From: Candidatus Buchananbacteria bacterium RIFCSPHIGHO2_01_FULL_44_11
GTDB taxonomy: Bacteria; Patescibacteriota; Patescibacteriia; Buchananbacterales; UBA6539
Reading direction: 5' to 3'
DNA length: 51,157 nt
NCBI GenBank assembly: GCA_001817345.1
Contig: MHIE01000001.1
Span: 1-51,157 of the forward strand
Part shown: positions 1-51,157 of the stretch, piece after piece
How the letters are laid out: the number at the start of each line of letters is the position of its first letter
Position numbering within the stretch: position 1 is the first letter of the stretch
Made by a program: the position numbers and the translations under genes
Notes under the pieces: model-generated
What the model saw: the letters and a program-made list of their open reading frames with translations, nothing else
What the model was told of the DNA's origin: nothing
Databases searched by the model: none

Positions 1-131
1 TGAAAGACCACACCAAACCCTGGATTATATGTCACCCATTAACTTCACTTACAAATATTACAAAGTGTTACCCATGTACCCGTCAAGTACACGGTATTGA
101 TTTTTTCCTGACAATATAGTAAATTAACCCC

Positions 132-151
132 CAGTTAACCCAAGTTAACTG
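132..151. promoter_or_regulatory. Palindrome CAGTTAAC-ccaa-GTTAACTG upstream of first gene, possible operator
   Basis: Perfect 8-bp inverted repeat with 4-nt spacer just upstream of the RBS. Confidence 0.3.
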
Positions 152-179
152 CACGTCAAAACCGAGGGGAGGTAACCCC

Positions 180-1202
180 ATAAACGACCTACGACAAGTG
201 TTGAGGCAGACATTGGCCGAAGCGAACAGCTAAGCCAAGCTGACCCAGATGCTGGTGAACCTGATGCAATTGCCCGACGAGCAACTGCGTCTGTTGGGTC
301 CGATTTTGGAAAGCCTGCCCAAGCTGCTTCGGGCCAAACAGATGGCCGGCGGTGGCGACTCCGAAACGCCAGGCTGGGAAATTGACCAGATCGCCAGCAT
401 CATTGGGATGCTCGGTTCAGATGAGATGCCGATTCGGGCAATGTACAGCCTGGAGCAGCGGCACTCGCTTTTAAGACAAGCGGTGAGGGGTAATATACCC
501 GAACCGTTCGACAAATCCTGGCTAGTCAGTGGCGCTTTGGCTCTGGCCGGCCGGGCCAGACAAGGCGGTCGCTTTGAATACGACCTGCCGTTCAGCGCCA
601 TGGACTGGGCGAAAAGGCTGGGACGGCCGATCATGAACCAGGCCGTCAGGGACTTGCAGGAAAAACACCCCGATCTGACCCTGGTTGCTTTCAACAGCGA
701 GGTTCAACTGGCCAAAGCCTATCTGCACCAGCAGTTCTTCGGTTCAACCTCCGGCCTTCGGGCTTATGCTTCAGAAGGCATCAAAGCCCTGCTGCGGGCC
801 GCCTGCAAAAAATCGCCGTTCCAAGACATCTACGCCCTTTGCCCGCTGCCCAGTTGGCAGGCTGGCGACGAAGAAGAATCCCTGCTGATGCAAGACCTCA
901 ACTGGGCCGAACAACAGGCCGAAATGCAGCGCCTGCAACGCTGGCTCAAAGACGGCATCACCGTCCGCGCGGCCAGCTTGGCCGAACTGATGTTCCTGGA
1001 TCTGTCCGCCAGGCTGATCACCGACGGCGAGTCGCCCATGGGCATCTGGTCGTTCCGCTGTGACCACCCGGCCGGCGGCGACAAATCCCTGGAATATGGC
1101 CACGTCGGCGAATACGGCGCCGAAATCGAAGTCGGCAAAAAGTCCGACAATGAGCGAATCATGCCGCTGTTCATCATTAAGGCCGAACCGGCCAAAAAAT
1201 AG
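180..1202 (+). pseudogene. GC-rich hypothetical protein; track ORF 249..1202 extends upstream in frame to an ATA codon at 180 behind a strong Shine-Dalgarno, interrupted by TAA at 231-233
   Basis: ORF 249..1202 has no good RBS. Upstream in the same frame reads (ATA)NDLRQVLRQTLAEANS*AKLTQMLVNLMQLPDEQLRLLG, preceded by gaggggaggt. Confidence 0.55.
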
Positions 1203-1249
1203 GAAGCAAAACAATAGGAGAGGAAATAAACCAATCACTGATTCCGACC

Positions 1250-1274
1250 GCGTCCCTGATGGACGCTTTTTTTT
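1250..1274 (+). terminator. Rho-independent terminator
   Basis: GCGTCC CTGAT GGACGC followed by T8. Confidence 0.85.
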
Positions 1275-1306
1275 ATACCACTAAAAAATAAAATGTGAAA
1301 TTAGCC

Positions 1307-2410
1307 TTACGGCTTAACATAGCCAACCGTCAGAGTATTATCACCAAACTTTTTGAAGTTCACTCGCTCAAGTTTTAAAGCCTGCTTTATAGCTTTGACT
1401 CCCCGACCACCAAAAGCACTAAGTGAATCCTTACCGCCAATTAAAATTGGTGCTTGGAAGGCGTAAACTTTATCCACCAATCTCTCATCTAAAAAAGCGC
1501 CCAGAGTCTGCGAACCGCCTTCCACCAAAATACTGATCACTCCCCGCTTGGCTAAGACCACCAGCAGCCGCTTCAGTGGCACTTGCTGACCGGGGAAAAC
1601 CAGGGTTTCAATCCCCGGCTGCTTAAACTTTACGATTTTTTTAGGATTAGAAGCGGTTGTCGCCACGATCACGTTACTGTCCCGGTAGACTTTAGCCTGA
1701 GGTGAAGTTTTTAATTGACCGTCTAAAATCACTCGCAATGGATCAGAAAACTTTTTTTGCCTCAGGCCTAAATGCGGGTTGTCGGCTAAAACCGTATTCG
1801 CCCCGACTAAAATCGCCTGATAATTAGCGCGCAAACTTCTGGCGTATCCCCTAGCGGCGGCATTGGTAATCCATTGACTATCCCCAGTAGTGGTAGCGAT
1901 TTTGCCGTCTAAGCTGGCGGCAAACTTCAAAGCGACAAAAGGTCGTTTTCTTTCATGAAAAGTAAAAAAGGCTTCATTAAGTAGTCGGGCTTCTGACTCT
2001 AACAAGCCGACCATGACGGCAATACCCGCCTTTTTGAGCAACTGAAGACCGTGACCGCTGACTTGAGGATTAGAATCTTTGGTGCAACAAACAACACGGC
2101 TAATGCCAGCGTTAATTATCGCTTCAACACAAGGCGGAGTTTTGCCCCAGTGACTACAAGGCTCTAGCGTAACATAAAGAGTAGCGCCTTTGACTGAAGA
2201 CTTGGCTGACCGCAAAGCGTTGACTTCAGCATGCAGGCCGCCAAATTTATGGTGATAACCTTGACCGATGACCTTGCCATTTTTAACAATCAGGGCTCCG
2301 ACCAACGGATTGGGCCAGGTCCAATTCAAACCTTTTTTTGCCAAGGCCAAAGCGATTTTCAAAAAATGAATGTCTAAATTTTTTGCTGGCATAAAATATA
2401 ATTTATACAA
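1307..2410 (-). CDS. ribD: Bifunctional diaminohydroxyphosphoribosylaminopyrimidine deaminase / 5-amino-6-(5-phosphoribosylamino)uracil reductase
   Basis: HAEVNAL and PCSHWGKTPPC deaminase motifs plus C-terminal reductase domain; next to other rib genes. Confidence 0.93.
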   Translation of the reverse strand: MYKLYFMPAKNLDIHFLKIALALAKKGLNWTWPNPLVGALIVKNGKVIGQGYHHKFGGLHAEVNALRSAKSSVKGATLYVTLEPCSHWGKTPPCVEAIINAGISRVVCCTKDSNPQVSGHGLQLLKKAGIAVMVGLLESEARLLNEAFFTFHERKRPFVALKFAASLDGKIATTTGDSQWITNAAARGYARSLRANYQAILVGANTVLADNPHLGLRQKKFSDPLRVILDGQLKTSPQAKVYRDSNVIVATTASNPKKIVKFKQPGIETLVFPGQQVPLKRLLVVLAKRGVISILVEGGSQTLGAFLDERLVDKVYAFQAPILIGGKDSLSAFGGRGVKAIKQALKLERVNFKKFGDNTLTVGYVKP

Positions 2411-2422
2411 TATCTCCGCATT

Positions 2423-2513
2423 CTCTCCCTCTTAATATAAGAGGGAGATGGAGGGAGTTATCTAAGCTGATTTCATAACTCCCCTAACCCCTCTTATCTT
2501 AAGAGGGGGAATC
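2423..2513. repeat. Interspersed palindromic repeat, TCTCCCTCTTA...TAAGAGGGAG / CCCCTCTTATCTTAAGAGGGG type
   Basis: Inverted-repeat hairpins; related sequences at 11068-11275 and 11480-11517. Confidence 0.8.
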
Positions 2514-2533
2514 TTCAATAGACATTTTTTAAA

Positions 2534-3757
2534 TCAGACCGAGGTCAGCTGATGACCCATCTTATTTTTTTTGGTCGCCAAGTATTTAGCATTAATGGCG
2601 TCAGGCTTTATTTCCAGCGGCAACCGTTTAACCACCTTGATACCATTCTTTTCTAAAGACTTAACCTTGTCCGGGTTGTTAGTCAAAAGATTGACTTCAC
2701 TGACACCAAGGTCTTGCAAAATCTGGGCGGCGACTTTGTAACCGCGCAGGTCAGCACCAAAGCCCAGGGCTTCATTCGCCTCAAAAGTATCCAAGCCTTT
2801 ATCTTGCAAAGCATAGGCTTTAATCTTGTTGGATAGTCCTATGCCGCGGCCTTCCTGATCAAGATATAAAATCAGGCCGCTGCCTGCTTGTTTAATTAAG
2901 CGCAGGCTTTCTTGGAGCTGCGGACCGCAGTCACAGCGCCGTGAGCCTAAAGTGTCTCCGGTCAGGCAAGAAGAATGAACCCGGACCAGCATCCGCTTTT
3001 TGGTTTGGCCGTAAAGTAGAACCGTGTGCTCGGCGTTATCAAAAAAAGATTTGTAAACCATGATTTTAAACTGGCCAAACTGGTTGGGCATGGTGGCCGC
3101 CGCGGTCCTGACTACCGTTGGCAATTTTTTATTTGGCCGTAGAACTGGCTTGATAATTTTTTTTAAATCGGAAATCGCCACAATTTTAAGGTCAAATTCT
3201 TCGGCCAGTTTTTTTAAATCAGGCAAACGCGCCATCCGGCCATCTGGCTTAACAATTTCACACAAGACACCGCAACTGGAATAGCCGGCCAACCGGCTTA
3301 AAGCGATCGCCGCCTCGGTGTGGCCTTGCCGAGACGCTAAACCGCCCGGACTCGCCAAAAGCGGCAAGACATGGCCGGGTCGGACCAAATCTTTGGCCTG
3401 GGACTTGGGATTAGCTAAAACCTGAATAGTCTTAGTCCGATCAAAAGCGGAAACGCCGGAAGTAATGCCTTCAGCCGCGTTAACCGAGACGGTAAAATTG
3501 ACCTGGGTTTTTTCCTGGTTTTGGTAAGCCGGCACCATTAAAGGCAAATCCAGCCGGCCGGCAATGGCTAAATCAATCGCCACGCAAAGCAGTCCCCGGC
3601 CCTGAGTAATCATAAAATTTGTTTTATCGGCGCTGACCTTTTGACCGGGGATAAAAAAATCACCTTCGTTTTCCCGGTTCGGACTGTCCACCACAATCAA
3701 AAGACGACCGAGTTTGATTTCTTTGATTGCTTCTTTGATTGAAACAAAAGGCTTCAT
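2534..3757 (-). CDS. ribBA: 3,4-dihydroxy-2-butanone-4-phosphate synthase / GTP cyclohydrolase II
   Basis: SPNRENEGDFFIPG RibB motif; SSCLTGDTLGSRRCDCGPQL and LDQEGRGIGLSNKI RibA motifs. Confidence 0.95.
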   Translation of the reverse strand: MKPFVSIKEAIKEIKLGRLLIVVDSPNRENEGDFFIPGQKVSADKTNFMITQGRGLLCVAIDLAIAGRLDLPLMVPAYQNQEKTQVNFTVSVNAAEGITSGVSAFDRTKTIQVLANPKSQAKDLVRPGHVLPLLASPGGLASRQGHTEAAIALSRLAGYSSCGVLCEIVKPDGRMARLPDLKKLAEEFDLKIVAISDLKKIIKPVLRPNKKLPTVVRTAAATMPNQFGQFKIMVYKSFFDNAEHTVLLYGQTKKRMLVRVHSSCLTGDTLGSRRCDCGPQLQESLRLIKQAGSGLILYLDQEGRGIGLSNKIKAYALQDKGLDTFEANEALGFGADLRGYKVAAQILQDLGVSEVNLLTNNPDKVKSLEKNGIKVVKRLPLEIKPDAINAKYLATKKNKMGHQLTSV

Positions 3758-4197
3758 AATTTTGATAAAACATCAACCATTTTTAAAGCGGTTAAGGCCG
3801 CTTCCGTCCCCTTATTTTCCTTTTTGCCAGTCGCCCGCTCAATAGCGTCATGGGGATCATAAACCGCTAAGACTTCAAAAACAACCGGTAGGCCATAGTC
3901 TAAAGCCACTGTCATACAACCGCGGGCGCACTCGTTAGCAATCTGCTCAAAGTGATAAGTCTTGCCTTTAAAAATCGCACCAAAAGTGATAATAGCGTCA
4001 TAAACTTTTGTTTCAGCCAGTTTCTTTGCCGCCAAAGGAATTTCCCAGGAACCCGGCACCCGGACGATGGTTACCTGATTCGCTTTAACGCCTTTTTGTT
4101 TTAAAGTCGCCAAACAATGTTTTTCCAAATTTTTGGCAATCTCAAACCTAAATGAGCTGCTGACAATTCCGATTTTAATGTCTTTGACGTTTTTCAT
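3754..4197 (-). CDS. ribH: 6,7-dimethyl-8-ribityllumazine synthase
   Basis: IGIVSSSFRFEIA, VPGSWEIPLAAKKLA and GAIFKGKTYHFE motifs; ATGA overlap with ribBA. Confidence 0.94.
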   Translation of the reverse strand: MKNVKDIKIGIVSSSFRFEIAKNLEKHCLATLKQKGVKANQVTIVRVPGSWEIPLAAKKLAETKVYDAIITFGAIFKGKTYHFEQIANECARGCMTVALDYGLPVVFEVLAVYDPHDAIERATGKKENKGTEAALTALKMVDVLSKL

Positions 4198-4358
4198 ACC
4201 CCGTTAGAATTTATTTTGATTATAAAGTAAATTTTTAATCTTAAGATGTCCATCTTTACGGCTTAGTAATAGCCAGCGGGAAAAATATTTCTGGATTTAG
4301 GTATGGAATGGGGTTTGGGGCAGCAACTGAGCCCGAGTCTTGTCGCTTTAGCACTACT

Positions 4359-4475
4359 GTCATCCTGAACTTGTCCCGATCCCGACTTGACGTCGTGGAT
4401 CGAGGATCCCGCCTTGGCGGTGAATTCAGGATCTGACAGATTCCGGATCAAGTCCGGAATGACATATGACGGACG
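4359..4475. repeat. Intergenic hairpin repeat (GTCATCCTGAAC...TTCAGGATCTGAC / TTCCGGATCAAGTCCGGAA) with a second palindromic element inserted in its loop
   Basis: Outer arms CCTGAA/TTCAGG; inner insert TCCCGATCCCGACTTGACGTCGTGGATCGAGGATCCCGCCTTGGCGG. Confidence 0.7.
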
Positions 4476-4513
4476 GTTTAAGTTAGGATGGTAAGTGACT
4501 ATAATAAAAAAAA

Positions 4514-5095
4514 TTAATGCCTCAAAAAAGTTTTAATATACTTAGCCAAAATGTCTATTTCGATATTAACCCTCTCTCCGACTTTAGCCGAAGCCAGGTT
4601 GGTATTTTTAAAAGTATGGGGAATCAAGCTGACGCTAAAACCGGCTCGGCTGACTTTGACCAAGGTCAAAGAAATACCATTAATCGCAATGGAACCTTTG
4701 CTGACTAAATAACCGGTAATATTTTTTGGCGCGCTAAAATTGAATTCGTGGCTGTTGCCAATTTTTTTTAGGCTTTTTATTCTAGCCACACCGTCAACGT
4801 GGCCCTGAACCACGTGACCGTCAAACCGGTCAGTTATACCCATGGCCAATTCCAAATTGACTTTGTCACCCACGGCTAAATCAGCCAACATGGTCTTCTG
4901 CCAAGTCTCCGACATAATGTCCAAAGAAAATATTTTGCCTAATTTAATTTTAGTCACGGTTAAACAAACGCCGTTAACCGCAATACTGGCACCGGTTTTG
5001 AGTTGCTTAACCAAATTAGGTTGGGCCAAGATAGCTAAACCGTCAGCTTTAATTTCCTTGACTGTTCCCAGGTGACTGATAATTCCGGTAAACAT
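4514..5095 (-). CDS. ribE: Riboflavin synthase, alpha subunit
   Basis: MFTGII start, two repeated lumazine-binding domains, GVCLTV and GISLTL motifs. Confidence 0.95.
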   Translation of the reverse strand: MFTGIISHLGTVKEIKADGLAILAQPNLVKQLKTGASIAVNGVCLTVTKIKLGKIFSLDIMSETWQKTMLADLAVGDKVNLELAMGITDRFDGHVVQGHVDGVARIKSLKKIGNSHEFNFSAPKNITGYLVSKGSIAINGISLTLVKVSRAGFSVSLIPHTFKNTNLASAKVGERVNIEIDILAKYIKTFLRH

Positions 5096-5097
5096 AA

Positions 5098-5115
5098 AAC
5101 CCCGACTTCGGGGTT
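5098..5115 (-). terminator. Hairpin AACCCC-GAAGTC-GGGGTT-TT just before the ribE ATG; candidate riboswitch expression platform (terminator or SD sequestor)
   Basis: Short GC-rich stem followed by T residues, between the aptamer and ATG at 5095. Confidence 0.6.
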
Positions 5116-5138
5116 ATTCAATAATAAAACAAGAATTA

Positions 5139-5287
5139 CCTTCTTTCATCCCGACTTTCCCGATATAGAATCAGGATGCCGATTTTACATCGGCATACGG
5201 TCGGCTCTGGAATTACACCAGATCATGCCCGGCTATGGGCTCGTGGGCTTTACCACCGATTGGGACTTTCACCCGACCCCGAAGGAT
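5139..5287 (-). ncRNA. FMN riboswitch (RFN element)
   Basis: Minus strand ATCCTTCGGGGTCGGGTGAAAGTCCCAATCGGTGGTAAAGCCCACGAGCC...GATCTGGTGTAATTCCAGAGCCGACCGTA...GGGATGAAAGAAGG matches RFN conserved blocks; immediately upstream of ribE. Confidence 0.94.
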
Positions 5288-5293
5288 ATTGAT

Positions 5294-5321
5294 ATTATAG
5301 CAGAATATTTTGATAAAGCAA
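5294..5321 (-). promoter_or_regulatory. Sigma70-like promoter for the rib operon (TTGCTT-16 nt-TATAAT)
   Basis: TATAAT ends about 7 nt before the aptamer start. Confidence 0.65.
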
Positions 5322-5430
5322 GCCAAAAAAAATCGGGTCAGAAACCGGTGAAGGAGTCTGACCCAGAAGAACATGACCATTGACCTGTGAAGTCAGATGG
5401 TTCTATCACCAACCTCTGGCGTAGTGCCGG

Positions 5431-6691
5431 TTATTCGGCGTCGTGAGGGTCCGCGGAAGCGGACTCGGACGTGACCGAAGCGGCTGCGGGTTCCGGCGAT
5501 TCGGCGGGATCGGCTTCGGAGTGACCGAAGAGGTTGTCCAGATCGGCGGCGGAGTGGCCGTCGACACCGTCGTTGAGGACCGGGTCCGGATCGGGCAGCG
5601 GCGCCTGGGCGGCGGGAACGGACGTGGGGGCGGGTGCCGCCGATTTAGGCGAGTCGGCCTGGGTATTGGAGAACCCCGGGTCGAATAACTCGCGCTGACG
5701 GGGAGGGGCGGGCAGTGAGGCTTGGCCATCGGCCGAAACCAGGGCCCGCAGGTTCGCCAGGGCAGGCGCGGGCAGAGCCCGGAACTTCCCTTCCTCCAGG
5801 GCCTGGGCCAGCATGTGGCGCTCCAGCGGATCGAGTTCGTCGGTCACCTCGTCGAAATCCTCCCGGAACTCGAAGCGAGGGGAGCCGTTGTCGTCGGCGC
5901 CGATTTGCAGATCACCCTGCTCGGCCTTCTCACCGAGGTCCTGATGATGCTTGCGGAGCAGCCGCATGACGTCGTCGCTTACGGCCCGATAGAGATTGGG
6001 CTGATCCTCGATCTCCTGATCGATCCGATTGCGTTCAATCTCCTTCGCCTCCAGATCGCTCTTCTTGGCCGCCAGGGCCTGGTTTTGATTGAAGAGGTCG
6101 CGTGCGGACTCGTCGAGGATCTCGAGCTGCCTGCTGGACGAGGATTTGAGCAACAGATGGCCCCCCCTCGTCCACGACTTCGGCCTCGAAGCTGGCGTAA
6201 TTGGGCCAGCGACGGCGCATCGCATGGGCGAGCTTGACCTCGTCGTAAGCGATCTGACCCTTGAGATCCCGGATCACGACGTCGAGTTCCTCGAGATGGT
6301 GCCGATTGTCGGCGAGCTGCTTCTGGAGACTGAACGCCTCCTGAAGCCGAGCGATGACATGGGGATGGATGATCCCAATCGGCACGACGACGGTCTTGCG
6401 ACCGCGGCGCCGAACCTTGACTTGGCCGGTTTCCGGATGAACGTGCATTTCGTGCACCTCGGTCGGCCGGGAACCGATCACCCCACGCATGCCCGACAGC
6501 CCCGCGAGGCTGCGGCGGAGCGAACTGGTGCCCATCCCGAACGGGTCGAAGATGGAGTCTTCGTCGTCGTCGCCCATGCCGAGCAGGTCCCTCAAGGGCG
6601 AGGGCATCTCCTCCAGCATGTGGGCGAGCTCGTCCGATCCGTGGTGGACCTTGCCGCAAAACGGGCAAGGTGTTTGGTTGGGGTTTGACAT
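5431..6691 (-). pseudogene. GC-rich hypothetical protein with N-terminal CPFCGKVHH zinc-knuckle-like motif and coiled coil; split into two ORFs by a G7-tract frameshift
   Basis: ORF 6035..6691 (...VVDEGG) continues in another frame as HLLLKSSSSRQLEILDESARD... (5431..6225). Frame change at C7 6161-6167; AAAGGAGGG RBS before ATG at 6691. Confidence 0.7.
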
Positions 6692-6836
6692 AGTGTCAAC
6701 CCTCCTTTGTGATTGTGAAATAACCGCACCGCCTGTGAAGTCGGTGGGTTGATGTGGGCAGAAATTCCAGCCACAACATCGTTACACTATATCACAAGGA
6801 CCGAAAAAAGTCAAGAGTAGAAATTATTAATTTAGC

Positions 6837-7724
6837 TTAATTGCTAATAACCGCCAGAGTAATGGCCGCAGCTAAGGCAATAACAATCCCCCACAACTGC
6901 CGGGGTTTGAGCTTTTCTTTGCTCACTTGAATGCCTAAAAAAGCGGCCAAGGCGACGTAGCTTTCGGTAATACCAATGGTAATGCCAACCGGTAAAGTCA
7001 AAGCCGCTTTGGCAAAAGCGACCCAAGCCACATTATCCAAAGCACTCTGGGCGAAAACATCTTGCCAATGCCTTTGAGCGGCTTTGATCGTGGTTTTAAT
7101 TTCTCCGCGATAACCCAAAACACCAAGGCTGATAATGGCTAGCCCGGTATGGACAAACCACATGGTTTCCAGCGGCGAAGTGCCGCGGCTGGCTAAAGCG
7201 GTAAAGGTATTCATTAAAGCCGAAAACAAAGCGCCAACTAGAGCCAAGACCACGCCGCGTTCAAGCCAACGTTCTTTTTTCCACCACTGCCACCAGAACT
7301 TCTGCTCATGATGAATCACCGTCATGGTAATACCGATAAAGACTAGACCAATCAATCCAATCTGGGCCGAACTAATTGCTTCTCTTAGAAAGAATAGACT
7401 GATAAATAGAGTGATTAAGACTTCCAGACTTAATACCGGCTCAATCACTGAGATCTTGCCGACTTTCAATGCCCCAAAAAGAATAACCGCGCCAACAAAA
7501 GTGATAGCTAGCGTGATGGTTAAAATTAGTAAATTTTCCGGATAGAAAAGCGTCGGCACTTTTGACCAAATAAACGGCAAAAAGAAAACCGCGCCAAAAG
7601 CGCCAATAAAAAAAAGCGCGCCATATGAACCAATGGCCCGAATCGCTCGCTGAATAAAAAAATCACCAAAGCCCCAGGCGAGCAAAGCAATGATAGCGGC
7701 GATAATGCCAACGGATAAAGTCAT
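6837..7724 (-). CDS. EamA/DMT-family membrane transporter
   Basis: About 10 hydrophobic helices; duplicated EamA-like halves. Confidence 0.8.
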   Translation of the reverse strand: MTLSVGIIAAIIALLAWGFGDFFIQRAIRAIGSYGALFFIGAFGAVFFLPFIWSKVPTLFYPENLLILTITLAITFVGAVILFGALKVGKISVIEPVLSLEVLITLFISLFFLREAISSAQIGLIGLVFIGITMTVIHHEQKFWWQWWKKERWLERGVVLALVGALFSALMNTFTALASRGTSPLETMWFVHTGLAIISLGVLGYRGEIKTTIKAAQRHWQDVFAQSALDNVAWVAFAKAALTLPVGITIGITESYVALAAFLGIQVSKEKLKPRQLWGIVIALAAAITLAVISN

Positions 7725-7953
7725 AATATAATCTTAACAAAAAACCCGTAACTTGGCGATTTGTATAAGATAATCAGATAAAGTTAAGGTTTTTTATCGC
7801 CATAATTACGACCAAGCTTGCCAAAAAAATACTTTTGTGCTATAGTTAATCTTCATTAACGCCATGCTTGATTTAAGAAGCTTAATGGCTGAAAATAACT
7901 CGAACCTATTTTGTCATATTTAGTGACTGATTTAGACTCGAGTCACTAAAAAT

Positions 7954-9222
7954 ATGACTGACAAAAACCCAAAATCTTTGGATTTTTCTGGCTTGGGCAT
8001 TGAACCAAAACTGATGGAAATCATCTATCAACTCCGGTTCACCATGCCAACGCCAATCCAACACCAATCAATCCCCATTACTATCGAAGGCAAGGACTTG
8101 GTTGGTATCGCTCAAACCGGTACCGGCAAGACCCTGGCTTTTGCTATCCCGATTATTCAGCGGCTGGCTAAACTGGGCGGCCGGGCCTTGATTCTTTTGC
8201 CGACCCGCGAACTGGCCATGCAGGTTAACGAGAGTTTCCAGCTGATCGGTAAAGCTATCGGCTTGCGAACCGCGGTTTTGATCGGCGGCCAGACTAAATC
8301 CACTCAAATCAGGGATCTAAGTCGAAATCCCCACGTGATCATCGCCACGCCCGGCCGGCTGATTGATTATCTCCAAACTAAAGCGGTCAACTTGCAGACA
8401 GTAAAAATCCTGGTCCTGGACGAGGCCGACCTGATGTTTGACATGGGTTTTATTCCCCAGATCACCGAAATTTTAAAATCCGTGCCCAAGCAACGCCAAA
8501 CCATGCTTTTTTCCGCCACCATGCCGCCGGCGATTATGAAAATTGTCACCAGCTACATGCAGCTGCCGGTCCGAATTGAAGTCGCCCCGTCCGGCACGCC
8601 GGCCGAAAAAGTGATTCACGAAATGATTCTGATTAAACGGGAAGACCGCTTTGATCAGCTGAGAAAAATTCTAAACAATTACCACGGTTCAATTTTAATT
8701 TTTGGCCGGACCAAACACGGCGTCAGAAACCTGACTAAAAAAATCAATCAAATGGGCCAGGTAGCCGCGGAAATCCATTCCGGCCGGAGCCTGCCTCAGC
8801 GCACCACCGCCCTCAAAGGTTTTAAAACCGGCCAGTTTAGAATTTTAGTCGCCACTGACATCGCCGCCCGCGGCATTGACGTCAAAGGCATTGAACTGGT
8901 TTTAAATTTTGACCTGCCCGGCAGTTCAGAAGATTACGTCCACCGCATCGGCCGGACCGGCCGGGCCGGCAAACCCGGACTGGCTATTACTTTTGTCTCA
9001 CCTAATGAAATGGCAGAGGTTAAAGACATTGAACGACTGATTAAACAAAGTATCCCGATGACCAAATTGGCCGAGCCGGAAGCCGATTCAAATCAAAGCC
9101 GTTCAAAAAATCGGCGGCGGCCTTACTTCCAGCCGGGTCAACCGCGAGGTCAAGGAGCGCACCGGTCAAACAAACCTTACCATAAAAAATTTAACCGCCA
9201 GCGGCAGAACAGCTGGCATTAA
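7954..9222 (+). CDS. DEAD-box ATP-dependent RNA helicase
   Basis: AQTGTGKT, PTRELA, DEAD, SAT, HRIGRTGRAG motifs; basic C-terminal tail. Confidence 0.95.
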   Translation: MTDKNPKSLDFSGLGIEPKLMEIIYQLRFTMPTPIQHQSIPITIEGKDLVGIAQTGTGKTLAFAIPIIQRLAKLGGRALILLPTRELAMQVNESFQLIGKAIGLRTAVLIGGQTKSTQIRDLSRNPHVIIATPGRLIDYLQTKAVNLQTVKILVLDEADLMFDMGFIPQITEILKSVPKQRQTMLFSATMPPAIMKIVTSYMQLPVRIEVAPSGTPAEKVIHEMILIKREDRFDQLRKILNNYHGSILIFGRTKHGVRNLTKKINQMGQVAAEIHSGRSLPQRTTALKGFKTGQFRILVATDIAARGIDVKGIELVLNFDLPGSSEDYVHRIGRTGRAGKPGLAITFVSPNEMAEVKDIERLIKQSIPMTKLAEPEADSNQSRSKNRRRPYFQPGQPRGQGAHRSNKPYHKKFNRQRQNSWH

Positions 9223-9226
9223 ATCA

Positions 9227-11032
9227 ATGGAATATAAAGAAATCAGAAACATCGCTATTATCGCCCACGTTGACCACGGCAAAACCACCTTGGTGGACGC
9301 GATGCTGCGTCAAACCGGCACGATTGAAGAAGGCGTCAGTATGGACTCTAACGCTTTGGAAAAAGAACGCGGTATTACTATTTACTCCAAAAACGCCTCC
9401 TTGGTTTATAAAGGCACCAAAATTAATATCGTCGACACGCCCGGCCACGCCGATTTCGGCTCGGAAGTCGAGCGGGTGCTGCGGTCAATTGATTCGGTTT
9501 TATTGGTGGTTGACGCCCAGGAAGGGCCAATGCCCCAAACCCGGTTTGTTTTGAAAAAATCTTTGGAACTGGGGTTAAAGCCGATTGTGATTTTGAATAA
9601 AATTGACAAGCCCGACGCCCAGCCGCACCGGGCTCACGACCAGGTCTTGGAACTTTTTATTGAACTGGGCGCTAACGATGACCAGCTTGATTTCACGACC
9701 GTTTACGCCATCGGCATCCAGGGCGTGGCGAAAAAACACATTGATGACGAAGCGAAAGATTTAACCCCGCTTTTAGACACGATTTTAGAAAAAGTGCCGC
9801 CGGCGCCGCACGACACAACCGTGCCGCTGAGAATGCAGCCGTTTAATCTCGCTTATGACGATTATCTTGGCCGCTTGGCCATCGGCCGGATTTATGAAGG
9901 CAAAATCGCTAAAGGCCAAAAGATTTTTATTAAAAATGCCGCCGGCCAAAAACGCAGCGGCGCGATCACTAAACTTTTCACTTTCACCGGCTTTAGCAAA
10001 GAAGAAGTCCAGACGGCTCAGGCCGGCGACTTAATTATGGCCGCCGGCATCCCTGATATTGATATCGGCGAAACCATCTGCGAAAACGAAGATCAGCAGG
10101 CGCTGCCGGCGATTTCGATTGATGAACCGACGATCTCGCTGGACTTTTTAGTTAATAACTCCCCTTTCGGCGGCCGCGAAGGCAAATTTGTCACTAATAA
10201 CCAGCTTAGAGAAAGACTGGAGAAAGAATTGGAAGTTAACGTCGGTCTCAATATTGATTTTTCCGCCAAAGACCGCTACCGGGTTTACGGCCGCGGTGAA
10301 ATGCACATCTCAATTTTATTGGAGAACATGAGGCGGGAAGGTTATGAAATCCAAATTTCCCAGCCCCAGGTCATTACCAAAGAAATTGAAGGCAAACTCA
10401 GCGAACCGTTTGAAGAAGCAATTATTGACGTGCCGGCCAAAGCTTCCGGTTCGGTGATTGAAAAACTTTCCAGACGCGGCGGTAAAATGACAAATCTTCA
10501 CCAGACCGGCAACCACGTCCGGCTGACTTTTGAAATTCCGACCCGGGGCCTGCTCGGCTACCGCGGAGAATTTATTATTGACACCCGAGGCGAAGGCATT
10601 CTCGCCGCCCGGGTCATCGGCTTTAAGCCGTATGCCGGCGAAATTGAAAAAAGAACTGTCGGCTCAATGATTTCCATGGCGACCGGCAAGGCGTCAGGTT
10701 ATTCCATGGACAATTTGCAGACCCGGGGCCAACTTTACATCAAACCCACTACCGAAGTTTATGAAGGCATGGTCATCGGTAATGTTTCCAAAGGCGATGA
10801 ACTCACTGTTAACCCAATCAAAGGCAAACAGCTGACTAACATGCGTTCATCCGGCACTGACGAAGCGATCGCCTTAACCCCGCCGCTGGAATTAACTATT
10901 GAACGCGGCATGGAAATCATGCACGACGATGAATATCTGGAAATTACGCCCAAAAGTATCCGGCTGAGAAAACAGCTCTTAAAAGAAATTGACCGGGTCC
11001 GGGCCTTTAGAAAAACCAAAACCACCGCTTAA
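9227..11032 (+). CDS. typA: Translational GTPase TypA/BipA
   Basis: [28 protein letters not shown]; characteristic TypA C-terminal region. Confidence 0.96.
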
Positions 11033-11067
11033 TGAAACATTCTAGTTTTTGCCGCCTCTGTGCATTC

Positions 11068-11275
11068 TCTCCCTCTTAGTGTAAGAGGGAGACGCCTGCC
11101 GGCGCCGAATTCTGAAACGTTTCTGACTTCCGCCGTCACTTTCCGCCTACGCCCTATGAGCTTCGGCGGACAGGTCGTTTTGGTCGACAGGTCGACCGGC
11201 AGGGAGGGGGTTATCCTGGCTTTAATAATTCCCAGATTATTTCTCCCCCTTGTCTCAAGGGGAAGATAGAGAGGG
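11068..11275. repeat. CTCCCTCTTA-type palindromic repeat interrupted by a GC-rich inverted repeat (GCCTGCCGGCGCCG...GTCGACCGGCAGG)
   Basis: Outer CTCCCTCTTA/TAAGAGGGAG and terminal TTTCTCCCCCTTG/CAAGGGGAAGA; inner CCTGCCGG...CCGGCAGG. Confidence 0.6.
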
Positions 11276-11479
11276 TTAAAAAATCGTGTCCGGTCTGACA
11301 CGCTTTAGCGTGTTAGGTTTAGTGATCGGCATAACGGTCTAAAGACCGTCAGACCTTTTTGCTTTGGAGTCCAACCCCTCCCCGTAAAGGGGGCGTGGCC
11401 CCCAACGGGGGCTTTACGACCCTCACCTCCCCTTACCTAAGGGGAGGAATCCTTGGTTTGTCTCCTGACCTAGCTTTGA

Positions 11480-11517
11480 TAACTCCCCTAACCCCTCTTA
11501 AATTAAGAGGGGGATTC
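11480..11517. repeat. Partial copy of the CCCCTCTTA...TAAGAGGGG palindromic repeat
   Basis: ataactcccctaacccctcttaaattaagaggggga, nearly identical to 2476-2510. Confidence 0.8.
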
Positions 11518-11570
11518 TTTAATAAAAAACACTCTGTCTGATTCAGTGAAAAAAATGCTATACTGAATCT

Positions 11571-12197
11571 ATGCGCCACTTCCCTAAGCTGAAAAATAAA
11601 GAATTCGCCGTATTTAAAAGACTGAATTCGCCGGCAAAGGTTCAAAATTTTTTGAACCAAACCCCAATTAATTTTGAGTACGCAGGCGAAACTCTGCGTT
11701 CGCCGCTCATGGTTTTGCGCCGCCAGAAAGCTCATTGCTTGGAAGGCGCGATGCTCGCCGCGGCGATTTTTTGGTTCCATGGTCAAACCCCCCTACTTTT
11801 AGACTTGGAAACAACCCAGGCTGACCAAAGTCATGTCGTCGCTTTGTTTAAACGCGACGGCTACTGGGGTGCAGTCAGTAAAACCAATCACGCCGTCTTG
11901 CGGTTTCGCGATCCGATTTATAAAACAATCCGGGAATTGGCCCTGTCGTATTTTAGTGAATATTTTTTGGATAACGGCAAAAAAACTCTGCGCCGCTATT
12001 CCCGGCCATTCAGTCTACTGCGTTTTGGCACTGACTGGCTGACCACCGAAAAAAACCTCTGGCCAATAGACCAAGCGCTGGATAAAATCCAACATTTGCC
12101 AATTATCAGCCAACGGATGGCTAAAGAACTTAGATTGGCCGATCCGATAGAAATTGCGGCCGGCAAACTCGTGGAGTGGAAAAAAAAGAAGGCCTAA
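11571..12197 (+). CDS. Hypothetical protein, possible transglutaminase/papain-like fold
   Basis: KAHCLEGAMLAAAIFW followed by QSHVVALF, a Cys/His arrangement typical of transglutaminase-like proteins. Confidence 0.55.
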   Translation: MRHFPKLKNKEFAVFKRLNSPAKVQNFLNQTPINFEYAGETLRSPLMVLRRQKAHCLEGAMLAAAIFWFHGQTPLLLDLETTQADQSHVVALFKRDGYWGAVSKTNHAVLRFRDPIYKTIRELALSYFSEYFLDNGKKTLRRYSRPFSLLRFGTDWLTTEKNLWPIDQALDKIQHLPIISQRMAKELRLADPIEIAAGKLVEWKKKKA

Positions 12198-12220
12198 TTA
12201 TAAAATCAATTTAGCCATAT

Positions 12221-12256
12221 AAAAAAGATTTATCGGTGATGATAAATCTTTTTTGG
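12221..12256 (+). terminator. Rho-independent terminator
   Basis: AAAAAAGATTTATC ggtgat GATAAATCTTTTTT. Confidence 0.85.
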
Positions 12257-12355
12257 CAGGCCGGTAAAGTCTAGAACCCAAAACTTCGGGGTTTTACAAG
12301 GCCTTTTGAGGTATTTATATAATAGCAGATTTAGGCACTCGGGTCAGGGTGTATT

Positions 12356-12949
12356 CTAATCTTTATAGACAACACTACAGGCCGGTTTAAATTTAACTTC
12401 TGTTTCGGCTAATGTATTACTGCATTCGATTAATCTATCAAAATTTTTTTGTGACTTACCTCTAATATAATATAAGATTTCAGGTTCTACGATAATTCTA
12501 AAATCTTTATGCTGCTTTAAATTGTCTAGAATATATGGAGCGCTAATAAGGCCTGTATGCCGTAAAGTAATCGCTTGATCCTTAATAAGTTCTCGGGGTT
12601 CATTATTATCTGGAGGAAAAGATTCCAACGTATCACCTAAAGAACTCTTAACTGTTACTTTGTTAACCTTAACAACAATAGATGGCTCGCCCACATTTTT
12701 CAGCTCAAAATAAATTAATAAACTTTTTACCTCGCTTAGATCAACTTCTGAGTATCTATTCAAATTGTCAATCTTATTGCCATTACCATCAAAATAATCA
12801 AAAAATACTTCCCTAATTCCCAGTTGAGGTCCCCCCCCCCGAACAATACAAGATTTATCTATAAACTTGGAGTAAAAACTGCAACCATTAAAAAGTGGAA
12901 AAAAAGGAAACGCCAATAAAGCTGAAATAGTAACTAAAATTTTAATCAT
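12356..12949 (-). CDS. Putative lipoprotein containing a G10 homopolymer
   Basis: N-terminal signal with lipobox-like LFNGC; (C)10 on plus strand at 12831-12840 encodes part of RGGGP. Confidence 0.6.
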   Translation of the reverse strand: MIKILVTISALLAFPFFPLFNGCSFYSKFIDKSCIVRGGGPQLGIREVFFDYFDGNGNKIDNLNRYSEVDLSEVKSLLIYFELKNVGEPSIVVKVNKVTVKSSLGDTLESFPPDNNEPRELIKDQAITLRHTGLISAPYILDNLKQHKDFRIIVEPEILYYIRGKSQKNFDRLIECSNTLAETEVKFKPACSVVYKD

Positions 12950-13114
12950 TCTTAGATTGTAGAGGCCACTAGGGTCTCTCGATAAAATTTTCTTATGGCA
13001 GCGGCTTTACGAAAAAATGCGAACCGAATTTTCCGCCAGAGGCGGATCCGCTTTTTTCAAAATTTAGAGTGGCGGAGAACCCTCGCTAGCGGTTTTGCCT
13101 GTCCGCCGAAGCCA

Positions 13115-13185
13115 CAGGGGAAGAAGGAATTGAACCCTCATCTCTGGTTTTGGAGACCAGAATACTACCGTTGTACTATTCCCCC
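13115..13185 (-). tRNA. tRNA-Trp (CCA)
   Basis: Folds as cloverleaf; anticodon arm CTGGT-CTCCAAA-ACCAG; discriminator G. Confidence 0.88.
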
Positions 13186-13205
13186 ATGGTCTCGGCGCAG
13201 GCGGA

Positions 13206-13240
13206 TAGATCGCTGTACTACCGTTATACGACGCCCCCTC
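13206..13240 (-). pseudogene. 5'-half of a tRNA gene ending in the anticodon arm
   Basis: Minus GGGGGCGTCGTATAACGGTAGTACAGCGATCTA (acceptor 5', D-arm) followed by TCCGCC... insert-like sequence. Confidence 0.55.
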
Positions 13241-13284
13241 ATTGTCATCGCGAGAATCCCAATTTCATCGGGGCTCGCAATGGC
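13240..13284. repeat. Fragment of the GTCATTGCGAG...CTCGCAATG repeat family
   Basis: cattgtcatcgcgagaatccc...ggggctcgcaatgg; longer copy at 20911-21039. Confidence 0.6.
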
Positions 13285-13290
13285 AGACAT

Positions 13291-13446
13291 TTATTTTGTT
13301 TCTTTATGTGGAGTGTGTTTGCGGCAATGCCGACAGAACTTTTTAAGTTCCAAACGGTTCTTGAGAGTCTTTTTGTTCTTAGTGGAAAAATAGTTGATCT
13401 GTTTACACTCCGTGCACTCCAATTTGATGAGGTTATCTTGAGACAT
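13291..13446 (-). CDS. rpmG: 50S ribosomal protein L33 (51 aa, below ORF-track cutoff)
   Basis: [51 protein letters not shown]; zinc-binding CxxC...CxxC. Confidence 0.93.
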
Positions 13447-13537
13447 AAGTTGGCTGTTTTATTATCGCTGTTAGTTAATAGTAAATTATTCGTCGGTGGA
13501 GCCGAGAATCGGATTTGAACCGAGGACCGACGGTTTA

Positions 13538-13696
13538 TCCCGATTTCATCACATTTTGCCAAGCCAGGAGAGGGATTCGAACCCACGACCTTCACTTTAC
13601 AAAAGTGTTGCTCTACCACTGAGCTACCCTGGCAAAATGTGATGAAATCGAGGATCCTCGACTTCCTTATTTTTTAAAATAATAGGTGCGTCGGGA
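13538..13696 (-). mobile_element. Palindromic insertion with TCCCGA/TCGGGA ends carrying an intact tRNA-Thr(UGU)
   Basis: TCCCGAC...GTCGAGGATCCTCGATTTCATCACATTTTGCCA-[tRNA]-TGGCAAAATGTGATGAAATCGGGA. Confidence 0.7.
13562..13633 (-). tRNA. tRNA-Thr (UGU), intact, inside the interrupted tRNA-Thr(UGU)
   Basis: GCCAGGGTAGCTCAGTGGTAGAGCAACACTTTTGTAAAGTGAAGGTCGTGGGTTCGAATCCCTCTCCTGGCT folds; UGU anticodon. Confidence 0.9.
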
Positions 13697-13748
13697 CAAA
13701 ACAGCTGCTCTACCGTTGAGCTATCTCGGCACAGTTTATGCCGCCTCT

Positions 13749-13806
13749 GGCGGCACCCCGCCTGCCCCGCAGAATGCGGTGGCCAACGGCGGTGGCAGTC
13801 AGCCCT
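13749..13806. repeat. 58-bp direct repeat, copy 1
   Basis: ggcggcaccccgcctgccccgcagaatgcgRtggccaacggcggtggcagtcagccct; copy 2 at 14552-14609 with one mismatch. Confidence 0.9.
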
Positions 13807-13830
13807 ATTTCTAACCATTTTGGGTGGAGC

Positions 13831-13846
13831 AGGATTCCTCGCCGGA
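13831..13846 (-). pseudogene. 3' terminal fragment of a tRNA-Tyr copy
   Basis: gggtggagcaggattc is identical to the 3' end of intact tRNA-Tyr, then diverges into a GC-rich palindrome at the T-loop. Confidence 0.6.
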
Positions 13847-13891
13847 GGCGAGTGCGCCTGCCAACCTCTGGCTGACATCCGGCGCAGAACC

Positions 13892-14131
13892 TCATAATCC
13901 CATATCGTCAAGAAATCTTCTACCATGTCCCGACTTTAAAAATTTCTCTCGTGACATTGCCTCTGCCCGATTTGAACATCTCTCAAAATAAATAAGTCTC
14001 CATGGTCTGCAGCCACTCGTATATCGACATTCACCGGCATTATGCTCAAAAATACGCTTTTGCACATTGTTGGTACTGCCGACATATCGATTGCCGTAAA
14101 GTAGACTTTTCAACACATAAACGTAGAACAT
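13892..14131 (-). CDS. Small GIY-YIG nuclease-domain protein
   Basis: MFYVYVLKSLLYGNRYVGSTNNVQKRIFEHNAGE...FLKSGHGRRF; start codon of the 13892..14164 ORF trimmed to MFYVYVL. Confidence 0.85.
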   Translation of the reverse strand: MFYVYVLKSLLYGNRYVGSTNNVQKRIFEHNAGECRYTSGCRPWRLIYFERCSNRAEAMSREKFLKSGHGRRFLDDMGL

Positions 14132-14164
14132 AATTTGTATTAATTGTTCTGCGCTATGTTGCAA

Positions 14165-14250
14165 TGGTGGGTGGAGCAGGATTCGAACCTACGTAGGCAT
14201 AAGCCAGCTGATTTACAGTCAGCCCTCGTTGACCGCTTGAGTATCCACCC
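14165..14250 (-). tRNA. tRNA-Tyr (GUA), long variable arm, CCA encoded
   Basis: GGGTGGATACTCAAGCGGTCAACGAGGGCTGACTGTAAATCAGC...GTAGGTTCGAATCCTGCTCCACCC-ACCA; anticodon GTA. Confidence 0.93.
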
Positions 14251-14253
14251 AGG

Positions 14254-14508
14254 TTATCTTTTGTCTTTCTTGTTTAATAACTTTTTAAAAGCCTCTCCTC
14301 CTTTGTAGCTTTTGATCTGCAACTCACGTCTGTAGGCTTCTTGTTTAGTTTGATATTGCTCCTGGTAAACTATTTGCCAAGGAAGCCGGCTTTTAGTTGA
14401 ACGTACTTGGCTACTATTGTGGCGTTTAAATCTAACTTTTAAATTTTCAGTGTGCCCAACGTAATAACTTTTATCTTTTAGGCTTTGCAAAATATAAACA
14501 AAATACAT
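14254..14508 (-). CDS. Small GIY-YIG nuclease-domain protein
   Basis: MYFVYILQSLKDKSYYVGHTENLKVRFKRHNSS; ends 4 nt from the tRNA-Tyr 5' end. Confidence 0.87.
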   Translation of the reverse strand: MYFVYILQSLKDKSYYVGHTENLKVRFKRHNSSQVRSTKSRLPWQIVYQEQYQTKQEAYRRELQIKSYKGGEAFKKLLNKKDKR

Positions 14509-14551
14509 AATAACTGATTTATGCCGCCACCTAAATTATTATTTTAAGGAA

Positions 14552-14609
14552 GGCGGCACCCCGCCTGCCCCGCAGAATGCGATGGCCAACGGCGGTGGCA
14601 GTCAGCCCT
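14552..14609. repeat. 58-bp direct repeat, copy 2
   Basis: See copy 1 at 13749-13806. Confidence 0.9.
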
Positions 14610-14633
14610 CGTTGACCGCTTGAGTATCCACCC
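14599..14633 (-). pseudogene. 5' half of a second tRNA-Tyr, truncated at the anticodon (after G34)
   Basis: GGGTGGATACTCAAGCGGTCAACGAGGGCTGACTG is identical to intact tRNA-Tyr 1-34, then CCACCGCCG... palindrome. Confidence 0.85.
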
Positions 14634-14640
14634 AGATAAA

Positions 14641-14693
14641 TAACAGTTAACAATTAACCGTTAACGCCGTGAATTGTTAATGGTGAACTGTTT
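14641..14693. repeat. Imperfect inverted repeat AACAGTTAACAATTAAC...GTTAATGGTGAACTGTT
   Basis: Arms complementary with few mismatches. Confidence 0.7.
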
Positions 14694-14718
14694 AAAATGG
14701 AGCCGTTGATCGGATTTG

Positions 14719-14800
14719 TCCCGATTTTTCTCCCAATTATATCGGGATGAAAAATCGAGGATCCCGCCTGCCTTAAAACAAAATGATTATTCTGGCGGGA
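14719..14800 (-). mobile_element. 82-nt double-palindrome element inserted in a tRNA T-loop
   Basis: Minus TCCCGCCAG...GGCAGGCGGGATCCTCGATTTTTC...GAAAAATCGGGA; removal restores GTCGG-TTCAAAT-CCGAT. Confidence 0.75.
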
Positions 14801-14816
14801 AACCGACGACCTACTC

Positions 14817-14996
14817 TCCCGATATTCTTTCAAAATTTTTCTGGAGCCCGAGGGCGGACTTGAACCGCCGACCTACTCCTTACCATGGAGTTGCTCTACC
14901 AACTGAGCTACCCGGGCAAATTTTGAAAAATTTTGAAAAAGAAATATCGAGGATCCTCGAAAATTAGCAAGATCAGAGATTTTGGAATTTTCGGGA
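14817..14996 (-). mobile_element. 180-nt double-palindrome element in the anticodon arm, carrying intact tRNA-Thr(GGU)
   Basis: Minus TCCCGAAAATT...AATTTTCGAGGATCCTCGATATTTC...-[tRNA]-...GAATATCGGGA. Confidence 0.75.
14842..14917 (-). tRNA. tRNA-Thr (GGU), intact, CCA encoded
   Basis: GCCCGGGTAGCTCAGTTGGTAGAGCAACTCCATGGTAAGGAGTAGGTCGGCGGTTCAAGTCCGCCCTCGGGCT-CCA. Confidence 0.93.
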
Positions 14997-15076
14997 CTTA
15001 CCATGGAGTTGCTCTACCAACTGAGCTAGGTGGGCAGAGGAGGCGGGGCCAACTGAGTTACAACGGCTTAATGTTT

Positions 15077-15916
15077 TTAAGTGGCGGCCGCCTGGGACGA
15101 AGCCGGTAAAGCGTCAATTTCCTCCTTTAGTTCGGCTAATTTCTGATTTTCCGGGTCAGATTCTTTTAAAGCGTTAAAGGTGCGCCAGGCCAACTCTTTA
15201 CGTTTTAACATTATACTGATTTTCAACAATAAGTCAAGGAATCTGGGATTGTTGGGCTCAATATTGACGGCCTTTTCAAAACTTTTTAGGGCATAAGTCG
15301 GCCGATTCTCCAACTGATAGATGTAGCCCAGGTCAGCGTGGCAGGAAGCGAGTTTGTGTTTAAGGCCGTTAGTGTCTCCTTTGGCCACCTTGGTTAACAA
15401 CTTAAGATTGTAGCGGCAAGTTTCCCTGGCTTTTTTATAGTCACGGTTGGCCAAATAAACTTCAACCAGCCCGGAATAAGCGTCGTGGTTGTCTTTTTCT
15501 AATTCCAGGACTTTAATATAAGCAGTTTCCGCCTCGTCAATTTTTTGTTCGTCCAAAAGCTGATGAGCCGTCGCTAAAATATCTTTGGCTTCCCGCCTGA
15601 TCTCAATAGTTTTTAACGGCGTCGTTGATTGAGTTTTTAATTGCTCTAAGTTAATAATCTTTTGATAAAAATCAGAGACGAGCTGGACAATTTGCTGAAC
15701 AAGCGGCCGGAAAAATTTTACCAAAACATACCTGACGGCGACCGATTTTCGCACCAGCCGCTGAAGGATGATTCGATTTTTTGCCACTGAATTTTTTTCG
15801 GTGATAATTGAGTCAACATTAATCGTCGCTAACTTCGGCAATTTTCTGGCAATCATAGACAGCAGCAGCGATAAGCTGGTGATAATTATGGCTAAGGGAA
15901 TTAAGTAATAAATCAT
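15077..15916 (-). CDS. Membrane-anchored tetratricopeptide-repeat protein
   Basis: N-terminal TM segment; TPR pattern (AETAYIKVLELEKDNHDAYSGL, ALKSFEKAVNIEPNNPRFLDLL). Confidence 0.8.
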   Translation of the reverse strand: MIYYLIPLAIIITSLSLLLSMIARKLPKLATINVDSIITEKNSVAKNRIILQRLVRKSVAVRYVLVKFFRPLVQQIVQLVSDFYQKIINLEQLKTQSTTPLKTIEIRREAKDILATAHQLLDEQKIDEAETAYIKVLELEKDNHDAYSGLVEVYLANRDYKKARETCRYNLKLLTKVAKGDTNGLKHKLASCHADLGYIYQLENRPTYALKSFEKAVNIEPNNPRFLDLLLKISIMLKRKELAWRTFNALKESDPENQKLAELKEEIDALPASSQAAAT

Positions 15917-15976
15917 ACTGACTAAAAAGTAACGCCCTCCTTAATCCGGGAGGGTATTAATGGATAAAAATTTAGT

Positions 15977-16732
15977 TCAGGCATTTTTAATCAAATCGAT
16001 GAATTCAGCGGCCTCTAGACTGGCATTACCGACTAAAACGCCGCTGGTGTTTTCTAAGTTGGTGAAGTCAGAAACGTTACTCCGGTCAACACTGCCGCCG
16101 TAAATAATTCTAAAACTATTTTTGACTAACTCTAAGGGAAATAAATCAATCAAAGTTTGACGAATCACTTGATGGACGTGACCGGCCTGCGGCGGGTCAA
16201 TCGCCTGGCCAGTACCAATCACCCAAACCGGCTCGTAAGCCACAACCACCGGCTGATCCGGTCTTAAGTCAATCCCCTCTAAGGCCTTAGTCACTTGCTG
16301 AATTAAAACATAATCAGCCGCGCCTGCCTGACGCTGATCAAAAGTTTCACCGACACAAATTATCGGCACCAAATCGGCCGCCAAAGCCGCTTTGACTTTT
16401 TTATGAACGATTTCATCAGTTTCACTTAAATACTTTCGACGCTCCGAGTGACCGATAATGACAAACTGACAGCCAACGTCGCGCAGCTCAGAGGCAGAAA
16501 CTTCCCCGGTATAAGCGCCGCTGGCTTCCCAAAAAATATCCTGGGCTCCCAATTTTAACTCGGTGTTTTTCAGAACCTGACTAACGGGGAATAAACTGGC
16601 AAAAGAAGGGCAAATCACTATTTCCTTGCCCAAGGCCTCAACCGCCTTTAAAGACTTGGCTAAATCCAAGGCTTGGTTTAAACCTAACTTCATTTTCCAG
16701 TTGGCGATAATCAGTGATTTTTGTTGGCTCAT
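15977..16732 (-). CDS. tpiA: Triosephosphate isomerase
   Basis: IANWKMKL, GHSERR, AYEPVWVIGTG, GGSV motifs; start trimmed to MSQQKSL. Confidence 0.95.
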   Translation of the reverse strand: MSQQKSLIIANWKMKLGLNQALDLAKSLKAVEALGKEIVICPSFASLFPVSQVLKNTELKLGAQDIFWEASGAYTGEVSASELRDVGCQFVIIGHSERRKYLSETDEIVHKKVKAALAADLVPIICVGETFDQRQAGAADYVLIQQVTKALEGIDLRPDQPVVVAYEPVWVIGTGQAIDPPQAGHVHQVIRQTLIDLFPLELVKNSFRIIYGGSVDRSNVSDFTNLENTSGVLVGNASLEAAEFIDLIKNA

Positions 16733-16872
16733 ATTCATTAACCAAACTAAATTCAACCTTCAAAGGGTTGATAATTAAGGCCGGAAATAGGCTAAAATCA
16801 GACAAAAACAACTATTTTATTATACAATCAAACCACGACCAAGGCAAGGGCAAAAACAGTCAATAATTTAGC

Positions 16873-17781
16873 CTAAAAAGGCGGCCATTGATAATTAGCA
16901 AAAACCCAATCAACCAAGCCTTTGGCCTCTTGCCATCGGCTCGCCTGATCACTGGCACCAAGCAAAACTAAAATCACCGACTGACCATCGTCTTTCTTAA
17001 CCTCAAGCAACAAGCAATAACCGGCCTCGTCCAGATAGCCGGTCTTAGCGCCGATAATTTTGTAACTATCGGCGTTCAGAAAACTGGTTAAAAGCCGGTC
17101 GGTATTCTCGGCTTTGACCTGGCGCTGATTGTTTAAGATGCTGAATTCATAGTTAGTCATTTTGACCGCTTCGGCAATTTGAGGTTGGCTAAACGCCGCT
17201 TGGGCTAGTTTGACTAAATCCGCCGGCGTTGAAACATTGTTTGAATCCAAACCGGTTTCATCGGCAAAATAAGTCTTAGTCATGCCCAGGGCAAATGCTT
17301 TCTGGTTCATTAAAGCGGTAAAATTATCTAAGTTGGTTGAACGGACCAAGGCGGCAATAGCTTCGTTAGCTGAAGCGACTAACCCGAGATAAAATAAATC
17401 TTTGACCGTGGCCTGCTCTTCAGGAAAAACATAAGTGAAACCGCCGGCTTTAATGTCTTGTTTAGTCAGACTGACCGTTTGTTCCCAGCCGGGGTTATGC
17501 TCCAAAAAAACCAGCATCGCCATTAGCTTAGTGATACTGGCAATCGGCAAAACCGCCTGACTGTTTTTGTCATACAAAATTTTACCGGAAGCTTTATCGA
17601 TTATTAAAATACTCTGAGCAGTAGTTTTAATGCCCAAACTTTTATTGACCAGACGCTGGGGTCCGGTCACTTCAACTTGAGGTGGGGCGTAAGAAGAGTC
17701 AACTTCTTTTTGGGTTAAAAAATCAAAGCCAGCTGGAACTAACAAACTGGCTAAAATAATAGCCGTAATTAAACTGAACAT
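16873..17781 (-). CDS. D-alanyl-D-alanine carboxypeptidase (S11 family)
   Basis: ASITKLMA (SxxK), SANEA (SxN), KTGYLDEAGYC (KTG). Confidence 0.9.
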   Translation of the reverse strand: MFSLITAIILASLLVPAGFDFLTQKEVDSSYAPPQVEVTGPQRLVNKSLGIKTTAQSILIIDKASGKILYDKNSQAVLPIASITKLMAMLVFLEHNPGWEQTVSLTKQDIKAGGFTYVFPEEQATVKDLFYLGLVASANEAIAALVRSTNLDNFTALMNQKAFALGMTKTYFADETGLDSNNVSTPADLVKLAQAAFSQPQIAEAVKMTNYEFSILNNQRQVKAENTDRLLTSFLNADSYKIIGAKTGYLDEAGYCLLLEVKKDDGQSVILVLLGASDQASRWQEAKGLVDWVFANYQWPPF

Positions 17782-17782
17782 A

Positions 17783-18328
17783 TTAGCTCTTCGCCTGATT
17801 GATTATTTTCTCCAGACTTTCGCTGGAGTTTAATTTTTGGTAATCAGGCAGTTCAGACTGCTCCTTGAGACCGAGGAACTGCAAGAAATCAAAGGTGATA
17901 TTATAAGTGGTCTGCATCTTTCTTTTGTCTTGACTGCTGGCAATCAGGCCGCGAATTAGTAAATTGCGCAAAATAATGGCGCAGTTCACGCCCCGAATTT
18001 GTTCAATGTCGGCTCGGCTGACCGGACCGCGATAAGCGATAATGGTTAAAGCCTCCAGCGCCGCCCGGGTTAGTTCACCGGTGGTTTCGGCTTTGATGAA
18101 ATCTTTAACCAGTTTGGCGTTTTCAGCGGACGTCGCCAACTGGATTTGGTCGTCAATTTTTTGAATCACCACTCCCCGATCAGCTTGGCTATATTCAGCA
18201 ATCAGCTCAGAGACGGCATTATTCACTTTTTCTTTTTCTTCACCAGTCAAATTCATCAGTTTTTTGACGGAAAAAGGCTGGTTAGAAATAAAAAGCAGGC
18301 TTTCGATTTTAGATTTTAGACTAGACAT
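17783..18328 (-). CDS. scpB: Segregation and condensation protein B
   Basis: SLLFISNQPFSVKKL, LEALTIIAYRGPVSRADIEQIRGVN. Confidence 0.93.
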   Translation of the reverse strand: MSSLKSKIESLLFISNQPFSVKKLMNLTGEEKEKVNNAVSELIAEYSQADRGVVIQKIDDQIQLATSAENAKLVKDFIKAETTGELTRAALEALTIIAYRGPVSRADIEQIRGVNCAIILRNLLIRGLIASSQDKRKMQTTYNITFDFLQFLGLKEQSELPDYQKLNSSESLEKIINQAKS

Positions 18329-18406
18329 ACAACTGAATTATAACAGATTTTCTGATTATTAAAAGTCTTGAGAAGCAACAAGTTGATTTATGAACCATTA
18401 AACCAT

Positions 18407-19096
18407 CTAAAGTAGCCCTAATTTTTTACACTCTTGTTTCCAAACCAAAAATTCTTGCCAATACTTTCTATTACGCGACCAGCCTACTGGATCAGCGGCA
18501 TAATATTTGTCCACTTGAGCAGTATTAGCCGGAATTAGCTTTTCATCGACAAAAAACTTGGTTAATACCTTACGAGCCAGAAGATGCCTAATATTTATTT
18601 TTTTCTGCTTAAACCAATAGCGCTCTTCTGAATTAGCGTAACTCTTGGAATCAGAAATATAAATCACGAAAATATTATTGACTATTAAACCATCGTGCCG
18701 AGCATTATTAATCAAATGTTGTTTAGTCCGGCCATAAAGCAAAGTATCGTCGATTAAAACTGCCAGGGCATTCTTTTTGAACTCACCCTCCACGTATTTT
18801 TTTGTCAAAAATTCCTTTCTTTTCTTTTTGATATAGACAAAAGGAATCTTTGTCTCCAAAGATATAGCCGTCGCCAGGGGGATACCGGCGGTTTCTGCCC
18901 CAGCAATAATGTCAACTTTCATTTTTTTAATAATCTGACTCATTAGCTGAGCGACAGCTTTCAGGGCCTTCGGATTAGAATATAATTTTCTAAATTCAAA
19001 ATAAAATGGCACAATTGTACCAGAGGATGATTTGACTGGACCAACAACAAAACAGTTTAAATTACTGATCAATATTTTAGCCAAATTAGCGTTCAT
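18407..19096 (-). CDS. Phosphoribosyltransferase (orotate PRTase-like)
   Basis: IIAGAETAGIPLA and VLIDDTLLYGRT PRPP-binding type motif. Confidence 0.7.
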   Translation of the reverse strand: MNANLAKILISNLNCFVVGPVKSSSGTIVPFYFEFRKLYSNPKALKAVAQLMSQIIKKMKVDIIAGAETAGIPLATAISLETKIPFVYIKKKRKEFLTKKYVEGEFKKNALAVLIDDTLLYGRTKQHLINNARHDGLIVNNIFVIYISDSKSYANSEERYWFKQKKINIRHLLARKVLTKFFVDEKLIPANTAQVDKYYAADPVGWSRNRKYWQEFLVWKQECKKLGLL

Positions 19097-19102
19097 AAAA
19101 TT

Positions 19103-20170
19103 TCAATGAAGTATTAAATAAGCAATCTCTCTAGTCTGAGAATTATTAAAATCCCTGGAAAATAAATCAACACCGGTTTGACGAATTTTTTCTTCCCACT
19201 GAGGCCAATCTTTAAAGTACGAACCCGATTTACCATCAGTCCGCGAAAGTAAATAAAACGCTAACCAACTAACTGTGCGATTTAAAATACTAGCCAATTC
19301 TGTTTTGCTGGCCCGAGAATAATGAATAAAACTGCGCCGATAATTCTTGATATAATCCCGAATAAACATTTTTGCCTCGTTTTTAATTTTTTTGCTACCA
19401 TCAAGCATCACCCAAACCCAGTGAGCCAATAAAATTCCACCGTCAATAGCTGGATCGTAGGTTATGGCGTGATCAAAATCAAAAAATACTGCCGAATTTT
19501 TCTTTACTAGAATATTGGCGTAAACCGGATCAAGCCAAACTGCACTGGATTTTGCCGCCTGGGCTTTCTTTAAAAATTGATTGACTTGTTGGTTGGGAAA
19601 AAACTTACGCAAACCAGTACTCCAATGGTCGTGAATCAAAACACGCAATAGCTGTCTTTTCCAAGGTAGATTACCGGCAAACTCCTGGGACGTGCTAAAG
19701 GTATAACCGTGTAACTTACCGAATAACTGGCCCAACAGTTTGCCTAGCTCAGGATGAATTTTATTTTGCCTAAATTCCTCAACTAAAAGACGACCGTCAC
19801 TACTGACGTCAATCATTAAAAAAGCCGCATTGATTCGGTCAAAATAAATAACCCGGGGAACAAATTTCTGACCCCAAATATCTTTAAGTAAAGCCAGCAT
19901 CTTGACTTCACCGTAAACCCTGGCTGGATTAACAAAAAGTTTTTTGCCTTGTCGAAGAGCTCGTTTATTATAACGCCGGATCTGTTTTAAAACAAAACTT
20001 TTTTTACCTTGATCGGTTAAAACCTGAATTTTAAATAAATAATTGGCATTACTAAAATCAGTAATTTCTTTAACCGAAAATACTTTTTCAATTTTTAGAC
20101 CTAAGGCTAAAGTCGCTTTATCCTTAAGGTATTGGGAAACGTTTTCCTTGGTTAGTAATAAACGTTTCAT
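19103..20170 (-). CDS. Aminoglycoside phosphotransferase/kinase-fold protein
   Basis: AVWLDPVYANILVKKNSAVFFDFDHAITYDPAIDGGILL resembles APH catalytic region. Confidence 0.6.
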   Translation of the reverse strand: MKRLLLTKENVSQYLKDKATLALGLKIEKVFSVKEITDFSNANYLFKIQVLTDQGKKSFVLKQIRRYNKRALRQGKKLFVNPARVYGEVKMLALLKDIWGQKFVPRVIYFDRINAAFLMIDVSSDGRLLVEEFRQNKIHPELGKLLGQLFGKLHGYTFSTSQEFAGNLPWKRQLLRVLIHDHWSTGLRKFFPNQQVNQFLKKAQAAKSSAVWLDPVYANILVKKNSAVFFDFDHAITYDPAIDGGILLAHWVWVMLDGSKKIKNEAKMFIRDYIKNYRRSFIHYSRASKTELASILNRTVSWLAFYLLSRTDGKSGSYFKDWPQWEEKIRQTGVDLFSRDFNNSQTREIAYLILH

Positions 20171-20199
20171 ATGGTTAAAAGAATGCGAAGAATAAAAAA

Positions 20200-20898
20200 T
20201 CAGAGTCGCTCAATTGTGATATCGTCAAAAATTTTAGTTTGCTTAACGACAATCACCCGCTGTTTCATTAGTTCCAACAGAGCCAAAAAGCTAACGATAA
20301 TTTCGGTTTTGTCTTTGGCGGTTTTTAAAATTTCGCTAAAACTAGCGGTGGCCTGGCTGTAAATTTTTTCTCTAATTTGCTGAATTTTTTCCTGGATGTT
20401 AATCGTCTGGCGAATAACTTCGGTCGGCAAATTCAAAAAAGGCTGAAGACCAAAAATAATTTCGGCAAAAACCATGGCTAGCTTACTAGCCACCAATTTG
20501 GGCGGCGGACAAAAACCCAGGTCTTCAGTGGTTAAAAGTTTTTCCCGGGAGAAAGAAAATTGTTTTTTGGCAATGATTTTTTGGATTACCTTGGTCGCGA
20601 CCAGATATTCTTTGTAAATTTTGAGCTGGGTGGTTAATTCCTCTTCTTCTTCCTCTTCCCACTGTAAAAACGGCAAAAGCGCCCGAGACTTGATTAAAAG
20701 CAGCCGAGCGGCGATAACCAAAAAATCAGCCAGCTGGCTGGTTTGAATCTGATCTTTGGCTGATTGGTGAATAATTTTAATGTATTGCTCAGTTACTTCC
20801 GCCAAAGAAACTTCGGTAATCTCCAGTTTATTGTTTTCAATCAGCTGGAGCAACAAATCAAGCGGCCCTTCAAATTGTTTGACTTTTATTTGATACAT
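20200..20898 (-). CDS. scpA: Segregation and condensation protein A
   Basis: MYQIKVKQFEGPLDLLLQLIENNKLEITEVSLAEVTEQY; start trimmed. Confidence 0.93.
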   Translation of the reverse strand: MYQIKVKQFEGPLDLLLQLIENNKLEITEVSLAEVTEQYIKIIHQSAKDQIQTSQLADFLVIAARLLLIKSRALLPFLQWEEEEEEELTTQLKIYKEYLVATKVIQKIIAKKQFSFSREKLLTTEDLGFCPPPKLVASKLAMVFAEIIFGLQPFLNLPTEVIRQTINIQEKIQQIREKIYSQATASFSEILKTAKDKTEIIVSFLALLELMKQRVIVVKQTKIFDDITIERL

Positions 20899-20910
20899 GG
20901 TATATAAACC

Positions 20911-21039
20911 GTCATTGCGAGGGAGCAAAGCGACCGAAGCAATCCCCTTAGTATTTATTATTATCTATTTAAAATCCACCTCAGCACTAAAAAGATTGTT
21001 TCGCTTCGCCCCGTAAAGCGGGGCTTCGCTCGCAATGAC
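20911..21039. repeat. GTCATTGCGAG...CTCGCAATGAC inverted-repeat element
   Basis: Terminal inverted repeat gtcattgcgag/ctcgcaatgac with internal aagc-rich arms. Confidence 0.8.
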
Positions 21040-21048
21040 AGTAAAAAA

Positions 21049-21618
21049 CTATTTTCTTTTTTTTGTTTTCTTCTTAACCACTGATCGTCTTTTAGCAACT
21101 TTGGCTTTGGGCTTTTTAGTTTTGGCTTTGGTTTTCCTTTGCAGCTTGTATCCCCCACCCTGAGAAAAACTGGCCAGCTTAGCCTGCTCCAGCTTAATAA
21201 AATCTTTGACTTTCATCCGGACCGAATCGGTAAAACTGCCGGCCGAAAGAATAATGTCTTTGGTTTTAAGTAGACTCTTGTCCACCCAAACCTCGGCCTG
21301 GTGCAGTCCACCAAAAGCGGTCATCGTCCCCGGTTTAACCTTAAAAACTTTAATCATCATCTTCTCGTTGGGAATAGAAACATTTTTAGCCCCAATGGCT
21401 TTTTTCAACTTTTTTAAATCAATCCGCATGTGGGCCGGCACCACCGCAATGATGTAAGCTTTGTCAGCGGCGACCAGCAAATTCTTGCCGATTTCTTTAA
21501 GCTCGCGGCGTAAAGTTTGGGCCGCATCATAAGCGGTATAAACCGTTTTATGAGCAATGGCTTCATAACGAGCCAATTTTTTATCCAAATAATTTCTAGT
21601 TTTTGCTGGAATAGCCAT
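21049..21618 (-). CDS. YbaK/aminoacyl-tRNA deacylase-like protein with Lys-rich C-terminal tail
   Basis: LLVAADKAYIIAVVPAHMRIDLKKLKKAIGAKNVSI...PGTMTAFGGLHQAEVWVDKSL; tail KTKAKTKKPKAKVAKRR...KKKTKKRK. Confidence 0.7.
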   Translation of the reverse strand: MAIPAKTRNYLDKKLARYEAIAHKTVYTAYDAAQTLRRELKEIGKNLLVAADKAYIIAVVPAHMRIDLKKLKKAIGAKNVSIPNEKMMIKVFKVKPGTMTAFGGLHQAEVWVDKSLLKTKDIILSAGSFTDSVRMKVKDFIKLEQAKLASFSQGGGYKLQRKTKAKTKKPKAKVAKRRSVVKKKTKKRK

Positions 21619-21680
21619 GATTTTAGAATTAAGAATTAGGAATCAGGAATTAAGAATCGAGCGGCCTTAATTCTTACTTC

Positions 21681-21995
21681 TCACTTCTTAATTCTGCTGC
21701 TAAACGGCAACTTCTGCTGAATGCCAAAAAGGCTTTTAGCCACTTTTTTGCCTTTAGGCGTCAGACGAACCTGGCGGATAAACCACTTGTGAGGCGTCCG
21801 CCAGCCATAGCCAATAACCAACTCTTTTTTGATCAGCCGTTCAACGCTTTTAGTGATGACATTAATAATGTCTTTAACCGGCGGCGGCGCTTTTTGATTA
21901 CTGTAAAACTTAGCTAAAACATTTTTGGAAACTGTTTTATCTTTGGTTGGCCAAGCCTGCCGCAAAATATATTTTTGGAGATCGGAAAGTTTCAT
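21681..21995 (-). CDS. Hypothetical small protein, possible winged-helix
   Basis: MKLSDLQKYILRQAW...; start trimmed to MKLSDL. Confidence 0.5.
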   Translation of the reverse strand: MKLSDLQKYILRQAWPTKDKTVSKNVLAKFYSNQKAPPPVKDIINVITKSVERLIKKELVIGYGWRTPHKWFIRQVRLTPKGKKVAKSLFGIQQKLPFSSRIKK

Positions 21996-22341
21996 ACCCC
22001 GTAGTGAAATTTCCAATTAGTTTTTATTATGATTCTTATCTTGATAAAAATATTCTTTTAGCCTTCGTTTTAGCAATCTCTGACCTTGGGTCTTTTTCAG
22101 ATATCCTTCTCTGCGTTTGGCGTCTTTTTCGTTAAGACATGCTTCGTAGTATATTAATTTCCACGGTCGGTATGGTTTAGTTGACTGATTCAATCCGTCA
22201 TTATGTTCTTTAAAACGTTTTTCAAGATTAGTTGTATAGCCAATGTACAACATTTTGTTTTTTAGGCTTTGCAAAACATAATTGTAAAACATAAATTATC
22301 TCATGCTTAAAATGTATCTATTGGAAATTCTACTACGGGGT
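21996..22341. mobile_element. GIY-YIG ORF bracketed by ~20-bp inverted repeats
   Basis: ACCCCGTAGTGAAATTTCCAATTAG (21996) vs reverse complement of 22318-22341, ACCCCGTAGTAGAATTTCCAATAG. Confidence 0.65.
22017..22292 (-). CDS. Small GIY-YIG nuclease-domain protein
   Basis: MFYNYVLQSLKNKMLYIGYTTNLEKRFKEHN. Confidence 0.87.
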   Translation of the reverse strand: MFYNYVLQSLKNKMLYIGYTTNLEKRFKEHNDGLNQSTKPYRPWKLIYYEACLNEKDAKRREGYLKKTQGQRLLKRRLKEYFYQDKNHNKN

Positions 22342-22362
22342 CATAATTTGCCTAGACAAAGC

Positions 22363-23793
22363 CTAGTCGGCAGTAGCTGTCTCTTCCACCGTTTCGTTAT
22401 TTTCAACGTCAGAAGCTAACTCAATATGGGCTTCTTTCATGGTTTTTTTGCCGATGATATTGGGCGCGGCCATCATTAAATCGCGATTGTCGCCGGTCTT
22501 GGGGAAGACGATGACTTCCCGGATATTGGGTTCATCCTGCAGAATAGAGACAATCCGGTCCAGCCCGGCGGCAATGCCGCCGTGAGGCGGGGCGCCGTAA
22601 CTGAACGCTTCCAACATATGGCCAAACCGCCGTTCTATTTCTTCCTGTTTGACTCCTAAAATCTCAAAAACTTTTTGCTGAATATCGCGACGGTGAATTC
22701 TAATTGAACCACCCCAGATTTCCGAGCCATTCAAAGCCAGGTCGTAACCATAAGCCCGCCATTTTAACGGTTCGTCCGGAGACTTAGCCATGTCCTCAAG
22801 ATTAGGCATGGTGAAAGGGTGATGAACCGCCACGGCTTTCTTTTCGGCGGCTGAATATTTAAACATCGGCATGTCAATCACCCAGCAGAAAGCCAGTTCA
22901 TCGGCATTCTTTTTGTCTTTTCTCAAATCCGGTTTGTCGGATTGATACTTGGCCATGGCTTCGGCGTAAGTCAGCCGGGGAAAAGGTTTTTGGCTAATAA
23001 TTTTTTGCGGATATAATTTTTCGACTACTTCAATCATTAAGGCTTCAACCACTTGCCAGATTTCTTCCTGGCTGACAAAACTCATCTCCACGTCAATTTG
23101 GGTGAATTCGGCCTGCCGGTCGCCGCGCGTGTCTTCGTCGCGAAAACACCGGGCAATTTGAAAATATTTTTCCATGCCGGCCACCATCAAAAGCTGCTTG
23201 AACTGCTGGGGCGACTGGGGCAAAACGTAAAACTTGCCCGGCCAAAGTCTGGCGGGCACAATAAATTCCCGCGCCCCTTCCGGCGTCCCCTTGGTTAAAA
23301 CCGGCGTTTCAATTTCTAAAAAGCCCAAGTGGTCAAAATAGTCACGGACCGCTTTAATAATTTTATGGCGCATGATCGTGTTATTTTTCATCCGCTGGCG
23401 CCGCAAATCAAGGTAGCGGTATTTGAGCCGAATTTCTTCGCCGGCGTCCTGAGGCGAGTCAATTTCAAAAGGCGGAGTTTTGGCTTCGTTTAAAATTTCC
23501 AATGCTTCGCCGACCAGCTCAACTTTACCGGTTGGGATTTTTTCATTAATCATTTTTTCCGGCCGGGCGTTAACTGTGCCTTCGATCGCCACGACGTATT
23601 CCGAGCGTAAGCTGTTGGCCAGCTCATGGGCAGGAGCAAAATTAGGGGCAAAAACTACTTGGAGTAAACCCGAACGGTCCCGCAAATCAATAAAAATTAT
23701 TTTGCCGTGATCGCGCCGGGTATGAACCCAGCCGCAAACTTTAACCTTTTGACCGACTTTTTTTATTACCTCCTCTACGATAGTCCGTTCCAT
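22363..23793 (-). CDS. aspS: Aspartate-tRNA ligase, apparently lacking the GAD insertion domain
   Basis: CGWVHTRRDHGKIIFIDLRDRSG; QSPQQFKQLLM; FRDEDTRGDRQAEFTQ; HGGIAAGLDRI; KPDLRKDKKNADELAFCWVIDMPMF junction. Confidence 0.93.
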   Translation of the reverse strand: MERTIVEEVIKKVGQKVKVCGWVHTRRDHGKIIFIDLRDRSGLLQVVFAPNFAPAHELANSLRSEYVVAIEGTVNARPEKMINEKIPTGKVELVGEALEILNEAKTPPFEIDSPQDAGEEIRLKYRYLDLRRQRMKNNTIMRHKIIKAVRDYFDHLGFLEIETPVLTKGTPEGAREFIVPARLWPGKFYVLPQSPQQFKQLLMVAGMEKYFQIARCFRDEDTRGDRQAEFTQIDVEMSFVSQEEIWQVVEALMIEVVEKLYPQKIISQKPFPRLTYAEAMAKYQSDKPDLRKDKKNADELAFCWVIDMPMFKYSAAEKKAVAVHHPFTMPNLEDMAKSPDEPLKWRAYGYDLALNGSEIWGGSIRIHRRDIQQKVFEILGVKQEEIERRFGHMLEAFSYGAPPHGGIAAGLDRIVSILQDEPNIREVIVFPKTGDNRDLMMAAPNIIGKKTMKEAHIELASDVENNETVEETATAD

Positions 23794-23950
23794 AATTTCA
23801 GATAAAATTAACTAAATTAATACTAATATCATACTCAATATTTTAATTTTTGGCAACCCTGGATGCTTGACAAATTATAACAAAAAAGGTAACATAAAAG
23901 TCTCCATACTGGAGTCCGTACATTCTAAAACGAAAGTGAGGTGATCCGCG

Positions 23951-24202
23951 ATGCCTAACGGCACACTGAGCCCAATAGGTGCGGCCATGTGTATTCGGAA
24001 AGCTTTGGAAAAGCTGACCGAACTTGGCGACAGTGGACCGCCGGAACCTATGGCGGTTGCGCCCGCCGACCTTGAAGAGATCGCCCAGATGGAAGGGGCG
24101 CATGATGAATCAGAAACGGAGGGAAACGCCCATGGCCACAATCGCAAGGTCATATCCTTGCCCAATTCCACCGGTGAAGGCCGCCTCCTCTTCACTCACT
24201 AG
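23951..24202 (+). CDS. GC-rich small hypothetical protein with own terminator
   Basis: gtgaggtgat RBS before ATG; followed by hairpin AAGCCTGCTT...AAGCGGGCTTG+T8. Confidence 0.5.
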   Translation: MPNGTLSPIGAAMCIRKALEKLTELGDSGPPEPMAVAPADLEEIAQMEGAHDESETEGNAHGHNRKVISLPNSTGEGRLLFTH

Positions 24203-24332
24203 GCCGCTTCCGCCACCACAAGCCTGCTTTGACACGACAAAAGTGCGAAGCGGGCTTGATTTTTTTTAAAAAAATTCCGCCCACTTTGCAGCAGGCGGCA
24301 AGAAAAAATGTTCAGATTGGATTTTATGGCTA

Positions 24333-25550
24333 TTAGACAGCCGATTGCCATTCCGGATCAATACCGGTAAAGGCTTTGCTGTCTTGGTAGAGGTTGTCTC
24401 CCACCGTGGCAACGTCCACCGAATTCAGGCCATGACCAGTGACGATTTTCGCCCAGACCGTTGGCGAATAGAACCTCAGGCCGTGGGCGGCCATCATCAC
24501 TTCGGTGAGCATGTCACCGTTTGAGGCCGGCACGAACACATCGGCGATGTTATCGGAACCCAATTGTACTCTAACACCGAGCTTGAGCAACTCGAGTACT
24601 CGGGCGATACAACTGTGGGTCGGCGAAGAAAGCGGCCGGTACCGCCGCATCGAGATTGCCGCCGTCGGACAGACGGTCACCCCGACGTTATATTCCCGCA
24701 GCTTATCAGCCAGCCGGCGGAATTCCACTTCGGGATAACCCGAAGGTGAGATCATGTGGACCGCCCAAATCCGCGGCTCACCCGACCGGATGAGCGGTTC
24801 AAGCTCTCGATTGACTTCCAGTGATTCGAGAACTTCGATTAGCCGCCAGGTACCACGTTCACGCGGGTCGTCGGCTTGATCCAGGTGGAGTTGAACCGGC
24901 TTATCCAGCTCAATCGCCAGGCGCAGAATCCTGTTGATATGCTGTTTAAAGCCGACTCGGCCGTCTCGGGTCCGAAACGAAGAGAACTCGTCCTTCTCGG
25001 GTAAGCCCGTCAAAACATCCGCCGTCTTCGCCGCTTCCTGGTAGGTCTCCCAACGTTCGGTTCCCTCCTTAAAACCGAAAATGGCATTTGGCCCCAGCAG
25101 AAGCTGGAGACGACCGGCGAACTCCTTCTTAAGTTCTCGCATCACTCGCCAGGCCAAAAGACCGTCCTCGGCGATGCCCGGACAGGCATCAACGCAGGTG
25201 ATGACGCGAGTAATGCCATACGAGATCTGACGTTCCAACAAAGCGCTGACGCGTTCACGAAGGTCAGCTTCGTTGTAAGCCAGCCCGCGATGCAGATCAC
25301 CGGTCAAATTCTGCTTGACCGTTAGCGGCATACTGGCTGCTACCAATGGCGAAGTGTTGATGTGGGCGAGATACTTGGCATGAAGCGTATCGGCCCGGTC
25401 CAGATGCGAATGGGCGTTTAAAAAACCGCCCAACCGTTCCACTTCCTGCAGCAGCATCCGCTCAAAGATGCTCACATTAGGCCGATTAAAGCCGTCATGC
25501 ACAGACGCTGCCGCCGGTTTCCCTCCTCTAACTCGAACCTTTCCAGACAT
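24333..25550 (-). CDS. Amidohydrolase, cytosine deaminase-like
   Basis: NAHSHLDRADT, VQLHLDQ, WAVHMIS, QLGSDNIADVF metal-binding motifs; AAGGAGGGAG RBS. Confidence 0.85.
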   Translation of the reverse strand: MSGKVRVRGGKPAAASVHDGFNRPNVSIFERMLLQEVERLGGFLNAHSHLDRADTLHAKYLAHINTSPLVAASMPLTVKQNLTGDLHRGLAYNEADLRERVSALLERQISYGITRVITCVDACPGIAEDGLLAWRVMRELKKEFAGRLQLLLGPNAIFGFKEGTERWETYQEAAKTADVLTGLPEKDEFSSFRTRDGRVGFKQHINRILRLAIELDKPVQLHLDQADDPRERGTWRLIEVLESLEVNRELEPLIRSGEPRIWAVHMISPSGYPEVEFRRLADKLREYNVGVTVCPTAAISMRRYRPLSSPTHSCIARVLELLKLGVRVQLGSDNIADVFVPASNGDMLTEVMMAAHGLRFYSPTVWAKIVTGHGLNSVDVATVGDNLYQDSKAFTGIDPEWQSAV

Positions 25551-25679
25551 CGTTCACTCCCTCCTTGCCAGTTAAGTTGGATTTAGGGCAAAAAAAATTG
25601 GCTTTTTTAAGCCATATTTCTCGGTTGTAGAGAACCAACAACCTTCGTCCTGGGACTAATCTTAAACTAAAAAAAACAT

Positions 25680-26246
25680 TTAGTCAAGGACTAATTTTTT
25701 TAAAAAATTTTCAACTTGTAATTCTTGGTTTAAATGGTTTTTCAGCATCTTGTCAAGCTGGCTGGAGCTTTGAGCAACAGCCGCGGGCGGCTGGTAACCC
25801 AAAAGCCTCAAGAGTTCGGAAATGAAATGATTTTTAACAACTGCCCAAGATTTTTTGGTAATATCGTTATTTTTGTCTAGCCAGGTTAAATAGCGCTCTA
25901 AGAGATCAAAAATCCGGTCATCAGGCTGTTTTTGTTCGGTTAATTGATCAAGCAGTTCCAGGCTAAAATTAGCCAGGATAATATTTCTAAAATTTTTTTT
26001 CAAATTGGAAAAGTTTTTTATCAAAACCGCTCCGGCCAATTTGTCAAAATTTTTACCCGAAGCAATCAACAAATCAACAATACCTAACGGCTGAAGGTGA
26101 CCGTTGAGTTTGCTGGTAATTTTTTTGGTGCCTTGGCCAATGGCCACCACCTTGCCTAAAGCCTGGGTATAGATACTAAAAAGTTGACTGACTTCGCCCC
26201 AGGGAGTAATCTTTAAAATTATGCCTTTGGTCTGATACAGCGCCAT
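25680..26246 (-). CDS. recO: DNA repair protein RecO
   Basis: MALYQTKGIILKITPWGEVSQLFSIYTQALGKV. Confidence 0.85.
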   Translation of the reverse strand: MALYQTKGIILKITPWGEVSQLFSIYTQALGKVVAIGQGTKKITSKLNGHLQPLGIVDLLIASGKNFDKLAGAVLIKNFSNLKKNFRNIILANFSLELLDQLTEQKQPDDRIFDLLERYLTWLDKNNDITKKSWAVVKNHFISELLRLLGYQPPAAVAQSSSQLDKMLKNHLNQELQVENFLKKLVLD

Positions 26247-26254
26247 ACTAAAAA

Positions 26255-26686
26255 CTAGTTATTATTCCGATCAAGATAGCTTTGCAAAACCAGCATCGCC
26301 GCGATGGGGTCATCGCCGCCATTTTTTTTGACCAGGTCTTTCTCTAGACGATTAGCCATTTTAGTACTGAGCCGTTCATCTTCCATGCCAATCGGCAAAG
26401 AAAAATTGGTTTTAAGCCAATCAATAAAAGCCAGCACTTCTTTGACTTGCTGATTTTTAAAATCAATTTCGCGCAGTAAACCCGAGTTGCCGGTAGATAA
26501 ACTGACCGGTACGCCGACGACGATTTCATCAATATTTTCCTGCTGGCAAATATTTTTCAGCTTGGCCAAAACCTCACTTTTTGAATTATTAAAAACTGTA
26601 CCCAAAGGTACAGCCAGCTTTTTGAATTGGTCGGATTTGGCTAAACCGATTTTTTTGGCCCCGTAGTCTATACCCAAAATTGACAT
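26255..26686 (-). CDS. ruvX: Holliday junction resolvase-like RuvX/YqgF
   Basis: MSILGIDYGAKKIGLA; VGVPVSL; DERLST. Confidence 0.9.
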   Translation of the reverse strand: MSILGIDYGAKKIGLAKSDQFKKLAVPLGTVFNNSKSEVLAKLKNICQQENIDEIVVGVPVSLSTGNSGLLREIDFKNQQVKEVLAFIDWLKTNFSLPIGMEDERLSTKMANRLEKDLVKKNGGDDPIAAMLVLQSYLDRNNN

Positions 26687-26804
26687 AAAAGATGAAATAA
26701 CAAATTACAAAACTCAAATATCAAACATTAAAAGTTTAACAAAAAATTGAATGATTGGGATTTTGAATTTTATTTGGGATTTGGACTTTGGAATTTGGTA
26801 TTTT

Positions 26805-27581
26805 TTAAAACTGGGTTAAAACCTTGTGGCCATCCGGCGTCACCACAATCGTGTGCTCAAAATGGGCACCCAGACTGCCGTCGGCCATAACCACACTCCA
26901 CTGATCCTCCAAAGTTTTAATGGCGTAGTCCCCCGCGCTGACCATCGGCTCAATCGCAATCACCATGCCCGGCTGGAGTTCCACCTTTTTTTGACGATTG
27001 TCAACATAATTTGGTATCATCGGCTCTTCATGAACCTGATAGCCAACGCCGTGCCCGACCAATTGCCGAACAACAGAAAAACCCTGACTCTCAACGTAAG
27101 TTTGGATCGCTCGAGCAATATCAGAAATAAAATTGCCCGGCTTCACTTGAGCAATGCCCAGCTCCAAAGACCGCCGGGTCACTTTGATTAATTTTTTTGC
27201 CAGAGCGCTGATTGGACCAACCGGCACGGTAATGGCCATATCGGTAAAGAACCCGCCTTCGGCCGGATATTTCATGCCAATGTCAATATTCAGCATGTCG
27301 CCTTTTTTCAAGACGTAATCAGAGGCCGGCACGTGCACGAGCTGTTCATTAACCGAAGTGCAAAGGGTCGTCGGAAAAGCCGGGTCATCATGGCGCGAGC
27401 GATAATTTTTAAAAGAAGGGATGCCGCCATGCTGAATAATTAACTGCTCCGCCAGCTGATCAAGCTCGATAGTTTTTACGCCCGGCACCGCTTTTTTGGC
27501 GACAGCCGATAAAACTTCAGCTAAAATTTTGCCGCCTTGAGCAATCACGGCGATTTCTTCAGGTTTTTTGATCGTAATCAT
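26805..27581 (-). CDS. map: Methionine aminopeptidase type I
   Basis: LNIDIGMKYPAEGGFFTDMAITV; GHGVGYQVHEEPMIPNY; IEPMV. Confidence 0.95.
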   Translation of the reverse strand: MITIKKPEEIAVIAQGGKILAEVLSAVAKKAVPGVKTIELDQLAEQLIIQHGGIPSFKNYRSRHDDPAFPTTLCTSVNEQLVHVPASDYVLKKGDMLNIDIGMKYPAEGGFFTDMAITVPVGPISALAKKLIKVTRRSLELGIAQVKPGNFISDIARAIQTYVESQGFSVVRQLVGHGVGYQVHEEPMIPNYVDNRQKKVELQPGMVIAIEPMVSAGDYAIKTLEDQWSVVMADGSLGAHFEHTIVVTPDGHKVLTQF

Positions 27582-27605
27582 ATTTTAGTCAATCAGACCA
27601 ACAAG

Positions 27606-28241
27606 TTAACCAGCGGCTTGACTAATAACTCCCTCAATTTGTTGGTAAACTTCATCAATAGTTTTAGCGCCGTTAACCCGATGCAAAATGCCTTTATTTT
27701 CATAAACGGCAAATAAGGGCTCAGTTTCTTGGTGATAAATCGCCAAGCGCTGAGCAATGGCCTGCGGCTGGTCATCGTCTCGCCGAAAGAGCTGATCGCC
27801 GCATTTATCGCAAATTCCGGCTTGCTGGGACGGATTAAACTCCAGGTGATAGCTTAAGCCGCATTTAGACGCCAGGCGGCCGCTTAAGCGTTTAATTGCC
27901 TCCTGGTCACTCAACTCAATCACAATGGCATAATCAACGGTAGTGATTTGAGACAAAAATTCCAGCTGTTTTTGATTCCGGGGATAACCGTCCAAAACAA
28001 ACCCGACGGTACAGTCCGGCTGATTAATCCGATCTTGAATAATTTTATTGGTCAATTCATCAGGCACCAGCTGGCCGGTGTTAACGTATTCAGCCACTTG
28101 CTGGCCCAGCTCGGTTTTATTTTTCAGGTGATAACGAAAAATATCGCCAGTGGAAATGTAAGGAAAATTTCTCCTTCTGGCGATTAATTCTGCCTGCGTC
28201 CCCTTGCCTGACCCTTGGGGACCAAAGATGATGATGTTCAT
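27606..28241 (-). CDS. adk: Adenylate kinase
   Basis: FGPQGSGKGTQAELIA; DGYPRN; zinc-binding Cys LID. Confidence 0.95.
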   Translation of the reverse strand: MNIIIFGPQGSGKGTQAELIARRRNFPYISTGDIFRYHLKNKTELGQQVAEYVNTGQLVPDELTNKIIQDRINQPDCTVGFVLDGYPRNQKQLEFLSQITTVDYAIVIELSDQEAIKRLSGRLASKCGLSYHLEFNPSQQAGICDKCGDQLFRRDDDQPQAIAQRLAIYHQETEPLFAVYENKGILHRVNGAKTIDEVYQQIEGVISQAAG

Positions 28242-28298
28242 AGTTCAGCTTATAGAAAGGAAGTAAACTATCACCTAAAAGCTAACAGTTAAAAACTG

Positions 28299-29576
28299 TT
28301 AAAGGCCTTCGTAATCGCGCATGGTCAATTGAGAGTCAATCTGCTTAACTGTCTCAATCACAACCGAGACGACAATCAAAAGACTGGTACCGCCAATGGC
28401 TAAACTTTGAATACCAATGAAGCTGGTCATGACCATCGGCAGAACCGCAATCAAGCCCAGGAATAAAGCGCCGGCCAGAATAATTCGGTTAGTGGTGTTT
28501 TTTAAATACTCAACCGTATGAGCACCTGGTCTGATACCTGGGATAAAACCACCCTGCTTTTGTAAATTTTCCGCCACCTGGTCGGGATGAAAAATCACCT
28601 CAGTATAAAAATAAGTAAAGGCAAAAACCAACAAAAAATAAAGAACGCCGTAAAAAAGTTGATTCTGAAAAAGAACAATCACCCAGTTGGCGGCACTGAC
28701 TAAAATCGCGGATTTGGCATTAAGGAAAAACTGAGCCACCATCGGCGGAAATAAAATAATGGAAATGGCGAAAATAATCGGAATCACGCCGGCCATGTTG
28801 ACCCGCAGCGGTAGATGAGTGTTAACGCCGCCGTACATCTTCATGCCCCTGACTCTTTTGGCGTAAGAAACCGGCACATTACGCTGACCTTCGGTGATAA
28901 TCACCACCCCGATCACGGTCACAACGGCAATCAAAACAAAAATTATCATGTTAATCAGTTGAGTCTGATCAAACACCAATAAGGTCTGCATCACCGCCGT
29001 CGGCAAACTGGTAATAATACCGGCAAAAATCAGCAAAGATATACCATTACCAATATGTTTTTCTGAAATCAGTTCCCCGATCCACATTAAAAAGACCGTA
29101 CCGGCCGTTACTGTTGTGATAGTCAAAAATAGAGTCCAAGGATTTAAATCAGTAATAATCTGGATTTGAGACTGACGCAACAAAGCAATTAAACTGTAGC
29201 CTTGCAGAGCGGCTAAGGGCACCGTGAGCATTCTGGTCCATTGATTGATTTTTTTTCGTCCCGCTTCGCCGTCTTTAGAGATCTCTTCTAGCCGAGGGAT
29301 AATCATCACTAGAAGCTGAAAAATAATTGAAGCGGTAATGTAGGGTGCGACACCCATGGCAACAATGGAAAAAGTCTCCATGCCGCCGCCGGATAAAACG
29401 TTCATCACGCCTAAGAGCTGGTTGCTGCTGAAAAATTGCTTTAAAGCCGAGGTATCAACGCCTGGTACGGGAATATGGGCGGCAATCCGAAAAACTACCA
29501 GCATCGCGATGATATACAAAATGCTGTTGCGTAAATCTTTAATTTTCCAAAGGCGCACTAATTTTTCTAACCACAT
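28299..29576 (-). CDS. secY: Preprotein translocase subunit SecY
   Basis: Polytopic; GVAPYITASIIFQLL; between L15 and adk. Confidence 0.96.
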   Translation of the reverse strand: MWLEKLVRLWKIKDLRNSILYIIAMLVVFRIAAHIPVPGVDTSALKQFFSSNQLLGVMNVLSGGGMETFSIVAMGVAPYITASIIFQLLVMIIPRLEEISKDGEAGRKKINQWTRMLTVPLAALQGYSLIALLRQSQIQIITDLNPWTLFLTITTVTAGTVFLMWIGELISEKHIGNGISLLIFAGIITSLPTAVMQTLLVFDQTQLINMIIFVLIAVVTVIGVVIITEGQRNVPVSYAKRVRGMKMYGGVNTHLPLRVNMAGVIPIIFAISIILFPPMVAQFFLNAKSAILVSAANWVIVLFQNQLFYGVLYFLLVFAFTYFYTEVIFHPDQVAENLQKQGGFIPGIRPGAHTVEYLKNTTNRIILAGALFLGLIAVLPMVMTSFIGIQSLAIGGTSLLIVVSVVIETVKQIDSQLTMRDYEGL

Positions 29577-29607
29577 ATAGTTTGCTTAACTCAGTTTTAC
29601 CGGCTAA

Positions 29608-30063
29608 TTATTTTCTGATTCTGATCTGGGCTTTACCACCTGCATCTATTATAGCCTTTTTGGCTGAAGAGGAAAATGCATCGGCGACGACCGTAAATTT
29701 TTTGGTCAAAGTCCCCTCACCTAAAATTTTCAGGCCTGGCGCCACGGCTTTAATGATATTTTTGGCTAACAATTTTTGGGAGTTGATTTCTTCGCCATTC
29801 TCAAAAATAGCTTCAAGTTTGGCTAAATTAACGGTATTCAATTTAGGCCGACCGCTAGAAAACCCGCCAATCTTAGGTTTATTACGCAGTAAATTCATCA
29901 AGCCTTTGCGCTTCAGGCCTCGGCGGCCGCCCGAACGGGCCTTTTGACCCTTTTGGCCATGACCGCTGTAAGTGCCGCGGCCCGAACCGCTGCCCCGACC
30001 AATTCGTCTTTTCTTAGAGGTCGCACCTCGGGTTTTTTTTAAATTGTTTAATCCTAATTCCAT
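29608..30063 (-). CDS. rplO: 50S ribosomal protein L15
   Basis: RRIGRGSGSGRGTYSGHGQKGQKARSGG. Confidence 0.95.
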   Translation of the reverse strand: MELGLNNLKKTRGATSKKRRIGRGSGSGRGTYSGHGQKGQKARSGGRRGLKRKGLMNLLRNKPKIGGFSSGRPKLNTVNLAKLEAIFENGEEINSQKLLAKNIIKAVAPGLKILGEGTLTKKFTVVADAFSSSAKKAIIDAGGKAQIRIRK

Positions 30064-30066
30064 AGA

Positions 30067-30600
30067 TTATTTTTTATCTTCATTATTCTTGTCAGTTTTT
30101 TTGGGGTCTGGCCGTTTCAACTTTAAAAGCGCGTTCATTGTTGCCAAAACATTGTTAATTTTATTTTTAGAACCTAAAATTTTGGCCACGACATTAGACA
30201 CCCCGGCCAATTCCAAGACTGATCGAACCGCGCCACCGGCAATAATACCGCTACCGGCGGGTGCCGGCTTCATTAAAACTCTGGCCGCGCCGTATTTGGC
30301 GTCAACCCGATGAGGCAGGGTGCCATTAATCGTGACCACGCTAATTAAATTTTTTCTGGCTTTAGTCACCGCTTTATTGACCGCTAAGGTGACATCGGCG
30401 CCTTTAGCCACCGCCATGCCGACTTTGCCCTTTTTATCGCCAATCACGACACAAGCCCGAAAACGCATCCTTTTGCCGCCGGCCATGACCCGGGTCACCC
30501 GGGCAATATCAATAATCGCTTGTTCAAAACCGTCATCGGAAGATTTTTGATCTCTTCTGCCGAACGACCGGCTGTTTTTTGGTTTGCTTTCTGTAGGCAC
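30067..30600 (-). CDS. rpsE: 30S ribosomal protein S5
   Basis: RFRACVVIGDKKGKVGMAVAKG; APAGSGIIAGGAVRSVLELAGV. Confidence 0.95.
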   Translation of the reverse strand: MPTESKPKNSRSFGRRDQKSSDDGFEQAIIDIARVTRVMAGGKRMRFRACVVIGDKKGKVGMAVAKGADVTLAVNKAVTKARKNLISVVTINGTLPHRVDAKYGAARVLMKPAPAGSGIIAGGAVRSVLELAGVSNVVAKILGSKNKINNVLATMNALLKLKRPDPKKTDKNNEDKK

Positions 30601-30622
30601 AAGTTTAAAAAATTAATAGTTA

Positions 30623-30982
30623 TTAAAACTTCAAACCGCCTTTTCTGGCGCCCTCACCAACCGCTTTAACCCGGCCATGATATTTATACCCGGCTCGGTC
30701 AAAAATCACTTGGTTAATGCCAACCTTAATCCCTTTGGCCGCGATCAATTCGCCAATTTTAAAAGCGACATCGGTCTTTTTTAAATCACGGCCCTTAACT
30801 TCCCGGCTACTGGCCGAGGCCAAGGTTGTCCCCGTTTCATCATTAATCAACTGAACATAAATGCCTTTGAGACTGCGAAAAACCACCAGTCGCGGCCGGA
30901 TCTGGGTGCCAAAAATTTTGGCTCGGCCCCTGGCCTGCCGCCGTTTTTTTAAATCTTTTTTAAATTTATCTTTATTAATCAT
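30623..30982 (-). CDS. rplR: 50S ribosomal protein L18
   Basis: RPRLVVFRSLKGIYVQLINDETGTTLASASS; FDRAGYKYHGRVKAVGEGARKGGL. Confidence 0.95.
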   Translation of the reverse strand: MINKDKFKKDLKKRRQARGRAKIFGTQIRPRLVVFRSLKGIYVQLINDETGTTLASASSREVKGRDLKKTDVAFKIGELIAAKGIKVGINQVIFDRAGYKYHGRVKAVGEGARKGGLKF

Positions 30983-31001
30983 AAAAAAATTTTAAATTGA
31001 A

Positions 31002-31550
31002 TTACTCCGATTTGGCGGCGGCGGCTTTACCAACCTTGCGTCTAATCACTTCCGTCGTATATTTAATGCCTTTGCCTTTATACGGCTCAGGCGGTCGAAC
31101 TTTGCGGATTTCAGCGGCGACTTGGCCAACCAACTGCTTGTCAAAACCGGTAATCGTAATGACGTTTTTTTCCACCTGGATAGTAATGCCTTGAGGAATT
31201 TGATATTCCACCGGATGAGAGTAACCAACGTTCAAAACCAATTTGCTGCCGGCGACAACGGCTTTGTAGCCAACGCCGTTAATTTCCAATTGTTTAGAAA
31301 AACCACTCGTCACGCCTAAAACCATATTGTCGACCAATCGTCTAAATAAGCCCCACAAAGAGCGCTGTTTTTTATCTTCGGGTTTGGCGACTAATAATTC
31401 TAAGGTCTGTTCTTTTTGAATTATCGTCACTCCTCTATCGAGCGTCAAACTTAATTCGCCTTTCGGACCTTTGACAAAAACCAGCGGACCGTTAATTTTG
31501 ACTTCAACGCCGTTAGGGATAATGATAGGTTCTTTACCGACTCGACTCAT
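31002..31550 (-). CDS. rplF: 50S ribosomal protein L6
   Basis: MSRVGKEPIIIPNGVEV; PEPYKGKGIKY; start trimmed. Confidence 0.95.
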   Translation of the reverse strand: MSRVGKEPIIIPNGVEVKINGPLVFVKGPKGELSLTLDRGVTIIQKEQTLELLVAKPEDKKQRSLWGLFRRLVDNMVLGVTSGFSKQLEINGVGYKAVVAGSKLVLNVGYSHPVEYQIPQGITIQVEKNVITITGFDKQLVGQVAAEIRKVRPPEPYKGKGIKYTTEVIRRKVGKAAAAKSE

Positions 31551-31590
31551 ATTTTGACAATTAATCACCGCCACTATTTTAATTTTCTCA

Positions 31591-31619
31591 ATGCAGGCGG
31601 AATCCCGCTTTAGCGGGAC
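31591..31619. repeat. Short palindromes in the S8-L6 intergenic gap (GCAGGCGGAATCCCGCTTTAGCGGGACAG)
   Basis: TCCCGC-TTTA-GCGGGA perfect inverted repeat. Confidence 0.6.
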
Positions 31620-31632
31620 AGTTAACAATTAA

Positions 31633-32034
31633 CTAATAAATTTCGCAAATAATTTCACCACCCAGGCCTTGTTTGCGAGCTTGCTTATTAGTCATCAAGC
31701 CCTTGGAAGTGGAAATAATCGCAAAGCCAATATTATTTAAAACTCTGGGTAAATCATCTTTAGTGACATAAATCCGCCGACCCGGTGTGCTGATCCTTTT
31801 GAGGTCGGTGATGGCTGGCTCTTTTGGCCCCAGATATTTCAAAACAATTTTAATGGCTAAAAGACCGTTTTCGGTGCCAGCGTCAATTTTTTCCACATTA
31901 GCCACATAGCCTTCTTTTTTAAGAATTTCGGCAATCGCATATTTAACTCGGGAAAACGGAACCACCAAGTCTGCCTTTCTGACGGCTTGGGCATTGCGGA
32001 TTCTTGTGAGCATGTCGGAAATTGGATCGGTCAT
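31633..32034 (-). CDS. rpsH: 30S ribosomal protein S8
   Basis: [42 protein letters not shown]; start trimmed. Confidence 0.95.
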
Positions 32035-32071
32035 AAAAAAATTAAAAAAATTAAAATTTAAAATTATGGCG

Positions 32072-32257
32072 CTACCAGCTCGATTTTGTAATGCCGGGTA
32101 GCTGAGCACTGTCGGCCAATTCGCGAAAGCAGATGCGGCAGAGATCAAAATCTCTCATATAGGCCCGGCGGCGGCCACAGCGCCAACAACGCCGAACTAT
32201 CCGAGTGGAAAATTTCGGTTTCCTTTTAGATTTAGCGATTTGGGCTTGTGTTGCCAT
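32072..32257 (-). CDS. rpsN: 30S ribosomal protein S14 type Z
   Basis: [40 protein letters not shown]. Confidence 0.95.
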
Positions 32258-32281
32258 AATTTTTTAAAATAATTAGTTCAG

Positions 32282-32824
32282 CTAGTTTAACCGGAAAGGA
32301 AAACCTAGCAGTTTAAATAATTCCAAACCTTCTTCTTTAGTTTTGGCGGTCGTCACTAGAGTAATCTGCAAACCATGAATTTTTTCCACTTCATCCGCTT
32401 TAATTTCAGGAAAGGACATATGCTCCCGGAAACTGAGATTCAAATTGCCTTGTTGGTCAATGTTTTTTGAATCAAGACCGCGAAAATCTCGGACCCGCGG
32501 TAACGTGACATTGATTAACTTATCGACAAAGTCGTTCATCCGGTTGCCGCGTAAAGTTACTATCATGCCCACCACTAGACCTTGCCTGATTTTAAAGTTA
32601 GAAATTGATTTTTTAGCCGTGGTTTTAACCGGTCTTTGACCAGCAATCCGAATTAAAGTACCTTCAACGACATCGTTAAATTTAGGATCTTTAAGACCCG
32701 GACCGGTGCCAACATTAATCACCACTCGGTTAATTTTTGGGACCGCTAAATTGTTTTTATAACCAAACTTCTCCTTCAAGGCTGGAATAACTTCTTTTTG
32801 GTATTTTTCGGTTAGGCGATGCAT
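32282..32824 (-). CDS. rplE: 50S ribosomal protein L5
   Basis: VPKINRVVINVGTG; GQRPVKTTAKKSISNFKIRQG. Confidence 0.95.
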   Translation of the reverse strand: MHRLTEKYQKEVIPALKEKFGYKNNLAVPKINRVVINVGTGPGLKDPKFNDVVEGTLIRIAGQRPVKTTAKKSISNFKIRQGLVVGMIVTLRGNRMNDFVDKLINVTLPRVRDFRGLDSKNIDQQGNLNLSFREHMSFPEIKADEVEKIHGLQITLVTTAKTKEEGLELFKLLGFPFRLN

Positions 32825-32846
32825 AACTTATGGTTATTGCTATTGT

Positions 32847-33158
32847 TTAATCAATGACACTTTTACACTTTCTGCAAATTCTGACCTTTTTTTTGCCTTC
32901 GGCCAGCTGGCGACCGATTCGGGTAACCTGGCCGCATTTAGGGCAAACCAAGGCGACGTTAGCCGCAATGATTGGCGCCGGAAACTGAATGCGCTGACCG
33001 CGCTCCCCTTGTTTGCGGGGCCGCATATTCTTAAACAGTAAATTAACGCCTTCAACTGACACTCTTTGGCGTTCCAAAAAAACCTGCAATACTTTGCCAG
33101 TTTTGCCTTTGTCTTTACCCGCTAAAACTTTTACCTTATCACCTTTTTTTATTCTCAT
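32847..33158 (-). CDS. rplX: 50S ribosomal protein L24
   Basis: MRIKKGDKVKVLAGKDKGKTGKVLQV. Confidence 0.94.
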   Translation of the reverse strand: MRIKKGDKVKVLAGKDKGKTGKVLQVFLERQRVSVEGVNLLFKNMRPRKQGERGQRIQFPAPIIAANVALVCPKCGQVTRIGRQLAEGKKKVRICRKCKSVID

Positions 33159-33167
33159 ATAAGCAGA

Positions 33168-33539
33168 TTATAATACTTCGGGCGCTAAAGAAATAATTTT
33201 ATTAAAACCATTGGCTCTTAACTCCCGAGCGACTGGCCCGAAAATCCGAGTACCCCTTGGCTCTTTGGTTTTTTTATCAACAATCACTACGGCGTTGTCG
33301 TCAAATCTGACATAGGAACCATCTGACCGACGGATTGCTCTGTGGGTCCGAACAATAACGGCATGAACCACTTCGCCTTTTTTAACCAAACCGTTCGGCA
33401 CGGCTTTTTTAACCGTCACGGTAACAATGTCGCCAACTCGGGCGTACCGTTTTTGGTAACCGCCTAAAACTTTAATCACTTCGACTTTTTTAGCACCGGT
33501 GTTATCGGCCACGTTCAATTTTGACTCAGCTGGAATCAT
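33168..33539 (-). CDS. rplN: 50S ribosomal protein L14
   Basis: [36 protein letters not shown]. Confidence 0.96.
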
Positions 33540-33551
33540 AAAATATAAGAA

Positions 33552-33809
33552 TTAGTTAGAATAAATAACTCGCCACCGCTTGTCTTTGCTGATTGGCCGA
33601 CACTCAATGACCCGAACTGAATCGCCAACTTTATATTGGTTTCGCTCGTCATGAACCTTATATTTTCTGGTCACGGTGTAGCGTTTGAAATATTTCGGAT
33701 GGACTTTAGTCCGGTTAACCGTCACCACGATAGTTTTATCGCCTTTATCCGAAACCACCTTAGCGGTAAATGATCGTTTAATTTTAGTTTTTGGTTCTGG
33801 GGTGGTCAT
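33552..33809 (-). CDS. rpsQ: 30S ribosomal protein S17
   Basis: VVSDKGDKTIVVTVNRTKVHPKYFK; VRVIECRPISKDKRW. Confidence 0.94.
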   Translation of the reverse strand: MTTPEPKTKIKRSFTAKVVSDKGDKTIVVTVNRTKVHPKYFKRYTVTRKYKVHDERNQYKVGDSVRVIECRPISKDKRWRVIYSN

Positions 33810-33814
33810 AAAAT

Positions 33815-34048
33815 TTAACTATTTTTTTCTTCAACAATTTGTGAATTATTTTTCGTTAGATTATCAGTGGCCTGGCTCAATAAAAACAAAACGTGGGTAA
33901 TTATTTTTTTCGCCTCTCTGATTTCTCTGACATTTTTCAGCTGCTTGGAGGCCACTTTGAATCGGAGCTGCCGCAGCTTCTCTCTGGTCTCAGCTAAAAG
34001 CTTTTGGAGCTCAGCGGGAGATTTTGTTTTTAATTCTTTAAATTCCAT
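33815..34048 (-). CDS. rpmC: 50S ribosomal protein L29
   Basis: MEFKELKTKSPAELQKLLAETREKLRQLRFKVASKQLKN. Confidence 0.93.
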   Translation of the reverse strand: MEFKELKTKSPAELQKLLAETREKLRQLRFKVASKQLKNVREIREAKKIITHVLFLLSQATDNLTKNNSQIVEEKNS

Positions 34049-34057
34049 AAAGCCGGG

Positions 34058-34465
34058 TTAGTGTTTAGATAAAAAGCGACATTTAATCGGTAATTTGGAA
34101 GCGGCCAACCGCATCGCTTCTTGGGCGTCGGTTTCAGAGACACCGTCCATTTCAAACAAAATCATGCCTGGCTTAATCACGGCGACATATTGATCCACTG
34201 GCCCTTTGCCCGAACCCATAGTTGATTGTTCACCTTTTTTAGTCGTTGGCTTGTCAGGAAAAACCCGGATCCAAATTTTACCGCCGCGCTTAATAAAACG
34301 AGTCATCGCGCGCCGGGCGGCTTCAATTTGCCGGGCAGTCAGCCAGCAATTACCACCAGCTTTCAGGCCATACTTGCCAAAACTAATATTCGTGCCGGCG
34401 GTCGCCCTGCCTTTCAGTCGGCCTTTCTGCCATTTTCTATGTTTTACTTTTTTTGGAATTAACAT
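34058..34465 (-). CDS. rplP: 50S ribosomal protein L16
   Basis: [34 protein letters not shown]. Confidence 0.96.
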
Positions 34466-34471
34466 AAATCA

Positions 34472-35185
34472 CTATTTGTTATTGGATTTCTTGCTAGCGA
34501 CCGGACTAACGACACTAGTCGCTACGCTCGCCATGGCCGCTTCAATATCTTTTTTAAATCTTTCACCTTTGTAAATCCAGACCTTAACACCAATGGCACC
34601 ATAAGTAGTTCTGGCCGCCCCGCGGGAATAATCAATGTCAGCTCGCAAAGTATGCAACGGCAGACTGCCGGAAGATAAGCTTTCAGTCCGGGCAATCTCT
34701 GCACCGTTAAGCCGGCCAGCGACAACCACTTTAACACCCAAGGCACTACTTTTTTCCACCCGGCCGATAGCTTGCTTCATCACCCGACGGAAAGGAATTC
34801 TTTTTTCTAAATCGGTGACCATTGACTGAAGCACCAGTTCAGCTGAGACATTTGGATTTTTCACTTCTTTAATCGTCAGGTTCAAGTTTACTTTCGATTT
34901 TAAAATTTTAGTTTTAATCTTTTTCTTCAACTCCTCAACGCCCTGTCCGCCTCGGCCGATAATAATGCCCGGCTTGGCTGTATGAATAATAACGGTGACA
35001 ACATTGGCTGAGCGCTCAATTTCAATTCTTTCCACGGCCGCTTCTCGCAATTCCGTTTTTAAAAACTTCTTGATCACCATGTCTTCATGCAAAAACTTAA
35101 TGTAGTTTTTCTGAGAAAACCACCGTGAATCCCAGGAGTTGAATTGCCCGAGGCGAAAAATTTTTGGATTAACCTTTTGTCCCAT
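34472..35185 (-). CDS. rpsC: 30S ribosomal protein S3
   Basis: MGQKVNPKIFRLG; PGIIIGRGGQGVEELKK. Confidence 0.95.
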   Translation of the reverse strand: MGQKVNPKIFRLGQFNSWDSRWFSQKNYIKFLHEDMVIKKFLKTELREAAVERIEIERSANVVTVIIHTAKPGIIIGRGGQGVEELKKKIKTKILKSKVNLNLTIKEVKNPNVSAELVLQSMVTDLEKRIPFRRVMKQAIGRVEKSSALGVKVVVAGRLNGAEIARTESLSSGSLPLHTLRADIDYSRGAARTTYGAIGVKVWIYKGERFKKDIEAAMASVATSVVSPVASKKSNNK

Positions 35186-35203
35186 ATTTTAATCTTGGTT
35201 AAA

Positions 35204-35875
35204 CTAGCCGGTTTTACGATTAAAAATTTTATTAATAAAGCCTTTCTGACCCTGCCCCACAGTGCTCTCAGCGGTCTGACCGGGAATTTTTGCCGTGGGG
35301 CGTTTAACATCCTGAGGATTAACAATCGCAACGGTTTCTTTGATCTGTTTTGTGGCCTGACTACCCTCGGCTGAACTTTTTCTATTCTCAGCCTGGCTTA
35401 CCTTACGAGCAACGGTTTTGGCTCCCGGCTTTAAGCCGAGGACTAAATCAATATGACTGGTGCGTCGCCTAATTGGCGTCGCCCGGCCATGGGCTTTCGG
35501 CTGCCAACGGTCAAAAGTTGGTCCCTCGCCCACGGTAATTTCTTTAATATATAAATCACTCTTTACCAAATTGAAATTATTTTCGGCGTTAGCTAGGGCA
35601 GAATTAATCAATTTAATAACTGGCCTAACCGCCGCCCGCTTAATCAATTTCAGCTCATCAACCGCGACTTGGGCATTTTTCTTCCGCAGTAAATTGGCCA
35701 CTAAACGGGTCTTGCGAGTGGACATTCGGACATAGCGAGCCGAAGCCTTGACCTCGGTCACATTATTTTTGCCGATTTTAGCCACGGGCGATGAATTCAA
35801 TGACAAATCAGGCTGGCCGGTTTTAACCTCAGTCGGCTTGTTTGATTTTTTATCTTTTTTTTCTGTATTAGCCAT
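35204..35875 (-). CDS. rplV: 50S ribosomal protein L22 with long C-terminal extension
   Basis: ARYVRMSTRKTRLVANLLR; GPTFDRWQPKAHGRATPIRRRTSHI. Confidence 0.93.
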   Translation of the reverse strand: MANTEKKDKKSNKPTEVKTGQPDLSLNSSPVAKIGKNNVTEVKASARYVRMSTRKTRLVANLLRKKNAQVAVDELKLIKRAAVRPVIKLINSALANAENNFNLVKSDLYIKEITVGEGPTFDRWQPKAHGRATPIRRRTSHIDLVLGLKPGAKTVARKVSQAENRKSSAEGSQATKQIKETVAIVNPQDVKRPTAKIPGQTAESTVGQGQKGFINKIFNRKTG

Positions 35876-35884
35876 AATAAAAAA

Positions 35885-36223
35885 CTATTTTTTGGTCGCT
35901 GTCTCCTGGGCCTTTTGCGAATCTTCAGCTACTTTCCTGGCCGCTTCCGCCGCCGTTTCCTTAGCTAACCGGCCGCCGTGGACAATAAACTTCCGGGTTG
36001 GAGAAAACTCACCTAATTTATGACCGACCATATTTTCCACCACCAAAACCGGAACATGGGTTTTGCCGTTATGAACGCCGATAGTGTGCCCAAGCATGGC
36101 TGGAGTAATAACGCTGGCCCGATCCCAAGTTTTGACTATGGTTTTTTCGCCTGGTTTAAGCCGACTTAGCTTTTGGAGCAGCCTTTCGTTGACGTAAGGA
36201 CCTTTTTTTAAACTTCTTGACAT
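35885..36223 (-). CDS. rpsS: 30S ribosomal protein S19
   Basis: [32 protein letters not shown]. Confidence 0.95.
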
Positions 36224-36232
36224 ATAATTTTA

Positions 36233-37072
36233 TTAATTTTTTCTTTTCCGTCGCTGGACAATAAATTTATTAGAATATTTATTTCGGTTGCGAGTGATCA
36301 CACCCAAAGCATACTTACCCCAAGGCGTTTTTGGACCTTTCAAACCGATCGGCTGGTTACCTTCGCCGCCGCCGTGCGGATGGTCAACTGGGTTCATCGC
36401 TTTGCCTCTGACGGTCGGTCGAATACCTAAGTGGCGCTTGCGGCCGGCCTTACCGATTCTGATATTCATCGCGTCCGGATTGGAAACTTGGCCAATGGTC
36501 GCTAATGACTTCTTAGAAATTAACCGAATTTCCGAGGAGGGCATTTTTAAGGTAGCCATTTCCCCTTCAATCGCCATTAACTTAGCGTTGCTGCCGGCCG
36601 TTCTAACTAGTTGCCCGCCTTTACCCGGCGTGATTTCAATTTCATAGACTAGCATGCCTAAAGGAATAAATTCAAGGGGCATGCGGTTACCGACTTTGAC
36701 TTCAACCTGTTTTTTTGAAGAAACAATTGTTTCACCAATCTTTAAATCAATTGGGGCAACAACGTAGCGTTTTTGGCCGTCTTGATACTCCACCAAGGCA
36801 ATCCGAGCGCGGCGATTGGGATCATATTCGATGGCCGTCACGGCTGCCGGTTGGTCAAATTTATCCCGCTTATAGTCGATGAAGCGGTAGTACTGTTTGG
36901 CCCCGCCGCCTCGATGGCGAACGGTAATCCGGCCGGTAGCATTGCGGCCGCCAGTCTTTGACTTAATTCCAATTAATCTTTTCTCCGGCGCTTTTTTGGT
37001 CACATCAGCAAAAGTATCAACCGAAGTCTGTCGGCGGCCGGGAGTGGTTGGTTTGTAAATTCTGATTGGCAT
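36233..37072 (-). CDS. rplB: 50S ribosomal protein L2
   Basis: [36 protein letters not shown]. Confidence 0.96.
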
Positions 37073-37083
37073 AGTTCTAGCTG

Positions 37084-37539
37084 TTAGACGCCTTCGTAAA
37101 TTTCAATTTTGTCACCGGCCTTTAAGGTAACAATCGCTTTTTTCCAGGACTTGGTTTTGCCTGCAACCCGGCCGTAACGTACCTGCCGGCCTCTAACGTT
37201 AGTCATATTAACCCGAACCGGATTAACACCGTAAATTTGGCGCACCGCTTTTTTTACTTCAATCTTGTTCATTTTTGGATTAACCACAAAAATATATTTG
37301 CCCACGGCGCTGAATTCCGCCGCTTTTTCGGTCACCAGTGGCTTGATTAAAATTCGGTCGGCCACCTGAGTCTTACCTTTAATGACCGGGGTCGTCTTTT
37401 GTTTTGGCGAAGAATCCTCAGATTTAATCGCTGATTTTTTTGGCTCAGCGGCTTTTTTTTTGGCCGGCGGCAAACTAACCGCTGGCTTGGCTTCAACCGG
37501 TTGAGTTGATTCTTTTTTTGAACGATTAAATAAACCCAT
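37084..37539 (-). CDS. rplW: 50S ribosomal protein L23 with N-terminal extension
   Basis: [42 protein letters not shown]. Confidence 0.92.
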
Positions 37540-37544
37540 AGGTA

Positions 37545-38246
37545 TTACTTAGCTTTAAAAATGGCTTCAATTTTTTTAACCGCCGCCACCGGCATCAATA
37601 AATATTGGTGTTTTAAAATATCCAAGACGTTCAGACTGCCGGCATTAACTGTCGTTACCCCCTCAATATTTCTGGCTGATTTGAATAATTTTTCTTCTGG
37701 CGTATCCATGACCAATAAAACCCGCGGATCTTTCTTTTTCTTGGATTCTTTTTTTACCCCGGCGTCGGCCTTCTTAACCAATTTTTTGGCTGACCGGCGT
37801 AGAGATAAATTTTGCAAAATGCCAAAAAACTTTTTGGTTTTTATTTCTGGTATGGCTAAATTATCAAGTAATATAATTTTTTGGTTAGCCACCTTGTCGG
37901 ATAAAGTCATCAAAATTGCTTGGCGTTTAACTTTTTTGTTGATTTTCAAACTGAAGTTGACTTCTTTAGTCGGACCAAAAGTAACGCCGCCGCCGCGCCA
38001 AAGCGGTGAACGGATTGAACCATGTCGGGCGCGGCCGGTACCTTTTTGCCGCCAAGGTTTTTTACCGCCGCCTCGGACTTCACCGCGGCCTTTGGTGTGA
38101 GCAAGAACCTGTCGGCGGTTAGCTTGCTGGGCGACTACGGCTTGTTGAATAATAGCCGGCTTAACGGTCAGACCAAAAATCTCCGGGTTCAAATTATGTT
38201 CGCCGACAACTGCTCCTTCCAAATTGTGAACTTTTAACGAAATCAT
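37545..38246 (-). CDS. rplD: 50S ribosomal protein L4
   Basis: [35 protein letters not shown]. Confidence 0.95.
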
Positions 38247-38249
38247 AAA

Positions 38250-39026
38250 TTATTGTTTTTCTGCTTCGGTAATTGATTTTTGAGACACCTCCGCCGCGGC
38301 CGGTTGAGTTTCGGGCTGGCTTGAAGCCACCCGGTCAACTGGTTTTACCGCTTCGGGAGCCACCGACAATTTTTTCTCTTCAGCGGCGGTCGGTTTTTTT
38401 AATTTGATTTGCCCGGCTAAAGATACAACAACGGTTAAACCACCCTTAGCGCCTGGCACTGCCCCTTTAACAAAAAGTTCTTGGTTTTGGGCATCAACTT
38501 CAATAATTTTCAAATTTTTAACCGTGACTTGATCGGTGCCCATTCGGCCGGACATGCGTTTACCCTTGGAAACGTTTTGCACGCCGCCAGCACCGATAGC
38601 ACCAGAATGACGCAGCTGATCTTTGTGACCATGACTGGCTGGGTGACCGTGAAAGTGATACCTTCTGACCACACCTTGGAAACCCCGGCCCTTGGAAACT
38701 CCGGTGACTTGGACATTATCCCCGGGCGTGAAAGTATCAATGTCTATCACGTCGCCGGTTTTTAAATCAGACGCCAAGCTCGGTTCAATAATAAATTCTT
38801 TCAAATAGCGGAAGCTACCTAAATTTTTTAAATGGCCTTTGATTGACTTGGACAAATTCTTTTTAAAGCCGCAGCCGATTTGCAAAGCAACATAACCGTC
38901 TTTGGCCTCGGTCTTAATTTGAGTAATCACACAAGGCGCCACTGATAATTTAGTGACAGGAATAACCGAGCCATCAGGGGCGTATTTTTGAGTCATTTCT
39001 CTTTTTTCGGCTAAAATAAATTTCAT
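38250..39026 (-). CDS. rplC: 50S ribosomal protein L3 with C-terminal extension
   Basis: GKGFQG-like SKGRGFQGVVRRYHFHGHPASHGHKDQLRHSGAIG. Confidence 0.94.
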   Translation of the reverse strand: MKFILAEKREMTQKYAPDGSVIPVTKLSVAPCVITQIKTEAKDGYVALQIGCGFKKNLSKSIKGHLKNLGSFRYLKEFIIEPSLASDLKTGDVIDIDTFTPGDNVQVTGVSKGRGFQGVVRRYHFHGHPASHGHKDQLRHSGAIGAGGVQNVSKGKRMSGRMGTDQVTVKNLKIIEVDAQNQELFVKGAVPGAKGGLTVVVSLAGQIKLKKPTAAEEKKLSVAPEAVKPVDRVASSQPETQPAAAEVSQKSITEAEKQ

Positions 39027-39220
39027 AATTCGCTAAACAAAAATCTGCCTCAAGGAGAGCCAGACAACCAAACCCACCAAGCGTGAGCAACTAGTTGAAA
39101 TAAAGTGTCTGAAGGTTTTTGAGACCTTATAATCCCCTTAATAATCGTTTGGACGGATAGAGGTTTTTTCCGATTTTTCCGGAAAGCTTTCTTTATCTTC
39201 CCAAAGATTACTGTTTTTTA

Positions 39221-39583
39221 TTATTGCATCTTAATCTCTACGTCCACACCCGCCGGTAAATTTAAATTGGTTAATGAGTCGATGGTTTTGGGCGTAGGAT
39301 TTAAAATATCTAACAAACGTTTATGGATTCTCATCTCGTACTGACTGCGGGCATCTTTATGAACAAAAGATGACTTTAAAACGGTATATTTCTTTTTTTC
39401 AGTCGGCAAAGGAATAGGACCTAAAACATCGGCGCCGGTGCGTTTCACCGTATCCATAATGGTTTTGGTCGATTGGTCAATGATCTTATGGTCGTAAGCC
39501 TTGATTTTAATTCTGACCCTTTGCTTGTTTTCCTCAGCCTCGTCTGGCTGGCGGGAGGAAACTGGAATCTTTTTAATTGCCAT
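39221..39583 (-). CDS. rpsJ: 30S ribosomal protein S10
   Basis: [39 protein letters not shown]. Confidence 0.95.
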
Positions 39584-39613
39584 GTTGGTAAAAAAAGAAC
39601 TTGGTTAATTATT

Positions 39614-39641
39614 CCCCCGTCCCGGAAAACCCGGGACGGGG
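39614..39641. terminator. GC-rich hairpin CCCCGTCCCGG-aaaa-CCGGGACGGGG-like between tuf and rpsJ
   Basis: cccgtcccggaaaacccgggacgggg perfect inverted repeat, no strong T-tract. Confidence 0.5.
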
Positions 39642-39654
39642 ATCTTTAATAATA

Positions 39655-40842
39655 TTACTTAGTTATTTTAACGACTGAACCTGCGCCGATTGTGTGGCCA
39701 CCTTCACGGATAGCAAATCTCTGTTTTTCTTCCAAAGCCACGGGTTTAATTAATTTAATCTTCAAGCCGACCGTATCACCCGGCATTACCATTTCAGCAC
39801 CTTCCGGCAGTTCCACGTCGCCGGTCACATCCGCCGTACCGATATAGAATTGCGGCTTATAACCTTTAAAAAATGGGCTGTGACGACCGCCTTCATCTTT
39901 GGTTAAAATGTAAGTCTGGGCTTCAAATTCGGTATGAGGCGTAATGGAGCCGGGTTTAGCCACGACTTGACCGCGCTCAACCTCTTCTTTTTTGGTGCCG
40001 CGCAGTAAAATGCCGGCGTTATCGCCCGCTCGGCCTTCATCCAAAGACTTATTGAACATTTCAATGCCGGTAACGACAGTCTTTTGGGTATCGCGTAAAC
40101 CAACCAGTTCTATTTCATCGTTTAATTTGACAATACCGCGCTCAATTCTGCCGGTGACGACAGTGCCTCGGCCCTCAATGGAAAAAATATCTTCAATTTC
40201 CATCAAAAATGGCTTATCGGTATCGCGCACCGGTTCAGGGATATAGTCATCAACGGCTTTAAGCAATTGACCGATACATTCCCCGTCTGGGCCGTCCGGA
40301 TTTTCTAAAGCTTTTAAGGCTGAGCCGCGAATGACAGGGATTTCATCACCAGGAAATTCATATTTTTTAAGCAGGTCTCTGACTTCCTCTTCAACTAAAT
40401 CAACTAGTTCTTTGTCAGCCACCTGATCAACTTTGTTTAAAAATACCACCATGGCCGGCACGCCGACCTGGCGAGCCAAAAGAATATGTTCACGGGTTTG
40501 AGGCATCGGACCATCAGTCGCGGCGACAACTAAAATCGCGCCGTCCATTTGGGCCGCTCCAGTTACCATGTTTTTGACGTAATCGGCGTGCCCTGGACAA
40601 TCAATGTGGGCATAGTGCCTTTTATCGGTTTCATACTCCACGTGGGCCGTGGCAATAGTAATACCCCGCTCTCTTTCTTCTGGAGCGTTGTCAATTTGGT
40701 CCACCGACTTATTCTGTGCCTTCAAGCCTTTTTTGTTCATGTAAGCAAGAATGGCCGCCGTCAAAGTAGTTTTGCCATGGTCAACGTGACCGATAGTACC
40801 AACATTAACGTGGGGTTTAGTTCGTTCAAATTTTTCTGCCAT
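39655..40842 (-). CDS. tuf: Elongation factor Tu
   Basis: [29 protein letters not shown]. Confidence 0.97.
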
Positions 40843-41054
40843 AGTTTTCCTTCTTTGCGATCTTTTGTGAGCCAGCCCTCGTCCGCCGAAGGATTAGCGA
40901 TAAATCAAGGGGCAGATCGCAATTACTTAAATTTAATTATTAAATCTTAATTATTTAAATTAAGCTTTTTGATTAATAAAAAGCACTCTTGAGTATATAA
41001 CAAACGGGATTAATCTGTCAAGATTCGGAATAATTTGTCTTAGTTTAGCAAAAA

Positions 41055-41408
41055 TTATTCGTCAATTGGTTCAAAATAGTACTTATCCTCAGATGCAGAA
41101 TTAGGCTCTTCCGGACTGGATTTGGTCTCAATAATCCGGTTTTTAGCTTCCTTAATGACACTTTCCAGCGACTGCCATTGGTCAATTTGGGCCTCTTGGG
41201 AAGCTTTCCAGTTAGCAATGTCCCGGTTAATCTTTTCTAAAAACTCTTGTTCAGTTAAACCATTGATCGGATTTGATCCGGCTAACAGCTTTTCGTAATC
41301 GGCGAGACCAATCACCACAAAGGCGGGCTCACCGTCGCTGTCTAAAATAATGCAACGATCGCCGGTTTTTTTGACTAAATCAATGACTTTTTTAAAACCA
41401 GTGGCCAT
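41055..41408 (-). CDS. Phd/YefM-like antitoxin-domain protein in the fusA-tuf gap
   Basis: FKKVIDLVKKTGDRCIILDSDGEPAFVVIGLADYEKLLAG. Confidence 0.6.
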   Translation of the reverse strand: MATGFKKVIDLVKKTGDRCIILDSDGEPAFVVIGLADYEKLLAGSNPINGLTEQEFLEKINRDIANWKASQEAQIDQWQSLESVIKEAKNRIIETKSSPEEPNSASEDKYYFEPIDE

Positions 41409-41413
41409 AGGGG

Positions 41414-43525
41414 CTATTTTCTCCCAGTTTTTTTGTCTTCACCCATGATTTCTGCGGCCACATTGGGCGGTACTTCAGCGTAATGGTCAAATTCCATACT
41501 GTAAGAGGCTCGACCTTGGCTCATTGAACGCAACTCAGTGGCGTAACCAAACATCCCGGCCAGCGGCACTTTAGCGCTAATAACCTTGGTTCGGCCGCGA
41601 TCGGTCATCTCTTCAATTTGGCCTCTCTTAGAATTAAGATCACCGACGACATCGCCCATAAAATTTTCCGGTGTAATCACTTCCACTTTCATCACGGGTT
41701 CCAATAAAATTGGATTGGCCTTTTTAAAAGCCGCCTGAAAAGCCATGGAACCGGCAATCTTGAAAGCCGCTTCTGAGGAGTCAACTTCATGGAATGAACC
41801 GTCATAAACAGTCACGGCCACATCAATCACGGGATAGCCTGCTAATACGCCCTTGTCTACGGCTTCCTTAACCCCTTTATTGATCGCGGGAACATACTCT
41901 CGGGGAATGGTACCGCCTCTAACGTCGTCAATGAATTCAAATCCAGTGCCGCGTTCCTTGGGTTCCAAACGCAGCCAGCAGTGACCATATTGACCGCGGC
42001 CGCCGGACTGACGGATGTATTTGCCTTCAGCCTCAGCCGTGCCCTTAATCGTTTCTTTGTAAGCCACCTGGGGTTGGCCGACGTTGGCCTCAACTTTAAA
42101 TTCTCGTTTCATCCGGTCAACAATAATTTCCAAATGCAGTTCGCCCATGCCGGCAATTAAAGTCTGCATGGTCTCTTCGTCAGTTCTCACTCTGAAGGTT
42201 GGGTCTTCTTCGGTTAATTTCTGCAAAGCAATGCCCATTTTTTCTTGATCGGCCTTAGTTTTGGGTTCAATCGCCACCGAAATAACCGGATCGGGAAAGG
42301 TAATGCTTTCCAAAACAATCGGGTGATCTTCGGCGCACAAAGTATTGCCGGTAAAGGTGTCTTTCAGACCCACGGCGGCGGCAATCTCGCCGGCAAAAAC
42401 TTCTTTAACTTCTTCCCGGTGATTAGCGTGCATCCGAACGATGCGGCCGATTCTTTCTTTAGTGCCGCTGGTGCTGTTTAAAACGTAAGAGCCAGCCGAA
42501 AGCTGACCGGAATAAACCCGGAAAAAACAAAGTTTACCGACAAACGGATCGGCGGCGATTTTAAAAGCTAAAGCGGCAAAGGGCTGGTTATCATCCGGCA
42601 GCCGCTCTTCAGTTACTTCCGGATTACTCGGTTGAAAACCGACAACCGGCGGCACTTCCAGCGGATTGGGTAAGTAGTCGCAAATCGCGTCAAGCAAAAA
42701 CTGAACGCCTTTGTTTTTTAAGGCGCTGCCGCAAAGAATCGGCATAATTTCGCTTTTAATCACGGTTTGGCGTAAAACTCGCTTGATTTCAGCTAGAGGA
42801 ATTTCTTTGCCTTCCAAATATTGGTTAAGTAAAGACTCGTCATGTTGAACAATGGCTTCAATTGTTTCATGCCGGTACTTATCGGCTAATTCTTTGAACT
42901 CGGCGGGAATTTCCGTTATTTCCATCTCTTTGCCTAAATCGTCTTTATAAAAAATAGCTTTTTGGATTAATAAATCAATCACGCCCTGAAAATTATCTTC
43001 GGCGCCAATGGGCAGCTGGATGGGATAGGCATTTTTAGTTAAGCGATCGCGAATGGCTTTAAGATCAGAATAAAAATCAGCGCCGGTTCGGTCCATCTTG
43101 TTAATAAAACCCATCAACGGCACTTTAAATTTTTCCGCCTGGTGATAGACCGTTTCGGATTGCGGTTCAACACCGGCCACCCCGTCAAAGACTACCACGC
43201 CGCCATCTAAAACTCTCAGCGACCGCTGAACTTCAACGGTAAAATCAATATGACCGGGAGTATCAATAAGATTAATCCGGCAAATGTTATCCTGCTCACC
43301 GCGCGGTGCCCAAAAACAGGTCGTGGCGGCGGAAGTGATGGTAATGCCTCTTTCTTTTTCTTGTTCCATCCAGTCCATTTCGGCCGCGCCTTCGTGAACT
43401 TCGCCGATTTTATGTTTTTTTCCGGTGTAAAATAAAATACGCTCGGAGACAGTGGTTTTTCCGGCGTCGATATGAGCAATAATACCGATATTTCTGGTTT
43501 TTTCCAAAGAATATTCCCTAGGCAT
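41414..43525 (-). CDS. fusA: Elongation factor G
   Basis: [49 protein letters not shown]. Confidence 0.97.
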
Positions 43526-43670
43526 GAGTAAAATTAAATTCTAAATTCTAACATCTAAACCTTAAACAAATTCCAAATCCTAAATTATAAATTTTAAACC
43601 GTTTGTAATTTGTGATTTGAAACATTAAAATTTGTTTAGGATTTCGATATTCGTGCTTCGGATTTATAAA

Positions 43671-44138
43671 TTAGTGGCGGATGAAATGAGCAAAGGCTCG
43701 GTTCGCCTCGGCCATCCGATAAGTATCGTCACGTTTTTTAATGGCGGCGCCTTCTTTGTTGTAAGCGGCCATCAATTCCTCGGCTAATTTATGGCGCATC
43801 GCCGCTCCTTTGCGGTTAGTGGCGGCCGTAATCAGCCAACGGAAAGCCAAAGCGTTTTTTCTATTCCCCAAAACCGGAACGGGAATCTGATAGTTACCAC
43901 CGCCCACCCGGCGGGATTTAACCTCAACTTCCGGCGCGACATTGCGCACGGCGCCGTCAAAAATTTCCAGAGGATCTTTTTTCATTTTTTCCTTAATCAA
44001 ATCCAAACAATCGTAAACCACTTTCTGGGCCACAGATTTTTTGCCCCCTCGCATGATCTGATTAATCAGCTTAGAAATCGTAACGCTGTTGTATTTTGGA
44101 TCGGGCAGAATGTCTCTTTTTGGAGTTTTTCCTCGCAT
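43671..44138 (-). CDS. rpsG: 30S ribosomal protein S7
   Basis: MRGKTPKRDILPDPKYNSVTISKLINQIMRGGKKSVA. Confidence 0.95.
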   Translation of the reverse strand: MRGKTPKRDILPDPKYNSVTISKLINQIMRGGKKSVAQKVVYDCLDLIKEKMKKDPLEIFDGAVRNVAPEVEVKSRRVGGGNYQIPVPVLGNRKNALAFRWLITAATNRKGAAMRHKLAEELMAAYNKEGAAIKKRDDTYRMAEANRAFAHFIRH

Positions 44139-44168
44139 AGACGGTTGAAAAGTTTAACTTAAAAATTA

Positions 44169-44606
44169 TTAGGCCTTGGCTTTGCCGGGACCAGCAGATT
44201 TTTTGGCACCATATAAACTGCGGCTCTGTTTACGGCCTTCAACGCCGGTAGTGTCATAAACACCCCGGACAATATGATAACGAACGCCCGGCAGATCCCT
44301 AACCCGGCCGCCACGAACCAAAACAATTGAGTGCTCTTGCAGATTATGGCCTTCACCGGGAATATAGGCCGTTACTTCCATACCGTTAGAAAGCCGCACC
44401 CGGGCGATTTTTCTTAAAGCCGAGTTTGGTTTCTTGGGGGTAGTGGTCGTCACTTTGATGCAAACGCCACGTTTAAAAGATGAGCCCTTGGGTAAATCAT
44501 GTTTTTTACGCTTCAGGGTATCAACTACCTGGCGCAAAGCCGGGGTTTTAGGCTTTTTTCCCTGACTTTTGCGTTTTCTTTTGACTAATTGATTGATTGT
44601 AGGCAT
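44169..44606 (-). CDS. rpsL: 30S ribosomal protein S12
   Basis: [35 protein letters not shown]. Confidence 0.97.
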
Positions 44607-44752
44607 AAATCCGATGAATAATGGGAATGAATTCAGTGGGTAAATTAATAAAGGGGTAAACGACGGTGATTGATCAGTTGCCTGATATCGCTTGATTTAA
44701 AAACCTGCCTTCTGGCAGTGCTGATAAAGACAAGGGTATACTATAAAATATC

Positions 44753-45436
44753 TCATAATAAGTCAAGTACCCCAACGACGGTGGGCGTGATGCCAAAAAG
44801 ATAAGCCATCCAGCTTAGAACTAAGACAATCACCTGGTTAATCAGAGGAAAAAGCAAGAAAAGCAGCAATAACGAAACCAAAAGTCCGTATTGGACCATG
44901 AATAAGGGGTTGGCTAAGGGTGTTTTCCTTAAAATATTACCGGGCAAGGAAAAAGTGGTCAAAAAATTAAAGCCGTCAAAATTAGGTAAGGGCAAACAAT
45001 TAAAAACGGCTAAAATGATGTTAATAAAAAAGGCTGAGGCAAAAAAGATCACACCCAGATTCGTCGGCGGTAAATCAAAAACCTGGGTGGCGATTTTTAA
45101 AATCAGACCGGATGCCAGGGCCAAGGCTAAGTTAGTCAAAACTCCGGCGGCGGTGACCAGTCGGTAGGCGTACTGTCCGCCATGCAGCCGGTAAGGATTA
45201 ACCGGCACCGGTTTGGCCCAACCAAACAAAAAACTGCTTTGGGAAATTAAAAGCAGCAAAGGCACTAAAATTGAACCGAATAAATCAATGTGAATTAGGG
45301 GGTTGAAAGACAGACGGCCGGAAGCTTTAGCCGTGTCGTCGCCAAAACGATAAGCCACAAAGCCATGGGCGATCTCGTGCAAGATCACTGAGTATAAAAA
45401 TACGCTCAGATAAATTAACAAAATAATAGCGCTCAT
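44753..45436 (-). CDS. M50-family (site-2 protease) membrane metallopeptidase
   Basis: HEIAHGFVAYRFGDDTAKASGRLSFNPLIHID; NCLPLPNFDGF. Confidence 0.85.
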   Translation of the reverse strand: MSAIILLIYLSVFLYSVILHEIAHGFVAYRFGDDTAKASGRLSFNPLIHIDLFGSILVPLLLLISQSSFLFGWAKPVPVNPYRLHGGQYAYRLVTAAGVLTNLALALASGLILKIATQVFDLPPTNLGVIFFASAFFINIILAVFNCLPLPNFDGFNFLTTFSLPGNILRKTPLANPLFMVQYGLLVSLLLLFLLFPLINQVIVLVLSWMAYLFGITPTVVGVLDLL

Positions 45437-45547
45437 AACTTTTTTATCATACCACAGGCTCTTGATTTTTCAAAACAGTTCTGCTAGACTGCAACCTGTG
45501 GCTTCCTAGACCACCTAAGCTGATAACCCAAAATTAATAACTAAACT

Positions 45548-45739
45548 ATGAGAACCTGCGATATCTGCGGCCGGATGGCGTTAAAAGGCAATTCCGTCAG
45601 CCATTCCAACATCAGAACCATCAGACGGCAAAGATTGAATTTGCAAAGTAAAAAAGTCGATGGCAAAAATCTGATGGTCTGCACCAGTTGTTTAAGAACA
45701 CTGGTCAAAGTAAAATCAAAAAAGACAAAAAAAGACTAA
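45548..45739 (+). CDS. rpmB: 50S ribosomal protein L28
   Basis: MRTCDICGRMALKGNSVSHSNIRTIRRQRLNLQSKKV. Confidence 0.92.
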   Translation: MRTCDICGRMALKGNSVSHSNIRTIRRQRLNLQSKKVDGKNLMVCTSCLRTLVKVKSKKTKKD

Positions 45740-45821
45740 GCGGCTTGAAGAATTTTCCCATTGGCGGAATGCCCTGATGCCGGCTTAGTTTTTTTATTGC
45801 CTAAAAATAATCACCTAAAGT

Positions 45822-46502
45822 TTACTGACCGTTAGGCTGGCCGTTGCCATTGCTATCCGCTTCAAAATCAAAGCCGTTCCTAATCCCCCAGCCCAGCGGG
45901 TCGGCCAGATATTCTCTAATTTCTTCAATCTGATTTTTATCCAATTTATCGTTAGCAATCCCCCACTCAACCAATTCGGTCATAGTCACTAAATAAGTAA
46001 ACTTCAAACCCAGCTTGTCGAATTGTTTTTTGTATAAATTTTCATTAACGATGGAAATGCTGGCCGCGCCAACCACTTTCGCGCCGGCGTGTTCCAAAAC
46101 TTCGGCCGCCCGGCGAATGTTGCCGCCGGTTACAATTGTGTCGTCAACCACAACCACTTTATCGCCCGGAGCAAACACGCCTTCAATCTGGCGCTGCCGG
46201 CCGCTGCCCTTAGGATTTTTGCGAACGTAAAGCATCGGCTTAGACAAACTTTGGGCAATAACTGCCGCCGGCGCAATGCCGCCGGTTTCTTTGCCGGCTA
46301 AAACGTTAAAGTCTTGTTCGGCTGCCAACTTTTCTTCCAAAGCCTTAAGGACTAGATGGCGTTCCTCAATAAAAGAAAATAAATTGCGGTGGTCAAGATA
46401 AATTGCCTGATACAACCCGGCGCCGCCGCGAATCGGATTCTGCGGCGTGACAAAAACGTTATGAGCCGAATATAAGGCGGCAATGATTTTTTCTTTATCC
46501 AT
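45822..46502 (-). CDS. pyrE: Orotate phosphoribosyltransferase
   Basis: VLAGKETGGIAPAAVIAQ; VVVVDDTIVTGGNIRRAAEVL. Confidence 0.85.
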   Translation of the reverse strand: MDKEKIIAALYSAHNVFVTPQNPIRGGAGLYQAIYLDHRNLFSFIEERHLVLKALEEKLAAEQDFNVLAGKETGGIAPAAVIAQSLSKPMLYVRKNPKGSGRQRQIEGVFAPGDKVVVVDDTIVTGGNIRRAAEVLEHAGAKVVGAASISIVNENLYKKQFDKLGLKFTYLVTMTELVEWGIANDKLDKNQIEEIREYLADPLGWGIRNGFDFEADSNGNGQPNGQ

Positions 46503-46697
46503 AATTTAATTAAGATAGCTAGGAAAAGTATCGGGATCCCGACATCGATTCGGGAAACCCACGATCTCCCGCCTACGCTCCTCATTTTGTTCGGAGCTTA
46601 GGCGGGCAGGCATGTACCACTTGTGAATTTGAGTCGCAATTACTGAACGAAGCTCGAACCTTTTTCGAGCGACAATCGCTCGAATGATTCCGCTCCG

Positions 46698-46839
46698 CGT
46701 TTCCGCCCGCCGAACCTCGACGAGCAAAGCAAAACAATTTTCTTTCAATTTTTTAACGCCCGCCCGCCCAAATTTTTCTTTTAAAAAGAATTGAAAATTG
46801 TTTTGCTTTGATGTCTTGATGCCAAGACGGCGGAAACGC
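46698..46839. repeat. Concentric inverted repeats GCGTTTCCGCC(...CAAAGCAAAACAATTTTC...GAAAATTGTTTTGCTTTG...)GGCGGAAACGC
   Basis: 11-bp outer and 18-bp inner perfect arms. Confidence 0.8.
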
Positions 46840-46852
46840 TTCGCTTCGGCTC

Positions 46853-46899
46853 GGGCGTGGCGGAATTCCTCCCCCCACCCCCCTCCTTCCGCCACGCCC
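46853..46899. repeat. 13-bp perfect stem (GGGCGTGGCGGAA/TTCCGCCACGCCC) with a G-rich (minus strand) loop
   Basis: Loop on minus strand GGAGGGGGGTGGGGGGAGGAA. Confidence 0.8.
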
Positions 46900-46910
46900 T
46901 CGCTCGGACT

Positions 46911-46940
46911 GCCCTTTTTTTCGGCGGAACTGGAGGCCGT
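46911..46940 (+). repeat. Left 30-bp inverted repeat of the right-end island
   Basis: gcccttttttTcggcggaactggaggccgt, perfect reverse complement of 51128-51157. Confidence 0.9.
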
Positions 46941-46966
46941 GCCAATTTCATTGGCGCGCCGCCTCG

Positions 46967-47758
46967 TTAGTTTTTATTTAAAATTTCTTCCGCTTTTCGT
47001 CTTCCAGTTGCACGCAATAATATATTATCATTTTCATCAATATCAAGATAGGACGACAATCTTTCAAATTTAACTGCTGATTGCTTAAAATTGTGTCGTT
47101 TCAAAAAATTTATCAGGGTATCTTTACTGATTCTTTTTGGATATATTTTGTATAAAATAAGCAAACTACATTCCGGAGCACTTTTAAATTTTTTGCTATC
47201 TACGTAAATTCGCCCATCAATTTCTTCAAAAATCGGGTATCTGCGTTCCGTCAAAGAATCAATAATTTTCTTTGTTTCCTCAATACTCATTAGATTTTTA
47301 GCGGAAAATCGAAAAAGCTCAGCCAATATCCAAGAACACACAGGTAAAACCGTTGAAGAATCCATCTCATTTGCGTTTACCTCATCAGAATCATGCCTGC
47401 CACCGCGATTTGAAGTAATATCATAAACAAAAATGCTTGCACGTGGTATTTGAAGCCGGATACCGTCATCTGAAATAGTTGCGGTAGTAACTTGAGTTAT
47501 AATTTTTTGGGCGAATATCGTTGCTTTAAATTCTTTTTGTTTTTCCGGCAATTCTTTGCCAGCAAAAACCCACAATAATTTAATAACGGCTTCAATAAAT
47601 TTTCCGGCTTTTGTTAATGAAGTTTCCCAATCGCCTTCCTCAAATTTTTGTATACACGAAATATAGTGACTAACAACTGAGTTAACTCGTTTGGCTTCAA
47701 ATTTTTGCCCCAACAAATTTTTTATCTGATCTTCTACTTTCATAACACATTTTTCCAT
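46967..47758 (-). CDS. Hypothetical protein, possible abortive-infection/HEPN-type domain
   Basis: ASIFVYDITSNRGGRHDSDEVNANEMDSSTVLPVCSWILAELFRFS resembles Abi C-terminal region. Confidence 0.45.
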   Translation of the reverse strand: MEKCVMKVEDQIKNLLGQKFEAKRVNSVVSHYISCIQKFEEGDWETSLTKAGKFIEAVIKLLWVFAGKELPEKQKEFKATIFAQKIITQVTTATISDDGIRLQIPRASIFVYDITSNRGGRHDSDEVNANEMDSSTVLPVCSWILAELFRFSAKNLMSIEETKKIIDSLTERRYPIFEEIDGRIYVDSKKFKSAPECSLLILYKIYPKRISKDTLINFLKRHNFKQSAVKFERLSSYLDIDENDNILLRATGRRKAEEILNKN

Positions 47759-48138
47759 TCATTTGTTAGGTTATAATTTCCATATTCTTTTGAATCAATC
47801 CAACCGCGCGTTTTTGCATCATTCGGATAAAACATATTAAATTTGCCAAGTAGAGTTTTTGCGGTCATTTTATTCCAGTGTTTTTTTAGTTCACTTAATT
47901 CAATATTTTTGTTTTCCTCGCCCTTGGAAAAATAGGCAAGCAACAAAACAAATTTTTTGGGGCCACTTTTATCCACGGCATATCTCTTAACGAATGCTCG
48001 CTCGTTAAGAGAAAAATCAACATCCATACTAGCCGTCTTTTTAGGGGATACTTTATTTTTTTCCGCACCAGATCCGAACACAGCTTTTTCAAGCTTTTCA
48101 ATTCTGGCTATAATTTTAGTTAAACGATCGTTTGTCAT
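47740..48138 (-). CDS. Hypothetical protein, winged-helix-like C-terminus
   Basis: GPKKFVLLLAYFSKGEENKNIELSELKKHWNKMTAKTLLGKFNMFYPNDAKTRGWIDSKEYGNYNLTNEWKNVL; overlaps next gene. Confidence 0.6.
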   Translation of the reverse strand: MTNDRLTKIIARIEKLEKAVFGSGAEKNKVSPKKTASMDVDFSLNERAFVKRYAVDKSGPKKFVLLLAYFSKGEENKNIELSELKKHWNKMTAKTLLGKFNMFYPNDAKTRGWIDSKEYGNYNLTNEWKNVL

Positions 48139-48150
48139 ATTTTTATTAAA

Positions 48151-48492
48151 TTATTTTCTTAATACATATAACCAATTTTTTGTATCCTTGTCTTTAAGCC
48201 GATTAAATATTCTTCTTTTGGTTAAATTTAACAGGTTCATTGAGATAGAAGTTTGGGGATAATATCTGCCAATCTCTTTTAATTTTTCCATAATGGTAGC
48301 GATATCTCTGGGTGCGTCAAAAAAACCATCTTCTGTTAATAAGGTAAGTGCACCTGTAGCCCCTTTGGGGAGAGAAGCGCTTTCTCTTTTTTGGGTCTTT
48401 TGCTTTTTTATTGAAACGCCCCCTGACATTGTAGCCAGCTCGTCCACTAAATTTTTAATTTGTTCGGCGATTTTTTGTGCGTTATTTTCCAT
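48151..48492 (-). CDS. Hypothetical protein, winged-helix-like
   Basis: ALTLLTEDGFFDAPRDIATIMEKLKEIGRYYPQTSISMNLLNLTKRRIFNRLKDKDTKNWLYVL. Confidence 0.6.
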   Translation of the reverse strand: MENNAQKIAEQIKNLVDELATMSGGVSIKKQKTQKRESASLPKGATGALTLLTEDGFFDAPRDIATIMEKLKEIGRYYPQTSISMNLLNLTKRRIFNRLKDKDTKNWLYVLRK

Positions 48493-48674
48493 AGATTTAT
48501 AAGTTATTATTATTTAATACTTTAATAATATACCCGCTGTTTTTTGTTGTCAAGTCCAAAATATAGGTAAAAGGTGAAACAAATCCAAATATAAACACAA
48601 TAACTAATATTTTCTTAGTAAATCTACTATATCAGGTAAATCTATTGTTATCAAAAAACCCTTATTTTAATAGG

Positions 48675-48702
48675 AAAAAGTCGGCTAAATGCCGACTTTT
48701 TT
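48675..48702. terminator. Bidirectional terminator
   Basis: AAAAAGTCGGC TAAAT GCCGACTTTTTT. Confidence 0.9.
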
Positions 48703-48737
48703 AATCACGATATTTATTTAATACAAAAGAAATATAA

Positions 48738-49565
48738 CTAATAGCCGAGTGCCAATTGATCAAGCATATCCGGCCCTTTTTCTTTTCCAACTTCTTGATA
48801 AATGCTTAGGATTTCCTCATAAGTTCCGTTTCCACCAACCATATCCCAAAACTCCTTACCAACCAAAACTTCATTATCCAAATCCATATAATTTAAAATG
48901 AAGCTGTGTTTGAAAGTTTCTTTTTTAACGCCATACGGATTATAAGCGGTAGCATAAAACGCTTTAGCTTTCGGAAATTTAGCATGAGTAATGGCTTGAA
49001 TTTGCAACAAGCGACCCGTTGCTTCCATACATTGTCCTTTGTTTGGCTTTGGACTTTTAATTTCAAAAAACCATTCTTCGCCAGATTTTGTTTCAATATA
49101 CAAATCAGCAATACTAACTCGTTCAATACCGGAACCATTTTTACTTAACTCTATGATTTCTTTCACAAAATCAGAGTATTTTGATTTCATCCCGCCACTG
49201 CCGATTTTACTCGTTATTTCCTCAATGCGCTTAATGGCTTTAGCAGTAACTACGCCTCTAACCCTATGGCCTCGCTCTGCGTTTTTGTGGACTGTTTTTG
49301 CAATCAAACGAGCGCACTCCTCAAAAGTCGTACCAAGTTTTGTAGAAAATGACCTTTCAAACTCGGTTATTTTCAAAAGACCGTCGGGAAGCAACGACTC
49401 GTGAAATGGTTTTAAATCTCCTTTTTTAGAAGCTTCCCGAATCGGACGAAGTTTTTTCGGATCAAAACCGTTATCGGTTGCTTCTTCAATCATGCCTTGA
49501 ATGAAGCCCTCCAAATATCCTTTGATTGTGTTTCTTGTTTCTTTATTGATCATATTTTTTGCCAA
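48738..49565 (-). CDS. Type II restriction endonuclease, TdeIII-like
   Basis: PD-(D/E)XK-like SIADLYIETKSGEEWFFEIKSPKPNKGQCMEATGRLLQIQA; next to MTase. Confidence 0.75.
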   Translation of the reverse strand: MAKNMINKETRNTIKGYLEGFIQGMIEEATDNGFDPKKLRPIREASKKGDLKPFHESLLPDGLLKITEFERSFSTKLGTTFEECARLIAKTVHKNAERGHRVRGVVTAKAIKRIEEITSKIGSGGMKSKYSDFVKEIIELSKNGSGIERVSIADLYIETKSGEEWFFEIKSPKPNKGQCMEATGRLLQIQAITHAKFPKAKAFYATAYNPYGVKKETFKHSFILNYMDLDNEVLVGKEFWDMVGGNGTYEEILSIYQEVGKEKGPDMLDQLALGY

Positions 49566-50743
49566 ATTAAAATACTTTCATAAAAAGGGGTGTCCCTTCG
49601 ACCAGTTCTTCTATTTACATGTCGATCAACTTTGCCAATTGATTTAAAACCAACGGCCTCTGGTTTGTATAGGCCATATTTATCATTTACCACTATTAAG
49701 ACGAGTCCGTTCTTTGTCATATATTCTCTTGTGTGTGATAACACGGCATTTATTCCATCAATATAATCCTTTTTTGCTTTTTCTGATTGGCCATTTTTTG
49801 CTGGGCCTATCTCTTTTGTTTCGTTGTTTTGTAGTTTTAAAAGTTCGTAAGCATATTTATGTTGTTCGTGATAGTCAATCAAACCAATGTAGGGGGGAGA
49901 AGTAAAAACCATATCAATACCATTGGGCAATTTAACAGTTCTAGAATCAGCATGATTTACAGTAACTTTTGCCCCTGTTTTAATTTTGGAAAATTCTTTT
50001 ACTCTCTCCAGAGTATCTATAGTATATCGTGATAAAAATTTATATGCCTCGTCAACTGGAGTACAAACCCTACCGTGCTTGAAGCACTGGTAAGGTTTAG
50101 TTTGAGGCACTTTTGGAAAATCCAAATCGTAATGTGTGACAAGTCGAGCAGAGCGAGCAGAGCGAGAAAGCACAATTTTTAATAAATCTTGATAGGTATA
50201 ATCTTTTATCAATCTTAAAAAGCATAAAAGCTCTTTTTGTGTATTCGGAGCAAACCAATTATTTATATACTCATTTTTTGTTGCGAACAGTTTATTTACC
50301 TTTTCGTCTTTTGAAAATTTGCTTTTGTAATTATATAACCGTTGCAATATATCTTTGATTTCTTTCTCTAAAAGTTGAACATCATAATCCGATGTTTTCA
50401 CTCTCGAAAGCAAAGTATTAAAAACAGAAATGTCCGTACCTATTGAATCGATACCTAAAGTATTTGCCTCTACTAAGGTTGTGCCGGAACCACAAAATGG
50501 ATCATAAACTAATTTGGGTTGATATTTTCTCAAAAATATCTCTACAAGTTGTGGAATAAATTTGCCCATATATGGATGCAAACGATGAACATGCTTTGTC
50601 CTTTCCATTTCTGGCAAATCTCGTTCTCGCCAATTTAAATTTAAATCCTCAAGTTTTGTATTAAAATTGACACTAGCAAAATTGACTAATGGCATTTGAT
50701 CATATTGTTTAGAAATTTTTTGAGCTACTGTGTTATCGTACAT
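49550..50743 (-). CDS. Site-specific DNA methyltransferase (TSPPY motif)
   Basis: YDPFCGSGTTLVEANTLGIDSIGTDIS and MVFTSPPYIGLIDYHEQHKYAYELL. Confidence 0.9.
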   Translation of the reverse strand: MYDNTVAQKISKQYDQMPLVNFASVNFNTKLEDLNLNWRERDLPEMERTKHVHRLHPYMGKFIPQLVEIFLRKYQPKLVYDPFCGSGTTLVEANTLGIDSIGTDISVFNTLLSRVKTSDYDVQLLEKEIKDILQRLYNYKSKFSKDEKVNKLFATKNEYINNWFAPNTQKELLCFLRLIKDYTYQDLLKIVLSRSARSARLVTHYDLDFPKVPQTKPYQCFKHGRVCTPVDEAYKFLSRYTIDTLERVKEFSKIKTGAKVTVNHADSRTVKLPNGIDMVFTSPPYIGLIDYHEQHKYAYELLKLQNNETKEIGPAKNGQSEKAKKDYIDGINAVLSHTREYMTKNGLVLIVVNDKYGLYKPEAVGFKSIGKVDRHVNRRTGRRDTPFYESILIWQKI

Positions 50744-50747
50744 AGTT

Positions 50748-50954
50748 TTATTTTATCAAATCCTCAATTGAAACACCGAAAGTTTTGGCTAATTTTGACA
50801 TAATAATAACAGACGGCTTTTTTATTACATTGCTTTCAATTTTCGTCAGGGTCGTATATTTAACACCAGATTTTTTAGCAAAATCTTCTTGGGATAATCC
50901 CTGTTTATTTCGGTACTTTTTTATATTCTCGCCTATGTTGATTTCTGTTGCCAT
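50748..50954 (-). CDS. XRE-family HTH regulator, probable R-M controller (C) protein
   Basis: IGENIKKYRNKQGLSQEDFAKKSGVKYTTLTKIESNVIKKPSVIIMSKLAKTFGVSIEDL. Confidence 0.85.
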   Translation of the reverse strand: MATEINIGENIKKYRNKQGLSQEDFAKKSGVKYTTLTKIESNVIKKPSVIIMSKLAKTFGVSIEDLIK

Positions 50955-50956
50955 AT

Positions 50957-50972
50957 TATCACTAATTTGATA
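50957..50972. promoter_or_regulatory. Candidate C-box/operator TATCA-ctaatt-TGATA
   Basis: Perfect 5-bp inverted repeat immediately upstream of the XRE gene. Confidence 0.4.
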
Positions 50973-51127
50973 GTATTAAAGTGTTATGTTATCCTTTCAA
51001 TATAATGATACCAAATAAATTGAAATCAATCAATAAAAATAAAGGGAGTTCCTTTGCGTTGCCCGCGCACGGGTGGGTTGGGGCAAGGGCAGCATCTTCT
51101 TTGGCGGCGCATTTCGCTTTGCGAAAT

Positions 51128-51157
51128 ACGGCCTCCAGTTCCGCCGAAAAAAAGGGC
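51128..51157 (-). repeat. Right 30-bp inverted repeat of the island, ending at the window edge
   Basis: Exact reverse complement of 46911-46940. Confidence 0.9.

Follow-up and report, generated by a model that had tools for sequence, protein, structure and literature searches.

A tRNA-Thr(UGU) gene nested within a split tRNA-Thr(UGU) gene in Candidatus Buchananbacteria, and its probable origin from a small palindromic element

Anatomy of the nested tRNA-Thr(UGU) locus

The window analysed here is the whole 51,157-nt stretch of contig MHIE01000001.1 from Candidatus Buchananbacteria bacterium RIFCSPHIGHO2_01_FULL_44_11. The assembly of this genome (G000) is 943 kb and 78% complete. The window contains, in this order, tRNA-Thr(GGU), tRNA-Tyr, tRNA-Thr(UGU), an rpmG-like gene and tRNA-Trp, where the rpmG label is our own reading of the sequence with no database match behind it. 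An intact tRNA-Thr(UGU) gene lies inside a second, split tRNA-Thr(UGU) gene, and the features of this locus are as follows.

13730-13697, minus strand: 5' half of the outer tRNA-Thr(UGU), 34 nt, ending at anticodon position 35 (TTTTG), with an intact homologue in the relative G011
13696-13538, minus strand: inserted element, 159 nt, with ends TCCCGA/TCGGGA, common to other tRNA loci
13696-13652, minus strand: hairpin I, TCCCGAC-GCAC-A/T-rich-AAGGAA-GTCGAGGATCC, with 15 aligned copies
13650-13630, minus strand: left arm of an inverted repeat, including GCCA of the inner tRNA
13633-13562, minus strand: inner intact tRNA-Thr(UGU) without encoded CCA, presumed functional (ARAGORN; Rfam)
13561-13541, minus strand: right arm of the inverted repeat
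13537-13497, minus strand: 3' half of the outer tRNA-Thr(UGU) from position 36, plus CCA, 41 nt

The first-pass annotation had described a tRNA-Thr(UGU) split in the anticodon loop by a 159-nt element carrying another tRNA-Thr(UGU), and the coordinates and ARAGORN calls agree with this description. The insertion point is located between anticodon bases 35 and 36 of the outer gene, with a one-base ambiguity (a shared T) at the junction between outer gene and insert. The joined outer halves were called by ARAGORN as tRNA-Thr(UGU) of 75 nt with the encoded CCA and 72 nt without it, as annotated; the annotated U29xC41 mismatch in the anticodon stem was also seen, and a G27-U43 wobble was found in addition. 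The intron modes of ARAGORN missed the outer gene at the locus and gave wrong calls only. The inner gene scored 66.4 bits with the Rfam tRNA model. The perfect inverted repeat around it, earlier estimated at ~20 bp, is 21 bp long (13650-13630 with 13561-13541). It extends over the opening GCCA of the inner tRNA, so that the 3' arm resembles the 5' flank and the tRNA start copied in inverted orientation. Hairpin I, the inner tRNA and the two arms take up the whole 159-nt insert, and no protein gene of its own and no integrase was found in it.

The nested architecture was confirmed to be real and not a product of chance, since flanking repeats exceed shuffles, the split-tRNA finder was silent on shuffled sequence and the folding z-score of the locus was -5.2. 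Inverted repeats of at least 9 bp flank 27 of 137 distinct tRNA genes (nine in G000), against 3 of 411 shuffles, in a gene set built around the tRNA loci of relatives and not as a random sample. The split-tRNA finder gave two matches in the window, both real, and none in five shuffled windows. The search of relatives had already given split matches, and the recurrence of the architecture in independent assemblies rules out an assembly error.

A second nested case and a tRNA-Tyr relic lie on the same strand of the window.

14997..15035, minus strand: 5' half of an outer tRNA-Thr(GGU)
14951..14996, minus strand: hairpin I of the element around tRNA-Thr(GGU)
14842..14917, minus strand: inner intact tRNA-Thr(GGU), with a flanking 14-bp inverted repeat (14938-14925 / 14841-14828)
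14698..14816, minus strand: 3' half of the outer tRNA-Thr(GGU), its T loop (GGTT^CAAATCC) broken by an 82-nt twin-hairpin element at 14800-14719
14633-14599, minus strand: 5' half of a tRNA-Tyr relic
14598-14522, minus strand: 77-nt palindromic insert after G34 of the tRNA-Tyr relic

The insertion in tRNA-Thr(GGU) is located elsewhere in the anticodon loop, at AAG^GAGT. The tRNA-Tyr relic is followed on the minus strand by a GIY-YIG gene (14508-14254) and then by an intact tRNA-Tyr (14250-14165), whose 5' half is identical to that of the relic. A second tRNA-Tyr fragment with its palindromic insert (13805-13740, minus strand) lies directly upstream of the outer tRNA-Thr(UGU), and a tRNA-Trp-like 5' fragment (13238-13216, minus strand) lies directly upstream of the intact tRNA-Trp. 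The window also contains an FMN riboswitch (5134-5290, minus strand; 90.5 bits).

Elsewhere in G000, four layers of tRNA-Ala are nested: an intact tRNA is preceded by a series of three 5' halves, each of which the element cuts off at ATTTG. Nested or split relics accompany an intact tRNA of the same kind for Ala, Cys, Gln, Thr(GGU), Thr(UGU) and Val, and partial remains were found for Glu, Ile, Trp and Tyr. On contig C16 (~30100-30900; L030, L088) a GIY-YIG gene begins directly after a tRNA-Glu 5' half and is followed by an intact tRNA-Glu in a 21-bp inverted repeat and then by a further tRNA-Glu relic.

Intact inner genes and decaying outer genes in relatives

The inner gene was called as a tRNA in all of 18 curated nested tRNA-Thr cases, whereas the joined outer gene was called in only five. 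Five outer genes are without the 5' anticodon strand, and other outer genes have broken stems or D-arm palindromes. Inner and outer genes are often only about 70-75% identical, and the cases form a series of stages, from near-identical inner and outer genes (G051, 71 of 73 positions identical) through decayed outer genes (G004, G047) to loci with the inverted repeat only (G003, G007). In G000, G004, G046, G047 and G051 the inner gene was the only intact tRNA-Thr(UGU) found with a pattern that would miss very divergent genes. G047, covered over the full length of its three contigs, contains 50 intact tRNAs of 45 anticodon types which cover every codon box, and therefore no split tRNA is needed there.

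An uninterrupted form of the outer gene, for which the first-pass annotation had proposed a search in relatives, was found in G011 (contig C30). Its halves are contiguous and 89% and 85% identical to those of the window. This intact homologue occupies the same place in the gene order of tRNA-Tyr, rpmG and tRNA-Trp, in a genome of another family of the same order, and provides an empty site.

The anticodon loop is the usual seat of tRNA introns, and the joined outer sequence of the window is still called tRNA-Thr(UGU), with CCA. The 159-nt element could thus be spliced out so that both tRNAs come from one precursor, one of them nested in the intron of the other, as the earlier annotation had implied. 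We consider such splicing very unlikely. The outer genes of 13 of the 18 homologous cases were not recognised as tRNAs even when joined (the outer gene of the window is recognised), and the intact tRNAs of G047 suffice for all codon boxes. A cmscan search of 13400-13850 at up to E=10 matched no group I or other intron family and no ribozyme family, although inserts in relatives that appear to be of group I likewise escaped Rfam. The search for RtcB was negative in G000 (78% complete) and in the near-complete nested genomes G004 and G047, and positive in G046 and G051. To our knowledge, the splicing endonuclease of archaea and eukaryotes is absent from bacteria. G000 has a CCA-adding enzyme domain. 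We prefer replacement over splicing because the inner genes are intact, the outer genes decay, the codon boxes of G047 are covered, RtcB was not found in these three genomes and the CCA-adding domain is present.

The outer gene is thus best read as a relic. In the window it is only mildly damaged and encodes CCA, which may fit either a recent insertion or a residual function. A complete cognate tRNA inside the insert would restore the tRNA at the target, and this inner tRNA is probably in a working state, expressed and charged. In the Uhrbacteria loci L113 and L037 the inner tRNA-Thr is likewise without encoded CCA, and the CCA-adding enzyme domain (PF01743) was not found in this genome, which is listed as 100% complete.

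Distribution, palindromic element and insertion sites

Among 85,462 genomes scanned for orphan 3' halves of tRNA-Thr with CGGG directly before them, 18 loci were found. Fifteen of these are intact tRNA-Thr genes beside orphan halves, mostly nested, and the other three are chance matches in coding genes. The 15 loci come from Buchanan-, Uhr-, Moran-, Portnoy- and Campbellbacteria, Paceibacterota, other Patescibacteria and two Elusimicrobiota. The exact signature was positive in 5 of 384 ABY1 genomes. The exact element pattern matched, among 145 ABY1 genomes, in the window's genome only; this pattern is too strict, since variants exist in other organisms. Remnants of the same isoacceptor (flanks within 250 nt, score of 30 or more) lie beside 8 of 29 tRNAs in G000 (about 28%, against 3.5% of mismatched pairs) and beside 19 of 50 in the near-complete relative G047 (38%, against 1.8%), where the mismatched pairs combined the flanks with halves of tRNAs for other amino acids, within these two genomes. 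A recurrent nested replacement at tRNA genes is well supported.

Outside Patescibacteria, orphan tRNA-Thr halves surround an intact tRNA-Thr in two Elusimicrobiota assemblies (L100, L103). A contig labelled Thermodesulfovibrionia (L106, JAUXYI010000028.1) has the Patescibacteria-type order of Tyr, Thr(UGU) and rpmG-like gene with a nested tRNA, and is probably misbinned; in this other assembly hairpin I recurs together with a tRNA-Thr flanked by an inverted repeat. A viral origin was also considered and rejected: the sole IMG/VR match of the nested signature was a chance match within a phage protein gene.

Fifteen copies of hairpin I were aligned and read roughly T-CCCGAC-KYAC-A/T-rich-AAGDA-GTCGRG-GATCC. 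Genes for Thr, Cys and Ala have hairpin I in the anticodon loop. Together with a small hairpin II that contains no tRNA, it is also located in T loops (GGTT^CRAAT), in relics of Glu, Thr and His genes, and the T loop of an Ile relic contains a similar insert. One copy is intergenic, outside any recognisable tRNA (G004, contig C22; flank CATT). Other nested elements have different palindromic ends, CCCCGCACC/GGTGCGGGG and CCTGCCCGCC/GGCAGGCGGG, indicating that more than one palindrome family takes part.

The insertion is at exactly 35^36 on both sides in 13 of 18 tRNA-Thr cases, which include UGU as well as CGU genes from many lineages. In the other five the left boundary is shifted to the D arm and the right boundary is still at 36. 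The genome scan was seeded with the exact right-junction sequence, so the constancy of that side is partly ascertained. The right boundary was in the search pattern for many cases, and the independent evidence therefore comes from the left boundary and from the cases detected by other means, in the Cys, Tyr and Ala genes and the Thr(CGU) gene of G004. No target duplication was found. The right flank is YRAA in most tRNA cases, but CATT at the intergenic copy and GAGT at one tRNA-Thr(GGU). Targeting is not absolute, as the intergenic copy and the AAG^GAGT site in the window's tRNA-Thr(GGU) indicate.

In the window, G004, L101 and L104 the tRNA shares its first 3-6 bases with the arms, and in Cys its last bases. 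These overlaps point to templated inverted copying, or to capture of a tRNA at the hairpin tip. In the Uhrbacteria loci L037 and L113 several layers repeat one arm-tRNA-arm unit, and in L110 and the Ala array a half plus an arm is present in tandem copies; a scaffold gap inside L110 means that its repeats need caution. Such layers and tandem copies suggest repeated insertion plus unequal recombination.

The same tandem units resemble unequal crossing-over, as do the extra 3' halves without 5' halves in L103, L099 and L031, and the relics adjoin intact tRNAs of the same kind. These loci could therefore have arisen with no mobile element at all, if tRNA genes were duplicated in tandem many times and then decayed, with deletions at palindromes, until an intact copy was left between half copies. 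We regard this as an improbable origin for the nested loci as a whole. Outer boundaries at exactly 35^36 on both sides in most cases, combined with complementary arms, are not expected from independent deletions. Hairpin I is common to different tRNA families and to T loops, and the frequently low identity of inner and outer genes also argues against this origin. Tandem duplication and deletion could nevertheless be the source of some extra halves.

The recurrence of insertion points is also compatible with homing, in which a GIY-YIG nuclease would cut tRNA loops and repair would copy the element in, that is, insertion with a named enzyme. G000 has 16 GIY-YIG matches over the Pfam cut-off, and several of these lie next to split tRNA genes, for Tyr in the window and for Glu on C16. 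However, neither the 159-nt element nor most of the others contain a GIY-YIG gene, many GIY-YIG genes lie away from the listed tRNAs, and other roles are common among single-domain GIY-YIG proteins. We think it unlikely that this enzyme drives the insertions.

Proposed replacement of tRNA genes and comparison with known systems

The locus is probably a nested, replaced tRNA gene, made by a small, protein-less palindromic mobile element that carries a cognate tRNA. The putative element would consist of hairpin I followed by hairpin II, which holds a complete cognate tRNA gene in its loop. Its target would have been an N^YRAA site directly behind base 35 in the anticodon loop of the resident tRNA-Thr(UGU), and in other cases a T loop. 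The insertion, as mobile DNA, was probably the work of an enzyme that acts in trans on hairpins or ssDNA. It would have broken the resident gene and left the element's own tRNA-Thr(UGU) as the functional gene, and the cell would have survived because the element supplied this tRNA. The outer halves would be left as relics and then decay, and many repeats of the process across many tRNA families would build Russian-doll layers. Extra half copies may come from unequal recombination between repeated halves. Normal RNase P and tRNase Z, possibly with RNase III, would release the inner tRNA, followed by CCA addition. More tentatively, the element may be a selfish tRNA cassette, which targets the anticodon loop of its own kind of tRNA, replaces the gene that it kills, becomes essential and can be invaded in its turn.

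Tyrosine recombinases that integrate phages, plasmids and archaeal viruses at tRNA sites restore the tRNA gene, as in the SSV1 and pNOB8 type (PMC3293823). The present element is like these in its insertion at tRNA genes, in bringing in the sequence of a working tRNA and in leaving a tRNA fragment behind. Integrase elements, however, encode an integrase and rely on a shared att sequence for the restoration of the gene, whereas here a gene-less 159-nt element is inserted in the anticodon loop with a complete second tRNA. The closest published idea that we found is the mobile-element-driven disruption of tRNA-Thr(GGU) in the archaeon Caldiarchaeum subterraneum (PMC3293823). There, too, a tRNA-Thr 5' fragment lies near an intact tRNA-Thr, but that case is a single locus without nesting, with spliced archaeal introns and a 1.8-kb element that encodes a recombinase. 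A search of open-licence literature gave no description of nested bacterial tRNA genes.

Rickettsia palindromic elements and other bacterial MITE or REP palindromes are short and occupy many sites, including RNA genes, as is the case here. The element likewise is short and non-coding, has TCCCGA/TCGGGA ends and is represented by the 15 aligned hairpin I copies. We know of no tRNA cargo and no nested layers in tRNA loops among those palindromes. In its hairpin ends, the lack of an apparent target duplication and a short flank that is mostly constant at just one side, the element resembles IS200/IS605-type elements and their derivatives, but no Y1 transposase could be linked to it and the hairpin layout differs, with the cargo in the loop of hairpin II. 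No such palindromes were found around the three Y1_Tnp loci in the genome, and no link of the flanks to RAYT/Y1 transposases was found. We place the element among mobile elements that target tRNA genes, since it lacks those defining features of integrases and introns that were tested, while it has short, repetitive palindromic ends and brings a tRNA that would restore the target.

If this replacement is correct, essential tRNA genes can be replaced serially by the very element that destroys them, the turnover of tRNAs in reduced genomes would have an explanation, and annotation may miss or misread nested tRNA loci. A large share of the tRNA genes in two Patescibacteria lies among or inside their own relics, and the outer, middle and inner layers provide a relative time series of tRNA gene replacement.

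Bacterial tRNA genes have been described as structurally uniform, with group I and II introns as the sole notable exception (PMC4033280). Bacterial tRNA group I introns also interrupt the anticodon loop (PMC4033280), but in the element no catalytic core was recognised, its cargo is a tRNA and the outer gene decays. In four ABY1 genomes a tRNA-Thr(GGU) is broken after the anticodon by a conserved insert of ~197-235 nt, which ends in G and has a AAGATACAGTC-like motif. Rfam reports no intron in this insert, which looks like a small group I intron. The interrupted genes are at the following positions.

L010:2606-2330, minus strand: interrupted tRNA-Thr(GGU)
L016:1583-1307, minus strand: interrupted tRNA-Thr(GGU)
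L020:235-541, plus strand: interrupted tRNA-Thr(GGU)
L026:1834-2102, plus strand: interrupted tRNA-Thr(GGU)
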